From Fusobacterium mortiferum ATCC 9817 (lineage in GTDB: Bacteria > Fusobacteriota > Fusobacteriia > Fusobacteriales > Fusobacteriaceae): 38,655 bases of DNA. A model generated the notes under the pieces. It was given only the letters and a program-made list of their open reading frames with translations, had not been told where the DNA came from and searched no databases. Shown here piece after piece: positions 1 to 38,655 of this stretch; positions within the stretch are counted from its first letter, which is position 1, and every line of letters starts with the position of its first letter. The DNA lies in the NCBI RefSeq assembly GCF_000158195.2, contig NZ_GL987991.1, forward strand, positions 199,547 through 238,201. The letters are read 5' to 3'. The position numbers were made by a program, and so were the translations under genes.

Positions 1-1
1 A

Positions 2-166
2 GCCATCTATGTAAGCTATTGGGAACCAACATTTTCTCAATATTTGAAAAAGAAACGAGTAGAAGGCAAACATTATTATGTAGCAATATCTCATGTAGTA
101 AAAAAATTAGTTAGACTTATTTTTCACTTAGAAAAAACAAATGAAAGATACAGTACAGTAGTCTAA
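2..166 (+). CDS. IS110-family transposase, C-terminal end (partial)
   Basis: The window opens inside a reading frame of 54 codons that ends at TAG-free TAA 164-166. Its last residues contain SYWEP near the start, then EGKHYYVAISHVVKKLVRLI, which is the typical C-terminal tail of IS110/IS116/IS902 transposases (DEDD recombinases that move their element with a bridge/seeker RNA). The N-terminal DEDD domain and most of the transposase domain lie outside the window, so intactness cannot be judged. Bases 167-300 after the stop hold no gene; they are AT-rich and would contain the right end of the element if it is complete. Family assignment is from motif recognition only. Confidence 0.75.
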   Translation, partial: AIYVSYWEPTFSQYLKKKRVEGKHYYVAISHVVKKLVRLIFHLEKTNERYSTVV

Positions 167-300
167 TTGTTCATAAATTTTAATACTGTCAAAAGGTTCT
201 AACTAAACCTTCATTTTGTGATGTAAATTTCTAAATTAACAAATTTAAATTAAATTTTTTTATTTTTGATTTGACATTTAATAGTTAGTCTTAAAATATT

Positions 301-735
301 TTAAAAATTTTTAATTAATTTTTCCATTAAAAAAAATAGAGTTTCTATCTCCTCTTTAGTCAATATACTCTCTACTTTTTGATGAAAGAGTTTAGCCACT
401 TGAAGTACAGTTTCTACTATCTCTTCTGCTTTATCTTCTAACTCTAAAAAAACTATTCTTTTGTCATTTTCACATGCAACTTTTCTTACATATCCTATTT
501 TTTCTAATTTATTTACCAAACTTGTAACTGTTGATTTATCCTTACTTATTAGCTCACTAATCTCTTTCATAGAAAGTCTTTTATAAACGCTTAAGATAAT
601 TATAATCCTAACATGAGAATAAGCTAAATCTTTTATCCCCTTCTCTCGTAACAATACATCTATATAACTAGCTCCTCGATGATGAGCTCGACTTATATAG
701 CTAAAAAGTGTATTTCTTATCTCTAAAGTTTCCAT
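301..735 (-). CDS. MarR-family transcriptional regulator
   Basis: 144 residues, the usual MarR length. A winged helix-turn-helix is visible at about residues 50-85 (LSMKEISELISKDKSTVTSL, followed by VNKLEKIGYV), and helices before and after it would make the dimer interface. MarR proteins are dimeric cytoplasmic repressors, often of efflux or stress genes, relieved by small phenolic ligands. It is transcribed away from the peptidase gene that follows, leaving a 160-base divergent AT-rich gap where both promoters must lie. Which genes it controls is not shown by the sequence; the divergent neighbour and the exporter-like gene at 4279 are only guesses. Confidence 0.85.
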   Translation of the reverse strand: METLEIRNTLFSYISRAHHRGASYIDVLLREKGIKDLAYSHVRIIIILSVYKRLSMKEISELISKDKSTVTSLVNKLEKIGYVRKVACENDKRIVFLELEDKAEEIVETVLQVAKLFHQKVESILTKEEIETLFFLMEKLIKNF

Positions 736-895
736 TACATCACCCTACTATTAGTTTATCATAAATTTAGTTTTATATCAAACTATTTTTTGTAAACTTT
801 TTTATAGTAAATATTTATAAAAATAAAAAAGATTTTTCTTTTCTATGAGTTTTTGTTATAATAATATTAAGTTATATATTAGAGGAGGTTAGCCT

Positions 896-2278
896 ATGTT
901 TGACAAAAAAATCTATATAGAAAGAAGAGAAAAATTAAAAGAGAGTTTAAAAAATGGTGTTGTTGTATTCCCAGGAAATCAGGAATCTCCTAGAAATTAC
1001 AAAGGTAACGATTACCATTTTGAACAAGATTCTACATTTCTTTATTATTTTGGTATGAATGTTCCAAATCTTATTGGGGTTATAGATATAGATAACAATC
1101 AAGAATATATATTCGGAACTGATTTTACTCTTGATGACATTGTTTGGATGGGAGAACAAAAATTATTAAAATCTTTTGCTCAAGATGCTGGAGTAAATAA
1201 TTTTATTGAAATGACAGAGTTTGAAAATTTTGCTAATAATCTTATCACTGAGAAAAGAGAACTACTATTTTTACCACAATATAGAGCTGAAACTGTTATC
1301 CAATTAAGTAAAGCTTTCAAATTAAATCCATTTAACTTTGAAGAAAATATATCTGAAGAACTTATAAAAGCTGTTGTAGAACATAGAAATATAAAATCTC
1401 AATTAGAGATAGAAGAGATAGAAAAAGCAGTAAATATAACTAGAGAGATGCACCTAGAAGCAATGAGAGTAGCAAAACCAGGAATGAAAGAGTTTGAAGT
1501 AGTATCCGCTTTAGAAGCTATTGCTACAAAGTATAACGCTTCTACATCTTTCCATACTATTTTTTCAAGAAATGGAGAAACTTTACATAACCATTATCAT
1601 GGAAATACTCTACAAGAGGGAGATATAGTTGTATTAGATGCTGGAGCTAGAAGTGAAAGTGGTTATTGTGGAGATATGACTACTTCTTTCCCTATATCTT
1701 CAAAATTCTCTGATAGACAAAGAGATATCTACTCTCTACTTATTGAAATGTTTGAAAAAGCTGAAGAGTTAATAAAACCAGAGATTACATATAAAGAGGT
1801 ACACTTAGAAGTTTGTAAAGTTCTTGCCAAAGGAATGAAAAAAAGAGGATTAATGAAGGGAGATATTAACGAAGCTGTAAAAGCTGGTGCTCATGCTATA
1901 TTCTTCCCTCACGGATTAGGACATATGTTAGGTCTTGATGTACATGATATGGAAGCTCTTGGTGAAAATTATGTGGGATATGATGAATTTGCTAGAGATA
2001 TGCAATTTGGTCTAAAATCTCTAAGACTTGCTAGAAAATTAAAACCAGGGTATGTATTCACTGTTGAGCCAGGAATATATTTTATTCCAGAGCTTGTTAA
2101 AAGATGGAAAGAGGCTGGAAAATTTACTGAGTTCTTAAATTATGAAGAGATTGAAAAATATCTAGATTTTGGTGGTATGAGATATGAGGGAGATTTCTTA
2201 ATCACTGAAACTGGTGCTAGAAGACTTGGTGAAAAAATGCCTAAATATTTCGATGAAATAGAAGAGTTAAGAAAATAG
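896..2278 (+). CDS. pepP: Xaa-Pro aminopeptidase (M24B)
   Basis: Cytoplasmic metallopeptidase that removes an N-terminal residue preceding proline. 460 residues, slightly longer than E. coli PepP. An N-terminal creatinase-type domain (about 1-165) precedes the pita-bread catalytic domain. The five metal ligands can be placed: D248 in LDAGAR, D260 in CGDMTTSF, H343 in HGLGHMLG, E391 in VEPGIY and E431 in YEGDFLITE; H339 and H350 complete the usual histidine set. The start is set by GAGGAGG eight bases before the ATG. A TATAAT-like box lies just upstream (about 860-866). It stands alone: 93 bases and a separate promoter separate it from the next gene. Confidence 0.92.
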   Translation: MFDKKIYIERREKLKESLKNGVVVFPGNQESPRNYKGNDYHFEQDSTFLYYFGMNVPNLIGVIDIDNNQEYIFGTDFTLDDIVWMGEQKLLKSFAQDAGVNNFIEMTEFENFANNLITEKRELLFLPQYRAETVIQLSKAFKLNPFNFEENISEELIKAVVEHRNIKSQLEIEEIEKAVNITREMHLEAMRVAKPGMKEFEVVSALEAIATKYNASTSFHTIFSRNGETLHNHYHGNTLQEGDIVVLDAGARSESGYCGDMTTSFPISSKFSDRQRDIYSLLIEMFEKAEELIKPEITYKEVHLEVCKVLAKGMKKRGLMKGDINEAVKAGAHAIFFPHGLGHMLGLDVHDMEALGENYVGYDEFARDMQFGLKSLRLARKLKPGYVFTVEPGIYFIPELVKRWKEAGKFTEFLNYEEIEKYLDFGGMRYEGDFLITETGARRLGEKMPKYFDEIEELRK

Positions 2279-2305
2279 TTTATTTCAATATACTTTGTCA
2301 TATTA

Positions 2306-2334
2306 TTGCAACTTTTTATAAAATATAGTATAAT
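2306..2334 (+). promoter_or_regulatory. Promoter of the flavoprotein gene
   Basis: TTGCAA (2306-2311), a 17-base spacer, then TATAAT (2329-2334), 38 bases before the ATG at 2372. Matches the sigma-70/sigma-A consensus at 10 of 12 positions. Confidence 0.7.
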
Positions 2335-2371
2335 AAATTTAAGATATATTTATATAAAATAGAGGTGGAAT

Positions 2372-4129
2372 ATGGAAAGAAATAAAATTATTTTAGGTAT
2401 TTTTGCTTTAACTCTTAGTGCTTATGGAATGAGTTTTAAAGAAGGAACTTATGCTGGAGAGGCTAAAGGATATCGTGGAGATATTAAAGTAGAGGTAAAG
2501 GTTTCTTCTGATAAAATTGAAGAGATAAGAATTTTAGAAAATGGAGATACTCCAATTCTTTCAGATTCAGCAATAAAAAGAGTAGCTGAAAATGTTTTAA
2601 AATATCAAAGTACTAGGGTAGATGGAGTTGCTGGAGCTACTGGAACTTCTAAAGCTGCTCAAATGGCTATAAGAAATGCTTTAAAATCTTCTGGTGTTGA
2701 TGCAAAAGAACTAAATAGAAAAGTAAAAACTGAAGAAGTTAGAACACTAATGAAAAAAGAATTAAAGGAAAATGTAGTAGTTATAGGTGCTGGTGGAGCT
2801 GGACTTGTTTCTGCTATTGAAGCTAAATTAAACGGTGCTGAAAAAGTAGTTGTATTAGAAAAAATGGCTTTTGCTGGAGGAAATACCTTAATTTCAGGAG
2901 GAGAGTATGCAGCTCCTAATAACTGGATTCAAAAGAAACAAGGTATTAAAGATAGTCCAGATACTTTTTATAATGATATATTAAAAGGTGGAGATAACGA
3001 AGGAAATCCAAAACTTATAAGAGTTTTAGCTGATAATGCACTAAAAGATGCTGAATGGTTAAAAGATTTTATTGGAATGGAATTTGAAGATAGACAATTA
3101 TTCTTTGGTGGACACTCTGTTGAAAGAAGTTTAGTACCAAAAGATGCCACTGGAGTAGAAATGATTAAAAAACTTTTAGCTAAAGCTGATGAGTTAGGAA
3201 TAGAAATCTATTATGAAACTCCTGCTACTGAACTTATAATGAAAAATGATAGAATAGTAGGAGTAAAAGCAAAAAGTTCTACAACTGATTACACTTTCTT
3301 AGCTGATAAAGGTGTAATTATTGCTAGTGGTGGATTTGGTTCTAATGTTGAAATGAGAATAAAATATAATAAAGATGTAGATGAAAATATCTTATCTACT
3401 AATACTGTAGGTATTACTGGAGATGGAATAGTTATGGCTGAAAAAGTTGGAGCTAAACTAGAAGATATGGAGTTTATTCAAACTTATCCTACTTGTGACC
3501 CTATAAGTGGAGCTTTATTATATTTTGGTGACGTTAGACTTGCTGGTGGAAGTATCCTTGTCAACCAAGAGGGAAAACGTTTTGTTGAAGAATTAGAGAG
3601 AAGAGACGTTATCTCTATGGCTATCAAAGAGCAAACTGGAAGTGTAGCATATCAATTCTGTGACGAAGCTCAAGTAGAATTAAGTGGAGTAGCTAAACAT
3701 CATGCTAAAGAAGTAGAATACTTATTTAATAATAAGCTTTTAGTTAAGGCTGATACAATAGAAGAAGCTGCTAATTTCTTTGGAATAGATAGCAAAGAAT
3801 TAGAGAATACAGTAAAAAAATATAATGAGTATGCTAAAAATGGAAAAGATTTAGAATTTAATAAGAGAGGAAAATTAACTCCATTTGAAATGCAAGGTCC
3901 TTTCTATATTATGAAAGCTGTACCAGCTGTACATCATACTATGGGTGGAATTAAAATTGATGAAAAAGCTAGAGTTATTGATACAAATGGAAATGTTATC
4001 AAAGGATTATATGGAGCTGGAGAAGTTACAGGAGATATCCATGGAACTAACCGTTTAGGAAGTGACGCTATAGCTGATATTACTGTATTTGGTAGAATTG
4101 CTGGTAAAAACGTAATGTCAGAAAATTAA
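2372..4129 (+). CDS. FMN-binding and FAD-dependent fumarate-reductase-type flavoprotein (flavocytochrome c-like)
   Basis: 585 residues. A signal peptide (about 1-20) indicates export. Residues 25-105 form an FMN-binding domain with the motif DGVAGATGTS (84-93), the signature at which ApbE-type transferases attach FMN covalently to threonine (T90). A Rossmann FAD site follows (VVIGAGGAGLVSAIEA, about 136-151), and the C-terminal half carries HHTMGG and GTNRLGSDAIADI, conserved in soluble fumarate/urocanate reductases. No heme-binding CxxCH is seen, so electrons probably arrive through the FMN domain. Family members reduce fumarate, urocanate, acrylate or similar acceptors during anaerobic respiration; the substrate cannot be fixed from the sequence. 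Monocistronic, with its own promoter and terminator. Confidence 0.85.
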   Translation: MERNKIILGIFALTLSAYGMSFKEGTYAGEAKGYRGDIKVEVKVSSDKIEEIRILENGDTPILSDSAIKRVAENVLKYQSTRVDGVAGATGTSKAAQMAIRNALKSSGVDAKELNRKVKTEEVRTLMKKELKENVVVIGAGGAGLVSAIEAKLNGAEKVVVLEKMAFAGGNTLISGGEYAAPNNWIQKKQGIKDSPDTFYNDILKGGDNEGNPKLIRVLADNALKDAEWLKDFIGMEFEDRQLFFGGHSVERSLVPKDATGVEMIKKLLAKADELGIEIYYETPATELIMKNDRIVGVKAKSSTTDYTFLADKGVIIASGGFGSNVEMRIKYNKDVDENILSTNTVGITGDGIVMAEKVGAKLEDMEFIQTYPTCDPISGALLYFGDVRLAGGSILVNQEGKRFVEELERRDVISMAIKEQTGSVAYQFCDEAQVELSGVAKHHAKEVEYLFNNKLLVKADTIEEAANFFGIDSKELENTVKKYNEYAKNGKDLEFNKRGKLTPFEMQGPFYIMKAVPAVHHTMGGIKIDEKARVIDTNGNVIKGLYGAGEVTGDIHGTNRLGSDAIADITVFGRIAGKNVMSEN

Positions 4130-4145
4130 TAAAAAACTATAATTT

Positions 4146-4183
4146 AAGAGGGGTTGTCATAATAAAGCAACTCCTCTTTTTTT
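4146..4183 (+). terminator. Rho-independent terminator after flavoprotein gene
   Basis: AAGAGGGGTTG pairs with CAACTCCTCTT (one G-T pair) around a short AT loop and is followed by a run of T. Confidence 0.85.
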
Positions 4184-4278
4184 ACTTTTTAATTTAATAG
4201 ATTTATAGATCTAAATATGGTAAAATTAAATTGAAACTCATACTAGAATAACATTAAGCACTTACTTAGGAGGAAATT

Positions 4279-5241
4279 ATGAAATATATAGACCATAAAG
4301 TTATCAAAACAGCTATTGGAACTTTTATATCTATCTATTTAGCAGATTTATTAGGAATAAAATTTGGAGTTACAGCTGGAATAGTTACTATTATTAGTAT
4401 TCAAGCTACTAAAAAAGAGTCTTTAAAAATCGCTTTAGAAAGATTTATCGCTTCCTTAGTTGGACTTTTTATAGCAGTTATATCCTTTGAATGTTTTGGA
4501 TATACACCTTTTATCTTTGGTATATTTGTTTTAACATTTATGCCTATATGTCTGAAATTTAATTTATTTCAAGGTTTTTTAGCTACTGTTGTTTTAGCTA
4601 CACATATTTTAAGTTTAGGTACTGTATCTTTAGATATAGTTAAAAACGAAATATATATTCTTCTTCTTGGAATAGTTGTAGCTCTAGTTCTAAATTCATA
4701 TATGCCTGATATGAAAAAAGAATTAAGAGAGAAAAAGAAAAATATTGATACACTTATGAAAACTCTCTTTAATTATTTTGGAGATGTATTAATAACTGGT
4801 TCTGTTTTTGTAGATGAAGAAACTCTATTTAAAGAGTTAAAAAAAGAATTGGATACAGCTAGAGATATTGCTTTTAAAGAGTATAATAATGATATCTTTT
4901 CTAGTTCAAGAGAAGAAGTAGAGTTCTTTCAAATGAAAAGAAATCAATATAAAGTTATGCTAAGAATGAGAAATCACTTCTATAGATTCTATATAAGTAG
5001 TGAACACACACATATTATTTCTGAGTTTACTAGAAAAGTTTCTGACTCTATTGGAGTGGATAAACTCTATCAAGAGGTTCTTATAGAATTAGAAAGAGTT
5101 AGAGGCGTATTTGAAAGTATGCCTTTACCTAAAACAAGAGTTGAATTTGAAAGTAGAGCTATGTTATTTCAATTTTTAAATGATATAGAGGAGTTTTTAG
5201 AAATTAAAAGAGACTATATGAAAAAAGTAAGAGGGAAGTAA
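4279..5241 (+). CDS. Aromatic acid exporter family membrane protein (ArAE_1/DUF939 type)
   Basis: 320 residues. About the first 145 form several hydrophobic helices beginning with KTAIGTFISIYLADLLGIKF and containing TAGIVTIISIQATKKES, characteristic of the ArAE/FUSC-like family. The remaining half is charged, helical and probably cytoplasmic. Such proteins are proposed to export aromatic carboxylic acids or similar small molecules, but few are characterised. AGGAGG precedes the ATG by seven bases. The stop codon lies inside the terminator hairpin that follows. The real substrate is unknown. Confidence 0.75.
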   Translation: MKYIDHKVIKTAIGTFISIYLADLLGIKFGVTAGIVTIISIQATKKESLKIALERFIASLVGLFIAVISFECFGYTPFIFGIFVLTFMPICLKFNLFQGFLATVVLATHILSLGTVSLDIVKNEIYILLLGIVVALVLNSYMPDMKKELREKKKNIDTLMKTLFNYFGDVLITGSVFVDEETLFKELKKELDTARDIAFKEYNNDIFSSSREEVEFFQMKRNQYKVMLRMRNHFYRFYISSEHTHIISEFTRKVSDSIGVDKLYQEVLIELERVRGVFESMPLPKTRVEFESRAMLFQFLNDIEEFLEIKRDYMKKVRGK

Positions 5242-5259
5242 TCCCCTCTTACTTTTTTT
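5225..5259 (+). terminator. Terminator overlapping the stop codon of the exporter-like gene
   Basis: AAGTAAGAGGG pairs with CCCTCTTACTT and runs into a T tract; the TAA at 5239-5241 lies in the loop. Confidence 0.85.
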
Positions 5260-5325
5260 ACTAGAACTATTCTAAATAAAAATCTCTCATTAATACTTAT
5301 AAAATAAGCTTTTCTACAATTCAAA

Positions 5326-5658
5326 TTATTTTTTGAACATAAAATATACTGCTCCTATTAAGCAAAGGAAAGCATATATATAATTTAATTTAAACTCTTG
5401 TTTAAGATAAAGAACAGAGAATCCAGAAAAAACTACAAGAGTAATAACCTCTTGAATAATCTTAAGTTGTGCCACAGTAAAAAATTGAGAACCTATTCTA
5501 TTAGCTGGAATAGAGAAACAATATTCAAAGAAAGCTATTCCCCAGCTACTAACAATTGCAAACCATAGAGCACTATGAGTATTTTTTAAGTGTCCATACC
5601 AAGCAAAAGACATAAAAATATTTGAAATAAAAAGCAAAGCTATTGGTAAAAATTTCAT
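5326..5658 (-). CDS. DUF486/DMT-family small membrane protein
   Basis: 110 residues with four predicted membrane helices (roughly 4-22, 30-50, 68-86 and 90-108). Motifs FAWYGHLK and WGIAFFEYCFSIPANRIG are typical of DUF486, a family related in fold to small DMT transporters; no transport substrate is established. A GGAGGGG-type ribosome site stands before the ATG. It is divergent from the phosphatase gene to the right and convergent with the exporter-like gene to the left. Confidence 0.85.
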   Translation of the reverse strand: MKFLPIALLFISNIFMSFAWYGHLKNTHSALWFAIVSSWGIAFFEYCFSIPANRIGSQFFTVAQLKIIQEVITLVVFSGFSVLYLKQEFKLNYIYAFLCLIGAVYFMFKK

Positions 5659-5821
5659 AAATTTTCCCCTCCTAAAAATTTTTTCTTAACTTTATGATTT
5701 TATAACTTTTTCAACTAAAAATCAAGATATTTATAATGTTTTTTCAACAAGTTATACTATTAATTAGAAAAATATGATAAAATATCAACATAGTATAAAA
5801 AATAATTTTGAGGTGAGAGAG

Positions 5822-6628
5822 ATGTTTATAAATGATTATCATATTCATAGTGAATTTTCTGGTGATTCTAGCCAAGATTTAGTAGAAATTTTTGAAAAAG
5901 CAATATCTTTAGGTTTAGAAGAGATTGCTATCACTGACCATTTAGAGTATGATATAGAGGGAATGGCAGATAAGTGGATTTTAAATTTAGATAAATATAC
6001 TAGTAAAATTTTAGAATATCAAGATAAATATAAGGGGAAATTAAATATAAAATTAGGAGTAGAGGTAGGAGTACAACCACATACTAAAGATTATTTAGAA
6101 GAGCAAGTAAAAAAATATCCTTTTGATTTTATTATCGCTTCTACTCACGCTATAAATAGGTATGATTTAGCTTGGGGAGAGTTGCAAAAAACTAGAAATA
6201 AAGAGCAGTTACAAAAATATTATTTTGAAACTGTCTTAGAAAATATAAAAAAATATGATAAATTCTCTGTTTATGGACATATGGATTTTGTTACTAGATA
6301 TGGTGGTAATGAATACAGAGGATTAGAATATAAAAAAAATCAAGATTTAATTGATGAAATTTTAAAAACTTTAATTTCAAAAGGTAAGGGTATAGAGATA
6401 AATACTTCTGGTTATAGATACAAAGAGGATAGATTTTATCCTTGTACTGATGTAGTGAAAAGATATTTTGAGTTAGGTGGAGAGATTATTACAATAGGTT
6501 CTGATTCCCATATAAAAGAGTATATAACTATGGATTTTGATATTGTATATGAATTTTTAAAAAGTATTGGTGTAAAATATATTTGTGGTTTTGACAAACT
6601 AAATCCTGTATTTAAAAAGTTAAAATAA
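5822..6628 (+). CDS. PHP-family histidinol-phosphatase (HisJ/HisK type)
   Basis: 268 residues from the chosen ATG at 5822, which follows GAGGTGAGAG; the frame is open 16 codons further upstream but without a ribosome site. PHP-domain metal ligands are visible: H7 and H9 in DYHIHSEFSGDS, ITDHLEYD, the glutamate in GVEVGV, STHAIN, YGHMDF and the terminal GSDSHI. This is the pattern of HisJ-type histidinol phosphatases, which dephosphorylate L-histidinol phosphate in histidine synthesis. No other his gene is nearby, so the physiological substrate could be a different phosphate ester. Confidence 0.82.
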   Translation: MFINDYHIHSEFSGDSSQDLVEIFEKAISLGLEEIAITDHLEYDIEGMADKWILNLDKYTSKILEYQDKYKGKLNIKLGVEVGVQPHTKDYLEEQVKKYPFDFIIASTHAINRYDLAWGELQKTRNKEQLQKYYFETVLENIKKYDKFSVYGHMDFVTRYGGNEYRGLEYKKNQDLIDEILKTLISKGKGIEINTSGYRYKEDRFYPCTDVVKRYFELGGEIITIGSDSHIKEYITMDFDIVYEFLKSIGVKYICGFDKLNPVFKKLK

Positions 6629-6702
6629 AGTTGATAGTTTTTGTTAAATATGCTAAAATAGAGCTATTAAGACTATATCACAGAGTAAAAGGAGATAATA
6701 TT

Positions 6703-7131
6703 ATGAAAAAGTCATTAATTATATTAACATTAGCAGGAGCATTATTAGGAGGATGTACAGCTTTGGAAAAAACAAGTGAAACAGCTGAAAAAGTTAACAA
6801 TGTAACTCAAACAGCTCAAACTATGTTAAATATTAATTCAATCAGTGGAGTAGAATATACTCTTGAAAATTCTGATATAACTATTACATTTGATAATACT
6901 AAAATTTATGGATTCTCTGGAGTAAATAGATATTTTGGTGCTGTTAAAGTTCAAGGAAATAATATCACTATCGAAAATGTAGCTTCTACTATGATGGCAG
7001 GACCTCAAAATAAAGTGGAAGAGGAATCAAATTATTTAAAAGCTCTAGCTGAAATGACTTCTATGACAATTGGAGATAAAACTATTACTTTAACAGGAAA
7101 TGGAAAAACTCTAAAATTTTTCACAAAATAA
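6703..7131 (+). CDS. META-domain (HslJ-like) lipoprotein
   Basis: 142 residues from the ATG at 6703, which has AAAGGAG upstream; the longer open frame to 6631 lacks a ribosome site and would bury the signal sequence. Residues 1-18 are a type II signal peptide with lipobox LLGGC, cysteine 18 being the lipidation site. The mature part is a META domain (about 48-140) with SGVNRYFG and ASTMMAGP, as in HslJ. Such proteins sit in the envelope; HslJ is linked to novobiocin resistance and heat shock, but the function here is unknown. Confidence 0.85.
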   Translation: MKKSLIILTLAGALLGGCTALEKTSETAEKVNNVTQTAQTMLNINSISGVEYTLENSDITITFDNTKIYGFSGVNRYFGAVKVQGNNITIENVASTMMAGPQNKVEEESNYLKALAEMTSMTIGDKTITLTGNGKTLKFFTK

Positions 7132-7140
7132 TTTAATTTT

Positions 7141-7186
7141 AAAAGGAGCTGTTGCAAATTCTTAAATTGCAACAGCTCCTTTTTTA
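7141..7186. terminator. Bidirectional terminator between convergent genes
   Basis: A perfect 17-bp stem (AAAAGGAGCTGTTGCAA with its complement) around a nine-base loop, A-rich on the left and T-rich on the right, so it can stop transcription from both sides. Confidence 0.93.
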
Positions 7187-7189
7187 TTT

Positions 7190-8926
7190 TTAATCTTTAA
7201 TTAATTCAAATAGTTTTTGAGCAGCCTTCATAGGTCCCTCTTTTTCCATTCCTTTTATACCAAGCTGAGTTTTTATTTGCCCTACCTTTACTCCCTTAGT
7301 AAACATCTCTTTAAAGAATCTATCTATTAATACATCTGTTTCTTTTTGTTTTTGTACTGGTCCAAATGGGTTAGCAAAATATGAATCAACAATTCCTACT
7401 TCACTTGTAGTTCCCTTAGCCATTCTTCTACCTGCTTTAAATATCTCGATAGCTTCACTTGGATTAGAGAAAAACTCTAACTCATCATTTTCAGCCTTAT
7501 CATAGTTATTAGCATAGAAGAAGAAATCTACTGGATAACCTTTCATTATGTCATTATATGAAGCTATTGGAATAATAATTCTTGAGTTTTTCTTATCTGG
7601 GTTCATAAATATACTTCTATCTATCTCTTTATAAGCATATCCTGTATCTAGGTCATCTAGTCTGACAAAAGCTCCTATCTCCGTTCCTACTCCCAATGGA
7701 GCTCCACCTTTTGGATTTAGAAGAAGTGTTCCCATATCATCAAAGATTACCTTCATATCTTTTACATACTGTTCACTTAAGTTTCTAAAAGCTTCCAAAC
7801 TCTCTGATTTACCAGCACCACTATCTCCCATAATAATTATATTGTATTTTTTACCATTTTTCATAATAATATTTACCATAGCTCCATGTATTGGCAATCC
7901 ACCTTTTTGTATCATTCTTAAGTTATGAAGAGTTAAAATCATCTTTTTCATATATCCAAAGTAATCAATATCCTCTCCATAATTAGCATATCCTACTATC
8001 ATATTATTCTCTTTATCATCATAGAAAACTGTTTTCATCTCAGTATCGTAATCTTTTACTCCATATACATAGATAATATCTGGTTTTCTATTTTTATATT
8101 CTTCTTCTCTTGCTAACTCAAATAAGTTACATAGAGCTATTCCTTGTGACATAAAAAATCTATTAAAGTAGATAAAAGCTAATGATTCACCAATTTTTGC
8201 TGGATAACAGAACCAGTTTTCCTCATTTATACATACATCTTTTAAAGGATTTTCAAAAACCTCTTGGAAAATTCCTGTTCTAGTATTTCTTTTAGGATAA
8301 GTTATAAATGGTGGTTGTAAAATAATTGTCTCTATAAAAGGAACTCTCTCTAAAAAAGAGTACTCAGCAGGACAATTTCTATTCATATCATTTAATATAA
8401 TTCCAGCATTAATACCAGCACTAAGCTGTCTATATACTCTATGCTTATATCCCATTACTGTTTCTTCTATTTGTCTATATGTACTAAGAATTAAATTTTT
8501 AAAATTATTTATAGCTTCAATAAAGTTAACATTTTGAAGCCCTTCTCCTTTTTTACTATTCCTTACTATTGCATATCTTTCATACTTTCTCCAATAAGTA
8601 TAAAGTCCTTCAATGAATTCTACTAATGTATTTCTATCTTCTAATAATTTAGCATATTTCTCATCTAATTTTGCTATCTCTTCTCCTTCTAGTACAATAA
8701 GAAGTTTAAAGAATTTTGTAATTTCTTGAACTAAGTTTGAGTTTTTTCCACAACAATCTTTTATATATACATATACTGGTGCCTCTTTTTTCTCAATTTT
8801 TTCAATAAAAGCTGTTAAAACTCTTTTAAATCCATCACTATCTAATAATGACTCTGCGTTGTTACAATATTTTACTGTAAAATTTATTGTGATACTATTT
8901 CTGTTGATTGTTGCTTCTTGTCTCAT
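7190..8926 (-). CDS. P-loop protein with HPr-kinase/PEPCK-like nucleotide site, function unknown
   Basis: 578 residues. The C-terminal half has IHGAMVNI (346-353), a P-loop GDSGAGKSES (367-376) and a following acidic strand VIFDDMGTLL (about 393-402). GDSGxGKSE preceded by an IHG strand is the arrangement of HPr kinase/phosphorylase and resembles the PEP carboxykinase fold. The protein is much longer than HPr kinase (about 310 residues), and the N-terminal 340 residues match nothing I recognise. Canonical ATP-PEPCK motifs (GLSGTGKTT) are absent. It is divergent from the fructose PTS operon, which makes a role in sugar or energy sensing attractive but unproven. GGAGG precedes the ATG; a TTGACT box lies at 8983-8988 (-). 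Confidence 0.6.
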   Translation of the reverse strand: MRQEATINRNSITINFTVKYCNNAESLLDSDGFKRVLTAFIEKIEKKEAPVYVYIKDCCGKNSNLVQEITKFFKLLIVLEGEEIAKLDEKYAKLLEDRNTLVEFIEGLYTYWRKYERYAIVRNSKKGEGLQNVNFIEAINNFKNLILSTYRQIEETVMGYKHRVYRQLSAGINAGIILNDMNRNCPAEYSFLERVPFIETIILQPPFITYPKRNTRTGIFQEVFENPLKDVCINEENWFCYPAKIGESLAFIYFNRFFMSQGIALCNLFELAREEEYKNRKPDIIYVYGVKDYDTEMKTVFYDDKENNMIVGYANYGEDIDYFGYMKKMILTLHNLRMIQKGGLPIHGAMVNIIMKNGKKYNIIIMGDSGAGKSESLEAFRNLSEQYVKDMKVIFDDMGTLLLNPKGGAPLGVGTEIGAFVRLDDLDTGYAYKEIDRSIFMNPDKKNSRIIIPIASYNDIMKGYPVDFFFYANNYDKAENDELEFFSNPSEAIEIFKAGRRMAKGTTSEVGIVDSYFANPFGPVQKQKETDVLIDRFFKEMFTKGVKVGQIKTQLGIKGMEKEGPMKAAQKLFELIKD

Positions 8927-9047
8927 TTAAAATCCTCCTAAGATATATATTACAAATATACATTATCATATAAAAAGATTAAAGTCAAGAATAAAGATTT
9001 AAATATTTTTATTTTTTATTTTTTTAAAAATATTTTTTTAAATACAA

Positions 9048-9109
9048 ATGATTGATTTTGATTGTTTTGAAAGAAAATGATTGATTTTTATAAAAAATTA
9101 TGCTATATT
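9048..9109 (+). promoter_or_regulatory. Fructose operon promoter with repeated operator-like sequence
   Basis: TTGATT (9081-9086), 17-base spacer and extended -10 TGcTATATT (9101-9109). The 12-base direct repeat ATGATTGATTTT occurs at 9048-9059 and 9077-9088, and the second copy covers the -35 box. A related TTTTGATTGTTTT lies between them. Autorepression by the DeoR-type regulator encoded next is the likely use. Confidence 0.65.
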
Positions 9110-9138
9110 TATATTGAAGATATAGAGGTGATAATGTT

Positions 9139-9849
9139 ATGAATGTTCGTAGATTTGACACAATACTCAAACTTTTAAATGAAAATAAAAATATAAAAGT
9201 TCAAGAGCTAATGGAAAAATTGAATGTTTCTGAAGCCACAATTCGTAGAGACTTAAATACTCTTGAAAAAAAAGGGAAAATAAAAAGAGTACATGGTGGT
9301 GCTATTTTAAATACACCTTCTGAAGAGGATATAATTTCTAAAAAAACTATTCACTCTAAGGCTAAAGAAAAAATTGCTAAAATTGCTAGCGAATATATAA
9401 AAGATGGAGATATCATCTATCTTGATGCTGGAAGTACAACGGAAATTCTAATTAAGTATCTTGAAGATAAAGAAAATATTAAAGTTGTAACTAATGGTAT
9501 CTCTCATTTAGAAGAGTTAAATAGATATGGAATCGAAACTTATCTTCTTGGTGGTGAAGCTAAATTTACTACTGGAGCCACTGTAGGAATAGGTGCTGTA
9601 ACTTCTTTAAGGGGTTACAATATAGATATAGCTTTTATAGGAGCTAATGGAGTAACTAGCGAAGGGTATTCCACTCCAGATACTAAGGAAGCTATGATAA
9701 AAAGCGAAGCTATCAGTAGGGCTAATGAGGTTTATTTCCTATGTGATTCATCTAAATTTGGAAAAAAATCTTTCGTAGTCTTTGCTACTCTAGAAGATGG
9801 AACTCTTCTAACAGAGGGAGAGGTTCCAGAGGAATTTAAAATAAAATAA
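9139..9849 (+). CDS. DeoR-family regulator of fructose operon
   Basis: 236 residues. N-terminal DeoR helix-turn-helix (about 5-57) with the family motif VSEATIRRDLNTLEKKGKIK and RVHGGA; C-terminal sugar-phosphate-sensing domain (about 75-230) with DGDIIYLDAGSTTEIL and IGANGV. It is the first gene of the operon with fruK and fruA, 15 bases before fruK, as in many Firmicutes and Fusobacteria, where fructose 1-phosphate releases the repressor. The start has GAGGTG upstream. The direct repeats over the promoter are probable binding sites. Confidence 0.88.
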   Translation: MNVRRFDTILKLLNENKNIKVQELMEKLNVSEATIRRDLNTLEKKGKIKRVHGGAILNTPSEEDIISKKTIHSKAKEKIAKIASEYIKDGDIIYLDAGSTTEILIKYLEDKENIKVVTNGISHLEELNRYGIETYLLGGEAKFTTGATVGIGAVTSLRGYNIDIAFIGANGVTSEGYSTPDTKEAMIKSEAISRANEVYFLCDSSKFGKKSFVVFATLEDGTLLTEGEVPEEFKIK

Positions 9850-9864
9850 TTTTAGGAGGGAAAA

Positions 9865-10776
9865 ATGATATATACACTTACACTTAATCCTGCTATCGAT
9901 TACTATATGAGCATGGGAAATTTTCAACTAGGAAGCCTTAACTCATTGGAAGAAGGGTATACTTTACCAGGTGGAAAAGGAATAAATGTTTCTAAAGTTT
10001 TAAAAAATTTCTCTGTTGAAAGTAAAGCTCTAGGATTTGTTGGAGGATTTACAGGGGATTATATTAAAAAACACTTAAATGAATATGAAATAGAAAGTGA
10101 TTTTATAGAACTTCAAGAAAATACTAGAATAAATATTAAATTAAAAACTAAAGATTCTGAAACAGAGATAGCTGGAAAATCTCCTACTATTTCTAGAGAA
10201 AATGTAAAGGAATTATTAAAAAAATTTGAAGAAATAAAAAAAGATGATGTAGTAATATTATCAGGAAGTGTACCTAATTCTATTTCTAAAAGTATTTATG
10301 CTGATATTATAAAACTTTTACCAAAAGATTGCAAAGTTATATTAGATACTAGGGGATTACATTTTGTAGAAGGATTAAAAGAGGGAGTATTTTTAACAAA
10401 ACCAAACAATCATGAATTGGAAGAGTTTTTTAATAGAAAATTAAACAACATAGAGGAAATTATACAAGCTGGAAAAGATTTACAAGCTTTAGGAAGCAAA
10501 AATGTATTAATCTCTTTAGGAAAAGATGGTTCTATATTAATTACAGAAAAAGAGGTATATATAGGAAATGCTCCACAAGGTAAACTTATTAGCTCAGTTG
10601 GTGCTGGAGATTCTATGGTGGCTGGAGTTGTATACGGAATAGCAAAGGGAATGACTCTTGAAGATAGTTACAAATATGGTATAGCTTCTGGAAGTTCAAC
10701 AGCCTTTTCTGAAGGACTTACAACTTTTGAAGGAATGAATAGTTTATTAAATAAAATAGAGATAAAAAAATATTAA
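9865..10776 (+). CDS. fruK: 1-phosphofructokinase
   Basis: 303 residues, PfkB/ribokinase fold. Phosphorylates fructose 1-phosphate, the product of the PTS, to fructose 1,6-bisphosphate. N-terminal TLNPAIDYY and GGKGINVSKVL motifs bind the sugar phosphate; the catalytic aspartate is D249 in SSVGAGDSMVAG. TTAGGAGGG precedes the ATG. It is flanked by the regulator (15 bases) and the transporter gene (11 bases) on one transcript. Confidence 0.94.
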   Translation: MIYTLTLNPAIDYYMSMGNFQLGSLNSLEEGYTLPGGKGINVSKVLKNFSVESKALGFVGGFTGDYIKKHLNEYEIESDFIELQENTRINIKLKTKDSETEIAGKSPTISRENVKELLKKFEEIKKDDVVILSGSVPNSISKSIYADIIKLLPKDCKVILDTRGLHFVEGLKEGVFLTKPNNHELEEFFNRKLNNIEEIIQAGKDLQALGSKNVLISLGKDGSILITEKEVYIGNAPQGKLISSVGAGDSMVAGVVYGIAKGMTLEDSYKYGIASGSSTAFSEGLTTFEGMNSLLNKIEIKKY

Positions 10777-10787
10777 GGGAGGCTCAA

Positions 10788-12644
10788 ATGATAACAAATT
10801 TACTTACACTTGAGTGTATCAATTTAAACTTAAAAGGTCAAACTAAACAAGAAATCATTGATGAAATGGTAGAGATTCTTTATCAAGGTGGAAAATTAAA
10901 TGATAAAGAAGAGTATAAAAAAGCTATTTTAGCAAGGGAAGCTCAAAGCTCTACTGGATTAGAAGAGGGAATTGCTATACCTCATGCTAAAACTTCTGCT
11001 GTTAAAATACCTAGTATAGCTTTTGGATTATCAAAAAATGGAGTAGATTATGAATCTTTAGATGGAGAACCATCAAAACTATTTTTTATGATAGCTGCTC
11101 CAGCTAATGCATCAGACACTCATATAGAAATTTTATCAAAACTAACAACTATGTTATTAGATGATGAGATAAGAGAAAAATTATTAGAGGTTAAAACTGA
11201 ACAAGAGGTAATAGATATCCTTACTTCAGATATAAAAGAGGAAGAGAAAAAAGAAGAGGAAGTATCAGATGAATTCTCAGAAGTTTTAGCTGTAACAGCT
11301 TGTCCTACTGGAATAGCTCATACATATATGGCTGCTGACGCTCTTATAAAAAAAGCTAAAGAGATGGGAGTAAATATCAAAGTAGAAACTAATGGTTCTA
11401 CTGGTGTAAAGAATGAGATAACTGCTGAAGAGATTAAAAGAGCTAAAGGAATTATAGTAGCAGCAGATAAAAATGTAGAGATGGAGAGATTTGCTGGAAA
11501 ACATGTAGAAATTGTACCTGTTAAAGAGGGAATAAAAAATCCAGAAACTCTTATAAAAAATGCTTTAAATCAAACAGCTCCTATTTACACTGTAACTACT
11601 AGTGGAGAAAAAACTCCTGCTAAAAAAGAAAAAACAGGATTCTATAAACACTTAATGTCTGGGGTATCAAATATGTTACCATTTGTTGTTGGAGGAGGTA
11701 TCTTAATAGCCCTATCATTCATGTTTGGTATTCAAGCTAGCAATCCTAATGACCCATCTTTCCATCCTGTAGCAAAACTACTTAGTGATATTGGTGGAGG
11801 AAATGCTTTCTTCTTAATGATACCTGTTATGGCTGGATTTATTGGAATGAGTATTGCTGATAGACCAGGATTTGCTCCTGCTATGGTAGGAGGACTTATC
11901 TCTCTAAATAATGGTGGTGGATTCTTAGGAGGACTTATTGGTGGATTCCTAGGAGGATATGTTGTAGTTTTATTAAAAAAATTATTTGCTAAATTACCTA
12001 ATAGTTTAGAAGGGTTAAAACCTGTTTTATTATATCCTCTATTTGGTATATTTATCACTGGTGCTTTAATGTATGGAGTTATTATCAATCCAATAGCTGC
12101 TCTTAACAGTGGAGTTACTAACTTTTTACAAGGACTAGGAACAGGAAACTTAGTTCTATTAGGAATTTTAGTTGCTGGAATGATGGCAGTTGATATGGGA
12201 GGTCCAGTAAATAAAAGTGCCTTCACTTTTGGTATTATGATGATAACAGCTGGAAACTATTATCCTCATGCAGCAGTAATGGCTGGAGGAATGGTTCCAC
12301 CTTTAGGAATAGCTTTAGCTACTACTTTCTTTAAAAATAAATTCACTCAAGATGAAAGAGATGCTGGAAAAGTTTGTTATGTAATGGGATTATCATTCAT
12401 CACAGAGGGAGCTATCCCATTTGCAGCAGCTGACCCTATTAGAGTTATCCCAGCTTGTATAATTGGTTCTGGAATTGCTGGAGGATTATCAATGTTCTTT
12501 AGAGTTCAATTACCAGCTCCACATGGTGGATTATTTGTATTACCAGTTATGACAAACCCTATTATGTATCTAGTTGCTATAATAGTAGGTTCTGTAGTTA
12601 CAGCTTTAATCTTAGGATTTATTAAAAAACCTGTTCAAGAATAA
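10788..12644 (+). CDS. fruA: PTS fructose transporter, fused IIABC
   Basis: 618 residues. Takes up fructose and phosphorylates it to fructose 1-phosphate using phosphate from HPr. The IIA domain (about 1-150) has its phosphorylated histidine at H66 in IAIPHAKTS. A charged linker (150-163) leads to IIB (about 165-262) with phospho-cysteine C172 in VTACPTGIAHTYMAAD. IIC (about 285-612) is a glycine-rich membrane domain with GGGFLGGLIGGFLGGY and PHGGLFVLPV. No HPr domain is fused. Last gene of the operon; the terminator follows 18 bases later. Confidence 0.95.
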   Translation: MITNLLTLECINLNLKGQTKQEIIDEMVEILYQGGKLNDKEEYKKAILAREAQSSTGLEEGIAIPHAKTSAVKIPSIAFGLSKNGVDYESLDGEPSKLFFMIAAPANASDTHIEILSKLTTMLLDDEIREKLLEVKTEQEVIDILTSDIKEEEKKEEEVSDEFSEVLAVTACPTGIAHTYMAADALIKKAKEMGVNIKVETNGSTGVKNEITAEEIKRAKGIIVAADKNVEMERFAGKHVEIVPVKEGIKNPETLIKNALNQTAPIYTVTTSGEKTPAKKEKTGFYKHLMSGVSNMLPFVVGGGILIALSFMFGIQASNPNDPSFHPVAKLLSDIGGGNAFFLMIPVMAGFIGMSIADRPGFAPAMVGGLISLNNGGGFLGGLIGGFLGGYVVVLLKKLFAKLPNSLEGLKPVLLYPLFGIFITGALMYGVIINPIAALNSGVTNFLQGLGTGNLVLLGILVAGMMAVDMGGPVNKSAFTFGIMMITAGNYYPHAAVMAGGMVPPLGIALATTFFKNKFTQDERDAGKVCYVMGLSFITEGAIPFAAADPIRVIPACIIGSGIAGGLSMFFRVQLPAPHGGLFVLPVMTNPIMYLVAIIVGSVVTALILGFIKKPVQE

Positions 12645-12661
12645 TATTATATTAATGTAAG

Positions 12662-12696
12662 AAAAAGACAGACTAATTTATTGGTCTGTCTTTTTT
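12662..12696. terminator. Terminator of fructose operon, at the host/prophage boundary
   Basis: AAAAAGACAGAC pairs with GTCTGTCTTTTT. The A-rich left side lets it also stop leftward transcription of the recombinase, whose stop codon overlaps its right edge. Confidence 0.88.
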
Positions 12697-14089
12697 AAAA
12701 GTTAAGATGAATAAAAACTTCTCTCTCTTCATTTACTTCTATTTTCTTTATTATCTGTTTTAATATCTTATTAGCTTCTTGCTTACTCTCAGCATTCTTT
12801 AAATTACTTAAAGCTTCTATAAACATTTTCTTAAAATCTAAATTTTGTTTTACTTCATTTCTTTCATTCTCTAATTCAATAATTTTAGCTTCTATATCAA
12901 TTAATGAATTTTGTATATCAACTTTCTTACTTTTAAATTGCTCTTTGGTAATATCTCCATCTGCATAAAGCTCAATTAAATTTTCTTCTCTTGTTTTTAA
13001 TTTACTCTTTTGAGCCTTTAATTTCTTTAATTCACTATCTTTATTATTATTCTCAAGTGGAATTTTATTCAATTCATCTAAAAATTCACTGTTAAAAAGC
13101 TCATCTAAAACTTTCTTATCAAGAGTATCACTCTTTATACTTCTACTACACCCAGTACATCTATAATAATATGTTCCTTTTCTTCCAGCATTACCTCTAA
13201 ATTTAGAGCCACAAGTATGGAAAAGTAATCCTGATAATAAATAGGAAGTCTTCTCTATATTTCTCATTCTTAATTCTTGGTTCAAAGACATTCTATTGGC
13301 AACTTTTTCCCAAGTATCAATATCTATAATAGGCTCCCAATCTCCTTTAGCTTCTACTATTTTAGTTTCATCAGGATTTTTCATTGGTTTAAATGTTGTT
13401 TTGTTCATTTTTCTTTTTCCAAATATATTATATCCAGCATATACTTTATTATTAAGCCATTGCTTTATAGTACTTCTATCTTTTCCAGTCATTCTCTCAA
13501 GAGCTACTATTCCATGACCTTTTAAATACTCCTGATAAATATATTTTATTAGTTCTGCTTCTTCAGGAACTATTACCATTTTTTTATCAATAATCCTATA
13601 TCCATATGGAGCATTATTCATTCTTTTTCCTTCTTTTACTTTAACTATCATATTATCTCTTACTCTATCAGCGTTATCAAACCTAAAAAACTCAAATATG
13701 GCAGCTAGTATTGTAAGGATAAGTTTTCCCATTGGGCTATCACTATCTAGTGTAGGATTATTTATTAGTTTTAATTTAACATTTAAAAGATTAAGTTTAT
13801 TAAATAGTGAAAGAAAAGCAAAGGCATCTCTTGCTATTCTAGAAACATCATAGGCTATAAAGTAATCAATCTCCCCTTGATTTTCTTCAAGATATTTTTG
13901 AGCTTCAATAAAACCTTTTCTATTTCTATTTCCTCCACTCATAACATCAGTAAATTTTTTTACTATTTCTATATTGTTATCTCTAGCAAAGATTTCCCCT
14001 CCCTTTTCTTGAGTTTCTAGGGAGAGGTCCTCTTTTTGCATATCTGTACTTACTCTAAAATAAGCTATTGCTTTCTTGACCTCTCTCAT
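12695..14089 (-). CDS. Large serine recombinase (prophage integrase)
   Basis: 464 residues. The resolvase domain (about 6-150) has the nucleophile S14 in YFRVSTDMQ and the conserved arginine-rich AYDVSRIARDAF. A recombinase domain follows (about 155-270), then a zinc-ribbon-like stretch with HTCG and YYYRCTGC, and a coiled coil at about 345-420, the standard plan of phage integrases that join attP and attB directionally. It is the outermost prophage gene, pointing at the fructose operon terminator, so the left attachment site should lie within about 12645-12700. An AGGAG ribosome site lies inside the small upstream frame. Confidence 0.93.
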   Translation of the reverse strand: MREVKKAIAYFRVSTDMQKEDLSLETQEKGGEIFARDNNIEIVKKFTDVMSGGNRNRKGFIEAQKYLEENQGEIDYFIAYDVSRIARDAFAFLSLFNKLNLLNVKLKLINNPTLDSDSPMGKLILTILAAIFEFFRFDNADRVRDNMIVKVKEGKRMNNAPYGYRIIDKKMVIVPEEAELIKYIYQEYLKGHGIVALERMTGKDRSTIKQWLNNKVYAGYNIFGKRKMNKTTFKPMKNPDETKIVEAKGDWEPIIDIDTWEKVANRMSLNQELRMRNIEKTSYLLSGLLFHTCGSKFRGNAGRKGTYYYRCTGCSRSIKSDTLDKKVLDELFNSEFLDELNKIPLENNNKDSELKKLKAQKSKLKTREENLIELYADGDITKEQFKSKKVDIQNSLIDIEAKIIELENERNEVKQNLDFKKMFIEALSNLKNAESKQEANKILKQIIKKIEVNEEREVFIHLNF

Positions 14090-14095
14090 CTAAAG

Positions 14096-14191
14096 TTATT
14101 CTCCTTTTTGTTTATCATATAATTTCTTTATATTATCTTGAATCTCCTTTAAAGTTTTATCATTCAATACTTCTTTACTTCTTATAATCAT
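14096..14191 (-). CDS. Tiny ORF (31 aa) before the recombinase
   Basis: MIIRSKEVLNDKTLKEIQDN followed by a lysine-rich tail; begins eight bases after GGAGGTAAG and ends seven bases before the recombinase ATG, whose ribosome site it contains. Probably translated as a leader coupled to the recombinase; no family recognised. Confidence 0.5.
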   Translation of the reverse strand: MIIRSKEVLNDKTLKEIQDNIKKLYDKQKGE

Positions 14192-14202
14192 TTTCTTACC
14201 TC

Positions 14203-14271
14203 CTATCCTAAAACAATTATAATATCAACTGGCTTTTCACTGTCTATTCCCTTGTAAATTTCTACTATCAT
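14203..14271 (-). CDS. Tiny ORF (22 aa)
   Basis: MIVEIYKGIDSEKPVDIIIV plus two residues, preceded by GGAGGAATAA. Its stop codon sits in the ribosome binding site of the 31-residue ORF. Spacing and ribosome site argue for translation; the product is unknown. Confidence 0.45.
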   Translation of the reverse strand: MIVEIYKGIDSEKPVDIIIVLG

Positions 14272-14282
14272 ATTTATTCCTC

Positions 14283-14528
14283 CTAAGCCCCAAGTATTCT
14301 TTTGAAAAGTCCTCTATGCTTTAAGCTATAATTCTCAGCTTTCAACTGCTCAATCTCTCTTTGAAGTTTATGCTCTCTTTCTCTATGCTGTCTTAGTAAT
14401 ATTCTCATTTCCTTATATTTATCTATCCAACTTTCATTAAGGAACTGTTGTTCTGCTATTATGAAATGTAATTTAGCTATTTCAACTCTATACTTATTAA
14501 TTTCTCTTTTCTTTGCTTGTTTGCTCAT
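14283..14528 (-). CDS. Coiled-coil small protein, unknown function
   Basis: 81 residues from ATG 14528, preceded by TTAGGAG; the frame extends upstream but without a ribosome site. Nearly all helical and charged, with a heptad-rich stretch (about 40-70: HREREHKLQREIEQLKAENY), so a coiled coil is likely. It overlaps the end of the 141-residue gene by 32 bases in another frame. Part of the leftward string of small prophage genes. Confidence 0.65.
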   Translation of the reverse strand: MSKQAKKREINKYRVEIAKLHFIIAEQQFLNESWIDKYKEMRILLRQHREREHKLQREIEQLKAENYSLKHRGLFKRILGA

Positions 14529-14922
14529 ATAACCAACTCCTAATTTTATCGAATAAAGATTTTTTCTTATTTTGAGATATAACATTTTCTTTATCTTCAG
14601 ATTTAAAATTTATAGAAAAATAAACTTTATATAATCTTCCATTATCATTGAAACTATTGTATGTTATATAATATTCTTCAAATTCAATAGAATTAACCTC
14701 TTTTTTCAGTCTATCCAAAATATCATCGTCAACACTTTTTATATCTTTGTCATAGACTGATACACTATAATTTTCTTCTCCTGTTTTTATGTACCATTCT
14801 TCCATATGTTCTTTTTTATTTTTTATCTCCTCACAAATACTAGCTATAAAAAACTTTATATCAATTTCTCTATTTTTCAATTCTTCCTCTAAATACTTTT
14901 TTCTTTTCTCTTTTAAAGTCAT
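14497..14922 (-). CDS. Prophage protein of unknown function
   Basis: 141 residues, lysine- and glutamate-rich, no signal peptide or membrane helix. An N-terminal helix (1-40) precedes a predicted beta-rich part (about 45-110: EENYSVSVYDKD, EEYYITYNSF, YKVYFSINFK). It follows the upstream gene with no gap. I do not recognise a family. Confidence 0.6.
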   Translation of the reverse strand: MTLKEKRKKYLEEELKNREIDIKFFIASICEEIKNKKEHMEEWYIKTGEENYSVSVYDKDIKSVDDDILDRLKKEVNSIEFEEYYITYNSFNDNGRLYKVYFSINFKSEDKENVISQNKKKSLFDKIRSWLYEQTSKEKRN

Positions 14923-15291
14923 TTATAACCACCCAAGTTCTTTGTAAGCTTCTTTTAATTGCTTTGGTATAATTTTTTCTTTTGTTAATGTTTCTAAAAC
15001 TGTATCACATATATAAATGAAATATACAGTAAGAATGTCTTTGTGAATGGATACAAATCTTTTCCATTCCTCATCACAGTAATCATAACCTAAATAATCG
15101 TTTGAAACATCTTTTGTAAAATCAGCAGGGCTTAAATTTTCTTTTAAATAATTCACTAAATCAAAAGGTTTTTCAATAACTTCTTTAAATCCTAAACTTT
15201 TTAAAAATAAATTAATCTCATCTAAGTTGTTAAAAAAAGCTGTAATAGTATTGCTAGTTATGATATCTACACATATACATTTTTCTTTTGT
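14923..15291 (-). CDS. Unknown prophage protein; 5' end unresolved
   Basis: The open frame runs 122 codons from a stop at 15292-15294 to TAG-free end at 14923, but contains no ATG, GTG or TTG before the GTG at 15154-15156, which lacks a ribosome site. The part before that GTG (AFFNNLDEINLFLKSLGFKE) looks like real protein, so the gene probably starts further upstream, or is joined to the 84-residue frame by a one-base shift near the A run at about 15281-15290. The visible part is acidic and aromatic-rich. No family recognised. Confidence 0.5.
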   Translation of the reverse strand, partial: TKEKCICVDIITSNTITAFFNNLDEINLFLKSLGFKEVIEKPFDLVNYLKENLSPADFTKDVSNDYLGYDYCDEEWKRFVSIHKDILTVYFIYICDTVLETLTKEKIIPKQLKEAYKELGWL

Positions 15292-15521
15292 TCATTATAA
15301 CCAAAGTAAATTTCAGCAATAGCCCCTAAATTGTTAGCTAATTTAATTTCTTCGCCTGTAAAATATATTTTTTCTTCTACTAATTCCAAGCAATTAACAA
15401 AAACAACAATTTCTTCAATTCCGTCTTTTATAATGCAGCTTTCATTATTATTTTTAAATTCTTTCAAAATATATTCTTTAGTACTATTTTTTATTTTTAC
15501 TCTATCTCCTATTTGAAACAT
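15267..15521 (-). CDS. Small protein, KOW/SH3-like N-terminus
   Basis: 84 residues beginning MFQIGDRVKIKNSTKEYILK, a pattern seen at the start of small SH3-like barrels; the rest is short strands (CIIKDGIEEIVVF). AAGGAGG precedes the ATG, which overlaps the upstream stop codon (TAATG). It may continue by a frame change into the 122-codon frame downstream. Confidence 0.6.
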   Translation of the reverse strand: MFQIGDRVKIKNSTKEYILKEFKNNNESCIIKDGIEEIVVFVNCLELVEEKIYFTGEEIKLANNLGAIAEIYFGYNEQKKNVYV

Positions 15522-15715
15522 TAATATTCCTCCTTAATAACTCTTCCTTTGAATACTTCCCAGTTTTCTTCTCTAATTCTTATTCTATTTCTTACAGCAA
15601 ATATCCAAGTTCCAGCCATAAAATATATTGATATATTATTATCCAATCTATATCCTCTTTTCTTTTTCAAGATATTATTTCTATACTTTTCTAAGTTATC
15701 TATATTAAATTTCAC
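15521..15715 (-). CDS. Small prophage protein (64 aa)
   Basis: Starts at GTG, with GGAGG nine bases upstream. Basic N-terminal half (KYRNNILKKKRGYR) and a short hydrophobic segment (ISIYFMAGTWIFAV). Unknown function; one-base overlap with the next gene suggests translational coupling. Confidence 0.6.
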   Translation of the reverse strand: MKFNIDNLEKYRNNILKKKRGYRLDNNISIYFMAGTWIFAVRNRIRIREENWEVFKGRVIKEEY

Positions 15716-15730
15716 TCTATTTCCTCCAAT

Positions 15731-15763
15731 AAAAAAATCCCCAGTAAATTAATACTGAGGATT
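15731..15763 (-). terminator. Terminator closing the first mini-repressor/antirepressor cassette
   Basis: On the minus strand AATCCTCAGT pairs with ACTGGGGATT, followed by a T run. Closely similar in sequence to the terminator at 31967-31994 after the second cassette. Confidence 0.8.
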
Positions 15764-15768
15764 AATAA

Positions 15769-15879
15769 TTATTCTTCTTCTATTTTTTCTATTTTGGGTA
15801 TATCAACTTTAACTATCGGAACTTCAACTTCTATTTTAGGTACTTCAACATCAATTTTTGGAACTATGATTTTTTCCAT
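15769..15879 (-). CDS. 36-aa repetitive PKIEVE peptide
   Basis: A very short frame made of near repeats (V/I)PKI(D/E)VEVP: MEKIIVPKIDVEVPKIEVEV, then PIVKVDIPKIEKIEEE. It starts two bases after the stop of the Rha-like gene with no separate ribosome site, so translation would be coupled. A second, related peptide is encoded at 21257-21394. The alternating hydrophobic/charged pattern could form a beta strand or bind a partner; function unknown. Confidence 0.6.
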   Translation of the reverse strand: MEKIIVPKIDVEVPKIEVEVPIVKVDIPKIEKIEEE

Positions 15880-15881
15880 AA

Positions 15882-16553
15882 TTATATCATCTGTAATTGA
15901 GTATTCTCTATTCTTAGTTGATATGGTTCTATCCAATTAAAAATATATGGCATAACTGTTAGGTAATCTTTATATTTTAGTTCCACTAGACTATCAATAC
16001 CAAATCTTGATTGAATATCCTTTACTAATTCTTTCTTTAATCTTAGTTTGAAAGTTCTATTTGATATACCTGTACTTTTCATTCTTCTAAGAACTGTTTC
16101 AGTAATCTGTTCTTTTACAACTTCAACTTGGCTCCACGTCATAGGTATTTGATTTAACTCATTCTCTAGCTTTTGAATTTTAGTAAGTAACTCTCTATTC
16201 TCAATAAACTCTTGATGATAAATTAATTTTTCCATCTCTTCAAATCTATTGATATAAGCAACATTCAAATCAAAAGCTTTCTCTACTGCTGAACTATATC
16301 CTCCTATCAGTTGAGCTATTCCTTTTTTAGTGATTAGATAGTTTCTATAAGTTCTAAAATTTCCATTTACTTTATAATAACTTGGAATATAGAACTCTTT
16401 TATGAGGGCGGAACTTTCCGCTTTCGTGAATTTTCCTACATAATTATCAATTTTCTCTAATAAATCCTTATGTAATACTCCTAATTCTTCTGCTACTCTG
16501 TTACTTGTTGTAACCAAGATACCATCTACTTTTTCAACCACTACATTAAACAT
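15882..16553 (-). CDS. Rha-family phage regulator / antirepressor-type protein
   Basis: 223 residues. The N-terminal Phage_pRha-type domain (about 1-110) has VDGILVTTSNRVAEELGVLH then KDLLEKIDNYVG, and YLITKKGIAQLIGGYSS. The C-terminal part (about 130-223) resembles ORF6C-like modules attached to phage antirepressors. AGGAGGATAT precedes the ATG. Upstream on the same strand are the AbrB-like gene and a convergent small RNA, so this is placed where ant stands in phage P22 immI. Rha/Ant proteins affect lysogeny by countering repressors; the target here is unknown. Confidence 0.78.
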   Translation of the reverse strand: MFNVVVEKVDGILVTTSNRVAEELGVLHKDLLEKIDNYVGKFTKAESSALIKEFYIPSYYKVNGNFRTYRNYLITKKGIAQLIGGYSSAVEKAFDLNVAYINRFEEMEKLIYHQEFIENRELLTKIQKLENELNQIPMTWSQVEVVKEQITETVLRRMKSTGISNRTFKLRLKKELVKDIQSRFGIDSLVELKYKDYLTVMPYIFNWIEPYQLRIENTQLQMI

Positions 16554-16577
16554 TTTAATATATCCTCCTAAAAACGT

Positions 16578-16606
16578 TTGATTTTATGGAGTTAATGCAG
16601 TATAAT
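16578..16606 (+). promoter_or_regulatory. Promoter of antisense RNA 1
   Basis: TTGATT (16578-16583), 17-base spacer, TATAAT (16601-16606), reading against the Rha/AbrB transcript. The -35 box lies directly after the Rha ribosome binding site. Confidence 0.75.
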
Positions 16607-16612
16607 ATGATT

Positions 16613-16678
16613 GGCTAGGTCGTATTATACGGCTAACTCCTGTTGGAACTCGTAAGGGAACTGACAGGAGATTTTTTT
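16613..16678 (+). ncRNA. Antisense RNA 1 (sar-like, about 66 nt)
   Basis: Start inferred seven bases after the -10 box; end at the terminator CTCCTGT...ACAGGAG followed by seven T (16637-16678), which ends at the stop codon of the AbrB-like gene on the other strand. The RNA is fully complementary to the AbrB-Rha intercistronic leader. In the mRNA sense, GGAGTTA and GTATAATA pair with TATTATAC and TAACTCC to make a hairpin that spans the RNA promoter. Size and position match P22 sar RNA. Transcript not demonstrated. Confidence 0.65.
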
Positions 16679-16853
16679 ATTTCTTTTTTCTTATAATGAT
16701 TTCTTGAGTATCCTCATTTACTTCGATTTCTATTTCTCTTTCTTCTTGGTTAACTCCAATTTTATCAAGAAATGTTTTTGGGATATTAAGTTTTGGAGAA
16801 ATACTACCAGAACCACTTTTAAAGAAAGAAACTTTTAAAATCCTTTTTTCCAT
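16677..16853 (-). CDS. AbrB/MazE-like mini-repressor 1
   Basis: 58 residues (MEKRILKVSFFKSGSGSISP, then KLNIPKTFLDKIGV), the swapped-hairpin AbrB/MazE DNA-binding pattern: a strand, S/G turn, and a P-K-x-hydrophobic-x-x-hydrophobic-G helix. AAAGGAG precedes the ATG. It is paralogous to the 57-residue protein at 30582. The promoter is spanned by a 10-bp inverted repeat that is its likely operator, so autorepression is expected. No MazF-like toxin is adjacent; the downstream partner is the Rha-type gene. Confidence 0.75.
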   Translation of the reverse strand: MEKRILKVSFFKSGSGSISPKLNIPKTFLDKIGVNQEEREIEIEVNEDTQEIIIRKKK

Positions 16854-16866
16854 AAAGTTCTCCTTT

Positions 16867-16909
16867 GTCGTTCTGTTATAATTCTATCACAAGACAGAAC
16901 GACAGTCAA
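16867..16909 (-). promoter_or_regulatory. Promoter and inverted-repeat operator of mini-repressor 1
   Basis: On the minus strand TTGACT (16904-16909), 17 bases, TAGAAT (16881-16886). A perfect inverted repeat GTCGTTCTGT / ACAGAACGAC (16867-16876 and 16894-16903) flanks the -10 box, one arm in the spacer and one just downstream. Confidence 0.8.
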
Positions 16910-16956
16910 GATATTTTTATTATACTCCACTAGCTCCATAAATCTGTTTTTAGGTA

Positions 16957-16988
16957 AATAAAAACCTCAGAGTTATTTTTCTGAGGTT
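16957..16988 (-). terminator. Terminator of the DinJ/YafQ operon
   Basis: AACCTCAG pairs with CTGAGGTT across ten bases on the minus strand, followed by TTTTTATTT. Confidence 0.8.
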
Positions 16989-17000
16989 TAATTGCATTAT

Positions 17001-17273
17001 TTAAAATAAATCACTATGAGTTCCTGTTCTTGATAAAGTTAGGATTAATTTATTTTTTTCAATTTTATATATTAATAACCAATCAGGACGAATATGGCAC
17101 TCCATGTATCCTATATAATTTCCAATTAATTGATGATTTCTATACTTAGCTGGTAACACTTCTTCATTTGCTAATTTTTCAACGACTTCTTGAAGAAGCT
17201 TGAGATTATATCCCCTTTTTTTTAAAAGTTTATAATCTTTATCAAAAGCACTAGTAGTTATGATTTCTAACAT
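17001..17273 (-). CDS. yafQ: YafQ-family mRNA interferase toxin
   Basis: 90 residues, RelE/ParE fold. Motifs typical of YafQ: LPAKYRNHQLIGNYIGYMEC, HIRPDWLLIYK and the terminal LTLSRTGTHSDLF; the conserved histidines (HQL, ECHIRPDW, GTHSDLF) and aspartate are those used for ribosome-dependent mRNA cleavage in the family. It follows the antitoxin gene by five bases on one transcript and has its own terminator. All key residues seem present, so it is probably active. Confidence 0.9.
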   Translation of the reverse strand: MLEIITTSAFDKDYKLLKKRGYNLKLLQEVVEKLANEEVLPAKYRNHQLIGNYIGYMECHIRPDWLLIYKIEKNKLILTLSRTGTHSDLF

Positions 17274-17278
17274 TAACT

Positions 17279-17560
17279 TTAATCCTCCTTATCAAGAGCA
17301 TCAAAAAGTTCTTTGGTATTTTTATAAGTAGGACGTTTTACTTTTCCATTGATAATATCTTCTGTTTCTTGAATAGCTTTTATAGTTTCAACATTATAGT
17401 TTTCTATTCTTGCCTCAAATGGTAATCCACCTGTTCTAAGCATAGATTTGACAAACATATTAAAAGCTGTTGACATATTTAAACCTAACTCATTACATAA
17501 CTCATTAAAGGCTTTTTTATCTTCATCATCTAATCTTACATTGATAACTGATACTCCCAT
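17279..17560 (-). CDS. dinJ: DinJ/RelB-family antitoxin
   Basis: 93 residues from ATG 17560, seven bases after GGAGG; the frame opens two codons earlier at a TTG. The N-terminal ribbon-helix-helix (VINVRLDDEDKKAFNELCNE, LGLNMSTAFNMFVK) binds DNA as a dimer; the C-terminal tail (about 55-93) would wrap the YafQ toxin. Typical type II pair: antitoxin first, toxin second, autoregulated. Confidence 0.9.
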   Translation of the reverse strand: MGVSVINVRLDDEDKKAFNELCNELGLNMSTAFNMFVKSMLRTGGLPFEARIENYNVETIKAIQETEDIINGKVKRPTYKNTKELFDALDKED

Positions 17561-17592
17561 TTTCAAACCTCCTTAATATCTTTTATATATTA

Positions 17593-17621
17593 ATTATACA
17601 TATAATAGATAATAAAGTCAA
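17593..17621 (-). promoter_or_regulatory. Promoter and palindrome of the DinJ/YafQ operon
   Basis: TTGACT (17616-17621), 17 bases, TATAAT (17593-17598) on the minus strand. The -10 box is one arm of the palindrome ATTATA-CA-TATAAT (17593-17606), a plausible DinJ operator. Confidence 0.75.
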
Positions 17622-17671
17622 GGTTATTATTTTCCTCAGTATTATTTACTTGCCAATGTCCAATAATTATC

Positions 17672-17929
17672 CTATACTAATCTAGCTTGTATCTGTGTAA
17701 TATGTAGATACTTGCTACCAACTCTCTTTTTAATCTCAAGCCTATTTCCCCATTTTTCTATTAAACTTGGAATCATAGCTCTAAATCTTCCTCTAGTATG
17801 GAAGTTTTCTCTCATTACTATATATACACAAAGCTCTCCTTCATACTCTCCAAGTTCTCTTACTTCTGCTATATATTGAGGTTTAAGTTCATGGTCATAT
17901 TTAAAACTAGTCTTTTTAATATCAACATA
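17672..17929 (-). pseudogene. Unknown prophage protein with disrupted or atypical start
   Basis: An 85-codon open frame with coding character (EVRELGEYEGELCVYIVMRE, FHTRGRFRAMIPSL, LHITQIQARLV) follows recT in the leftward operon. A good ribosome site (GGAGG) and an ATG (17926-17928) stand at the right place but in another frame; that ATG frame ends after 19 codons. One extra T after the ATG would give MFDIKKTSFKYDHELKPQYI. Either a one-base deletion, an assembly error or an unusual start codon (GTT/ATT). Function unknown; beta-rich, no membrane helix. Confidence 0.5.
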
Positions 17930-17964
17930 TTAATCCTCCTATAAGGAAGAGGGAGAACTCCCTT

Positions 17965-18966
17965 TTATTCCTCCATCTTTCTATCTATCTCTTTATCTAT
18001 CCATTCTTGAATAGTTGCTACATCTGTTTTTGTCATATTATCAAAATCTATCTTTAATTCTTTTTTTACTTCTTTTTTCAAATCTATCTTGAGTATATCT
18101 GAATTTCTAAGAAGTTCTAGTCTATCTTCATCAGTTGCTGGAATATCAGTTATAACTTCAATATCCTCTCCTGTGTTATCTGCAAATTGTCCTATTATAG
18201 TTCCATCATCTTCTACTTCTTTAACTACTAGTCCATCTGTTTGAAGAGCTTTTTGAACTTCAACAGATAAAGCTCCAAATTTACTAAGATTTAATTTCAA
18301 TACTGTTTTCAATGCCATAGCATCAAAATTTTTACTCCAGTTAGACATTGTATATCCTTTTCTTAAATCATATTGATATGACTGACTATACTTTTCAGCA
18401 TGATTTTTTACCTGGCCAACTGTCATAAAAAGAGTGTTTCTAAAACCATTGTTGAACTCTATATAAGAAGCATACCCAACTGTCTTAGCTTCTAATCTTT
18501 TATCTAAGTCTTCTATAAATTTAAGATTTAATTCTCCAGTAAGAATGTTATATCCTTGGATTTCTCCTTCTTTTATTTCTATTGCATTGATATATTTATA
18601 CTCTCCACTTCTAAGGGCTAACTGTATATACCCTTTATATCCCATTTGAAATTGTGCAAGTGTTCCTTTGTTTTTATCATTGTATGGTACTATATATGCA
18701 AATCCTAAATTTTTCTCTATTGGAAGATTTAGAACTGCCGAAGCAATAGCAGCATTTATAATACTTTGAGGGTCTGCCTGTTGTAGTTGAGGTGTACCCT
18801 CAACTACTTGTATTATTGCCATCATAAAGTGGCCAGCTCTTTCTCCTAATAAAGATTTAAGTTGTTTTTTTATAGCTTGAGTTGCCAACATACTTTTTAA
18901 AGCTGGAACTCCTACATTACTTTGAATATCATCTTTTGGTACTAAATCATTTTTCACTTTTGCCAT
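17965..18966 (-). CDS. recT: RecT-family single-strand annealing protein
   Basis: 333 residues. Motifs of the RecT/Redbeta family: ALKSMLATQAIKKQLKSLLG, DPQSIINAAIASAVLNLPIE, FQMGYKGYIQLALRSGEYK and the acidic C-terminus (about 265-333). It anneals complementary strands during phage replication and recombination, working with the YqaJ-type exonuclease encoded three genes upstream on the same transcript. Starts with ATG overlapping the previous gene's stop. Confidence 0.93.
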   Translation of the reverse strand: MAKVKNDLVPKDDIQSNVGVPALKSMLATQAIKKQLKSLLGERAGHFMMAIIQVVEGTPQLQQADPQSIINAAIASAVLNLPIEKNLGFAYIVPYNDKNKGTLAQFQMGYKGYIQLALRSGEYKYINAIEIKEGEIQGYNILTGELNLKFIEDLDKRLEAKTVGYASYIEFNNGFRNTLFMTVGQVKNHAEKYSQSYQYDLRKGYTMSNWSKNFDAMALKTVLKLNLSKFGALSVEVQKALQTDGLVVKEVEDDGTIIGQFADNTGEDIEVITDIPATDEDRLELLRNSDILKIDLKKEVKKELKIDFDNMTKTDVATIQEWIDKEIDRKMEE

Positions 18967-19403
18967 TAATTTTCAACTCCTTTTTCTTTTAATATACCTT
19001 TTTCTTTTAACAATTCTGCTATTTCCAATAAATTCCTACTTACAAAATATTTTCTTTGAACTTTTGAAAAATCAATAGTACATCTTCCACTATCATTTAT
19101 TCCTTTAAAACAAGCTATCATTGAGCTTATACTCATTAATTTTGGTTTATTATACAGTATCTTCCACAACTGTTTTTCAAAAGCAAATTTTTCAGAAAAT
19201 CTACACTTTAGAAGTTCAATTTTATCCTTTCTTGTTAGTTTAAAAGCGCTGTGAATATTTCTTTTTATTACATAACCATCATTTATTACATAACCATCAT
19301 CAAAAGTTAAATTAAATTTTCGTTTAGTTAAAGCTATCTTTTGCCCTTTTTTTCTAAACAAATATATTTCTCTTGGTGTCTTTCTACTGTTATATGCTCT
19401 CAT
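18966..19403 (-). CDS. Basic prophage protein with internal 6-residue duplication
   Basis: 145 residues, very basic (KTPREIYLFRKKGQKIALTK). Contains a tandem duplication DGYVIN/DGYVIK at about residues 36-48, caused by an 18-bp DNA repeat. C-terminal half helical with LLEIAELLKEKGILKEKG. Located between the exonuclease and recT, so a role in replication or recombination is possible, but no family is recognised. Start overlaps upstream stop (TAATG). Confidence 0.65.
   Translation of the reverse strand: MRAYNSRKTPREIYLFRKKGQKIALTKRKFNLTFDDGYVINDGYVIKRNIHSAFKLTRKDKIELLKCRFSEKFAFEKQLWKILYNKPKLMSISSMIACFKGINDSGRCTIDFSKVQRKYFVSRNLLEIAELLKEKGILKEKGVEN
19267..19300. repeat. 18-bp in-frame tandem repeat
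   Basis: ATTACATAACCATCATTT at 19267-19284 is followed directly by a second copy matching for 16 bases (19285-19300). It adds six residues to the 145-aa protein. Confidence 0.85.
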
Positions 19404-19642
19404 TAAATCACCTCAAAATGATATATGGTATTTTCAGTTGCTATTGAGATAAGTTCTTCAACTATTTCAACACTTTTTATTTTAGAAGTTGATAGAGTTT
19501 CATTTGAATTTACTTTTTCAAATATTCCTCTTTCTCCTATTACAGCTCTAGTTATTTTAAAAACTTTTCCAACTTGCATTCTAGCTGGTGTTACGTAATT
19601 TGATTTCAATTCTATAACTTGTTCCAATTTTGCTGTTGTCAT
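19403..19642 (-). CDS. Small prophage protein (79 aa)
   Basis: Mostly beta-strand prediction: VIELKSNYVTPARMQVGKVF, KITRAVIGERGIFEKV, IATENTIYHFEVI. AGAGGTGG precedes the ATG, which overlaps the exonuclease stop codon by one base. Unknown function, within the recombination operon. Confidence 0.65.
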   Translation of the reverse strand: MTTAKLEQVIELKSNYVTPARMQVGKVFKITRAVIGERGIFEKVNSNETLSTSKIKSVEIVEELISIATENTIYHFEVI

Positions 19643-20739
19643 TATGCCACCTCTTTAATTATTTTATTTTCAGGAAGTTCTTTTAGATTAAATCTCTTAG
19701 CACCTCTTGAATCTACTTTCCAAGTCGCTAAGTATCTTCCATTAATTAATAAGCTTTCTGTTTCTAGTTCTATCATTTTCTTTTGAATTTTCGCTTTTGT
19801 TAAATCTAAGTCAGTATCTATATCTTTAATTTCTTTAGATATTAGCTTTTTAGTATCATTCATTGAGAAATAAGCTTCCATTTCTTTATCTTCTATTTTT
19901 ATTAATGGGATTTTTTCATACTTATTCTCAAATCCTTGAAACTCTTGCTTTAGGAACTCACATTCAGCTGGACAACCATTTAGTTCAGGTTCTATATTTT
20001 CATCAAGACACTTTTGAAATCTCTTAGTAAGTTCATAAGCTAAAGATATTAATTTATCATTTCTTTCTATCTCATAAACTCGAGTAAATCTATTATCTAC
20101 AAATCCTACTAGGAATCCTTTATTTTTTCCTAATACTGCAAGTTGTTGCTGGACTTGAGCAAAATATTTATTAGGAACTTCCTCTCTTTCCCATTCATAT
20201 GAAGTGAAACTATTACCTGTCTTTAGTTCCACTGGGAACCATTCTCCATCAATCTTTACCCAACTATCAGGAGTACAACTCCATAATGGATATATTGGAT
20301 TTCCTACTACTTGATTTCCTTTTCTAGTTGCTTCAACCTTTAGACCAAACTCTTTTTCAAAGAGTACTGGAAGATGAGCAATTATAAAATCCTCTGCATA
20401 GTGTCCAAACTCCATAGCTATTTGAGAGTTAAAGGATATATCACGACTGTATATTCCTTTTCTCTCTGCCCACATCAAATATGGAGAAGTATATCTATCT
20501 GGTTGGTCTATTAGCTTTTGTCTAAAAGCATTATCTACAACTAAGATTGATGTGTCTGTTGCCCCTATTCTTCTATGATTTAACCATTCTCCATCGCCAC
20601 TACATTCTCCAGCAAATAATACTTCACTAGTATGTAATGTATTCTCTTCTATAAATTTTTCTAATTCTGCTTTTCTCATTTTGCTATATCCACTAAGTCC
20701 CATTGACTTAGCTTTTTCTTTTAACTCTTTTACAGTCAT
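19642..20739 (-). CDS. YqaJ-type viral recombinase exonuclease with SAP/HeH-like N-terminus
   Basis: 365 residues from ATG 20739 (GAGGTGG upstream; the frame opens three codons earlier at GTG). Residues 1-35 (VKELKEKAKSMGLSGYSKMR, KAELEKFIEENT) look like a SAP/HeH DNA-binding helix pair. The nuclease (about 50-270) has the lambda-exonuclease-type residues GATDTS, MEFGHYAEDF, WSCTPDSW, PVELKTG and YFAQVQQQLAVLG. It would resect double-strand ends 5'-3' and load RecT. The C-terminal third is helical. Confidence 0.88.
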   Translation of the reverse strand: MTVKELKEKAKSMGLSGYSKMRKAELEKFIEENTLHTSEVLFAGECSGDGEWLNHRRIGATDTSILVVDNAFRQKLIDQPDRYTSPYLMWAERKGIYSRDISFNSQIAMEFGHYAEDFIIAHLPVLFEKEFGLKVEATRKGNQVVGNPIYPLWSCTPDSWVKIDGEWFPVELKTGNSFTSYEWEREEVPNKYFAQVQQQLAVLGKNKGFLVGFVDNRFTRVYEIERNDKLISLAYELTKRFQKCLDENIEPELNGCPAECEFLKQEFQGFENKYEKIPLIKIEDKEMEAYFSMNDTKKLISKEIKDIDTDLDLTKAKIQKKMIELETESLLINGRYLATWKVDSRGAKRFNLKELPENKIIKEVA

Positions 20740-20766
20740 CAAGACCACCTCTTTTTAAGTTTTAGA

Positions 20767-20792
20767 AGCAACTTCCAAAGTTTTTGGAAGCT
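20767..20792. other. Hairpin in the leader before the exonuclease gene
   Basis: CTTCCAAA (20772-20779) pairs with TTTGGAAG (20783-20790), extended by AGC/CT at the base. No T run on either side, so it is not a typical terminator; it may be an RNA processing or stability element. Confidence 0.5.
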
Positions 20793-20808
20793 ACCCTTAA
20801 AACTCAAA

Positions 20809-20880
20809 TTACTTATCCATCATTACTCCAATAAGCCACATAAAAGCACTTATTAGAATTATTTCAATTATTCCTATCAT
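20809..20880 (-). CDS. Tiny membrane peptide (23 aa)
   Basis: MIGIIEIILISAFMWLIGVM plus MDK: one hydrophobic helix. AAGGGGTAAAG precedes the ATG, nine bases after the upstream stop. One of several tiny membrane peptides in this prophage; function unknown. Confidence 0.5.
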   Translation of the reverse strand: MIGIIEIILISAFMWLIGVMMDK

Positions 20881-20889
20881 CTTTACCCC

Positions 20890-21153
20890 TTAACAAGCTA
20901 TTTGTTCCCATTTTTTTGCTATTTCATTCTCTTCTTTATATTCTTTACTATGACTTTTTTTCTCTTCTTCAATCCATCTTGTAATAGTTCTTATTGCTTT
21001 GTCTAAAACCTCTTCCCAAGTATTAGCTTGGTATCTATCTCCCATTACATATACTGTTGGTTTTCCCTCTTCAACTGTTAAATTAATATCTTCATCAGAA
21101 TTTTCATTGTATTTTCTTGATAAAAATATTAAGTTTGTTATTTTAGATTCCAT
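20890..21153 (-). CDS. Small acidic prophage protein (87 aa)
   Basis: N-terminal strands (SKITNLIFLSRKYNENSDED, INLTVEEGKPTVYVMGDRY) followed by a helix (EEVLDKAIRTITRWIEEEKK). The ATG lies inside the preceding 40-aa gene (16-base overlap). No family recognised. Confidence 0.65.
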   Translation of the reverse strand: MESKITNLIFLSRKYNENSDEDINLTVEEGKPTVYVMGDRYQANTWEEVLDKAIRTITRWIEEEKKSHSKEYKEENEIAKKWEQIAC

Positions 21154-21260
21154 TCTTCTTCCTCCTCATCTTCCTTATAACTTAAAGCAGTCTTGAATGT
21201 ATCAAACTCTTTTATAAATATTCCTATTATTCCAGCAAATATTAATAAATTAACTATCAT
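21138..21260 (-). CDS. Tiny membrane peptide with acidic tail (40 aa)
   Basis: One membrane helix (MIVNLLIFAGIIGIFI) followed by a cytoplasmic-type tail with five glutamates in a row. GGGAGGG precedes the ATG, and the start overlaps the previous stop as ATGA. Unknown; coupled translation within the leftward early operon. Confidence 0.6.
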   Translation of the reverse strand: MIVNLLIFAGIIGIFIKEFDTFKTALSYKEDEEEEEWNLK

Positions 21261-21394
21261 TTTCCCTCCCTAATATTTTCATTGATTTTCTTTTCTACTT
21301 CTTCCAACTCTTCTGTATCAACTTCAATCTTTGGTACTTCTACTTTGATTTCAGTAATCTCTACAATTATCTTTGGAATTTTTATCTTTTCCAT
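21257..21394 (-). CDS. 45-aa repetitive PKIEVE peptide, first gene of the leftward operon
   Basis: MEKIKIPKIIVEITEIKVEV followed by PKIEVDTEELEEVEKKI: the same (V/I)PKI-x-VE repeat as the 36-aa peptide at 15769-15879, here with a charged C-terminal helix. GGGAGGAATA precedes the ATG. It is the first reading frame after the leftward repressor-controlled promoter and its ribosome site is next to antisense RNA 3, so its expression is probably tightly set. Function unknown. Confidence 0.6.
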   Translation of the reverse strand: MEKIKIPKIIVEITEIKVEVPKIEVDTEELEEVEKKINENIREGK

Positions 21395-21404
21395 TATTCC
21401 TCCC

Positions 21405-21434
21405 TTGACAGTTCAAGGGGAAACTTGATATAAT
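21405..21434 (+). promoter_or_regulatory. Promoter of antisense RNA 3
   Basis: Consensus TTGACA (21405-21410), 18 bases, consensus TATAAT (21429-21434). It reads rightward, against the leftward early transcript. Confidence 0.75.
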
Positions 21435-21440
21435 TTTTAT

Positions 21441-21509
21441 ATGTGGATGTCAAGTTCCCACCAAGAACTTTTCATCTTGAGAGTAGTGTTGCAGCACTAC
21501 TCTTTTTTT
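21441..21509 (+). ncRNA. Antisense RNA 3 (about 69 nt) over the leftward leader
   Basis: Start inferred about seven bases after the -10 box; ends at the strong terminator GAGTAGTG...CACTACTC with seven T (21481-21509). No ORF inside. It is complementary to the 5' leader of the transcript from the leftward promoter at 21587-21617. In the leader sense, CCCTTGA-ACTG-TCAAGGG forms a hairpin that takes in the GGGAGG ribosome site, competing with a longer hairpin GGGAACTTGACAT / ATATCAAGTTTCCC. Expression not demonstrated. Confidence 0.6.
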
Positions 21510-21518
21510 ATTTTTCTT

Positions 21519-21535
21519 ACTCTGTTTTACAGAGT
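21519..21535. promoter_or_regulatory. Repressor operator, copy 1
   Basis: ACTCTGTTTTACAGAGT: perfect 6-bp arms with a five-base centre. Downstream of the leftward promoter start. Confidence 0.75.
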
Positions 21536-21586
21536 GAATTATTTAAAAATATAAAGATATCGCTTTTTTATGATATCTCTTAAAAT

Positions 21587-21617
21587 TATTATACTCTGTT
21601 TTTCAGAGAAAGTCAAT
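21587..21617 (-). promoter_or_regulatory. Leftward early promoter with operator in its spacer
   Basis: Minus strand TTGACT (21612-21617), 17-base spacer, TATAAT (21587-21592). Operator copy 2, ACTCTGTTTTTCAGAGA (21593-21609), fills the spacer, so repressor binding would block polymerase. It drives the operon from the 45-aa peptide through the exonuclease and recT. Confidence 0.8.
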
Positions 21618-21657
21618 AAATTTATTAAAAATTATCGTATTTTTATATAAAATAGAG

Positions 21658-21680
21658 TATAATACTCTTATAAACAGAGT
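21658..21680 (+). promoter_or_regulatory. Repressor-gene promoter -10 box and operator copy 3
   Basis: TATAAT at 21658-21663 followed at once by ACTCTTATAAACAGAGT (21664-21680), an imperfect copy of the operator. No clear -35 box. Suggests autoregulation of the XRE repressor. Confidence 0.6.
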
Positions 21681-21696
21681 GAAAGGAGCAATTAAA

Positions 21697-22137
21697 ATGG
21701 AAAATTTTGCTTTATTAATAAAAAAATTCAGAGAGGATAGAGGACTTTCACAAAAACAATTAGCAGAAAAAGCTGGAATAGGTTCTGGAACTATTGGAGA
21801 TATTGAAAGAGGAGATAGAAAAGGAAAAATTTCTACATTAGATAAAATTTCTAAAGCTCTGAATTTAACTAAAGAAGAAAGAGATAGATTAGATAATGCT
21901 TTTATGGGAAGAAATATTACTTCTTCTTCAATTGACCCTAGAGTTGAAATCTTAAATAAAAAAGAAAAAAATCAATATGAAAAAACTATGAATGAAGCAG
22001 CTCTGTTTTTTAATGATGAAAACATTTCAGAAGAAGATAAACAAAAATTATTATTAGCTATGAATGAAATGTTTTTTATGAGTAAACAAATAAATAAAGA
22101 GAAATATGCCAAAAAGTCTGACAAAGATAAAAAGTAG
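21697..22137 (+). CDS. XRE-family phage repressor (CI-like)
   Basis: 146 residues from ATG 21697 (AAAGGAG upstream; an in-frame GTG six codons earlier is less likely). Helix-turn-helix at about 6-58: LIKKFREDRGLSQKQLAEKA, then GIGSGTIGDIERGDRKGK. The C-terminal half is helical and has no LexA-type Ser/Lys protease, so induction probably depends on the ImmA-type protease encoded next, as for ImmR of ICEBs1. Operators ACTCTG-N5-CAGAGT on both sides of the intergenic region are its likely sites. Confidence 0.85.
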   Translation: MENFALLIKKFREDRGLSQKQLAEKAGIGSGTIGDIERGDRKGKISTLDKISKALNLTKEERDRLDNAFMGRNITSSSIDPRVEILNKKEKNQYEKTMNEAALFFNDENISEEDKQKLLLAMNEMFFMSKQINKEKYAKKSDKDKK

Positions 22138-22139
22138 TG

Positions 22140-22571
22140 ATGAGTATGGACATAAGAAGAAGGGTTGTAAATTTAGAAAAAAAATATGGGACTAGAAATC
22201 CGTATAAGTTATGCAAAATAATGAAAATAAATATTTTGTATATGGATTTAGGGAATATAAAGGGGATTTATAAAAAAGTAATTACTAATAAATTTATAGT
22301 AATTAATGAAAATTTAGATAAGTTTTGTCAAAAAGTTGTATTATCTCATGAACTTGGACATGCTATATTACATCATTCTAAAGAGATACAAGCATTAAAA
22401 GATTATGACTTATTTCCACAATTTAGTAACCAGATAGAAGTAGAAGCTAATACATTTGCTGCTGAATTATTGATAGATGATGATTTTGACAATGATGAGT
22501 ACATAGAAAATCCTAGTATTGATATTAGAATATTAGAGCAATTAAAAGAATTAAAATATAGAAAAAAATAA
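22140..22571 (+). CDS. ImmA/IrrE-family metallopeptidase
   Basis: 143 residues from ATG 22140 (GTG at 22137 and ATG at 22146 are alternatives; no strong ribosome site, so coupling to the repressor gene is likely). Zinc motif HELGHAILHH (H70, E71, H74) and a downstream EVEANTFAAELL helix giving the third ligand. ImmA-type enzymes cleave the XRE repressor encoded beside them to trigger induction. One base to three bases from the repressor stop. Confidence 0.85.
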   Translation: MSMDIRRRVVNLEKKYGTRNPYKLCKIMKINILYMDLGNIKGIYKKVITNKFIVINENLDKFCQKVVLSHELGHAILHHSKEIQALKDYDLFPQFSNQIEVEANTFAAELLIDDDFDNDEYIENPSIDIRILEQLKELKYRKK

Positions 22572-22592
22572 ATTAATAAATTGGGGGATTTA

Positions 22593-22955
22593 ATGAATAA
22601 AAAAATTTTGATATTTTTTATATTTAGTACATTTTTATTTTCACATCCTGGAAGGTTAGATTCTAATGGTGGGCATTGGAATAGAAAAACAGGAACTTAT
22701 CATTATCATAGAGTTAGACCTATTAGTTATTCTACTTCAACTACTATTTCAACATCAACAAAACCTAAAAAAACTATTGTAAAAAAGAAACAAGTATTAA
22801 TGAAAGAAGATGAAATTTATACTCGCTTACTTTGGCTTGGATTTTCAGGAGAAAATGCAATAAAAAATTTTCAAAAAGCAAATAATTTAACTCCAGATGG
22901 AATAGCTGGTCCTAAAACTATAAAATTACTTAAAGATTTAACAAAATATTATTAA
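22593..22955 (+). CDS. Secreted YHYH-motif protein with peptidoglycan-binding domain
   Basis: 120 residues from ATG 22593 (GGGGGA upstream). Signal peptide (1-18, KKILIFFIFSTFLFS), then SHPGRLDSNGGHWNRKTGTY and HYH: the histidine-rich YHYH domain seen in secreted bacterial proteins. A Ser/Thr-rich linker (50-65) leads to a PG_binding_1-type repeat (about 78-118) with IKNFQKANNLTPDGIAGPKT. It is expressed next to the repressor, so it may alter the envelope of the lysogen. Exact role unknown. Confidence 0.72.
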   Translation: MNKKILIFFIFSTFLFSHPGRLDSNGGHWNRKTGTYHYHRVRPISYSTSTTISTSTKPKKTIVKKKQVLMKEDEIYTRLLWLGFSGENAIKNFQKANNLTPDGIAGPKTIKLLKDLTKYY

Positions 22956-22989
22956 CTTATAACTAATAATAAAAAACAATAAATTTTAT

Positions 22990-23037
22990 ACTACACCAAA
23001 AATCTTAGATACCTAAGATGGATGATGTAGTTTTTTT
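22990..23037 (+). terminator. Terminator after the repressor-side operon
   Basis: ACTACA pairs with TGTAGT around an inner stem ATCTTAG/CTAAGAT, followed by seven T. Confidence 0.8.
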
Positions 23038-23061
23038 ATTTGTAAAAAATTAATAATATAG

Positions 23062-23090
23062 TTGACTTACTCTGATAATCAGAGTATAAT
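23062..23090 (+). promoter_or_regulatory. Repressor-controlled promoter of the small Cro-like gene
   Basis: TTGACT (23062-23067), 17 bases, TATAAT (23085-23090). The spacer holds operator copy 4, ACTCTGATAATCAGAGT (23069-23085), the same layout as the leftward promoter. Confidence 0.8.
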
Positions 23091-23114
23091 ATAAAAAAGT
23101 TTTGGAGGTTAAAA

Positions 23115-23342
23115 TTGAATATTATTAATCAAGAAGAAGATATTTCTTTAAAAATTTCTTCTAAATTAGAATATTTAATGAAAATTAATAAAGTAAAAGC
23201 AAAAGACTTATCAGATTTTATTGGTATTACTGAGGTTAATTTTTCAAGAATCAGAAATCGTTTAAAAGAAGGAAAATTTCCAACTTTTACATTCATAGCT
23301 GGTGTTTCTAAATATTTTGATACAAATTTTTTTGAAAAATAA
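23115..23342 (+). CDS. Small XRE/Cro-like DNA-binding protein
   Basis: 75 residues, TTG start with TTGGAGG upstream. Helix-turn-helix at about 22-60: INKVKAKDLSDFIGITEVNF, SRIRNRLKEGKF. It is preceded and followed by copies of the same operator as the main repressor, so it may act as a Cro-type antagonist or be another regulated member of the immunity circuit. Confidence 0.72.
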   Translation: MNIINQEEDISLKISSKLEYLMKINKVKAKDLSDFIGITEVNFSRIRNRLKEGKFPTFTFIAGVSKYFDTNFFEK

Positions 23343-23359
23343 ACTCTGTAATTCAGAGT
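23343..23359. promoter_or_regulatory. Repressor operator, copy 5
   Basis: ACTCTGTAATTCAGAGT, perfect 6-bp arms, directly after the Cro-like stop codon. No clear promoter overlaps it. Confidence 0.7.
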
Positions 23360-23399
23360 AGAACATTGGGAATTTAATAGGTGTGATTGTGAATATAGC

Positions 23400-23428
23400 T
23401 TGATTTTTATCAAGACATAAGTTATACT
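23400..23428 (+). promoter_or_regulatory. Promoter of the secreted-protein gene
   Basis: TTGATT, 17-base spacer, TATACT. The palindrome CTTGATTTTTATCAAG (23399-23414) covers the -35 box and could be an operator. Confidence 0.65.
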
Positions 23429-23458
23429 TTTAGTAGTAAAATATGGGAGGGATAATTT

Positions 23459-23950
23459 ATGAAAAAGATAGTTATTGTTAGTTTTCTTTTAGTTACAACT
23501 TTATTACAAGCTGGATATTATAGAAAAGGAGAAAAACCAACAGATAGTTCTTCAGATAAACCAGTAGTTGTTGGAGGAGGTTTTTCTTTTAAAGGAGAGA
23601 AGGGAGAAGTTGCTTCTGAAAACAAAGCAAAAAAGGTTGAAGCAAGCTCAAATTTTCTTCATCCAATGGATTTTAAAAATACAGATGAGCAAAAACAACA
23701 AGTTATAAATTATATTAAAGTTCAAACTAAAAAATCGTTAGAAATGATAGATTCTTATAATAATATATTAGCAAGAGAAATGGAACAACAAGAATTAAAT
23801 AGCTTTAAAGCTCTTACTCAAGCTAAAGACAGACAAGTAATGGATAATCTAATAAAACAATTAAAAAGTATAAATAGTCTTAATTATATTTTATTGAAAG
23901 AAATGTATGACCAAGAAATGATGGCTAGTAGTCAAGAATTAACTTGGTAA
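23459..23950 (+). CDS. Secreted helical protein, unknown function
   Basis: 163 residues. Signal peptide 1-18 (KKIVIVSFLLVTTLLQAG), a serine/lysine-rich linker (about 20-75), and a helical C-terminal part (80-160) with two related segments: SLEMIDSYNNILAREMEQQE and LNYILLKEMYDQEM. TGGGAGGG precedes the ATG. It has its own promoter and terminator inside a cassette bounded by inverted repeats, typical of an independently expressed lysogenic gene. No family recognised. Confidence 0.68.
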   Translation: MKKIVIVSFLLVTTLLQAGYYRKGEKPTDSSSDKPVVVGGGFSFKGEKGEVASENKAKKVEASSNFLHPMDFKNTDEQKQQVINYIKVQTKKSLEMIDSYNNILAREMEQQELNSFKALTQAKDRQVMDNLIKQLKSINSLNYILLKEMYDQEMMASSQELTW

Positions 23951-23972
23951 AAAATTTAGTAGTTATATTTAG

Positions 23973-24005
23973 AATCACACCTATTAAAAGGGTGTGATTT
24001 TTTAT
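23973..24005 (+). terminator. Terminator of the secreted-protein gene
   Basis: AATCACACC pairs with GGTGTGATT around an AT loop, followed by a T run. Confidence 0.85.
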
Positions 24006-24025
24006 TGCCAAATAAAAGGAGGGAT

Positions 24026-24103
24026 ATGAAAGAGAAAAAAAGTATTGAATATCAAAAGGCCATAGAAAAGCTTGGAGTTGCTATTAAAAAGAAAAACTTT
24101 TAA
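24026..24103 (+). CDS. Tiny basic ORF (25 aa)
   Basis: MKEKKSIEYQKAIEKLGVAI plus KKKNF, after AAAAGGAGGG. Ends ten bases before the next gene; unknown product. Confidence 0.5.
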   Translation: MKEKKSIEYQKAIEKLGVAIKKKNF

Positions 24104-24113
24104 AGGAGGAATT

Positions 24114-24446
24114 ATGGAATTAAATGAAAAGAATTTAGATCCAATGAAATTTTCTTTTTCTTCAAGGTATAAAACAATTGAAGAGTTTATGGTTCTTAAT
24201 TCTATTCTTATTTCTTTATGCCAAGAAATACAGAAATTATATTATGAAGACTATGATTTTATGGATTTTATTTATGAAAGACAAAACACTTCTAAAGAAT
24301 ATAAAAAACAGTATTTCAAACAACTTCTTATAAAAAAATTAGAAATTGAAAAAGATATGCATGATATTTCAATAAAACTAGGTGTATTTCAAAAGTATAT
24401 TGCAGGAAAAGGCTGGAAATATTTTGATGATGTAGAAGACTTATAA
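24114..24446 (+). CDS. Helical prophage protein (110 aa)
   Basis: Start at ATG 24114 with AAGGAGG; the frame is open 14 codons further upstream, inside the previous ORF. Acidic/aromatic helices (IEEFMVLNSILISLCQEIQK, LYYEDYDFMDFIYERQ). No signal peptide. Converges with and overlaps the membrane protein gene on the other strand by six bases. No family recognised. Confidence 0.62.
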   Translation: MELNEKNLDPMKFSFSSRYKTIEEFMVLNSILISLCQEIQKLYYEDYDFMDFIYERQNTSKEYKKQYFKQLLIKKLEIEKDMHDISIKLGVFQKYIAGKGWKYFDDVEDL

Positions 24447-25034
24447 GTCACTTAATATTCCTCTGTCTTTATCATCAATATCATCAAATCTATCTTCTAG
24501 TTCATTGTTTAGATATTCTTTTAAATATTTTTTTAGAGGTAAGGAACTTTGAAGCAAGGATTTAAGCTTTATCTTTTTTATTGTAAATAATAAATCAATA
24601 TTTAGATTTATTTCATTACTAATTTCTTTAAAATTTTTTAACTCTTGGTCTTTAAATATAATAAATATTTTAGATACTATAAAAGGTTGTAAATAAAATG
24701 AACTTTTAAATAAAGGAAAAGTTTTATCTAAAGAAGTATGGGTATAATCTATTCCTATGGTTGATTCAGTTATTTGCCTTACTGGATTAAATTTATTCTT
24801 ACCTAAAGTTAAAAAAATATTATTTATATTTATTGGTTTTTCAGAAACTATATTTAAATATAAAATAAAACCTTTATCATAATGATTATATGTTTCACAA
24901 AATACTTTTAAATAATTTATTTTTTTATCATTATAAATTTTAATTAATCCTTTTATTAAAATAAAGAAAAAAGTACAAAGGTTAGTAATTATTAAAATAA
25001 TATCAAAAGTTGTTTTCGATTGAAAACTAATCAT
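24441..25034 (-). CDS. Membrane-anchored protein, unknown function
   Basis: 197 residues. One N-terminal membrane helix (about 9-29, TFDIILIITNLCTFFFILIK), then a soluble part of beta strands (about 40-150) and a charged C-terminal tail ending DDIDDKDRGILSDL. GGAGGGAT precedes the ATG. Single gene on the minus strand between extra genes; it could be an exclusion or defence factor by position, but nothing in the sequence proves this. Confidence 0.6.
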   Translation of the reverse strand: MISFQSKTTFDIILIITNLCTFFFILIKGLIKIYNDKKINYLKVFCETYNHYDKGFILYLNIVSEKPININNIFLTLGKNKFNPVRQITESTIGIDYTHTSLDKTFPLFKSSFYLQPFIVSKIFIIFKDQELKNFKEISNEINLNIDLLFTIKKIKLKSLLQSSLPLKKYLKEYLNNELEDRFDDIDDKDRGILSDL

Positions 25035-25104
25035 TTTTATCCCTCCTTTCCATAAATATTATAGGCAAATATATTATAACTTTTTGGAGGGATAAAAACA
25101 ATAA

Positions 25105-25135
25105 AAGAATAAATAGAGAGCTTTTATAGCTCTCT
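25105..25135 (-). terminator. Terminator after the 60-aa gene
   Basis: AGAGAGC pairs with GCTCTCT on the minus strand, followed by a T-rich stretch; overlaps the stop codon at 25134. Confidence 0.6.
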
Positions 25136-25316
25136 ACTCCACTACTATAAACTTAACAATATATTTAAGGTTTATCCAAATAGTATTGTTCTCAGTTTTA
25201 AATTCTATGAAGTCTTCTACTTGAGAAAGGATAGTTCCCTTATAAGTAGGAAACAAAGTTCCATTTTGAACTGTAATAAAAAGTGTTTTATCTTTGAATT
25301 TTTCAAATAAAGTCAT
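25134..25316 (-). CDS. Small beta-rich protein (60 aa)
   Basis: Start at ATG 25316 behind GGAGG; five more codons upstream are open. Sequence KTLFITVQNGTLFPTYKGTI, then EFKTENNTIWINLKYIVKFI suggests a small SH3/Sm-like barrel. No family assigned. Confidence 0.6.
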   Translation of the reverse strand: MTLFEKFKDKTLFITVQNGTLFPTYKGTILSQVEDFIEFKTENNTIWINLKYIVKFIVVE

Positions 25317-25387
25317 TATATCAACCTCCATATTTAGAGTATATATTATCGGAGGAATAAAGGCAAGTAGAAAAGAAAGGAGAACTA

Positions 25388-25546
25388 ATGAAGGAAAAGG
25401 AAAATGAATTAAAAAAATTTAAAACTTATGAGTTAGTTGAAGAACTTAACAAAAGAGAAGGAGTAGAAAAAATATATATAGAGCCATATCAAGAAAGTGA
25501 AATTAAAGTAGAAGGTCCTATGATTATTCTAAAAGTAATTGATTAA
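25388..25546 (+). CDS. Small acidic protein (52 aa)
   Basis: MKEKENELKKFKTYELVEEL leading to EKIYIEPYQESEIKVEGPMI and ILKVID. AAAGGAGAAC precedes the ATG. Unknown; its end overlaps the KTSC gene by four bases in convergent orientation. Confidence 0.55.
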   Translation: MKEKENELKKFKTYELVEELNKREGVEKIYIEPYQESEIKVEGPMIILKVID

Positions 25547-25758
25547 AGTTTTTTATATCTGTAATTTCCTTTTTTTATATAGGTATCCAAATATCTACCC
25601 ACAGAACTTGCAGATAATAAGCCATTATAATGTCTTTCAGGAACATTATAGTAAATATAAGTTGAGTTATTAAGAAATTTTACATACAGATTTTTATTTA
25701 TTTCATCATAACCAACTGAATGTACATTTGAAGAAGAAACTTTATGCATTGTTATCAT
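25543..25758 (-). CDS. KTSC-domain protein
   Basis: 71 residues from ATG 25758, with GGAG ten bases upstream (the frame is open 17 codons further). The KTSC domain covers nearly all: VSSSNVHSVGYDEINKNLYV, YIYYNVPERHYNGLLSASSV, GRYLDTYIKKGNYRY. KTSC is a small domain common in phages and fused to lysyl-tRNA synthetase; its biochemical role is not established. Confidence 0.85.
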   Translation of the reverse strand: MITMHKVSSSNVHSVGYDEINKNLYVKFLNNSTYIYYNVPERHYNGLLSASSVGRYLDTYIKKGNYRYKKL

Positions 25759-25846
25759 TATATCACTTACTCCTTTGGCTATTTTTCTACTCCACATAAA
25801 GTATATCATAAAAATAGCTCTCTTTGAAATAACTTATATACACGGA

Positions 25847-25860
25847 ACCGCACATGCGGT
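25847..25860. other. GC-rich palindrome before the tRNA pair
   Basis: ACCGCA-CA-TGCGGT, a perfect 6-bp stem six bases upstream of the tRNA, conspicuous in an AT-rich region. Could be a processing hairpin or a remnant of a tRNA arm. Confidence 0.45.
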
Positions 25861-25866
25861 ACTTAT

Positions 25867-25952
25867 GGAGATATTGCCTAATGGTATGGCGGTAGATTGC
25901 TAATCTACCGAGTTAATAGTTCTTATGGGTTCGAGTCCCATTATCTTCGCCA
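25867..25952 (+). tRNA. tRNA-Ser(GCU), class II
   Basis: Acceptor GGAGATA pairs with TATCTTC (one G-T), discriminator G and an encoded CCA. D arm GCC/GGC with AATGGTA loop; anticodon arm GTAGA-TTGCTAA-TCTAC, anticodon GCT; long variable arm; T arm ATGGG-TTCGAGT-CCCAT. 86 nt. It reads AGC/AGT codons. Phage-carried tRNAs are common; here it lies between lysogenic genes and the replication module. Confidence 0.88.
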
Positions 25953-25956
25953 TTAT

Positions 25957-26026
25957 GGGAATGTAGTTTAATGGAAAAACTTAAAAACTAAGGTTATAAA
26001 ATGTTGGTTCAAGTCCAGCCGTTCCC
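25957..26026 (+). pseudogene. Degenerate tRNA-like gene (glycine-type arms)
   Basis: Four bases after the tRNA-Ser. Acceptor GGGAATG pairs with CGTTCCC (one G-T), D arm GTTTAATGGAAAAAC, T arm GTTGG-TTCAAGT-CCAGC are all good and resemble tRNA-Gly. The anticodon region does not form a 5-bp stem with a seven-base loop carrying U33, and no CCA is encoded. 70 nt. Probably a decayed tRNA, or an RNA retained for its tRNA-like ends. Confidence 0.5.
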
Positions 26027-26083
26027 TTTTCATAAAACTTTCCCCCTGAATACAGTTGGCAGAGCTGTAAAACTGCCATAAAT

Positions 26084-26111
26084 AAAAAAAGACCCCGTAG
26101 GGTATGAGGTC
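26084..26111 (-). terminator. Terminator of the membrane-peptide toxin-like mRNA
   Basis: GACC(t/c)C pairs with GGGGTC on the minus strand, followed by seven T, five bases after the stop codon. Confidence 0.75.
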
Positions 26112-26115
26112 AGAA

Positions 26116-26223
26116 TTATCTGTACTTTCTCACTAACCATACAATAATGAGAATGAGTAATCCACCTAGAAGAATTACTCCACCATCAAGATTGATAGTT
26201 AGATTTTGAATTGTTACAGTCAT
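26116..26223 (-). CDS. Small membrane peptide, type I toxin-like (35 aa)
   Basis: MTVTIQNLTINLDGGVILLG then GLLILIIVWLVRKYR: a polar N-terminus, one membrane helix and a positively charged end, the layout of TxpA/Fst/holin-like type I toxins. GGAGGTACAG precedes the ATG. The mRNA is predicted to start near 26354 and end at 26084, leaving a leader of about 130 nt for a 35-codon gene, another feature of type I toxins. An antisense RNA partner is not convincingly visible. It could also be a small holin-like or signalling peptide. Confidence 0.6.
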   Translation of the reverse strand: MTVTIQNLTINLDGGVILLGGLLILIIVWLVRKYR

Positions 26224-26234
26224 TTCTGTACCTC

Positions 26235-26333
26235 CTTGATAAATTGTTTGTCTGCCTTGTTCAAGGGCAGAATAAAAGCTCTAATAAAAATATTAGAGCC
26301 TCCATTCTGAACTTAAACAAACAACTTATCAAG
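26235..26333 (-). other. Folded leader of the toxin-like mRNA
   Basis: CTTGATAAATTGTTTGT (26235-26251) and ACAAACAACTTATCAAG (26317-26333) pair over 17 positions with one mismatch. The left arm lies directly against the ribosome site AGGAGG, so the fold could hide it. Inside are further hairpins GCTCTAATA/TATTAGAGC and CTGCC/GGCAG; a 5'-end hairpin GTACC/GGTAC follows at 26333-26357. Confidence 0.7.
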
Positions 26334-26360
26334 TACCCATACGGGTTTCTAGGTACTTTA

Positions 26361-26389
26361 ATTATAACAAAATAATATCAAAAAGTCAA
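26361..26389 (-). promoter_or_regulatory. Promoter of the toxin-like mRNA
   Basis: Minus strand TTGACT (26384-26389), 17 bases, TATAAT (26361-26366). Confidence 0.75.
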
Positions 26390-26395
26390 AGATAG

Positions 26396-26496
26396 TTTTT
26401 ATTTTATATCTGTTCATCATTTCCAAGCCACTAGGTCATAAGGACTTAGGAAATGGTGGATATTTATAAAATAAAAATAAATGAGGACCTAGTGGC
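26396..26496. other. Nested inverted repeats with pseudoknot order before the replication gene
   Basis: Three complementary pairs: A TTTTTATTTTATA (26396-26408) with TATAAAATAAAAA (26465-26477); B CATCATTTCC (26415-26424) with GGAAATGGTG (26449-26458, one G-T); C GCCACTAGGTC (26427-26437) with GACCTAGTGGC (26486-26496). B nests in A, but C runs from the loop of B to beyond A, giving a pseudoknot. C can instead pair inside the B loop (CTAGGTC with GACTTAG). The ribosome site AGGAGG at 26511-26516 follows TTCCTC, which can cover it. Confidence 0.7.
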
Positions 26497-26520
26497 ATAG
26501 TTCCTCAAAGGAGGATAAAG

Positions 26521-27354
26521 ATGAGTAATAGTATTAAAGATGGAAGCTATATTAATATACAAAGTTTTATGGTTACAGAACTAGAACTAAAAGGAAATGA
26601 ACTTTTAGTTTATGCTATTATATATGGTTTTTCACAGACTAATGGAACATACTTCAGTGGAAGTACTCAATATCTAGCTGATTGGACTAATAGTACAAGG
26701 CAAGGAATAATGAAAAATTTAAAATCTTTAATAGATAAAGGGCTTATAGAAAAAGTTGGAGAAAATCAACAAGTAAATTATTATAAAGCTCTTAGACCTG
26801 TAAACAAAGTTAACCAGTCAACTGAGTTAACACGTAAACAAAGTTTACAGGGTGCTAAACAAAGTTTACAGGAAGAGGTAACTGAGTTTACAGGTACATG
26901 TAAACAAAGTTTACACAGTAATATATATAATAAACTAGATAATAATATAAATAATAATAGTAGTAGTGTTGATGAATCAACTCAACCACAACACCTTGAA
27001 GAAAAAGCTATTGAATTTAGAAATGATATTATAGAACTAAAAGACATCATAATAAATTCAACTGGAGAGAATCCACAAACAGTGGATATGGTATTTAAAC
27101 CTGTTATGTATAGGGATATAATAAAACCTTTACTTGCTAAGATAAAAGCTAGTAAGTTTTTAATGGGAGAAAAGGACATAAAACCTAAACTATATACTTT
27201 TGTTAGACAAGATAGAATCAATGAAATTTTAGCTGGACTTTATGATGACTTTGAAAAAAAGAAAACTGTTGAAGTAATACCTGTTGAAAATTTAAAAGAT
27301 AAAGCTAGAAGAGAAAAAGAGCAAGAAGAGTTTGAGAGAATGTTAGGATTATAA
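26521..27354 (+). CDS. Replication initiator with winged-helix N-terminus
   Basis: 277 residues. The N-terminal winged helix (about 10-90: KGNELLVYAIIYGFSQTNGT, YLADWTNSTRQGIMKNLKSL, IDKGLIEK) is that of phage replication initiators. The middle (about 90-150) is low-complexity and repeats KQSLQ because the DNA carries iterons. The C-terminal part (165-277) would contact the helicase loader encoded 13 bases downstream. AAAGGAGG precedes the ATG. The overall plan (DNA-binding end, origin inside the gene, loader next) matches lambda O/P. Confidence 0.78.
   Translation: MSNSIKDGSYINIQSFMVTELELKGNELLVYAIIYGFSQTNGTYFSGSTQYLADWTNSTRQGIMKNLKSLIDKGLIEKVGENQQVNYYKALRPVNKVNQSTELTRKQSLQGAKQSLQEEVTEFTGTCKQSLHSNIYNKLDNNINNNSSSVDESTQPQHLEEKAIEFRNDIIELKDIIINSTGENPQTVDMVFKPVMYRDIIKPLLAKIKASKFLMGEKDIKPKLYTFVRQDRINEILAGLYDDFEKKKTVEVIPVENLKDKARREKEQEEFERMLGL
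26799..26965. repeat. Iterons and AT-rich tract: probable phage replication origin
   Basis: Core GTAAACAAAGTTTAC (palindromic, centre AAA) occurs at 26834-26848 and 26900-26914, with TAAACAAAGTTTAC at 26856-26869 and a diverged copy TAAACAAAGTTAAC at 26801-26814. Two longer units also share AACTGAGTT(T/A)ACA. Directly downstream, 26918-26965 is almost only A and T (ATATATAATAAAC, AATAATATAAATAATAATAG), a likely unwinding element. The repeats lie inside the initiator gene, as in lambda. Confidence 0.75.
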
Positions 27355-27367
27355 AGGGGAATAAAAA

Positions 27368-28153
27368 ATGGAAATAATGGGAAATAAAGTGCCTGTATGT
27401 AAATATTGTGGAAAAGAATATATTGAGAATAAAGATATTCCAGCTAATTTTCCAGAGTTCATAAGAGAAGCTATGAGATATAGACCAGCTTGTAATTGTG
27501 AGGAAAAACAAGAGAAGAAAAGGAGAGAAGAGCAAGAGAAAGAAAGACAAAGACAATGCTTGATGAATAAAGTCAAGAGATATAAGGACATATCTGTTAT
27601 AGACAAAAAGTTCTTAGATAGCAGATTTGACAACGCAGATATGGCTGACAAGCATATGGCTATGGCAAAAAAATATGCTGAGAACTTTATCAAGTATGGA
27701 ACTGCTGAAGGAGGTATCTTGCTATATGGTGGAGTAGGAACAGGAAAAACATATGCTACTGCTTGTATTTGTAATGAACTAATGAGTAATGGAAAAACAG
27801 TATTAGTTATGAACTTAGGCTTATACTATTTGAAACTCAGAAGAGAATGGGCAGAGGCTGAGAATGATGTTCTTAACTATGTCAAGACTTGTGATTTGTT
27901 GGTTATAGATGACTTAGGAACTGAAAATGTATCAGAGTTTACAAAAGAAAAGATGTTCAACCTGATAGATACAAGATATAGAGCTAATAAACCTATGCTT
28001 ATAACAACTAACTTGACTCCAGATGAGATAAGAGAAAAACTTGGAAGTAGAATAGCAGATAGAATAGCTGGAAGTTGTCTTGAGTATGAAGTCAAAGGAG
28101 AATCTAAAAGAAAATTTGATAAAAAAGCATTTGCTGAATGGTTGACTGCTTAG
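27368..28153 (+). CDS. DnaC-like helicase loader ATPase
   Basis: 261 residues. An N-terminal cysteine cluster (CKYCG at 11-15, CNC at 42-44) can bind zinc; a charged helix follows (45-70). AAA+ core: P-loop LLYGGVGTGKTYA (119-131), Walker B LLVIDDLGTE, sensor LITTNLTPDEI and arginine finger-like GSRIADRIAG. It loads the replicative helicase onto the origin bound by the initiator upstream. GGGGAATAAAAA precedes the ATG. Confidence 0.88.
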   Translation: MEIMGNKVPVCKYCGKEYIENKDIPANFPEFIREAMRYRPACNCEEKQEKKRREEQEKERQRQCLMNKVKRYKDISVIDKKFLDSRFDNADMADKHMAMAKKYAENFIKYGTAEGGILLYGGVGTGKTYATACICNELMSNGKTVLVMNLGLYYLKLRREWAEAENDVLNYVKTCDLLVIDDLGTENVSEFTKEKMFNLIDTRYRANKPMLITTNLTPDEIREKLGSRIADRIAGSCLEYEVKGESKRKFDKKAFAEWLTA

Positions 28154-28164
28154 GGGAGGAATAT

Positions 28165-28440
28165 ATGATTAAATATAATCCAGAGATAGAGATCTTACTA
28201 AAAAATCAAAGTGCTGAAGTTAATAAGACAATAGTAATAGAGGAACTGACGGAGTTACAAAAAGAAATTTGCAAAGATTTAAGAGGGTACAATAGGAGAA
28301 TTGAAATCAAAGAAGAAATGGCAGATGTTTATATCTGCCTACAACTTCTGAAAGAGATTTATAACTTCTCTGATGAAGACCTTGAGAAAATGTATAAAAG
28401 AAAAATGATGAGGAACTTAGAGAGGATAGAGGTAGAGTAG
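28165..28440 (+). CDS. MazG-like nucleotide pyrophosphohydrolase
   Basis: 91 residues from ATG 28165 (GGGGAGGAATAT upstream; a longer frame starts inside the loader gene). All-alpha NTP-pyrophosphatase motifs: EELTELQKEICKDLRG and IKEEMADVYICLQLLKEIY, the EExxE...ExxD metal site. Phage MazG-like proteins hydrolyse nucleotides or alarmones during infection. Small single-domain form. Confidence 0.75.
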   Translation: MIKYNPEIEILLKNQSAEVNKTIVIEELTELQKEICKDLRGYNRRIEIKEEMADVYICLQLLKEIYNFSDEDLEKMYKRKMMRNLERIEVE

Positions 28441-28693
28441 ATGACAGATGAAGAGTTTGAAAATTTAAAAGCAGGAAAAATTTTTAAAATGGGAAAATAA
28501 AAAAATAATAGTAAAATTGGCAGAAACAGACACAAGTTGTAAAGGTTGTATATTTTACCATTCTAAAAATTATAGTGGGTCGTTATGTGTTGCATTAGAA
28601 AAAATCGGGGCTATACCCGAGTGTGATATACTATTCAGAAAAGACGGTAACAGCGTCGTATTTGTAGAGGTAGAAGATGAAAAAACAAAGTAA
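28441..28693 (+). pseudogene. Cysteine-containing small protein with frame break
   Basis: An N-terminal frame of 19 codons (MTDEEFENLKAGKIFKMGK, 28441-28500) stops in an A-rich tract. The +1 frame then continues for about 60 codons (KLAETDTSCKGCIFYHSK, SGSLCVALEKIGAIPECDIL, NSVVFVEVEDEKTK) to 28693, with CxxC and two further cysteines as in small phage zinc proteins. The second part has only TTG 28517 as a start and no ribosome site. Removing one A near 28497 would join the two. Base composition is less AT-rich than its neighbours. Confidence 0.5.
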
Positions 28694-28732
28694 GAAAAGA
28701 ATCTTAAGACTTCCAGTTAAAGAGGTGGTTAT

Positions 28733-28803
28733 ATGAAATTGGGTTAGGAATACTTGTACTTGTAAGTTTTTACTATGGGATAATACACCCCAAAAATAAA
28801 TAA
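28733..28803 (+). pseudogene. Tiny membrane peptide with one-base frame break
   Basis: GAGGTGG and ATG 28733 open a frame that stops after four codons. With one more A after the ATG it would read MKIGLGILVLVSFYYGIIHP plus KNK, a single membrane helix like the other tiny peptides in this prophage. Confidence 0.4.
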
Positions 28804-28821
28804 AAAATGAGAGGAGAAATT

Positions 28822-29220
28822 ATGGATAACAGAAGAGATATATTGAAATCTGAAATTACTGAACTTCAAGAAAGATTAGGAATAAAAGTAATTACTACTA
28901 GAAATTTAAAATCTATAGAGGAGTGTAGAAAGGCTTTTGTTGAAATAACTAAACACTATGCCTCTATTTCTCAAGGCAAATTAGTTAATCCAGGATTAGA
29001 TACTGAAGTTGATATTCTAAGAAAAAAAGTTAAAGTATTGCAAGAAGAGAAAGCAGAATTAGAAAAAACTAATCAAGCATATTCTAATGATATAAAAATA
29101 CTTCAAAATACAACTAAAAATTTAAGAGAGGATAGAGAGGACTTAATAGAAAAGAATAATATCCTTTATTCTGTAATAGATAAACTAAATAATAAAAAGT
29201 GGTGGCAGTTTTGGAGGTAA
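28822..29220 (+). CDS. Coiled-coil protein with WWQFWR end
   Basis: 132 residues from ATG 28822 (GAGAGGAG upstream). Residues 65-125 form a long coiled coil (EVDILRKKVKVLQEEKAELE, LREDREDLIEKNNILY), and the last residues KKWWQFWR form an aromatic/basic tail of the kind that tethers small phage proteins to membranes. Unknown function. Confidence 0.62.
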   Translation: MDNRRDILKSEITELQERLGIKVITTRNLKSIEECRKAFVEITKHYASISQGKLVNPGLDTEVDILRKKVKVLQEEKAELEKTNQAYSNDIKILQNTTKNLREDREDLIEKNNILYSVIDKLNNKKWWQFWR

Positions 29221-29223
29221 GAA

Positions 29224-29376
29224 ATGAAAAATGGAATAAAATCTAATAAATGTGTAACTTGTAAGCATTGTCTATATCCAGAAGGGAATGATAAAGCTTA
29301 TTGCGGTCAACGTGGAGATTATATTGATGAACAATATCCAAGCTGTGAAGGATATCAGGAGGTAGAAACTAGATGA
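29224..29376 (+). CDS. Small cysteine-rich zinc-binding-type protein (50 aa)
   Basis: CVTCKHC, then YCGQRGDY and SCEGY: five or six cysteines in a 50-residue chain, likely one zinc site. AGGTAAGAA precedes the ATG. Ends by ATGA overlap with the nuclease gene, so they are co-translated. Unknown function. Confidence 0.6.
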   Translation: MKNGIKSNKCVTCKHCLYPEGNDKAYCGQRGDYIDEQYPSCEGYQEVETR

Positions 29377-29726
29377 GAGAAACAAATATTCAATCAACTA
29401 TAATTAGATATTTAGCAATCCTTGAAACTCAAGGAAAACTATTTTTTAATAGAACTAATAATATTCCTCCAGTAAATAAAGATAGTAAAGGGAAGGTAAT
29501 AGGTTTTAGAAAATTACCAACTGGAGCAAAGAAAGGTATTCCTGATATATGGGTAATTATCAATGGAAAAACTATAGGTTTGGAAGTTAAGACACCTACG
29601 GGAAAACAAAGTAAGGAGCAAAAAGAAATTCAGGAAAAATTTATAAAAAATGGTGCTGACTATTATGTAGTTAGAAGTTATGAGGAAGTTAAGAACATAC
29701 TAAATAAGTATTTAAAGAGTGCATAG
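29373..29726 (+). CDS. VRR-NUC domain nuclease
   Basis: 117 residues, one domain. PD-(D/E)XK residues: GAKKGIPDIWVIINGKTIGL (aspartate of IPD) and EVKTPTGKQSKEQ, then NGADYYVVRSYEEV. Stand-alone VRR-NUC proteins in phages are Holliday-junction resolvases or structure-specific nucleases, fitting the recombination genes of this prophage. Confidence 0.88.
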   Translation: MRETNIQSTIIRYLAILETQGKLFFNRTNNIPPVNKDSKGKVIGFRKLPTGAKKGIPDIWVIINGKTIGLEVKTPTGKQSKEQKEIQEKFIKNGADYYVVRSYEEVKNILNKYLKSA

Positions 29727-29750
29727 GAAAAAAGGGAGGGAATACTTAAT

Positions 29751-30056
29751 ATGAGTTCTCAAATGAGCTTCAAAGATTTTCTAAATGGCGACTCTGTATT
29801 CTCTCATAGGGAAGAGAGCGAACTCTTACAAGCTAAGAAAAAGATTAAAGATTTCTTTTTAAATAATATTTTTGAGATTAATTTAAGTAAAAGAGAAAGG
29901 GAAGTCTATTATTTAAAAAATAAAAAGTATTTAACACATACTGAAATAGCAAAAAGGCTAGGAATTACAAGAAAAACAAGTAGAAATATTTTAAGTAATG
30001 CAAATAAGAAAATTTTAAAAATTAGTAAAAAATTTCAGGAGTATAAAAATGAGTGA
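29751..30056 (+). CDS. Sigma-70 region 4-like transcription regulator
   Basis: 101 residues. C-terminal helix-turn-helix (about 50-92): LSKREREVYYLKNKKYLTHT, EIAKRLGITRKTSRNIL, close to sigma region 4/ArpU-type late regulators. The N-terminal part has no sigma region 2. GGAGGG precedes the ATG. Probably controls middle or late phage genes; it lies upstream of the late block. Confidence 0.72.
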   Translation: MSSQMSFKDFLNGDSVFSHREESELLQAKKKIKDFFLNNIFEINLSKREREVYYLKNKKYLTHTEIAKRLGITRKTSRNILSNANKKILKISKKFQEYKNE

Positions 30057-30336
30057 TACTAAAATTAATAAGATTGATTATAAAGATGAAAATATTTATA
30101 ACTCTCTTAATTTAGAAATAATATACAATTCTCTTGAAGATGAAGAAGAACTAATTTTTTTTAATATAGAAGAGAGAATTATTTTCAATAAATATATGAT
30201 GTATCTTAATTATTTAGAGGCAAATAATCTCATCAAGTTAAAAATATATGAATCATGTATAAACAAAATTAGAAAGATTAAAATAATCAAATTAAAAGAA
30301 GGTGTTGAAAATGAGAATGAGAGTAACAGGAGTTAA
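30049..30336 (+). CDS. Helical prophage protein (95 aa)
   Basis: Overlaps the previous gene by eight bases. Acidic N-terminus (ENIYNSLNLEIIYNSLEDEE), basic C-terminal helix (LKIYESCINKIRKIKIIKLK). Ribosome site AGGAG inside the upstream gene. No family recognised. Confidence 0.6.
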   Translation: MSDTKINKIDYKDENIYNSLNLEIIYNSLEDEEELIFFNIEERIIFNKYMMYLNYLEANNLIKLKIYESCINKIRKIKIIKLKEGVENENESNRS

Positions 30337-30466
30337 TGGAGATGAAATATTATTAATGAGTACACCTAGAGGAACAGCAGTAGAAATTGGAAAGAAAATC
30401 TCTTTTCTCCCAATGGAAATAAACAAAGCTAAAGAATTTTTAAGAAAGATAGGTTTAATAAAATAG
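30311..30466 (+). CDS. Small prophage protein (51 aa)
   Basis: MRMRVTGVNGDEILLMSTPR, then GTAVEIGKKISFLPMEINKA and a basic helical tail. GAAGGTG precedes the ATG; starts 26 bases inside the upstream gene in another frame. Unknown function. Confidence 0.55.
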   Translation: MRMRVTGVNGDEILLMSTPRGTAVEIGKKISFLPMEINKAKEFLRKIGLIK

Positions 30467-30518
30467 CATATTTCCTAAAGGTATTTTTGGAGTGAATGGA
30501 GTATAATAAAAAAATATC

Positions 30519-30563
30519 TTGACAGTCAGTCACTAACGTGATATTATAAAAATATGTTAGTGA
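30519..30563 (+). promoter_or_regulatory. Promoter and inverted-repeat operator of mini-repressor 2
   Basis: TTGACA (30519-30524), 17 bases, TATTAT (30542-30547). TCACTAAC (30530-30537) and GTTAGTGA (30556-30563) flank the -10 box, the same geometry as at 16867-16909 but with a different arm sequence. The stretch ATATCTTGAC before the arms is identical in both promoters. Confidence 0.8.
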
Positions 30564-30581
30564 TTAACGAGGAGGAATACT

Positions 30582-30755
30582 GTGGAAAAGAGGACAGCAA
30601 ATGTATCTTTTTCTAAAAGCGGTAATGGGATAGGAGCCAGAATAATATTATCTGTTCCCCTTTTAAAAAAGCTTGGAATAACTCAAGAGAACAGAGAAGT
30701 TGAAGTTATTTATGATGAAGAAAAGCAAACCATTACAATAAAGAAAAAGATATAA
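30582..30755 (+). CDS. AbrB/MazE-like mini-repressor 2
   Basis: 57 residues, GTG start eight bases after GAGGAGG. MEKRTANVSFSKSGNGIGAR, then SVPLLKKLGITQENREVEVI and a basic end ITIKKKI. Paralog of the protein at 16677-16853: shared MEKR, VSF-KSG, K-GI-QE-REVEV. Expected to bind its own inverted repeat. The downstream genes are a 96-aa protein and a Rha/Ant-type regulator, separated by a convergent antisense RNA. Confidence 0.75.
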   Translation: MEKRTANVSFSKSGNGIGARIILSVPLLKKLGITQENREVEVIYDEEKQTITIKKKI

Positions 30756-30824
30756 AAAAATCCCCTTAACAATCCACTAACATGAACTGATAAGGGGTTT
30801 TTGTAGTACAATAAGTACCGTAGC
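30754..30824 (-). ncRNA. Antisense RNA 2 (sar-like, about 71 nt)
   Basis: Reads against the cassette. Ends at CCCCTTA...TAAGGGG followed by seven T on the minus strand, precisely at the mini-repressor stop codon. The same hairpin has five T on the plus strand and could partly terminate the mRNA. In the mRNA sense, GTAGTACAAT pairs with ATTGTACTAC (30802-30811 and 30831-30840). Homologous to antisense RNA 1 in promoter and 5' region but with a different loop. Not experimentally shown. Confidence 0.65.
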
Positions 30825-30830
30825 AAGTAT

Positions 30831-30859
30831 ATTGTACTACATTAACTCCAAAAATACAA
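30831..30859 (-). promoter_or_regulatory. Promoter of antisense RNA 2
   Basis: Minus strand TTGTAT (30854-30859), 17 bases, TACAAT (30831-30836). Aligns base for base with the promoter of antisense RNA 1, sharing GGAGTTAATG in the spacer; both boxes are weaker. Confidence 0.6.
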
Positions 30860-30878
30860 GTTTTTAGGAGGAAAAAAT

Positions 30879-31169
30879 ATGCTAAGTGAACAATCAAGAG
30901 GAGTAATTGAGTTTATTGATGAGTGTAGAGCTCAAGGTATGATAAAAGATGAATTATACCTAAAAGAAGAAGAGATGTGGAGAACTTTATCAGATTTAGA
31001 AGTAGTAATGAAAAGAAGTCCAGAGGATAGAGCACTATACTGGAAACTTGAAACATTAATATCTGAAGCTATCGTTCTTGTAAAAGATACTTACTTTGAG
31101 TATGGAGAAAACTTTGAAAGCACTCAAATGAATAAACTCATAGCAAAGGTAAATAAGGAGGCAATGTAG
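30879..31169 (+). CDS. Acidic helical protein (96 aa) in cassette 2
   Basis: TTTAGGAGG precedes the ATG. Helical: GVIEFIDECRAQGMIKDELY, EEMWRTLSDLEVVMKRSPED, RALYWKLETLISEAIVLVKD. One base before the Rha/Ant-type gene, so cotranslated with it. No counterpart in cassette 1. Function unknown. Confidence 0.65.
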   Translation: MLSEQSRGVIEFIDECRAQGMIKDELYLKEEEMWRTLSDLEVVMKRSPEDRALYWKLETLISEAIVLVKDTYFEYGENFESTQMNKLIAKVNKEAM

Positions 31170-31170
31170 T

Positions 31171-31959
31171 ATGAATGATTTGATGGTAAGAGAGAAAAAA
31201 GAAGAAATAACAAGTCTTGAACTTGTAGAACAGATAAATGTATTTAGAAAACAAGAAGGAAAGAAAACAGAATTACAACATTTTAATTTGTTGGCTGTAA
31301 TCCGTGATGAATTTGAAGAAGAAATTAACGCCCTAAAAATTCAAGCCGTTGAATATAGAGATAAAAAGGGAGAATTAAGACCTATGTATATATTAACTCT
31401 TAACCAAGCTAAACAAGTTTTAATGAGAGAAAGTAAATTTGTAAGAAAAGCAGTTATACACTATATAGAAGAATTAGAAAAACAACTTGGAACAATAGTT
31501 AGTTATGAAGACAGATTAAAACTAGGCTTATTTTCAAAAGACCCTGAAGTTGTAGCTCGTTCTCATAAAGCTTTACTAGAATTAGAGTTAAAACCTTTAA
31601 AAGAAGAAATTGAGAAAAAGACAAAAGAAATAGAGTATAAAGAAGATGTAATTATTGGCTTAACTGATAAAATTGATTTAATGGATATGAGACAAATTTT
31701 AAATACAGTAGTTAGATATAAAGGAGCTAACTATCAAGAAAGATGGAGATTATTGTATTTTGAATTTGAAAAGAAATATCATCTTGATTTGAAAAGAAGA
31801 ATAAATAGTTACAATAAAAATCATAAACCCAAACTGAAAAATAAGTTAGATTATATTGATATAGAAATGAAAAAACTTCCTCAATTATATGAAATAGCTT
31901 GTAAATTATTTGAAGGCGATATTAATCAAATAGTAGAAAATTATAAAAAAGTATGTTAA
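31171..31959 (+). CDS. Rha/Ant-type phage regulator 2
   Basis: 262 residues. The N-terminal domain (about 10-105) has the Rha pattern ITSLELVEQINVFRKQEGKK, YRDKKGELRPMYILTLNQAK, VLMRESKFVRKAVIHYIEEL. A coiled coil follows (about 125-170), then a basic C-terminal domain (175-262). It occupies the antirepressor position of cassette 2. Likely acts on a repressor or host regulator; target unknown. Confidence 0.75.
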   Translation: MNDLMVREKKEEITSLELVEQINVFRKQEGKKTELQHFNLLAVIRDEFEEEINALKIQAVEYRDKKGELRPMYILTLNQAKQVLMRESKFVRKAVIHYIEELEKQLGTIVSYEDRLKLGLFSKDPEVVARSHKALLELELKPLKEEIEKKTKEIEYKEDVIIGLTDKIDLMDMRQILNTVVRYKGANYQERWRLLYFEFEKKYHLDLKRRINSYNKNHKPKLKNKLDYIDIEMKKLPQLYEIACKLFEGDINQIVENYKKVC

Positions 31960-31966
31960 TAAAAAA

Positions 31967-31994
31967 ATCCTCAGTTATTACTGGAGATTTTTTT
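31967..31994 (+). terminator. Terminator closing cassette 2
   Basis: ATCCTCAGT pairs with ACTGGAGAT (one mismatch, one G-T), then seven T. Related to the cassette 1 terminator. Confidence 0.75.
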
Positions 31995-31997
31995 ATT

Positions 31998-32305
31998 TTA
32001 TTTACTTGTTGCACCTTTACCCCAAAGATATCCTAAACTTAATGTAATAAAGTTAGAAAAAATTTGAATATAATTAGTTATCTCAGCATCTTTATTAAGA
32101 CAATAAAAAACTATATTTGTAATAATAAGTAGTATTAAAGTAAAAGAAAAGAGTGTACATAAAAAAAAGTTTTATTTATTATTAACAATTCTTTTTCATG
32201 TTTATGTTCTTCTTTTTTTATATCTAGTCCTTGGCTTCTACTTTGATTTCCTTTTATTTTATCATTACTGAAATTTTCAGTTTTAGAACTTTTATTAGAA
32301 TTCAT
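31998..32305 (-). pseudogene. Membrane protein split by a -1 frame change at eight T
   Basis: Frame one starts at ATG 32305 and runs 56 codons (basic, KKEEHKHEKELLIINKTFF) to a stop at 32135. At the eight-base run (32161-32168, T8 in the coding strand) a -1 change opens a second frame that continues to 31998: TLILLIITNIVFYCLNKDAE, then a second membrane helix NFITLSLGYLWGKGATSK. The joined product would have a charged N-terminus and two membrane helices. The run fits a slippery heptamer T-TTT-TTT in the zero frame. Real frameshifting, decay or a sequencing error are all possible. Confidence 0.5.
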
Positions 32306-32318
32306 TTTGCTAACCTCT

Positions 32319-32651
32319 TTATATTTCTATATAAAAATTATATATTAATTTTACTTTAAATGGTTCTAATTCAGCAATCTTAAAGATAAATAAAAATCCC
32401 ATATTTTTATTTTTATCTAGAGCAAAATTATCGTTTTTTAAATACATATTTCCAATAGAAGAAGAATTAATATATATTTTTCTCAAAGTATTGTCTTCTG
32501 AAAATTCTTCTCTAAAATTTCCATCTATTTTCTCATCTGTAATTTCTATATTAACTTTTAAGTTAGAACTAATATCAAATTGAATATTTTTGTTAAAATA
32601 AGAAATTCCTGATTTTAATTCTCTATATTTGTTATCTGTTATAATATTCAT
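32319..32651 (-). CDS. Beta-rich prophage protein (110 aa)
   Basis: AAGGAGG precedes the ATG. Alternating strands (NIQFDISSNLKVNIEITDEK, RKIYINSSSIGNMYLKND, MGFLFIFKIAELEPFKVKLI), no signal peptide. Lies 13 bases upstream of the frame-broken membrane protein on the same strand, so the two may work together; an exclusion or defence role is only a positional guess. Confidence 0.62.
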   Translation of the reverse strand: MNIITDNKYRELKSGISYFNKNIQFDISSNLKVNIEITDEKIDGNFREEFSEDNTLRKIYINSSSIGNMYLKNDNFALDKNKNMGFLFIFKIAELEPFKVKLIYNFYIEI

Positions 32652-32813
32652 TATATTTCCTCCTTAAATTATCCCTTTTATAGTATATACAATTTATTTT
32701 TTTTAATCAAGAAAATATTTAATTAATAAGAAAAAAATAATAGTAAGAATTTATTATATTTTTAATAAAAGTATAAAAATAAAAAAGAAAATTAGTATTT
32801 ATGATAGTATAAA

Positions 32814-32825
32814 ATGATATATCAT
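32814..32825. other. Perfect 12-bp palindrome upstream of 131-aa gene
   Basis: ATGATATATCAT, just after a TATAAA-like box (32808-32813) and 20 bases before the ATG at 32845. A possible operator. The rest of 32652-32844 is AT-rich spacer with divergent promoters and no gene. Confidence 0.35.
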
Positions 32826-32844
32826 AAAAATATGGAGGAAGATT

Positions 32845-33240
32845 ATGAATTTTAGACTAAAATTTTACACTGAAACACGTCCATATCCAGAAGGAACATA
32901 TGTTAATTTTAAATTTATTGAAGATGGCTGGAATATACATTGTGAAGTAACCCCTACATTAGAAGAATTAAGAAAATGTTTTCCAAACGGAGAAATGGAT
33001 AGTCCTTATGAAGAGGAAGATAATTATGGATTAAAAAACATCTTAGAACATATGGGTTGTTTTTATTATCCTAATAATATTGGAAATATAATTGGAAAAA
33101 TTTGGGAAAAAATAAAAGATTATCAAGAAAAACAAGTAGAATATGAATTTATTCAAGAGAATATAGATAAAGATTTTGAGAAGTTAGAAAAACTTTTGAA
33201 AAAGATTTATGATGTTGAATGTGAAATTATAGAACAATAG
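32845..33240 (+). CDS. Acidic prophage protein (131 aa)
   Basis: TGGAGG precedes the ATG. N-terminal beta part (RLKFYTETRPYPEGTYVNFK, WNIHCEVTPTLEEL), aromatic middle (YGLKNILEHMGCFYYPNNIG) and an acidic helix at the end. Monocistronic with its own promoter region and terminator, so it is an independently expressed extra gene just before the late block. No family recognised. Confidence 0.62.
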   Translation: MNFRLKFYTETRPYPEGTYVNFKFIEDGWNIHCEVTPTLEELRKCFPNGEMDSPYEEEDNYGLKNILEHMGCFYYPNNIGNIIGKIWEKIKDYQEKQVEYEFIQENIDKDFEKLEKLLKKIYDVECEIIEQ

Positions 33241-33277
33241 TAAAGAGAAGTGTTTGATATATAATTAAAATTTTTAT

Positions 33278-33307
33278 AGAGAATCATTAATTTGATTCTC
33301 TTTTTTT
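33278..33307 (+). terminator. Terminator after the 131-aa gene
   Basis: AGAGAATCA pairs with TGATTCTCT, followed by seven T. Confidence 0.88.
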
Positions 33308-33320
33308 ATATATTTTTGAA

Positions 33321-33350
33321 AATGTCCTAAGATTTTTTGGGACATTTTTT
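33321..33350 (+). terminator. Second terminator before the terminase genes
   Basis: AATGTCC pairs with GGACATT and runs into seven T. Two terminators in tandem insulate the late genes. Confidence 0.8.
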
Positions 33351-33392
33351 TATTAGTGTAGAAGAAAATTAAAAAGGAGGTGTTAAGATGAT

Positions 33393-34010
33393 GTGACTAA
33401 CTATCAATTAGCTGAAAAAGATTATAAAGCTGGAATGAAATATAAAGAGATAGCTCAAAAATATGGAGTTACTCTCAATACAGTAAAGAGTTGGAAAACT
33501 AGATATTGGAATGATGAAAAAAAGAAAAAAGTGTGCACACCTAATAAAAAAAGTATGCATACAAAAAAGGTTAAAGAAATTGCAAAAGAAATGATAATAG
33601 CTGGTGCTAGTATTAGTGAAACAGTGGAACAAACTGGAATACCTAGAGCAACTGTAGGAAGATGGAGTTCAGAGTACAATCTCCAAGCTAAACAACTAGA
33701 GTTTTTAAAAGAATTTAGAGATAAGCAAAGAGAAAGAATATTACAAAACAAAACCAAAAGATTAGAAATCAATGAAGAAGCTTTAAAGGCTATCTACTAT
33801 GAAGTAATGAATTGGAAAGAGAATGGAAAAATTTCTAAAGCACTTATGGAAAAACTAATTATGAATGAAGAATTAGAACAGTTAATATTAGGCTTGGATA
33901 GAATAGAAAGATTAGAAAAATTAGAAATAGAGAGAGCTAAAAATAAAACTGAAAAAACTGAAGATAAAAAACCTATCTTTATAGCAGGTGGTGGAGAACT
34001 TGAGGACTAA
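33393..34010 (+). CDS. terS: Terminase small subunit (PBSX/YqaS-like)
   Basis: 205 residues. GTG start after AAGGAGGTG; the two ATG codons nearer the ribosome site (33388, 33391) run into TGA. N-terminal helix-turn-helix ([20 protein letters not shown]) and a second one ([20 protein letters not shown]) recognise the packaging site; a coiled coil follows (about 100-190). It overlaps the large subunit by 23 bases. Confidence 0.8.
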
Positions 34011-35343
34011 TATTTCAAGTAATTCTGAATATGTTTATCTCCCTGATATTGTAGGAAAAAGATATGCAACATTTTGGAATTTTAAAGGAAGATACAGAAT
34101 AGTAAAAGGTGGAAGAGGAAGTAAGAAAAGTTATACCACAGCTTTATGGTATATAACTAAACTTATGGAACTTCCTGAAAGTAATTTACTAGTTGTAAGA
34201 AAAGTATTTGATACTCATAGAGGAAGTACCTTTGCTCAACTAAAAACTGCTATGAAAAGATTAAAAGTCTATCATCTATGGAAATGTACTACTTCACCAA
34301 TGGAAATGACATATATACCTACTGGGCAAAAGATTATATTTAGGGGATTAGATGACCCATTAAAAATAACTTCTATTACAGTAGACGTTGGATATTTATG
34401 TTGGGCTTGGTTTGAAGAAATGTACCAAATAGAAAATGAAGATGACTTCAATAAGATAGATGTTTCTATTAGAGGAGCTGTTCCAAATCACTTATTTAAA
34501 CAAATTACTTGTACTTTTAACCCTTGGTCTGAAACTCATTGGTTAAATGATAGATTCTTTAAAGGTGGAAAAGAAGATAAAGATAATCTTTTAACTAAAG
34601 GATTAGCAATTCATAAGAATACCAAGGATATATTAGCTATAACTACTAATTTTAGAGCTAATGAGTTCCTTGATGAAGCTGACCTTAATGTATTTAATCT
34701 GATGAAAGAAGAAAATCCAAGAAGATTTGAAATAGAAGGAAATGGTAATTGGGGAATATGTGAGGGAACTGTCTTTTATAGGTGGGAAGTATTAAACTTT
34801 GATATTAATACTCTTATAAAAACTGGTAAATATCTAACTTGTATAGGACTTGACTATGGTTTTACAAATGACCCTACTGCTTTAATAGTTAGCTTAGTAA
34901 ATGAAGATGAAAAAGAAATCTATATTATAGATGAACATTATCAAACAGGTATGTTTAATGAGGATATAGTGGAACTTATTAAATATAAGGGATACTCAAA
35001 ATCAGTTATAATAGCAGATTCTGCAGAAGAGAAATCTATTAAATGGATGAAGAAAAATGGAGTTCCTAGAATTAAAAGTTCTGTCAAAGGGCCAGATAGT
35101 ATTATGTTTGGTATTCAATATTTACAAGGATATAAAGTCTTTATACATCCTAAGTGTAAAAACTTCATCATAGAGATAAAAAACTATGTATGGGATACAG
35201 ATAAAAAAACTGGTAAATCATTAAATAAACCTATAGATAATTACAACCATTTAATAGATGCTTGGAGATATTCAATAGAACCACTATTGATTAGAAATAA
35301 TGTTAATAAAGATAACTTTAAATTTATTACCAATAAAAAATAA
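33988..35343 (+). CDS. terL: Terminase large subunit (PBSX family)
   Basis: 451 residues. ATPase: Walker [12 protein letters not shown] (39-49) and [10 protein letters not shown] as Walker B with catalytic glutamates. Nuclease domain: [29 protein letters not shown] and [15 protein letters not shown] supply the acidic residues. Cuts concatemers and drives DNA into the prohead. GTG start assumed, inside the end of terS; a TTG 12 bases later is an alternative. Confidence 0.92.
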
Positions 35344-35358
35344 AAGGGGGTGTAAAAA

Positions 35359-37485
35359 ATAGAAAAAGATATAAAAAAGGCTAAAAAAGAACTACTTATA
35401 TCAGGTGTAGTTAAGTTATTCCAAGAATCTAATACTTATGATGAAACTCTCAATAGTGAAAGTGTAAAAAGGATTATTAAAGATATAGATATAGCTTCAG
35501 CACTTCAAAAACTCGAAAGAGCAGTAGCAGGGAGAAAAATACTTCCTTATGCTAAAAATCCTGATATGAGTGATTTAGAAAAAGAGATTCAGCAAAGATT
35601 TTCAGGTATTAAATTCAATAGAATTATAAACCATTTAATCACAGCTAGGTATTTTGGATATAGCTGTTTTGAGATAGTCTATAATGAAGATTTTTCAATA
35701 GATACTCTTATCCCTATTCCTTATGACTATATCAATTATGATACTAGAACTAAAGAATGGGAAATAAAGGTAGGTTCAAATAAAATTCCTTTAACTAGAG
35801 AAAAATTCCTTTTATGTATACATAAGTGGAATCCAGCAAAAGTTACTGGAACAAGTATATTTGAGTGTTGTCAACAAGCTTTCTTAGATAAATCTATGTT
35901 TCAAAGACAGCTTAGAGAGATAGCTGAAAAGTATGGGGACCTTATTGTTATCTATCCATATGATGTAAATATGGAAGAAAAGGAAAGAGAAGTACTTAGA
36001 AAATCTGTTGAAAATATAAGAGGAGCTTCTAGTATAGGAGCACCTGTTGACTTTAATGAAGAGTTTGACTTAAAGAAAGTTATAGACTTTATAAAGTTAT
36101 CTGACTTAGACCCTAGCATTTATACAGAGTTAGAGAATAGAGAAAAAGAAAAGCTTATTCAAAATATACTTGGTTCTACTCTCACTATGGATAATGGTGG
36201 AGGAGCTGGAAGTTATTCTTTAGGACAAGTACACCAAGATGGATTTGAGCAAGTAGTAGAAGAGATATGTAAATTTGTTACAGATTCATTATTTCAACTT
36301 TTAGAGATTGATTCTATGTTCTTTGGATATAATCCTAAAGATTTTGAATTTGTCCTTGAAAAGATATATACAGAAGCTGACAAGGTAGAACAAGAGAAAG
36401 AAAAAGAAAATTTGAAGTCAATAAAACTTGATAATATGTTGAAATTATCAAATATTGGCTATAAGCTCTCTAAAGTCTATTTAGCTGAATATTTGGGTAT
36501 AGACGAAGTTTCATTCGAAGAAAGTTCTGTACCTATGCAAAATGGAATATTACGAGGTGAGTTTTCAAAAACTAATAATGTAGATGACCGACTTTTCAAT
36601 ACTGTTGAAGCTCAAAAGAAATTTGAGGAATATTTAAAAAAAAAATTAGATAAATTTACTGAAAATGTCGAAGAGCAAATTATAGAACAGTTAAAAAATA
36701 TTGAAGAGGGAGGACAATTTACATTAAATATTGACTACTCTGAACTAGAAGATGATTTAATCTTATCTCAAGTAAGAGCATATGCAACAGCTAAAACTAT
36801 TATTTCAGGATTATCTCTTGATGAGTTTGACCCTTTCAATATGCCTTTCCAAGAAGCTATTAAATCTTTTATAGATAAAACACCTATTCTTTATGAAACT
36901 ATTGAAGAGATAACAGAAGAAGTAAGAGCTAATTGCTTTTGGTTAAAGAAAAGTACAGACTTAGAAATGACTTCAAGACTTTTTGAAAATATGAAAAAAA
37001 ATCTTGAAAATGGTGGAACATTAAAACAATGGATAAAGGATAGTAAAGAAGCTATTGAGAAGTTAGGACTAGGAAAGCAAGGATATTATCTTGAGAATGT
37101 TTATAGAACTAATATGTTCTCACAATATAGCATAGGTAATTATAAACAACTTAAAGAAGATGAAAAGCTATTCCCTTATTGGCAATATCATGCAATAGAA
37201 GATAATAGGACAACTTCTATTTGTAGGACTTTAAATGGAAAAATATTTAAGTCTGATAATCCTTTTTGGGATATCTATTATCCACCTAACCATTATCAAT
37301 GCAGAAGTACTGTAATATGTCTATCTAAAGATGATATGAAAGAGTATGGATATAAATTATCAAAGTATGATGAAACTATGACAGGAGAAGAGCTTGGAAG
37401 CTTTAAGGGAAATCCAGCTAATAAATATTGGGAAGATATGGAGAAAAGAGCTAATGAAAAACAAGGTGTATTTGTATGGGAGTAA
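35359..37485 (+). CDS. Portal protein (DUF935/Mu gp29-like) fused to Mu F-like head protein
   Basis: 708 residues if started at 35359. The first 69 codons have no ATG, GTG or TTG, yet read as protein (KKELLISGVVKLFQESNTYD, SALQKLERAVAGRKILPYAK) typical of DUF935 portals; an ATA at 35359-35361 follows GGGGGTG at the right distance, so a rare ATA start is likely. The ATG at 35566 gives a truncated 639-residue form. Portal part about 1-460 (TARYFGYSCFEIVYNEDFSI, HKWNPAKVTGTSIF). C-terminal Mu F/SPP1 gp7 domain about 560-670 (YRTNMFSQYSIGNYKQL, AIEDNRTTSICRTLNGKIF, YYPPNHYQCRS). In Mu these are two genes. Confidence 0.8.
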   Translation: MEKDIKKAKKELLISGVVKLFQESNTYDETLNSESVKRIIKDIDIASALQKLERAVAGRKILPYAKNPDMSDLEKEIQQRFSGIKFNRIINHLITARYFGYSCFEIVYNEDFSIDTLIPIPYDYINYDTRTKEWEIKVGSNKIPLTREKFLLCIHKWNPAKVTGTSIFECCQQAFLDKSMFQRQLREIAEKYGDLIVIYPYDVNMEEKEREVLRKSVENIRGASSIGAPVDFNEEFDLKKVIDFIKLSDLDPSIYTELENREKEKLIQNILGSTLTMDNGGGAGSYSLGQVHQDGFEQVVEEICKFVTDSLFQLLEIDSMFFGYNPKDFEFVLEKIYTEADKVEQEKEKENLKSIKLDNMLKLSNIGYKLSKVYLAEYLGIDEVSFEESSVPMQNGILRGEFSKTNNVDDRLFNTVEAQKKFEEYLKKKLDKFTENVEEQIIEQLKNIEEGGQFTLNIDYSELEDDLILSQVRAYATAKTIISGLSLDEFDPFNMPFQEAIKSFIDKTPILYETIEEITEEVRANCFWLKKSTDLEMTSRLFENMKKNLENGGTLKQWIKDSKEAIEKLGLGKQGYYLENVYRTNMFSQYSIGNYKQLKEDEKLFPYWQYHAIEDNRTTSICRTLNGKIFKSDNPFWDIYYPPNHYQCRSTVICLSKDDMKEYGYKLSKYDETMTGEELGSFKGNPANKYWEDMEKRANEKQGVFVWE

Positions 37486-38021
37486 GAACTACTAATAATA
37501 CTTCAAAAAGAATAAAAGATATTATAAAAAATTGTAATGATTTAAGAGATCCTTTAAAAATAATAGCTAGAGATATGAAAAATGAAACTTTAAGAAATTT
37601 TGATAATGAAAAAAGTTATCTAGGTGTAAAGTGGAAAAAGTCAAATAGAGCTAAAAAAGATAGAGGAAAAACATTACAAGATACAGGTAGACTATATAAC
37701 TCTTTTACAAGATATTCTGATAACAATGTAGCTAGAGTTGGAACTAATGTCATCTATGCTAGAGCTTTAAATAATGGACTAAAAAAAGGAGAGAATGGAA
37801 CTGTCAATGCAGTAATTAGAACTCATTATAGAAGAATTAGATATAAAAAGAAAAATGGCGAATATGCAAAAAATAAGAAAAGAGTAAAAGTAAGGGCTCA
37901 TGTAAGGACTATAAAAGTACCTTGGGGAGATATTCCAGGATATAAATTTTTAGGAATATCACCAAGAATGAGAATGAAATATAAAAATATACTTTTACAA
38001 CATGTTTTAAAAAGGAGATAG
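37476..38021 (+). CDS. Phage virion morphogenesis protein (Mu G-like)
   Basis: 181 residues, very basic. Motifs of the Phage_tail_S/virion morphogenesis family: LGVKWKKSNRAKKDRGKTLQ, DTGRLYNSFT, NVIYARALNNG and IPGYKFLGISPRM. Overlaps the portal/F gene by ten bases. In Mu, G follows F and is involved in head/tail joining, so gene order is conserved. Confidence 0.85.
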   Translation: MGVRTTNNTSKRIKDIIKNCNDLRDPLKIIARDMKNETLRNFDNEKSYLGVKWKKSNRAKKDRGKTLQDTGRLYNSFTRYSDNNVARVGTNVIYARALNNGLKKGENGTVNAVIRTHYRRIRYKKKNGEYAKNKKRVKVRAHVRTIKVPWGDIPGYKFLGISPRMRMKYKNILLQHVLKRR

Positions 38022-38022
38022 C

Positions 38023-38124
38023 ATGGGTAATAATATTTTAGATTTAAGTAGATGGTTTTGTATAGGACAAGGAACTTATGCTAAAGGTATTCCATGTTCA
38101 TATTTTTATAGAAGAGGGAGGTAA
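38023..38124 (+). CDS. Small ORF (33 aa) in head operon
   Basis: MGNNILDLSRWFCIGQGTYA then KGIPCSYFYRRGR. AAAAGGAGA precedes the ATG, one base after the upstream stop. Unknown. Confidence 0.5.
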   Translation: MGNNILDLSRWFCIGQGTYAKGIPCSYFYRRGR

Positions 38125-38129
38125 AAAAG

Positions 38130-38294
38130 ATGATAACACCAGTAGGATTTTTATTTCTAGGAATAGTAGGAGGAGTAACTGTAGGTTTAATTTGGGGAGT
38201 AGTTAGAGAAAGAAAAGGTAAAAATAAAAAATATATCTTTTGGGGACCTAAATTAGAGAAAAAGGAGGAGAAAAATGCCAAAAAGAATATTTAA
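38130..38294 (+). CDS. Small membrane protein (54 aa) in head operon
   Basis: One glycine-rich membrane helix (VGFLFLGIVGGVTVGLIWGV) and a basic tail. GGGAGG precedes the ATG. Overlaps the protease gene by 20 bases in another frame. Unknown role. Confidence 0.6.
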   Translation: MITPVGFLFLGIVGGVTVGLIWGVVRERKGKNKKYIFWGPKLEKKEEKNAKKNI

Positions 38295-38655
38295 AGCTGG
38301 TAATTATGGAGCAAAGGGAAACTATACAGTAGAAAACCTTAAAAGCTGGATAGGTAAAGAGTTCTCAATTACAGCTGGGCATATAGGAGATTGGCAAAAG
38401 AATGGCTATCCTATAACAGCTATTCCAGTCGCTGGTACTTGTAAAGTAACTGATGTAGATGAGAACGGATATTTAATAGGAGAGTTCAATTATAACTCTT
38501 TTGGAGAAAGTATTAAGAAGCAATATCCTAATCTTTCAATAGGAATAGGAAGTGATGGTAATCCTAACCATTTAGCAATATTAGGATATGCACCACCTCA
38601 TTTAAAAGATTTAGATAAGTCTTTTAGTGAGTTCTCTCAAGACTTAACTTCAATA
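38275..38655 (+). CDS. Prohead protease, Mu I-like (partial, N-terminal 127 aa)
   Basis: AAAGGAGGAG precedes the ATG; the frame is open to the window edge. Segments PITAIPVAGTCKVTDVDENG, YLIGEFNYNSFGESIKKQYP, LSIGIGS and HLAILGYAPPHLKDL follow the order seen in Mu gpI-type phage proteases (substrate strand, ls-x-g region, A-L-x-N-x-P). Position after the G-like gene agrees with Mu. The catalytic serine region cannot be confirmed here. Confidence 0.62.
   Translation, partial: MPKRIFKAGNYGAKGNYTVENLKSWIGKEFSITAGHIGDWQKNGYPITAIPVAGTCKVTDVDENGYLIGEFNYNSFGESIKKQYPNLSIGIGSDGNPNHLAILGYAPPHLKDLDKSFSEFSQDLTSI

Follow-up and report, generated by a model that had tools for sequence, protein, structure and literature searches.

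Known antirepressor control systems

The immI region of phage P22 is the long-standing textbook case of control by a repressor plus an antisense RNA. In P1/P7, the c4 RNA lies on the same strand and transcript as its target. In pT181/pIP501 rep attenuation and in erm-type leaders, mutually exclusive hairpins are selected by an antisense RNA or by the ribosome. The immI region of P22 has been summarised (PMC2629481), and its sar RNA runs from 38,571 to 38,468, starts within ant and covers the ant ribosome site (PMC13397905); ant is annotated from 38,566. P1 immI uses c4 RNA and Icd (PMC8201110).

Organization of cassette 1

The locus described here was found in Fusobacterium mortiferum ATCC 9817, within a 38.7-kb stretch of DNA that was analyzed as a whole (the window, to which all coordinates refer). 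The window is part of a prophage, with genes for a serine integrase, for recombination (RecT and YqaJ) and for replication, a CI-like repressor (21679-22137) accompanied by a metallo-protease, a terminase and a portal. On the minus strand, cassette 1 (the 58-aa gene, rha, the 123-nt gap between them and a terminator) follows a RelB/YafQ pair. A reading of the region from its letters alone (the sequence-only reading) had proposed an AbrB-based analogue of P22 arc-sar-ant. Every element that it named (the 58-aa open reading frame, the plus-strand promoter, the RNA of about 66 nt, Rha and the terminator) was found in its place, and the parts of cassette 1 are thereby confirmed. The inverted repeat that it placed across the operon promoter is present, perfect and spans the promoter, but is 11 bp long rather than 10 bp. 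Absent from that reading were the recurrence of the module, the hairpin that hides the Shine-Dalgarno sequence, the inverted copy at 16918-16954 and the ribbon-helix-helix versions. The features of cassette 1 are as follows:

15736..15763, minus strand: intrinsic terminator of the operon (11 pairs, T5 tail)
15882..16553, minus strand: Rha-type antirepressor gene, 223 aa, ORF6C-like C-terminus (PF09669 E 4.7e-15, 56.4 bits and above the cut-off of 29.9; PF10552 weak; phrog_373 anti-repressor E 2e-19)
16554..16676, minus strand: intercistronic leader with three hairpins, H1, H2 and H3 (123 nt; leader model, covariation)
16564..16591, minus strand: hairpin H3, CTCC...AGGAGG, which hides the rha Shine-Dalgarno (92% of cells paired; folding)
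16578..16606, plus strand: predicted antisense RNA promoter (Psar equivalent), TTGATT (16578)-17-TATAAT (16606)
16597..16633, minus strand: hairpin H2, whose 3' arm contains the antisense -10 and whose loop contains the antisense start (inverted repeat; covariation)
16613..16678, plus strand: predicted antisense RNA, ~66 nt, with an intrinsic terminator made of H1 plus T7 (fold; conserved terminator)
16637..16670, minus strand: hairpin H1, which abuts the repressor stop codon
16677..16853, minus strand: 58-aa AbrB-fold repressor gene (phrog_2329 E 7e-17; Pfam MazE_antitoxin E 0.007, below cut-off)
16866..16904, no strand assigned: probable operator, an 11-bp perfect inverted repeat (sequence; shuffles; related loci)
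16881..16909, minus strand: predicted operon promoter (Pant equivalent), TTGACT-17-TAGAAT with TG before the -10 (10/12 matches)
16918..16954, minus strand: inverted copy of the leader H2-3'arm/H3 region, ~8 nt upstream of the operon -35 (25 nt, 88%)

From its family annotation (Rha/ORF6C), the Rha of cassette 1 would act as an antirepressor. The RelB/YafQ toxin-antitoxin pair next upstream of cassette 1 (17001-17566, minus strand) is complete, and the flank that separates it from the repressor gene is also found at a cassette elsewhere in the genome.

Comparison with P22, P1 and other leaders

Cassette 1 is like P22 immI in that a small gene, here probably self-repressing, is followed by an antirepressor gene on a single transcript with a single downstream terminator. 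At the level of sequence it also has a convergent RNA promoter in the gap, whose RNA would end at the 3' end of the repressor gene. A ribbon-helix-helix repressor is a further likeness, found only in sister loci; the repressor of cassette 1 itself has a predicted AbrB fold, whereas Arc is a ribbon-helix-helix protein. The gap measures 123 nt in cassette 1 and 68 nt in P22. While sar covers the ant ribosome site, the predicted RNA of cassette 1 starts at 16613, ~45 nt upstream of the rha ribosome site (16564-16569). Cassette 1 also has a dedicated Shine-Dalgarno hairpin, and instead of a divergent mnt it has the co-oriented RelB/YafQ pair upstream. The P22 arc-ant gap folds barely better than its shuffles (z -0.9), and the leader model gave no match up to E 10 in the two P22 stretches searched. 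The claim that cassette 1 arose independently of P22 is fair only in the sense that no sequence homology was detected. The analogy itself is supported by the recurrent gene order, by the antirepressor families that include P22_AR_N and by the ribbon-helix-helix versions. The unit is best filed as one that would work like immI and share its logic rather than its sequence, and not as a member of immI.

The likeness to P1/P7 immI (c4-icd-ant) lies in an antirepressor placed under presumed antisense control, and the small gene found at many loci between leader and antirepressor recalls icd; the Fusobacterium RNA, by contrast, would be convergent and made from its own promoter. The window contains no Rfam match to c4, which is also absent from the eight sub-threshold matches at 16450-17000. 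Gathering scores are reached in the window by tRNAs only, and by no Rfam family in the leader. Unlike pT181/pIP501 and erm-type leaders, the leader described here would mask a ribosome site in a prophage antirepressor operon; only the leaders of the solitary variants L097 and L098 apparently run into a terminator.

A three-hairpin leader hides the rha Shine-Dalgarno

The three-hairpin anatomy of the leader is conserved and covaries. Across 36 sequences, 92.4% of the cells in H1-H3 are paired, compared with 82.2% in shuffled and 39-57% in slid alignments, and 0/500 shuffles reach as high a value; because the alignment used (A6) had been fitted to the structure, these pairing figures lean towards it. 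In the same 36 sequences, two-sided changes occur in 15 of the 22 leader pairs, including 5/5 pairs of H1 and 6/9 pairs of H2. H2, with its two-sided changes, was also recovered by RNAalifold alone on a plain MAFFT alignment. A covariance model made with MAFFT plus RNAalifold (R1) captured H2 only, and a second model (R2) was used instead. H3 retains G-U wobble pairs facing a fixed Shine-Dalgarno. The mean unpaired probability of the Shine-Dalgarno is 0.22 in 44 leaders and 0.47 in 105 control genes (p 3e-6). A new feature is the concealment of the Shine-Dalgarno by a conserved hairpin; instead of covering the site, the antisense RNA would lock this hairpin. This hairpin favors the earlier proposal that the RNA acts through leader folding and not by covering the site.

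A predicted antisense RNA that ends at the repressor stop codon

On the opposite strand, about 46/53 leaders carry TTG or a close variant, a spacing of exactly 17 bp and then TA-N3-T. Promoter-like matches occur in the region about as often as in shuffles (41 against an expected 37.7), and single matches are therefore weak when taken alone. The antisense promoter nevertheless stands above chance because it is exactly conserved, in the same place, in these leaders. The loop of H3 is variable across the aligned leaders except for an invariant CAA, the complement of the antisense -35 TTG, which is hard to explain unless the antisense promoter is used. At the other end of the predicted RNA, the H1 terminator hairpin is present in 51/52 leaders and is followed in 45/52 by a run of at least five T (A on the sense strand, right after the stop codon). 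The predicted RNA folds with -23.8 kcal/mol (z -4.5; 0/200 shuffles as good), and it is presumably expressed.

The 58-aa repressor and its operator

The 58-aa protein is predicted to adopt a beta-beta-alpha-beta-beta arrangement (AlphaFold2, pLDDT 86). The leading structural matches of the model are AbrB, SpoVT, MazE, Abh and VapB, with moderate Z scores of 5.4-4.7 and 44-50 residues aligned at an rmsd of about 1.6-2.5. The model thus places the protein in the AbrB/MazE swapped-hairpin fold class. It resembles the AbrB/MazE/SpoVT proteins in predicted fold and differs from them in its length of 58 aa, in that no toxin partner was seen and in that it heads an antirepressor operon.

The arms of the probable operator, TGTCGTTCTGT (16866-16876) and ACAGAACGACA (16894-16904), are perfect, are separated by 17 nt and span the operon promoter; this inverted repeat is equalled in 0/60 shuffles. 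Most related loci have an inverted repeat at the same offset and of another sequence (27/39 at p<=0.05), and at most AbrB loci the repeat begins ~50 nt ahead of the start codon. Such locus-specific sequences are as expected of autoregulators with private operators. The 58-aa protein would bind this operator and repress its own operon.

A likely fold switch between H1 and H3

The CTCC of H3 offers an alternative partner to the GGAG of the H1 3' arm. Blocking the first 19 nt of the leader, to mimic a ribosome at the stop codon, increases the predicted Shine-Dalgarno exposure by more than 0.1 in 17/27 leaders. When the antisense footprint is blocked, the Shine-Dalgarno stays hidden in 26/27 leaders (0.00-0.23), the exception being G089 (0.37). 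In the cassette 1 leader, blocking H1 raises exposure from 0.19 to 0.25 only. Covariation between GGAG and CTCC in fixed alignment columns does not exceed that in shuffles (80.6 vs 80.2%). In register-free comparison, and there only, the alternative pairing is stronger within than between loci, also when the outer segment is taken alone (matched -7.3 vs swapped -5.9 kcal/mol; 0/20,000 permutations as good). The position of H1 beside the stop codon is also required by the antisense terminator, and so is not by itself proof of translation coupling. A ribosome-coupled switch of the leader folds is therefore likely; the leader would change from one fold to the other in step with translation of the repressor gene.

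A probable two-level lock on the antirepressor

In cassette 1, a prophage antirepressor gene is probably locked at two levels, in a manner like that of P22 immI and with the fold switch as part of the lock. At the first level, the 58-aa protein would shut its own operon through the inverted repeat across the promoter. At the second, the convergent promoter in the leader would yield the ~66-nt antisense RNA ending at the repressor stop codon, and its pairing partners on the mRNA would be H1 and the 5' half of H2. H3 would enclose the rha Shine-Dalgarno, which would be freed once the CTCC of H3 is taken up by the GGAG of the H1 3' arm; melting of H1 by a ribosome that ends the repressor gene would make this easiest. 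By occupying the GGAG, the antisense RNA would keep H3 shut, and Rha would not be made. By analogy with P22, a self-limiting burst of antirepressor would be expected after infection and silence in the lysogen.

The same antisense unit might instead work mainly through collision of RNA polymerases or by marking the duplex for RNase III, with the Shine-Dalgarno hairpin as a passive brake. The operon and antisense promoters are indeed convergent, with about 270 bp between them, the duplex would be fully complementary, and release of H1 hardly frees the site in the cassette 1 leader. However, H2 and H3 covary although interference needs neither of them, and the better match of the alternative pairing within loci also speaks against this account, which is considered unlikely.

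A second cassette and inverted upstream copies

The genome holds two further leader copies, one in the window at 30806 and one at G000:C5:88774. The features of the second cassette in the window are as follows:

30474-30508, plus strand: inverted copy of the Psar/H3 region, upstream of the repressor promoter
30582..30755, plus strand: AbrB-fold gene, 57 aa, GTG start (phrog_2329 E 1.3e-14)
30756..30878, plus strand: leader (model score 124 bits; folding), with an antisense RNA predicted on the minus strand from ~30819 to 30755
30879..31959, plus strand: 96-aa gene plus 262-aa Rha/antirepressor-like gene, behind the leader (phrog_63 anti-repressor Ant E 6.7e-7; Pfam pRha E 1.7e-4, below cut-off)

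The 96-aa gene (30879-31169) has no Pfam match. The inverted copy of the leader region upstream of the repressor promoter, present at both cassettes, is also new. It occurs in 23/53 loci, about 260-290 nt before the leader and just upstream of the repressor promoter, and it matches its own leader better than other leaders (38.5 vs 23.5). Its -35 is often missing, and its internal spacing varies, often being 4-6 nt shorter. Only transcripts begun further upstream would include the copy, with a predicted duplex of 16-35 pairs with the leader, and the copy could fold such read-through transcripts. Two roles were considered for it. A second promoter is disfavored because the -35 is often deleted. 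For a read-through insulator the duplex is predicted, but Shine-Dalgarno exposure shifts without a consistent sign.

H2 and the inverted copy might also be DNA sites for a further protein, such as a phage or host regulator, with the RNA folds as by-products of palindromes. The arms of H2 (~11 nt, with a gap of 16-20 nt) are operator-like, and the copy is a DNA inverted repeat ~310 bp away that is more similar to its own leader than to others. This explanation is improbable, as the spacing within the upstream copy varies, unlike that of a protein site, and H3 keeps G-U wobbles opposite the fixed Shine-Dalgarno.

Recurrence of the leader in Fusobacteriota

About 53 leaders were read overall. The covariance model finds the leader in 31/98 Fusobacteriota genomes and 11/29 genera, and also in prophage or phage contigs; leader DNA was also matched, with E 1e-13 or better, in four more species of the genus. 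Members of the AbrB family phrog_2329 are encoded by 44/98 Fusobacteriota genomes. The order AbrB, gap, Rha/Ant, which the sequence-only reading had suggested looking for in other Fusobacterium prophages, is recurrent. A contig search with the AbrB alignment returned one locus only, in Fusobacterium gastrosuis. Fusobacterium phage phiKSUM has a similar rha and no leader in the stretch searched. A protein distantly like AbrB (50-56% over 32 aa) is encoded by Clostridioides phages; two of these phages (L184 and L186) have this protein, a gap of ~300 nt and a 270-aa gene, annotated in L186 as an AAA ATPase, and the leader model gave no match on either.

Variants of repressor and target

At related loci the leader is preceded by an AbrB-type or a ribbon-helix-helix repressor, the latter being the fold class of P22 Arc. 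Eight further leader matches follow other small proteins, and 5/6 of the distinct sequences have ribbon-helix-helix-type Pfam matches, mostly weak. At one locus (L163) the leader stands 134 nt behind a 214-aa CI-type (XRE)-like gene and ahead of a 95-aa and a Bro-N-like gene; the CI-type gene is a possible third repressor type.

The downstream genes belong mostly to antirepressor families (Rha, AntA/KilAC, Bro-N/KilAC and P22_AR_N), and the antirepressor gene follows the leader directly or behind an intervening gene of 38-99 aa. P22_AR_N, the N-terminal domain of P22 Ant, is found downstream at a sister locus. The intervening genes fall into several families, with clusters of 11, 7 and 7. A few leaders precede other targets: an outer-membrane barrel protein (L128), a 2-hydroxyacid dehydrogenase (L159 and L165) and a 580-aa surface-type protein (L174).

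A search of the examined downstream genes for a MazF-like partner, which had been named beforehand as incompatible with the immI analogy, turned up neither this nor any other toxin. It is very improbable that the 58-aa protein is a MazE-type antitoxin beside an unrelated phage gene, with the leader as an ordinary terminator region: the weak Pfam MazE_antitoxin match and the presence of MazE and VapB among the structural matches would fit, but this reading was rejected because those downstream genes include no toxin partner, and the neighboring RelB/YafQ pair is complete by itself and the leader is conserved with unrelated repressors.

Several loci depart from the layout of cassette 1. L159 and L165 have the leader with no recognized repressor open reading frame, before 2-hydroxyacid dehydrogenase-like and membrane-type genes, and are apparently chromosomal. 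L087, L097 and L098 are solitary AbrB-plus-leader units, L087 with three AbrB genes within 2 kb; in L097 and L098 a sense terminator apparently replaces H3, as if for transcription attenuation. L092, L119 and L128 form a subclass whose longer leader, of about 175-185 nt, precedes the gene of a secreted-type or outer-membrane protein, and L092 and L119 have GGGG/CCCC instead of GGAG/CTCC.

Implications for prophage control in Fusobacteriota

Beyond the two-level lock of cassette 1, a wider reading is put forward tentatively, as possible but somewhat doubtful. The antisense RNA and the three-hairpin translation-coupling leader may form a portable RNA unit of Fusobacteriota, with interchangeable repressors (AbrB, ribbon-helix-helix) and targets (antirepressors, outer-membrane protein, 2-hydroxyacid dehydrogenase) and with an upstream inverted copy that refolds read-through transcripts. 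A literature search, with most subscription papers outside its coverage, returned no description of such a unit.

Cassette 1 shows the logic of immI in another phylum, with another repressor fold, a predicted RNA placed off the ribosome site and ribbon-helix-helix sister forms. If confirmed, this would point to convergent or modular evolution of antirepressor control and would give Fusobacteria a new RNA family. It would also offer a large set of natural variants, the majority having an operator of their own, in which to study the evolution of leader switches and orthogonal small repressors. The unit would mark prophage switches in a medically relevant phylum in which few RNAs have been mapped.

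Follow-up and report, generated by a model that had tools for sequence, protein, structure and literature searches.

Does the consensus promoter that faces the leader of a prophage's leftward early operon belong to a gene for a short antisense RNA, and what would such an RNA do to the operon? This question is raised by positions 21405-21510 (hereafter locus 3) of a 38,655-nucleotide stretch of Fusobacterium mortiferum ATCC 9817 DNA, referred to in full as the window. The promoter, TTGACA-18-TATAAT, lies between the main XRE repressor gene and the first gene of the operon, an acidic 45-aa ORF. The features of the region and of two related loci, cassettes 1 and 2, are listed in Table 1.

Table 1. 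Features of locus 3, the flanking operon and repressor side, and the two cassettes (positions in the window)
Feature	Position	Strand	Remarks
Antisense RNA promoter TTGACA-18-TATAAT (sequence signal)	21405..21434	+	-35 and -10 invariant in 4 copies
Intrinsic terminator stem	21479..21504	+	then T-run (7 T) to 21510
Predicted antisense RNA, 69-70 nt	~21441..21510	+	5' hairpin 21445-21477, then terminator hairpin
SD-sequestering hairpin	21396..21424	-	holds SD GGGAGG; present in 4/4 copies
Leader segment A	21446..21476	-	three alternatives: a hairpin of its own, pairing with B, pairing with antisense RNA
Leader segment B	21407..21428	-	pairs with A (SD exposed) or forms SD hairpin (SD hidden)
Leader of leftward operon, antisense target	21395..21581	-	sequence and folds; start inferred 7 nt past -10
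Leftward early promoter TTGACT-17-TATAAT	21616-21588	-	operator-like repeat between hexamers
Operator-like repeat TACTCTGTTTTACAGAGTGAA	21518..21538		more copies at 21592-21612 and 21663-21683
45-aa acidic KI/VE-rich ORF, operon gene 1	21257..21394	-	
40-aa small protein, operon gene 2	21138..21260	-	hydrophobic N-terminus
87-aa ORF, operon gene 3	20890..21153	-	
YqaJ-type exonuclease	19642..20748	-	Pfam PF09588, 2.6e-11
RecT annealing protein	17965..18966	-	Pfam PF03837, 9.7e-41
Main XRE repressor	21697..22137	+	Pfam HTH_3, 3.5e-14
ImmA/IrrE-like metallopeptidase	22137..22571	+	Pfam PF06114, 1.3e-17
Cassette 1	15882-16853	-	AbrB-like 16677-16853 / antisense RNA / Rha 15882-16553
Cassette 2	30519-31959	+	AbrB-like 30582-30755 / antisense RNA / 96-aa and Rha-like genes

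A promoter and terminator opposite the leftward leader

The -35 box of the antisense promoter occupies 21405-21410 and the -10 box 21429-21434, with a TG immediately 5' of the latter. This promoter scored 12/12 against the consensus and ranked first among the 81 promoter-like sites in the 11 kb scanned. When promoters scoring 11/12 or better were paired with terminators lying 35-110 nt further downstream, two such units were found in the whole window, against 0.05 per dinucleotide-shuffled window; a promoter-terminator pair like that of locus 3 is far above chance. The only reading frames over the predicted RNA, one opening with ATG (21441-21554) and one with GTG (21443-21583), both cross the terminator, and the predicted RNA contains no plausible ORF. 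By its sequence signals alone, the locus has the properties of a cis-antisense sRNA gene, namely a promoter and a terminator of its own opposite the target strand. The original prediction had placed here a promoter, a terminator, an RNA of about 69 nt and an opposing promoter; all are present at those positions, and the sequence signals support its claim of an ORF-less, terminated plus-strand RNA opposite the leftward leader.

The leftward promoter holds the operator-like copy 21592-21612 between its -35 and -10 boxes. The antisense promoter is free of any overlapping operator-like repeat, and the antisense RNA is therefore probably constitutive. Within the window, no trans target of the RNA was found, the longest further exact complementarity being 12 nt. 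The 45-aa ORF had no match in Pfam, PHROG or NCBIfam, and scanning with Rfam at gathering thresholds yielded two tRNA matches only.

Distribution of the block and its surroundings

The block from the -35 box to the terminator was found in four prophages of two genera (the window's own genome twice, G005, and G076). The copy closest to that of the window (99% identity) belongs to L007, a further prophage of this genome (C5:74500-94000; same contig, at a distance of more than 110 kb); identity is 92% for L050, from another species of the genus, and 86% for L045, from a different genus of the same family. The window and L050 have the hairpin core AAGTTCCCACCAAGAACTTTTCATCTTGAGAGTAGTG in identical form. 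In all four copies the RNA directly precedes a short acidic ORF of the 45-aa type; this gene is closely followed by a small ORF of hydrophobic or membrane type, and exonuclease and RecT genes are located further on. The 45-aa protein itself was no longer detectable by tblastn at the L045 leader position, though the RNA block there is 86% identical.

On the far side of the terminator each copy has a sequence of its own, with four different XRE repressors and different flanks; L050 does retain the C-terminal part of a repressor and an ImmA-like gene that are related to their counterparts in the window, and L045 has two leftward genes between the antisense RNA and the repressor. The operators around the block have also been swapped between prophages. 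L007 and the window share operon genes 1 to 3 as well as the antisense RNA (99%), whereas the repressor, exonuclease and RecT of L007 are different. The exonuclease/RecT pairs fall into two types, 25-30% identical over their matched parts, one found in the window and L045 and the other in L007 and L050. The prophages L046-L049 and L051, which have the window's exonuclease type, carry different leaders and no homologue of the antisense RNA; because prophages that share the exonuclease and have no 45-aa-type leader also have no RNA, the RNA is not tied to the exonuclease.

A covariance model applied to 96 genomes of the order gave no convincing further copy; its hits of 27-31 bits in five genomes had no good promoter and resembled ordinary terminators or chance matches. 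Exact core searches of viral and genome contig collections revealed no homologue, the 18-mer matches lying in unrelated sequence where the flanking promoter and stem were absent, and blastn against phage and plasmid collections returned no match.

Two leader folds and the computed effect of antisense binding

The leader of the 45-aa gene was computed to be bistable. In fold I, the SD is hidden by the segment B hairpin; in fold II, segment A pairs with segment B and the SD is free. The computed energy gap between the two folds is 1-4 kcal/mol, and segment B coincides with the -35/spacer DNA of the antisense promoter. We computed the antisense-bound state by blocking the leader stretch that the antisense RNA covers. 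The results revealed that the computed cost of opening the SD increased from 2.6 to 10.7 kcal/mol in the window, from 2.8 to 10.7 in L007, from 2.3 to 9.7 in L050, and from 4.3 to 8.7 in L045. When the covered segment was shuffled (300 trials each), a difference of this size arose in none of the trials for the window, four for L050, and two for L045. No minus-strand terminator was found in the leader, and the SD hairpin (21424-21396) is followed by AATGG, without a U-run; the proposed switch would thus act on translation.

On the basis of these computations, we propose that locus 3 is a cis-antisense RNA gene whose product leaves the leader only in its SD-hidden fold, with translation of the 45-aa gene off, a proposal whose chances we regard as evenly balanced. 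The RNA of approximately 70 nt, probably made constitutively, would pair with the leader RNA of the leftward early operon, itself under repressor control. Because the exposed fold needs exactly the segment bound by the antisense RNA, occupation of segment A would abolish fold II, and fold I would remain, preventing translation of the 45-aa gene. Genes 1 and 2 overlap by ATGA and genes 2 and 3 by 16 nt, so genes 2 and 3 would follow gene 1 by coupling; exonuclease and RecT could decrease through loss of the untranslated mRNA. In a lysogen, the antisense RNA would constitute a second lock beneath the protein repressor, one that the strong leftward promoter would overtake once induction or infection had occurred.

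Fold I is the computed optimum without the RNA in three copies, and for L050 the outcome depends on the stretch folded. Since fold I is already optimal without the RNA, the leader could be largely shut down even unaided, and exposure of the SD could depend on something further: a ribosome, a protein or the kinetics of co-transcriptional folding, for example. Separate constraints conserve both segments (the RNA hairpin in the case of A, the SD and the promoter in that of B), and their conserved complementarity is consequently weak proof of the switch; in L045, 4 of the 23 A-B pairs are lost, and the sense strand is not favoured over its complement (19 versus 20 of 23).

An antisense RNA could also act without a leader switch, either because the duplex leads to RNase III cleavage and leader decay or because convergent transcription blocks the leftward polymerase, and we consider this a good but less likely alternative. 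The overlap of approximately 70 nt is fully complementary, the consensus promoter is located approximately 150 bp from the opposing leftward promoter, and lambda OOP RNA acts through RNase III (PMC5415839). Moreover, the SD lies outside the duplex, so that this route requires no special leader fold. Decay or interference nevertheless leaves unexplained why every one of the four copies has kept the SD hairpin and, in the computations, its connection to segment A, and interference alone does not account for the conserved sequence of the RNA hairpin.

Strand of the conserved product

With the plus-strand hairpins as the reference, standard pairs occupy 80 of 80 cells (20 pairs in four copies), compared with 75 of 80 for the complement strand; the difference stems from sites where a G-U pair of the plus strand corresponds to A-C on the minus strand. 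In the terminator, one pair is altered on both sides (A-U to G-C), and another is changed from U-A to U-G in L045. Length differences within the RNA block are confined to loops or single-stranded ends. The -35 box, -10 box and T-run are invariant in the four copies, and the promoter spacer measures 18, 18, 18 and 17. Across four copies, two of them nearly identical and only three differing appreciably, the pair pattern favours a real plus-strand RNA. The absence of a plausible ORF and the 80/80 pairs point to a conserved product that is RNA rather than protein, as for a cis-antisense sRNA.

It is unlikely, in view of this pattern, that the conserved element is the leftward leader RNA, serving as a sensor or anti-termination site, and that the plus-strand promoter match is incidental. 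The leader does fold well, its SD hairpin and A-B pairing are conserved, and a small hairpin changes from AUAUA/UAUAU to CUAUA/UAUAG in L050. A plus-strand product is favoured, however, by the perfect hexamers, invariant in four copies with a spacer changing only from 18 to 17, by the conserved T-run, and by the pair changes, being G-U on the plus strand and A-C on the other. Taken together with the swapped repressors, operators and exonuclease/RecT types, the plus-strand pair pattern indicates that the antisense RNA goes with the leader and the 45-aa gene rather than with the CI repressor.

In each of the four copies, the 45-aa-type gene is closely followed by a small ORF of hydrophobic or membrane type. 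This would suit a type I toxin-antitoxin-like arrangement, in which the RNA would serve as antitoxin to the gene 2 product, a small membrane protein, through the coupling of gene 2 to the 45-aa gene. We consider this improbable: the RNA lies opposite the leader of gene 1, which is not hydrophobic, the hydrophobic ORF being gene 2; the hydrophobic proteins are mutually unlike, except for the near-identical pair in the window's own genome; no toxin family match was found; and, unlike a free-standing toxin gene, the ORF is followed by recombination genes in an operon controlled by a phage repressor. A further reading, the counter-case named in the original prediction, is that TTGACA-18-TATAAT drives the main repressor through an attenuated leader. 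It does point at that gene, and the promoter of the repressor itself matches the consensus poorly (TTAAAA-17-TAAAAT, 21625-21653). This reading is very improbable, because a strong terminator follows TTGACA-18-TATAAT, two leftward genes intervene in L045, and the repressor differs in every copy whereas the RNA does not.

Relation to cassettes 1 and 2

Locus 3 had been described as the third use of one architecture, in which the main XRE repressor replaces the mini-repressor of the two cassettes. The cassette mini-repressors are AbrB/MazE-like proteins of 58 or 57 aa, both belonging to phrog_2329. Both cassettes correspond to the original description: beyond the mini-repressor gene lie an antisense promoter and terminator, followed by Rha-type genes. 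Homology links the antisense/SD elements of the two cassettes with one another and with elements of L007, L045, L049 and L051-L053, in which the helix sequences have changed; the locus 3 RNA has no evident sequence homology to either cassette. At all three loci the -35 box lies within an SD-sequestering hairpin, which explains its abutting the ribosome site of the first downstream gene, as had been noted; at locus 3, the SD of the 45-aa ORF (GGGAGG, 21399-21404) directly adjoins TTGACA. The common layout, a small antisense RNA with its -35 box abutting an SD hairpin, therefore holds for all three loci, but homology holds for cassettes 1 and 2 only, and the lack of evident homology indicates a shared layout rather than three copies. 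Replacement of the mini-repressor by the main XRE repressor within the unit is not supported by the four prophages, in which the RNA stays with the 45-aa-type gene and the repressor differs. The leader-switch computation gave a small effect in cassettes 1 and 2 (4.6 to 5.3 and 4.1 to 5.0 kcal/mol, respectively), and for this reason the switch proposal is not extended to them.

A second KI/VE-rich ORF resembling the 45-aa ORF is located immediately behind the Rha gene (15769-15876, minus strand). Additional ORFs of this kind, a family without annotation, were observed in the window's own genome (C5:89505-89600) and in L045 behind its rha.

Comparison with known antisense systems

In pT181 repC, antisense binding sequesters an anti-terminator, so that the RBS-bearing hairpin forms (PMC5435934). 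Locus 3 is similar in having two exclusive leader folds, an antisense RNA that takes the segment opposing the inhibitory hairpin, and an SD within that hairpin; by computation, its inhibitory fold is favoured on antisense binding. Its inhibitory hairpin is without the U-run of a terminator, so that only translation would be controlled, whereas pT181 exemplifies transcription control of a plasmid replication gene. Locus 3 precedes a phage early recombination operon, and no sequence relation between the two was found.

P22 sar, a phage antisense RNA of 68/69 nt at arc-ant, dampens a lytic-side gene (PMC2629481, PMC12197685), and its length is close to the approximately 70 nt predicted here. Unlike sar, the locus 3 RNA ends short of the SD, its target is a recombination operon instead of an antirepressor, and its unit includes no small repressor gene. 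The position of sar between small repressor and antirepressor genes is found in cassettes 1 and 2 and not at locus 3; the cassettes, with a small repressor, an antisense RNA and a Rha antirepressor, match the arc-sar-ant gene order better, and their order is also like that of pMV158 copG-RNAII-repB.

The pMV158 copG-RNAII-repB and R1 CopA/tap-repA systems resemble locus 3 in combining a protein repressor with an antisense RNA directed at the leader, and in R1, CopA acts on repA via tap by translational coupling, the coupling proposed for locus 3 (PMC5717011). Both systems control plasmid replication and have no sequence relation to locus 3. Lambda OOP and P1 c4 control early or immunity genes; OOP lies opposite the 3' end of cII, and c4 is processed from the transcript of its own target. 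Compared with these two phage antisense RNAs (PMC12197685), that of locus 3 has its own promoter and faces a 5' leader.

Phage cis-antisense RNAs (P22 sar, lambda OOP and P1 c4) and antisense-driven attenuators (pT181) are known. Against this background, a leader switch of this type placed ahead of phage recombination genes, and kept while the immunity regions around it are exchanged, appears to be a new variation; our literature search for a comparable leader switch gave no match, which is no proof of absence. Antisense control of phage genes is known from a few model phages. If the proposal is correct, locus 3 would represent a conserved case beyond model phages that targets a recombination operon, and its leader would offer, at the level of translation, a simple and testable equivalent of the pT181 attenuator.

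L007 and the window prophage reside in one genome, where cross-regulation at the RNA level is possible. Since the RNA is nearly identical in these two prophages with different repressors, each RNA could silence the leader of the other, which raises the question of whether the RNA, besides the repressor protein, decides mutual phage silencing. We tentatively suggest a wider reading, in which an antisense-thrown bistable translational switch would form a module that moves between phages independently of the repressor and recombination genes, and two co-resident prophages with different repressors would share an RNA immunity layer directed against early recombination genes.

Neighbouring elements of the prophage

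A 75-aa mini-XRE gene is located at 23062-23342 (plus strand); its promoter holds an operator-like palindrome of the main repressor between the -35 and -10 boxes, and another operator-like palindrome (23343-23359) lies directly behind the gene. The minus strand at 26116-26223 encodes a 35-aa hydrophobic peptide, MTVTIQNLTINLDGGVILLGGLLILIIVWLVRKYR, with a strong promoter (26389-26361) and a possible leader terminator (hairpin near 26271). Small GG-motif peptides resembling it were observed in L007, L049 and L051 near repressor or recombination genes, and the family may comprise membrane toxins or phage exclusion peptides. Two neighbouring tRNA genes (Ser-GCT and Leu-TAA; 25867-26027, plus strand) lie within the prophage between short ORFs.

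Follow-up and report, generated by a model that had tools for sequence, protein, structure and literature searches.

The window, a 38,655-nucleotide stretch of the genome of Fusobacterium mortiferum ATCC 9817, belongs to a prophage, as indicated by a replication initiator gene followed by a DnaC-like loader gene and, further on, by terminase genes. The initiator (277 amino acids; HTH_36, phage replication initiation families) is encoded at 26521–27354 on the + strand, and the DnaC-like helicase loader at 27368–28153 (+) is the second gene of the operon. On the − strand, a divergent 35-residue membrane-type peptide, MTVTIQNLTINLDGGVILLGGLLILIIVWLVRKYR, is encoded at 26116–26223. The hairpin-rich leader of this peptide and a strong promoter-like site occupy 26304–26390, a stretch with several further occurrences in the genome, and by their sequence the peptide and this stretch look like a type I toxin locus. 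The promoter-like site (TTGACT-17-TATAAT, 26364–26391, − strand) is directed away from the element described below and is not kept across the family of that element.

The element lies directly upstream of the initiator, on the + strand. A preliminary description of the window had reported three inverted repeats of 13, 10 and 11 bp in the interleaved order A-B-C-B′-A′-C′ within 101 bases, and all of them are present. Repeat A joins TTTTTATTTTATA (26396–26408) to TATAAAATAAAAA (26465–26477) over 13 exact base pairs, and repeat B joins 26415–26424 to 26449–26458 over 10 bp, one of them a U-G pair in RNA. A and B merge into a single pair of 29-nt arms (26396–26424 and 26449–26477; 83% complementary as DNA) that forms hairpin 1. 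The apical loop of this hairpin contains C, GCCACTAGGTC (26427–26437), which has an exact 11-bp complement in C′, GACCTAGTGGC (26486–26496), the perfect match that had been claimed. C′ is contained in hairpin 2 (TGAGGA...TCCTCA, 26482–26507), which is defined by folding, has 85.7% of its cells paired, and uses the 3′ half of C′ as its loop. The 3′ arm of hairpin 2 carries an anti-Shine–Dalgarno sequence, TCCTC (26502–26506), with two possible partners, the GAGGA of hairpin 2 and the GAGGA at 26511–26515; the Shine–Dalgarno (SD) site of the initiator is recognized by its sequence at 26509–26514. The complementarity noted earlier between TTCCTC (26501–26506) and the initiator ribosome site is therefore real, and this segment can pair either with the SD or with the upstream GAGGA. 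By keeping its 3′ arm paired, hairpin 2 is predicted to shield the SD from that arm. The preliminary description does not mention a possible 15-codon leader reading frame, MVDIYKIKINEDLVA (26453–26500), which begins in the 3′ arm of hairpin 1 and continues through C′.

As + strand RNA, the element has a minimum free energy of −43.5 kcal/mol (z −5.5), and none of 200 shuffled sequences reached a value as low. When both strands of the window were scanned for hairpins of this kind (29-nt arms, at least 23 pairs), the element ranked first in number of pairs (27 of 29) and also in the run of complementarity between loop and downstream sequence (11). Other hairpins show runs of 3–9, and a sub-hit that is hairpin 1 itself in a shifted register shows 10. 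The earlier judgment that chance is an unlikely origin is thus upheld, most decisively by the way the element is conserved and covaries among homologs. Against Rfam 15, two tRNAs are the only features of the window to exceed the gathering cut-off, and the element matches no Rfam family, in line with the earlier statement that it is not a known riboswitch class; an E-value search of Rfam returned chance-like matches far below the cut-off.

In total, 25 copies of the element were recovered from a single bacterial family, and we analyzed 22 of them. The three left out are L060 and L065, in which the element is identical to that of L013, and L149, a late find located beside a RepA_N gene. By DNA search, 6 of 12 genomes from the genus contain a match. 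A first covariance model (R1, 8 copies), restricted to the long hairpin plus the GAGGA:TCCTC hairpin and leaving out C:C′, matched 13 of the 61 genomes of the family, one of them (G029) falsely. A second model (R2, 19 copies) identified the element in 15 of the 98 genomes searched across the phylum; every one belongs to the 61 of the family, and none to the 37 genomes from other Fusobacteriota. The distribution within the family is 15/61 at E ≤ 0.01, plus one genome recognized by neighbourhood, and 9 of the 24 RepA_N loci of the family have the element. Widening the search to 389 genomes gave 16 matches at E ≤ 0.001, namely 13 in the family and three in distant genomes; the latter fold as plain hairpins in which C/C′ is not visible, and were rejected. 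Two further candidates were discarded: L082, which by eye lies inside a gene and is without C/C′, and L003, a toxin-like leader.

In viral DNA, a first pattern scan returned 9 loci, none of which scored with R1, and a second returned 12, of which four are real (L060, L065, L066, and L068, all from IMG/VR). A pattern scan of genome contigs gave 31 loci, which come from other phyla; ten of them were run against the model and none scored. Protein scans of genome and viral contig collections with the initiator of the window gave zero confirmed close relatives, which is explained by initiators that are too divergent and by collections that may omit near genomes. The element was not found by DNA similarity in phage and plasmid records, where the sole plasmid match, from Fusobacterium varium, ends upstream of the element, at window position 26389. 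Fusobacterium phages are among the phages whose initiators are similar, and in four Fusobacterium phage records with RepA the gene lies inside a co-directional operon and the element is absent.

All 22 copies fold into a hairpin with a loop, a second hairpin, and then the SD. Hairpin 1 measures 20–33 bp, and the energy of hairpin 2 ranges from −7.9 to −12.7 kcal/mol. The alignment was fitted to hairpins 1 and 2 and not to C:C′. Changes on both sides of a pair are observed for 24 of 29 pairs in hairpin 1 and 5 of 5 in hairpin 2, counts that lean towards structure because both hairpins were fitted. For the unfitted C:C′, 10 of 11 pairs show change on both sides. The paired fraction of C:C′ cells is 92.3% vs 70.6% after shuffling, and 53 cells are changed on both sides vs 16.5 (0/500 shuffles, with a null that ignores kinship). 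Slid registers of C:C′ leave 24–46% of cells paired; like the shuffles, this control ignores relatedness in a family with few deep lineages.

The C:C′ pairing is present in 22/22 copies, the longest Watson–Crick matches between apex and tail being 11, 11, 9, 5, 8, 9, 9, 9, 9, 11, 7, 11, 11, 11, 13, 13, 10, 12, 9, 13, 11, and 11 nt. The low values (L011, L016) reflect runs interrupted by G-U. Matched loops and tails therefore share 5–13 nt of complement (at least 8 in 20/22); the 462 mismatched pairs average 5.1, and the 12 of them that reach at least 9 are all between near relatives. The covariance search of related prophages upstream of the initiator, suggested in the preliminary description, thus had a positive outcome and supports its central proposal of a pseudoknot-capable, switchable RNA. 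Its two mutually exclusive folds for C, with a partner in its own loop or with C′, hold in the subgroup of the window and fail family-wide: the own-loop pairing (CTAGGTC with GACTTAG) is shared by the window with some of its near relatives, and the apical loop is shorter elsewhere. Across the family, the exclusive choices are hairpin 2 versus C:C′ and anti-SD versus SD.

The mismatches in hairpin 1 identify the nucleic acid involved. In 16 aligned copies (L079, L080, and L081 were removed, their arms being out of register, and L108, L110, and L111 are absent from the alignment), we count 362 Watson–Crick, 67 G-U, 16 A-C, and 19 other cells. A DNA cruciform or a minus-strand RNA would give no preference of G-U over A-C, and the counts therefore point to + strand RNA, supporting on comparative sequence grounds the assignment of the element as a conserved structured RNA. 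The long inverted repeats and the position adjoining the initiator are what a replication origin or a protein-binding cruciform would also present, and a role in the origin had been proposed. Given the G-U excess, the fact that the element ends at the SD, and its retention in front of initiators with unrelated DNA-binding N-terminal domains, we find a DNA element scarcely credible.

The next gene is readable in 21 of the 22 copies (L068 stops at the edge of its locus), and in 20 of these 21 an initiator lies directly 3′ of the element. In the remaining copy (L002), a GIY-YIG gene comes first, and its stop overlaps the initiator start by 1 nt. Placed between leader and initiator, with its stop overlapping the start by 1 nt, the GIY-YIG gene at L128 13368–15025 (− strand) may be an inserted mobile gene that exploits the leader. 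By PHROGs or Pfam, the initiators include initiation proteins, O-like proteins, replisome organisers, and DnaD-like loaders; those of L085, L016, and L078 were assigned by BLASTP to tested ones. Unrelated N-termini occur with shared C-termini, and the reverse. The initiators of the window and L010, for example, share 78%, in the C-terminus only. The presence of the element before such different initiators suggests a control module that is kept while initiators are exchanged. The upstream neighbours also vary, between a toxin-like peptide gene, another small gene, and tRNA genes, and hitch-hiking with the divergent toxin-like gene was rejected for this reason. The tRNA genes lie shortly upstream on the same strand (window 25867–26027; L011 951–1023; L012 1689–1764; L085 1199–1282; L078 855–1018), and their types across copies are Ser-GCT, Leu-TAA, Lys-TTT, and Pro-CGG.

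Our interpretation is that the initiator mRNA has this element as its 5′ leader, which would switch translation in cis, and we put the probability of this reading at roughly 0.55. The leader probably sets the amount of initiator protein that is made. In the proposed mechanism, hairpin 1 would display C in its loop, while C′ would be held in hairpin 2, immediately 5′ of the SD. With hairpin 2 closed, the anti-SD in its 3′ arm would be occupied and the SD open, allowing the initiator to be made. Pairing of C with C′ would start as a loop contact, GCCA:UGGC, and extend to the full 9–13 bp, while the AU-rich base of hairpin 1 would partly open. Hairpin 2 would thereby be broken, and the freed anti-SD would mask the SD, so that no initiator would be made. 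We infer transcription of the element, the assignment of C:C′ to the OFF state, and what would tip the switch; a consensus scan of the 22 copies gave no consistent sense promoter.

The prediction that C:C′ hides the SD follows from the ability of the 3′ arm of hairpin 2 to cover the SD instead. The SD-covering hairpin has a mean energy of −6.2 kcal/mol in the 22 copies (−6.3 kcal/mol in the window) vs −1.15 kcal/mol in 48 local control genes with an SD (p = 4e-9), a control set that includes about five elements, which works against the difference. For single elements, p ranges from 0.002 to 0.256 and is weak for several. The computed unpaired fraction of the SD falls from 0.87 in the free RNA to 0.28 with C and C′ occupied, and is lower in 22/22 copies; as blocking other segments of equal length often hides the SD too (median 0.19–0.90), the computed effect cannot be ascribed specifically to C′ in many copies. 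The energy of C:C′ plus anti-SD minus that of A plus hairpin 2 lies between −2 and −15.5 kcal/mol if no pseudoknot penalty is applied. The estimated energies of the two states are thus similar and neither is clearly dominant, as a switch needs.

The possible leader frame starts at a conserved AUG in the 3′ arm of hairpin 1 (window 26453) and is open through C′ in 17/22 copies vs 6.2 expected from shuffles (p = 1e-6, for a frame picked after viewing the window and in related copies); among 14 representatives, 12 are open vs 3.8 expected. It contains 8 stops in total, vs 36 and 31 in the other two frames. The start is AUG in 13 copies and UUG or GUG in some others. A ribosome on this frame would cover C′ and could couple leader translation to that of the initiator. 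In L066 and L077, the leader frame continues in frame into the initiator, which could there also be made in a longer form.

Pseudoknots that control a replication initiator are textbook knowledge for enterobacterial plasmids, and in ColIb-P9 the pseudoknot activates. The sign of the switch proposed here could likewise be the opposite: translation of the leader would open the structure, C:C′ would pair and the SD would be exposed, possibly in competition with an antisense RNA against the loop. This reading gains from parts that follow one another in the same order (loop-bearing hairpin, leader frame, a complement of the loop just ahead of the SD, initiator) and from the excess of open leader frames. 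The loop core GCC/GGC is, moreover, similar to the UUGGCG motif named for the I-complex plasmids, whose replication is reported to be controlled by loop pairing (PMC7646527; PMC10724649). The closest known system is the pseudoknot-controlled rep leader of these IncI/IncB (I-complex) plasmids. As in ColIb-P9/IncB, the element is a leader directly upstream of the replication initiator, a hairpin loop pairs with a site beside the initiator SD, SD masking and loop specificity are recognizable, and a short leader frame is possible; we regard this frame as a lead that brings the system closer to the repY-repZ arrangement. Several features differ. The SD is located outside hairpin 2, so that breaking hairpin 2 is predicted to hide it and the predicted sign is reversed. 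The leader frame begins within the hairpin, shows no conserved SD among the 22 copies, and lacks a plausible start codon at the aligned position in L089 and L108. A conserved antisense promoter is not seen: the 22 copies have no minus-strand promoter at a consistent place within the element or 3′ of the loop, by a consensus scan that is weak in AT-rich DNA. The hosts, finally, are Fusobacteriota prophages with different initiators. We therefore consider an activating pseudoknot rather unlikely, though a serious competitor.

The geometry of the element bears on whether a repressive C:C′ pairing would form within one molecule. The linker (2–17 nt across copies) cannot span the whole stem, so that either A must open or the pairing occurs in trans. 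C could thus pair with C′ on a second initiator mRNA, or on an mRNA met by a hairpin 1 fragment cut by RNase III, and output would drop as transcripts rise. Such pairing, which we consider improbable, would be a form of copy counting without an antisense gene, with the same low odds. A stem of 20–32 bp keeps C away from C′ and is of sufficient length for RNase III. The leader of phage lambda N contains an RNase III-sensitive hairpin, and the element resembles it as a long hairpin of a phage early leader close to a ribosome site; we know of no pairing between the loop and a site at the SD in the lambda N leader. C:C′ is also highly variable, with 17 different C sequences among the C sites of the 22 copies, and co-resident copies differ in it (G000, G004, G010, G034, and G035). 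It is conceivable, at long odds, that each prophage mRNA carries a variable key (C) and a lock (C′) that pair in trans as a self-addressed RNA lock. If so, initiator synthesis would fall as copies accumulate and replication would be counted, co-resident prophages would be kept apart without an antisense RNA gene or a repressor, and the control leader would be swapped as a module between unrelated initiators. Some co-resident C sites could cross-pair, however (L016 with L014), and the spacing between C and C′ is kept at 56–70 nt (CV 0.06), which fits pairing in cis with the base of the stem open. Stem arm plus linker has a CV of 0.08, the linker alone 0.57, and arm and linker lengths are inversely correlated (Spearman −0.59), suggesting, for the few lineages at hand, that one compensates for the other to keep the distance; we treat both this compensation and its fit to cis pairing as suggestive only.

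Two U-G pairs of hairpin 1 are kept in 19/22 copies, as might be seen in a ligand- or protein-binding riboswitch or an attenuator. In alignments A4 and A5, a conserved unpaired ligand-binding core is absent; the sequence is free to diverge while pairing is kept, no Rfam class matches, the switch is located at the SD, and a terminator U-run is absent. Together these features make this class of regulator very unlikely. A type III toxin–antitoxin system, with tandem pseudoknot repeats and an endoribonuclease gene, was rejected, the element being single and followed by an initiator.

In terms of modularity, the element can be compared with the REx-C control module of Pseudomonas plasmids, which has a putative antisense RNA and for which the authors argue against a pseudoknot with the rep region (PMC5304414). 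The two are alike in that a control leader stays in place while replication genes of different families replace one another behind it, and differ in that the pseudoknot is the covarying core here.

A limited literature search found no published description of the element, a new family of RNA whose functional type is known. It adds a conserved, Rfam-unmatched RNA before phage initiators in another phylum than that of the enterobacterial plasmids, and a leader that persists through exchanges of the initiator it precedes. Its natural variants form a ready compensatory-mutation test, and it offers a handle on the timing of the start of replication in Fusobacterium prophages.

Two other leaders were noted in passing. 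In the window, a long hairpin at 20724–20808 (− strand, fold z −6.2) directly precedes the SD of a 368-residue gene (19642–20748) that by eye is phage exonuclease-like with a SAP-like start; a C′ partner was not seen there, and the hairpin was set aside as a false positive copy of the element. The RepA_N genes of L144 (G012) and L147 (G048) have a different leader about 130 bases upstream of the start, in which an inverted repeat, GTATAC..GTATAC, is followed by CCTCCTAAA and TTTAGGAGG. Judged by its sequence, this leader is a second kind of putative anti-SD hairpin before an initiator.

Follow-up and report, generated by a model that had tools for sequence, protein, structure and literature searches.

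Two homologous cassettes in one prophage

What does a cassette made of a small repressor gene, an antisense RNA and antirepressor-type genes do, and why should one prophage carry two of them? This question is raised by a 38,655-nt stretch of the Fusobacterium mortiferum ATCC 9817 genome (contig NZ_GL987991.1, positions 199,547 to 238,201), hereafter the window. We propose, with a probability of roughly 60%, that both cassettes act as two-way (flip-flop) RNA switches combined with an autorepressor, which would choose between translation of the repressor and translation of the antirepressor. The pairings and the strand on which they are selected come from comparative sequence analysis and the two states from folding predictions, and we infer the protein activities, the pulse and its purpose.

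Cassette 2 (30519-31994, plus strand; coordinates placed by eye) contains all parts in the order given by the initial annotation, namely a promoter with an inverted-repeat operator, a gene for a 57-aa AbrB-like protein, an antisense gene of about 70 nt and antirepressor-type genes. Its promoter (30519..30547, +) consists of TTGACA at 30519-30524, a spacer of 17 and TATTAT at 30542-30547, and the operator (30530..30563) places the arms TCACTAAC (30530-30537) and GTTAGTGA (30556-30563) around the -10 element, with the right arm inside the 5' UTR (p=0.03 for the inverted repeat by shuffling). The repressor 5' UTR (30553..30581, +) carries the ribosome binding site (RBS) AGGAGG at 30570-30575 and is complementary to the loop of a hairpin, T, beyond the gene (duplex -13.1). 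The mini-repressor gene itself (30582..30755, +) starts with GTG and encodes 57 aa with a predicted AbrB/MazE fold. T (30762..30797, -) is the terminator of the antisense RNA, with its U's at 30761-30756; on the sense strand it reads as seg1 (CCCC, 30762-30765), the loop complementary to the 5' UTR, and seg2 (GGGG, 30794-30797). The antisense RNA (30756..30824, -) is about 70 nt long with a predicted start near 30824 (z -5.7) and matches the covariance model described below, and the loop of hairpin S (30803..30840, +) is the target of its 5' end. The antisense promoter (30831..30859, -) has the form TTGTAT/17/TACAAT, and its spacer forms seg3 (ACTCC, 30845-30849) on the sense strand. In hairpin Q (30845..30871, +), seg3 is set against the Shine-Dalgarno sequence (SD) AGGAGG at 30866-30871, and the SD is hidden. 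Behind this switch lie a gene for a 96-aa protein without assigned function (30879..31169, +), which is the first gene in several cassettes, and a gene for a 262-aa Rha/Ant-like protein (31171..31959, +) that matches phrog_63 anti-repressor (E=6.7e-7) and stays below the cut-off for the Pfam Rha domain (Phage_pRha; E=1.7e-4, 22.6 bits, cut-off 29.9). A terminator follows at about 31966-31991 (+).

The second homologous cassette that had been reported, cassette 1 (16950-15882, minus strand), shows the same order of parts, and the two were correctly placed, cassette 1 in the leftward early operon and cassette 2 just before terminase. Cassette 1 has a TTGACT-17-TAGAAT promoter (16881..16909, -), operator arms TGTCGTTCTGT (16904-16894) and ACAGAACGACA (16876-16866) that form an inverted repeat reached by 0/200 shuffles, and a 58-aa AbrB-like mini-repressor (16677..16853, -). 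Its RNA switch (16554..16676, -) comprises T (16670-16637), S (16630-16600), seg3 (16592-16588) and the SD (16569-16564), and scores 104.5 bits against the covariance model, in whose training set it is included. The antisense promoter and RNA (16578..16676, +) have TTGATT at 16578-16583, TATAAT at 16601-16606 and an RNA at about 16613-16676. The gene behind the switch (15882..16553, -) encodes a 223-aa antirepressor-type protein of the Rha family with a Phage_pRha domain (56.4 bits, over the cut-off of 29.9). BLASTP found no homology between the proteins directly behind the two switches, and the suggestion that the terminators are related held for their position and form, with little common sequence, which makes it a weak claim. 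In an Rfam scan of the window, the gathering score was reached by two tRNAs only.

The mini-repressors are indeed homologous (46% identical, E=1e-14) and both belong to phrog_2329. An AlphaFold model of the 57-aa protein has the order E-E-H-E-E with a mean pLDDT of 87, and its best PDB matches, which include MazE and AbrB N-domains at a TM of about 0.5, are all non-significant (no E below 0.4). Against Pfam MazE, the cassette 1 repressor scores 16.7 bits (cut-off 24.7) and the cassette 2 repressor has no match. The AbrB-like protein would bind the operator at its own promoter and shut that promoter. 

A family of RNA units across Fusobacteriota

To follow the unit beyond the window, a sense-strand alignment from repressor stop codon to SD (A4, 19 cassettes) was turned into a covariance model with hairpins T, S and Q. 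The covariation called for in the RNA stems was present, with 38 double-change cells compared with 13.9 in shuffled alignments, and 13 pairs compared with 6.5. At E<=0.01, the model has matches in 33 of the 98 Fusobacteriota genomes searched. Directly upstream of 34 matches, including G010, which nearly duplicates a training sequence, classification by eye gave 15 intact AbrB-like reading frames, 7 RHH-like, 3 broken AbrB-like and 9 that are neither; of six RHH-like proteins scanned, two exceed a Pfam RHH cut-off and the others match weakly. As AbrB-like and RHH-like frames are both found upstream, two repressor folds are paired with the RNA unit. Among 61 first or second downstream proteins, 33 domain matches are of antirepressor type (Rha 17, Bro-N 9, AntA 5, P22_AR_N 2) and one is OMP. 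The host genome has six phrog_2329 matches and, away from the two cassettes, a third full one (L002).

These partners bear on a possible type I toxin-antitoxin reading, with the AbrB-like protein as a toxin similar to SymE and the antisense RNA as its antitoxin. In phiFN37 and JD-Fnp2, relatives carry the annotation 'toxin SymE', and SymE/SymR likewise combines a small AbrB-fold protein with an antisense RNA; yet SymR is described as overlapping symE, within whose reading frame its promoter is located (PMC1891008), whereas the antisense gene of the cassettes falls entirely beyond the repressor frame and faces the leader of the next gene. An inverted-repeat operator also spans each frame's own promoter, its sequence tracks the repressor clade, and RHH proteins replace the AbrB-like one in other cassettes, all of which makes a toxin very improbable.

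For the comparisons below, 12 names were removed, five near-identical (L008, L010, L026, L048, G010) and seven with no or a weak mini-repressor (G019, G020, G030, G033, G071, G076, G077b), and model matches without an upstream reading frame (G009, G056b, G037b, G088a, G090a, G090c) were left out. Permutations of seg2 with seg3 (2:3) and of seg3 with the SD (3:4) used 35 of 42 cassettes (four lacked a clear SD and three near-copies were dropped), with S-arm positions set by hand in three. The search for LEFT pairing covered 33 cassettes, the permutation of the 5' UTR with T 32, full-mRNA folding 30 and the exchange of own and foreign UTRs 31, the promoter, UTR or RBS being unplaced in the rest.

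Selected RNA pairings

Comparison of 32-35 distinct cassettes reveals, at the level of sequence, selected RNA pairings beyond those in the initial annotation. The strand on which each acts was assessed with a strand-symmetric aligner, on the expectation that RNA-level selection on a helix preserves G.U and disfavors A.C on that helix's own strand. On the sense strand T has 44 A.C against 2 G.U (p=3e-11), an excess of A.C that indicates selection in the antisense RNA. The 2:3 helix has 24 G.U against 7 A.C (p=0.003) and the helix of an upstream element, LEFT, 28 G.U against 3 A.C (p=5e-6), so that both appear to be selected in the mRNA; hairpin S has 3 of each. Counted by single-linkage cluster, where one cluster holds 18 of 35 cassettes, the ratios are 11 to 1 for T (p=0.006), 9 to 1 for 2:3 (p=0.02) and 6/6 for LEFT (p=0.03). 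Restricting 2:3 to its strict region leaves 8 to 1, or 4 to 1 by cluster, which is not significant.

The 2:3 pairing is also specific to each cassette. Duplexes of seg2 with the cassette's own seg3 average -10.64, compared with -6.99 (sd 0.41) when partners are permuted (0/20000), and -6.38 compared with -4.95 once bases adjacent to S are removed (0/20000); thinning to 7 rows gives 5/20000. With seg3 positioned upstream of where the antisense RNA begins, the mRNA is the only molecule in which this pairing can act. The GGAG/CTCC stretch in seg3, previously taken for promoter sequence only, does belong to the antisense promoter and on the sense strand is also half of two competing RNA helices. 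Co-variation in the other helix, 3:4, is weak (-6.99 compared with -6.54, 322/20000), in part because the SD hardly varies.

A third pairing joins the repressor 5' UTR to the loop of T. Own duplexes average -11.08, permuted ones -7.62 (sd 0.40; 0/20000), and non-redundant subsets of 27, 21 and 13 cassettes give 0/20000 each. Four cassettes were scored later, their sequences having been viewed before this analysis and thus not truly held out, and have own duplexes of -10.8 to -12.3, where foreign T loops average -6.8 to -8.1; in 9, 1, 3 and 6 of 32 cases a foreign loop does as well. Own duplexes are weak in L091, L092, L098 and G001. An operator-like stretch in T could instead be a protein site through which the repressor controls the antisense gene, and words of the operator region do recur in the cassette's own T (mean 7.06 compared with 5.87, 0/20000). 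The loop, however, matches only in the RNA-pairing orientation; in the opposite one, the longest match reaches 1357/20000 (not significant) and the duplex 164/20000 (weakly so). Several matches also extend beyond the operator as far as the RBS, and the match in cassette 1 is to the RBS and not to the operator. After these orientation controls the protein-site reading, to which we give hardly any credence, was dropped in favor of 5' UTR pairing.

A flip-flop model and its predicted states

In the proposed flip-flop switch, a strong promoter inside the inverted-repeat operator would be shut by the 57-aa AbrB-fold protein. Because the transcript starts between the operator arms, the 5' UTR has only the right arm, together with the repressor RBS. 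This UTR would pair with the loop of T just past the repressor stop codon, masking the repressor RBS and opening T; the freed seg2 would then pair with seg3 and keep it off the SD, and the antirepressor operon would be translated. A constitutive antisense RNA, starting just beyond seg3, ending in T and matching the S loop with its free 5' end, would on binding sequester T, seg2 and the S loop, leaving seg3 to lock the SD with the antirepressor OFF. The 5' UTR would at the same time be released and the repressor turned ON, and the repressor would then shut the promoter.

Thermodynamic folding, which ignores ribosomes and co-transcriptional order, predicts states of this kind. In 31 cassettes the SD is free at 0.14 in the intergenic region alone, 0.51 with the cassette's own UTR and 0.27 with the UTRs of other cassettes (0/20000). 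For the full mRNA from its own promoter (30 cassettes), exposure is 0.36 at the repressor RBS and 0.48 at the SD, and shifts to 0.70 and 0.15 with the antisense RNA. The corresponding values in cassette 2 are 0.22 and 0.96, shifting to 0.72 and 0.21. In cassette 1, naked mRNA gives 0.23 and 0.71, mRNA with the reading frame held open 0.30 and 0.38, and mRNA with the antisense RNA 0.43 and 0.03. Some foldings of seven cassettes (L007, L023, L053, L070, L072, G073a, G085a) show little or no pairing of UTR and T or opening of the SD.

The same region could work more simply, as a plain module like immI of phage P22 with translational coupling, in which repressor and antirepressor are made together: a ribosome at the repressor stop codon would open T, 2:3 would form and the SD would be exposed, and the antisense RNA would block this, as in plasmids whose replication is controlled by an antisense RNA and translation of a leader. 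The selected 2:3 pairing fits such coupling, as does the start of seg1 only 3-6 nt past the repressor stop codon in 19/19 aligned cassettes. Moreover, when a ribosome masks the first 12 nt of the intergenic region alone, mean SD exposure over 38 cassettes rises from 0.13 to 0.41, the value with bound antisense RNA being 0.11. Coupling offers no reason, however, for the specific complementarity between the T loop and the repressor's own 5' UTR or for the greater opening of the SD by own than by foreign UTRs, and we regard it as unlikely to be the full account. The two routes are not exclusive, and ribosome-driven opening of T at the stop codon may act alongside the flip-flop pairing that we favor.

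Read-through transcripts and the LEFT element

Unlike transcripts started at a cassette's own promoter, those that enter it from upstream would carry both operator arms, and the arms would pair together instead of engaging T. Adding the left arm in silico to 15 cassettes with LEFT lowers UTR pairing with T from 7.4 to 1.8 bp and SD exposure from 0.46 to 0.29. Such a transcript would often also contain LEFT, paired with the region up to the SD, and little antirepressor is predicted from it. The net outcome of the flip-flop would be a short pulse of antirepressor from newly active, unrepressed DNA and then a stable OFF state that tolerates location in an operon.

LEFT came to light through the 20-mer GGAGTTAATGnAGTATAATA, which has four matches in the window where 0.04 are expected. 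Both antisense promoters carry a copy, as had been noted; the other two copies, overlooked at the time, are not antisense promoters and lie inverted, 5' of each cassette's own promoter (30489-30508 +, 16937-16918 -). In cassette 2, LEFT (30473..30508, +) is an inverted copy of the region from the right arm of S to the SD and is present only in read-through transcripts; its duplex with the cassette's own right region is -36.7 kcal/mol (0/500 shuffles), and LEFT of cassette 1 (16918..16954, -) likewise gives -36.7 (0/500 shuffles). Across 15 rows, own duplexes average -35.6 and permuted ones -23.7 (0/20000); thinning to 9, 5 and 3 rows gives 0, 175 and 3289 of 20000. The full 15-row permutation preceded an exchange, effective from the strand test on, in which cassette 2 entered the set of 15 and G074 left it; cassette 2 was admitted because its dinucleotide shuffle (26/200) had probably reverted to the original sequence, its mononucleotide shuffle being 0/500.

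Inverted copies of about 35-40 nt flanking a gene might also be the terminal repeats of a small mobile element, the ends of an invertible segment or a single promoter present in duplicate. The G.U excess among the copy mismatches on the sense strand is unexpected for DNA-level repeats or promoters and led us to reject the mobile-element and invertible-segment forms of this idea; TATAAT is lost in several LEFT copies, the unit has no associated recombinase and the repeat includes the downstream SD. We find the idea as a whole scarcely credible.

There is good support for selection on the pairing of LEFT and not for its effect on translation, which is predicted only weakly. A direct lock on the SD was rejected, since exposure in the read-through transcript with LEFT (0.26) is matched by shuffled LEFTs (p=0.89), and read-through lowers exposure in cassettes that lack LEFT too (0.55 to 0.21). 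Over the wider start region, LEFT lowers exposure modestly, from 0.44 to 0.36 (p=0.035, 11/15). Insulation by an upstream terminator or LEFT, but not both, looked perfect by eye and was reduced to a trend on counting (2/15 cassettes with LEFT have a terminator, 8/19 of the others; Fisher p=0.13).

Relation to known systems

Individual features of the cassettes have precedents. In IncIalpha/IncB plasmids (Inc RNA, repY/repZ, ColIb-P9), an antisense RNA likewise acts against a loop, helices compete around an SD and an upstream reading frame is coupled; those plasmids use a pseudoknot and a leader peptide, whereas in the cassettes the upstream frame is the repressor and the activating arm would be its 5' UTR. 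In hok/sok, long-range pairing of the mRNA 5' end occurs with an antisense RNA, and in IS10, with its RNA-OUT and read-through protection, inverted ends hide the SD in read-through RNA. The cassettes combine both features with a DNA operator and have neither toxin nor transposase.

P22 immI (arc - sar RNA - ant) has the same order of small autorepressor gene, antisense RNA in the gap and antirepressor gene. Arc has the RHH fold, as the repressors of some relatives' cassettes appear to, in contrast to the AbrB-like repressors of the window. A hairpin like T also stands directly behind the arc stop codon (X01916). The arc-ant gap, however, is 68 nt long without S and Q hairpins, and LEFT is a feature of the window cassettes and not of P22. 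No special complementarity was found between the arc 5' UTR and the gap (391/500 shuffles as good), nor homology between the P22 and cassette RNAs, and no divergent mnt-like gene was seen beside the window cassettes. As repressor fold and RNA architecture differ, the RNA unit is a variant of the P22 immI kind and not a member of it. The sar RNA represses ant through pairing with ant mRNA, and the c4 RNA of P1/P7, also a small RNA, acts close to the ribosome binding site to stop synthesis of an antirepressor (PMC12197685); in contrast to the cassettes, c4 is not described there with a repressor gene in the same switch.

A literature search returned no description of this RNA unit, which is weak evidence of absence as few subscription journals were covered; passages from Makarova 2009 and on FNU1 speak of antirepressors without an RNA switch. 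P22 immI is textbook antisense control from one phage group, and here comparison within a large and deeply diverged family in another phylum supports pairings by which translation of the repressor and of the antirepressor would exclude each other. The model also gives a testable account of how an antirepressor gene sits unread inside an active operon. By analogy with P22, the switch may serve to deliver an antirepressor pulse upon entry or induction. The comparison of G.U and A.C on sense and antisense strands, which tells RNA-level from DNA-level function without experiment, is reusable.

Specificity, origin and number of copies

The operator arms of cassettes 1 and 2 differ, as first described, and the absence of RNA cross-talk is borne out by prediction: the first 16 nt of each antisense RNA bind their own S hairpin at -29.9 and -26.5 kcal/mol and that of the other cassette at -7.9 and -7.9. 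The two are therefore predicted to have different specificities without cross-talk; L002, in the same genome, is nearer to cassette 1 (-17.2, -14.8).

Duplication followed by divergence inside this prophage, the origin first proposed, is not supported by the repressors, which fall in separate clades and are joined in 0% of 200 bootstrap trees. In a tree of 36 rows, built on only 58 columns and with many forks unresolved, cassette 1 groups with L053/L070/L091 and cassette 2 with L007/G107b. The operator right arm AACAGAACGACA is common to cassette 1, L091, L070 and L053, and the arms of cassette 2 recur in G107b and partly in L007. With separate repressor clades and operator half-sites that track them, the two cassettes look like separately acquired members of one old family.

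More than one cassette per phage, thought at first to be without precedent, was found in 4 of 15 phage records. Thirteen of these match the model, and separate multiple cassettes occur in G103, G104, G107 (in tandem) and G108 (three); opposite-strand matches coinciding with a counted one, and a weak additional match in G109, were not included. The family holds many natural switch pairs that are probably orthogonal. More tentatively, the RNA unit may be a portable part independent of the proteins joined to it, an mRNA that senses its own transcription start and the antisense level and makes repressor or antirepressor, not both. Phages might plug different repressors (AbrB, RHH) and antirepressors (Rha, Bro-N, AntA, P22_AR) into it, with two or three mutually blind copies serving as parallel channels for leaving lysogeny, which would offer a reason for several such modules in one prophage. 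The G073 genome also has two cassettes, 29 kb apart.

Genomic neighborhood of the cassettes

Directly upstream of cassette 1, the leftward cassette in the early operon, lies an adjoining RelB/YafQ-type toxin-antitoxin pair (17001-17566, minus strand). The 90 nt preceding the cassette 1 promoter are nearly identical to a stretch found upstream of L002, a third full cassette in the same host genome, and this nucleotide similarity suggests that the two upstream regions share common descent. The motif GGACATTGGCAAGTAAATAATACTGAGG is present at 17634-17661 on the minus strand, where 0 occurrences were expected, and in the cassette comparison a similar motif resides 46-86 nt ahead of the promoter in 11 of the 33 cassettes.

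A short distance upstream of cassette 2, the plus-strand cassette preceding the terminase gene, a gene for a sigma-70 region-4-like protein (29751-30056, plus strand) encodes a possible late regulator. Inverted repeats 42 nt long (21587-21628 and 23050-23091), whose cores resemble CTCTGAnnnTCAGAG, lie close to the CI-like gene at 21679 and are probably the operators of the main repressor. The prophage also carries side-by-side tRNA genes, Ser-GCT and Leu-TAA (25867-26027, plus strand).

Among related cassettes elsewhere, a protein of ~40 amino acids, given no family in the annotation tables examined, recurs as the first gene 3' of the RNA switch (L084, L087, L091, L098, L002 and L119). In four others (L096, L097, L099 and L124), which are similar or larger, outer-membrane or secreted-looking proteins replace the antirepressors downstream.
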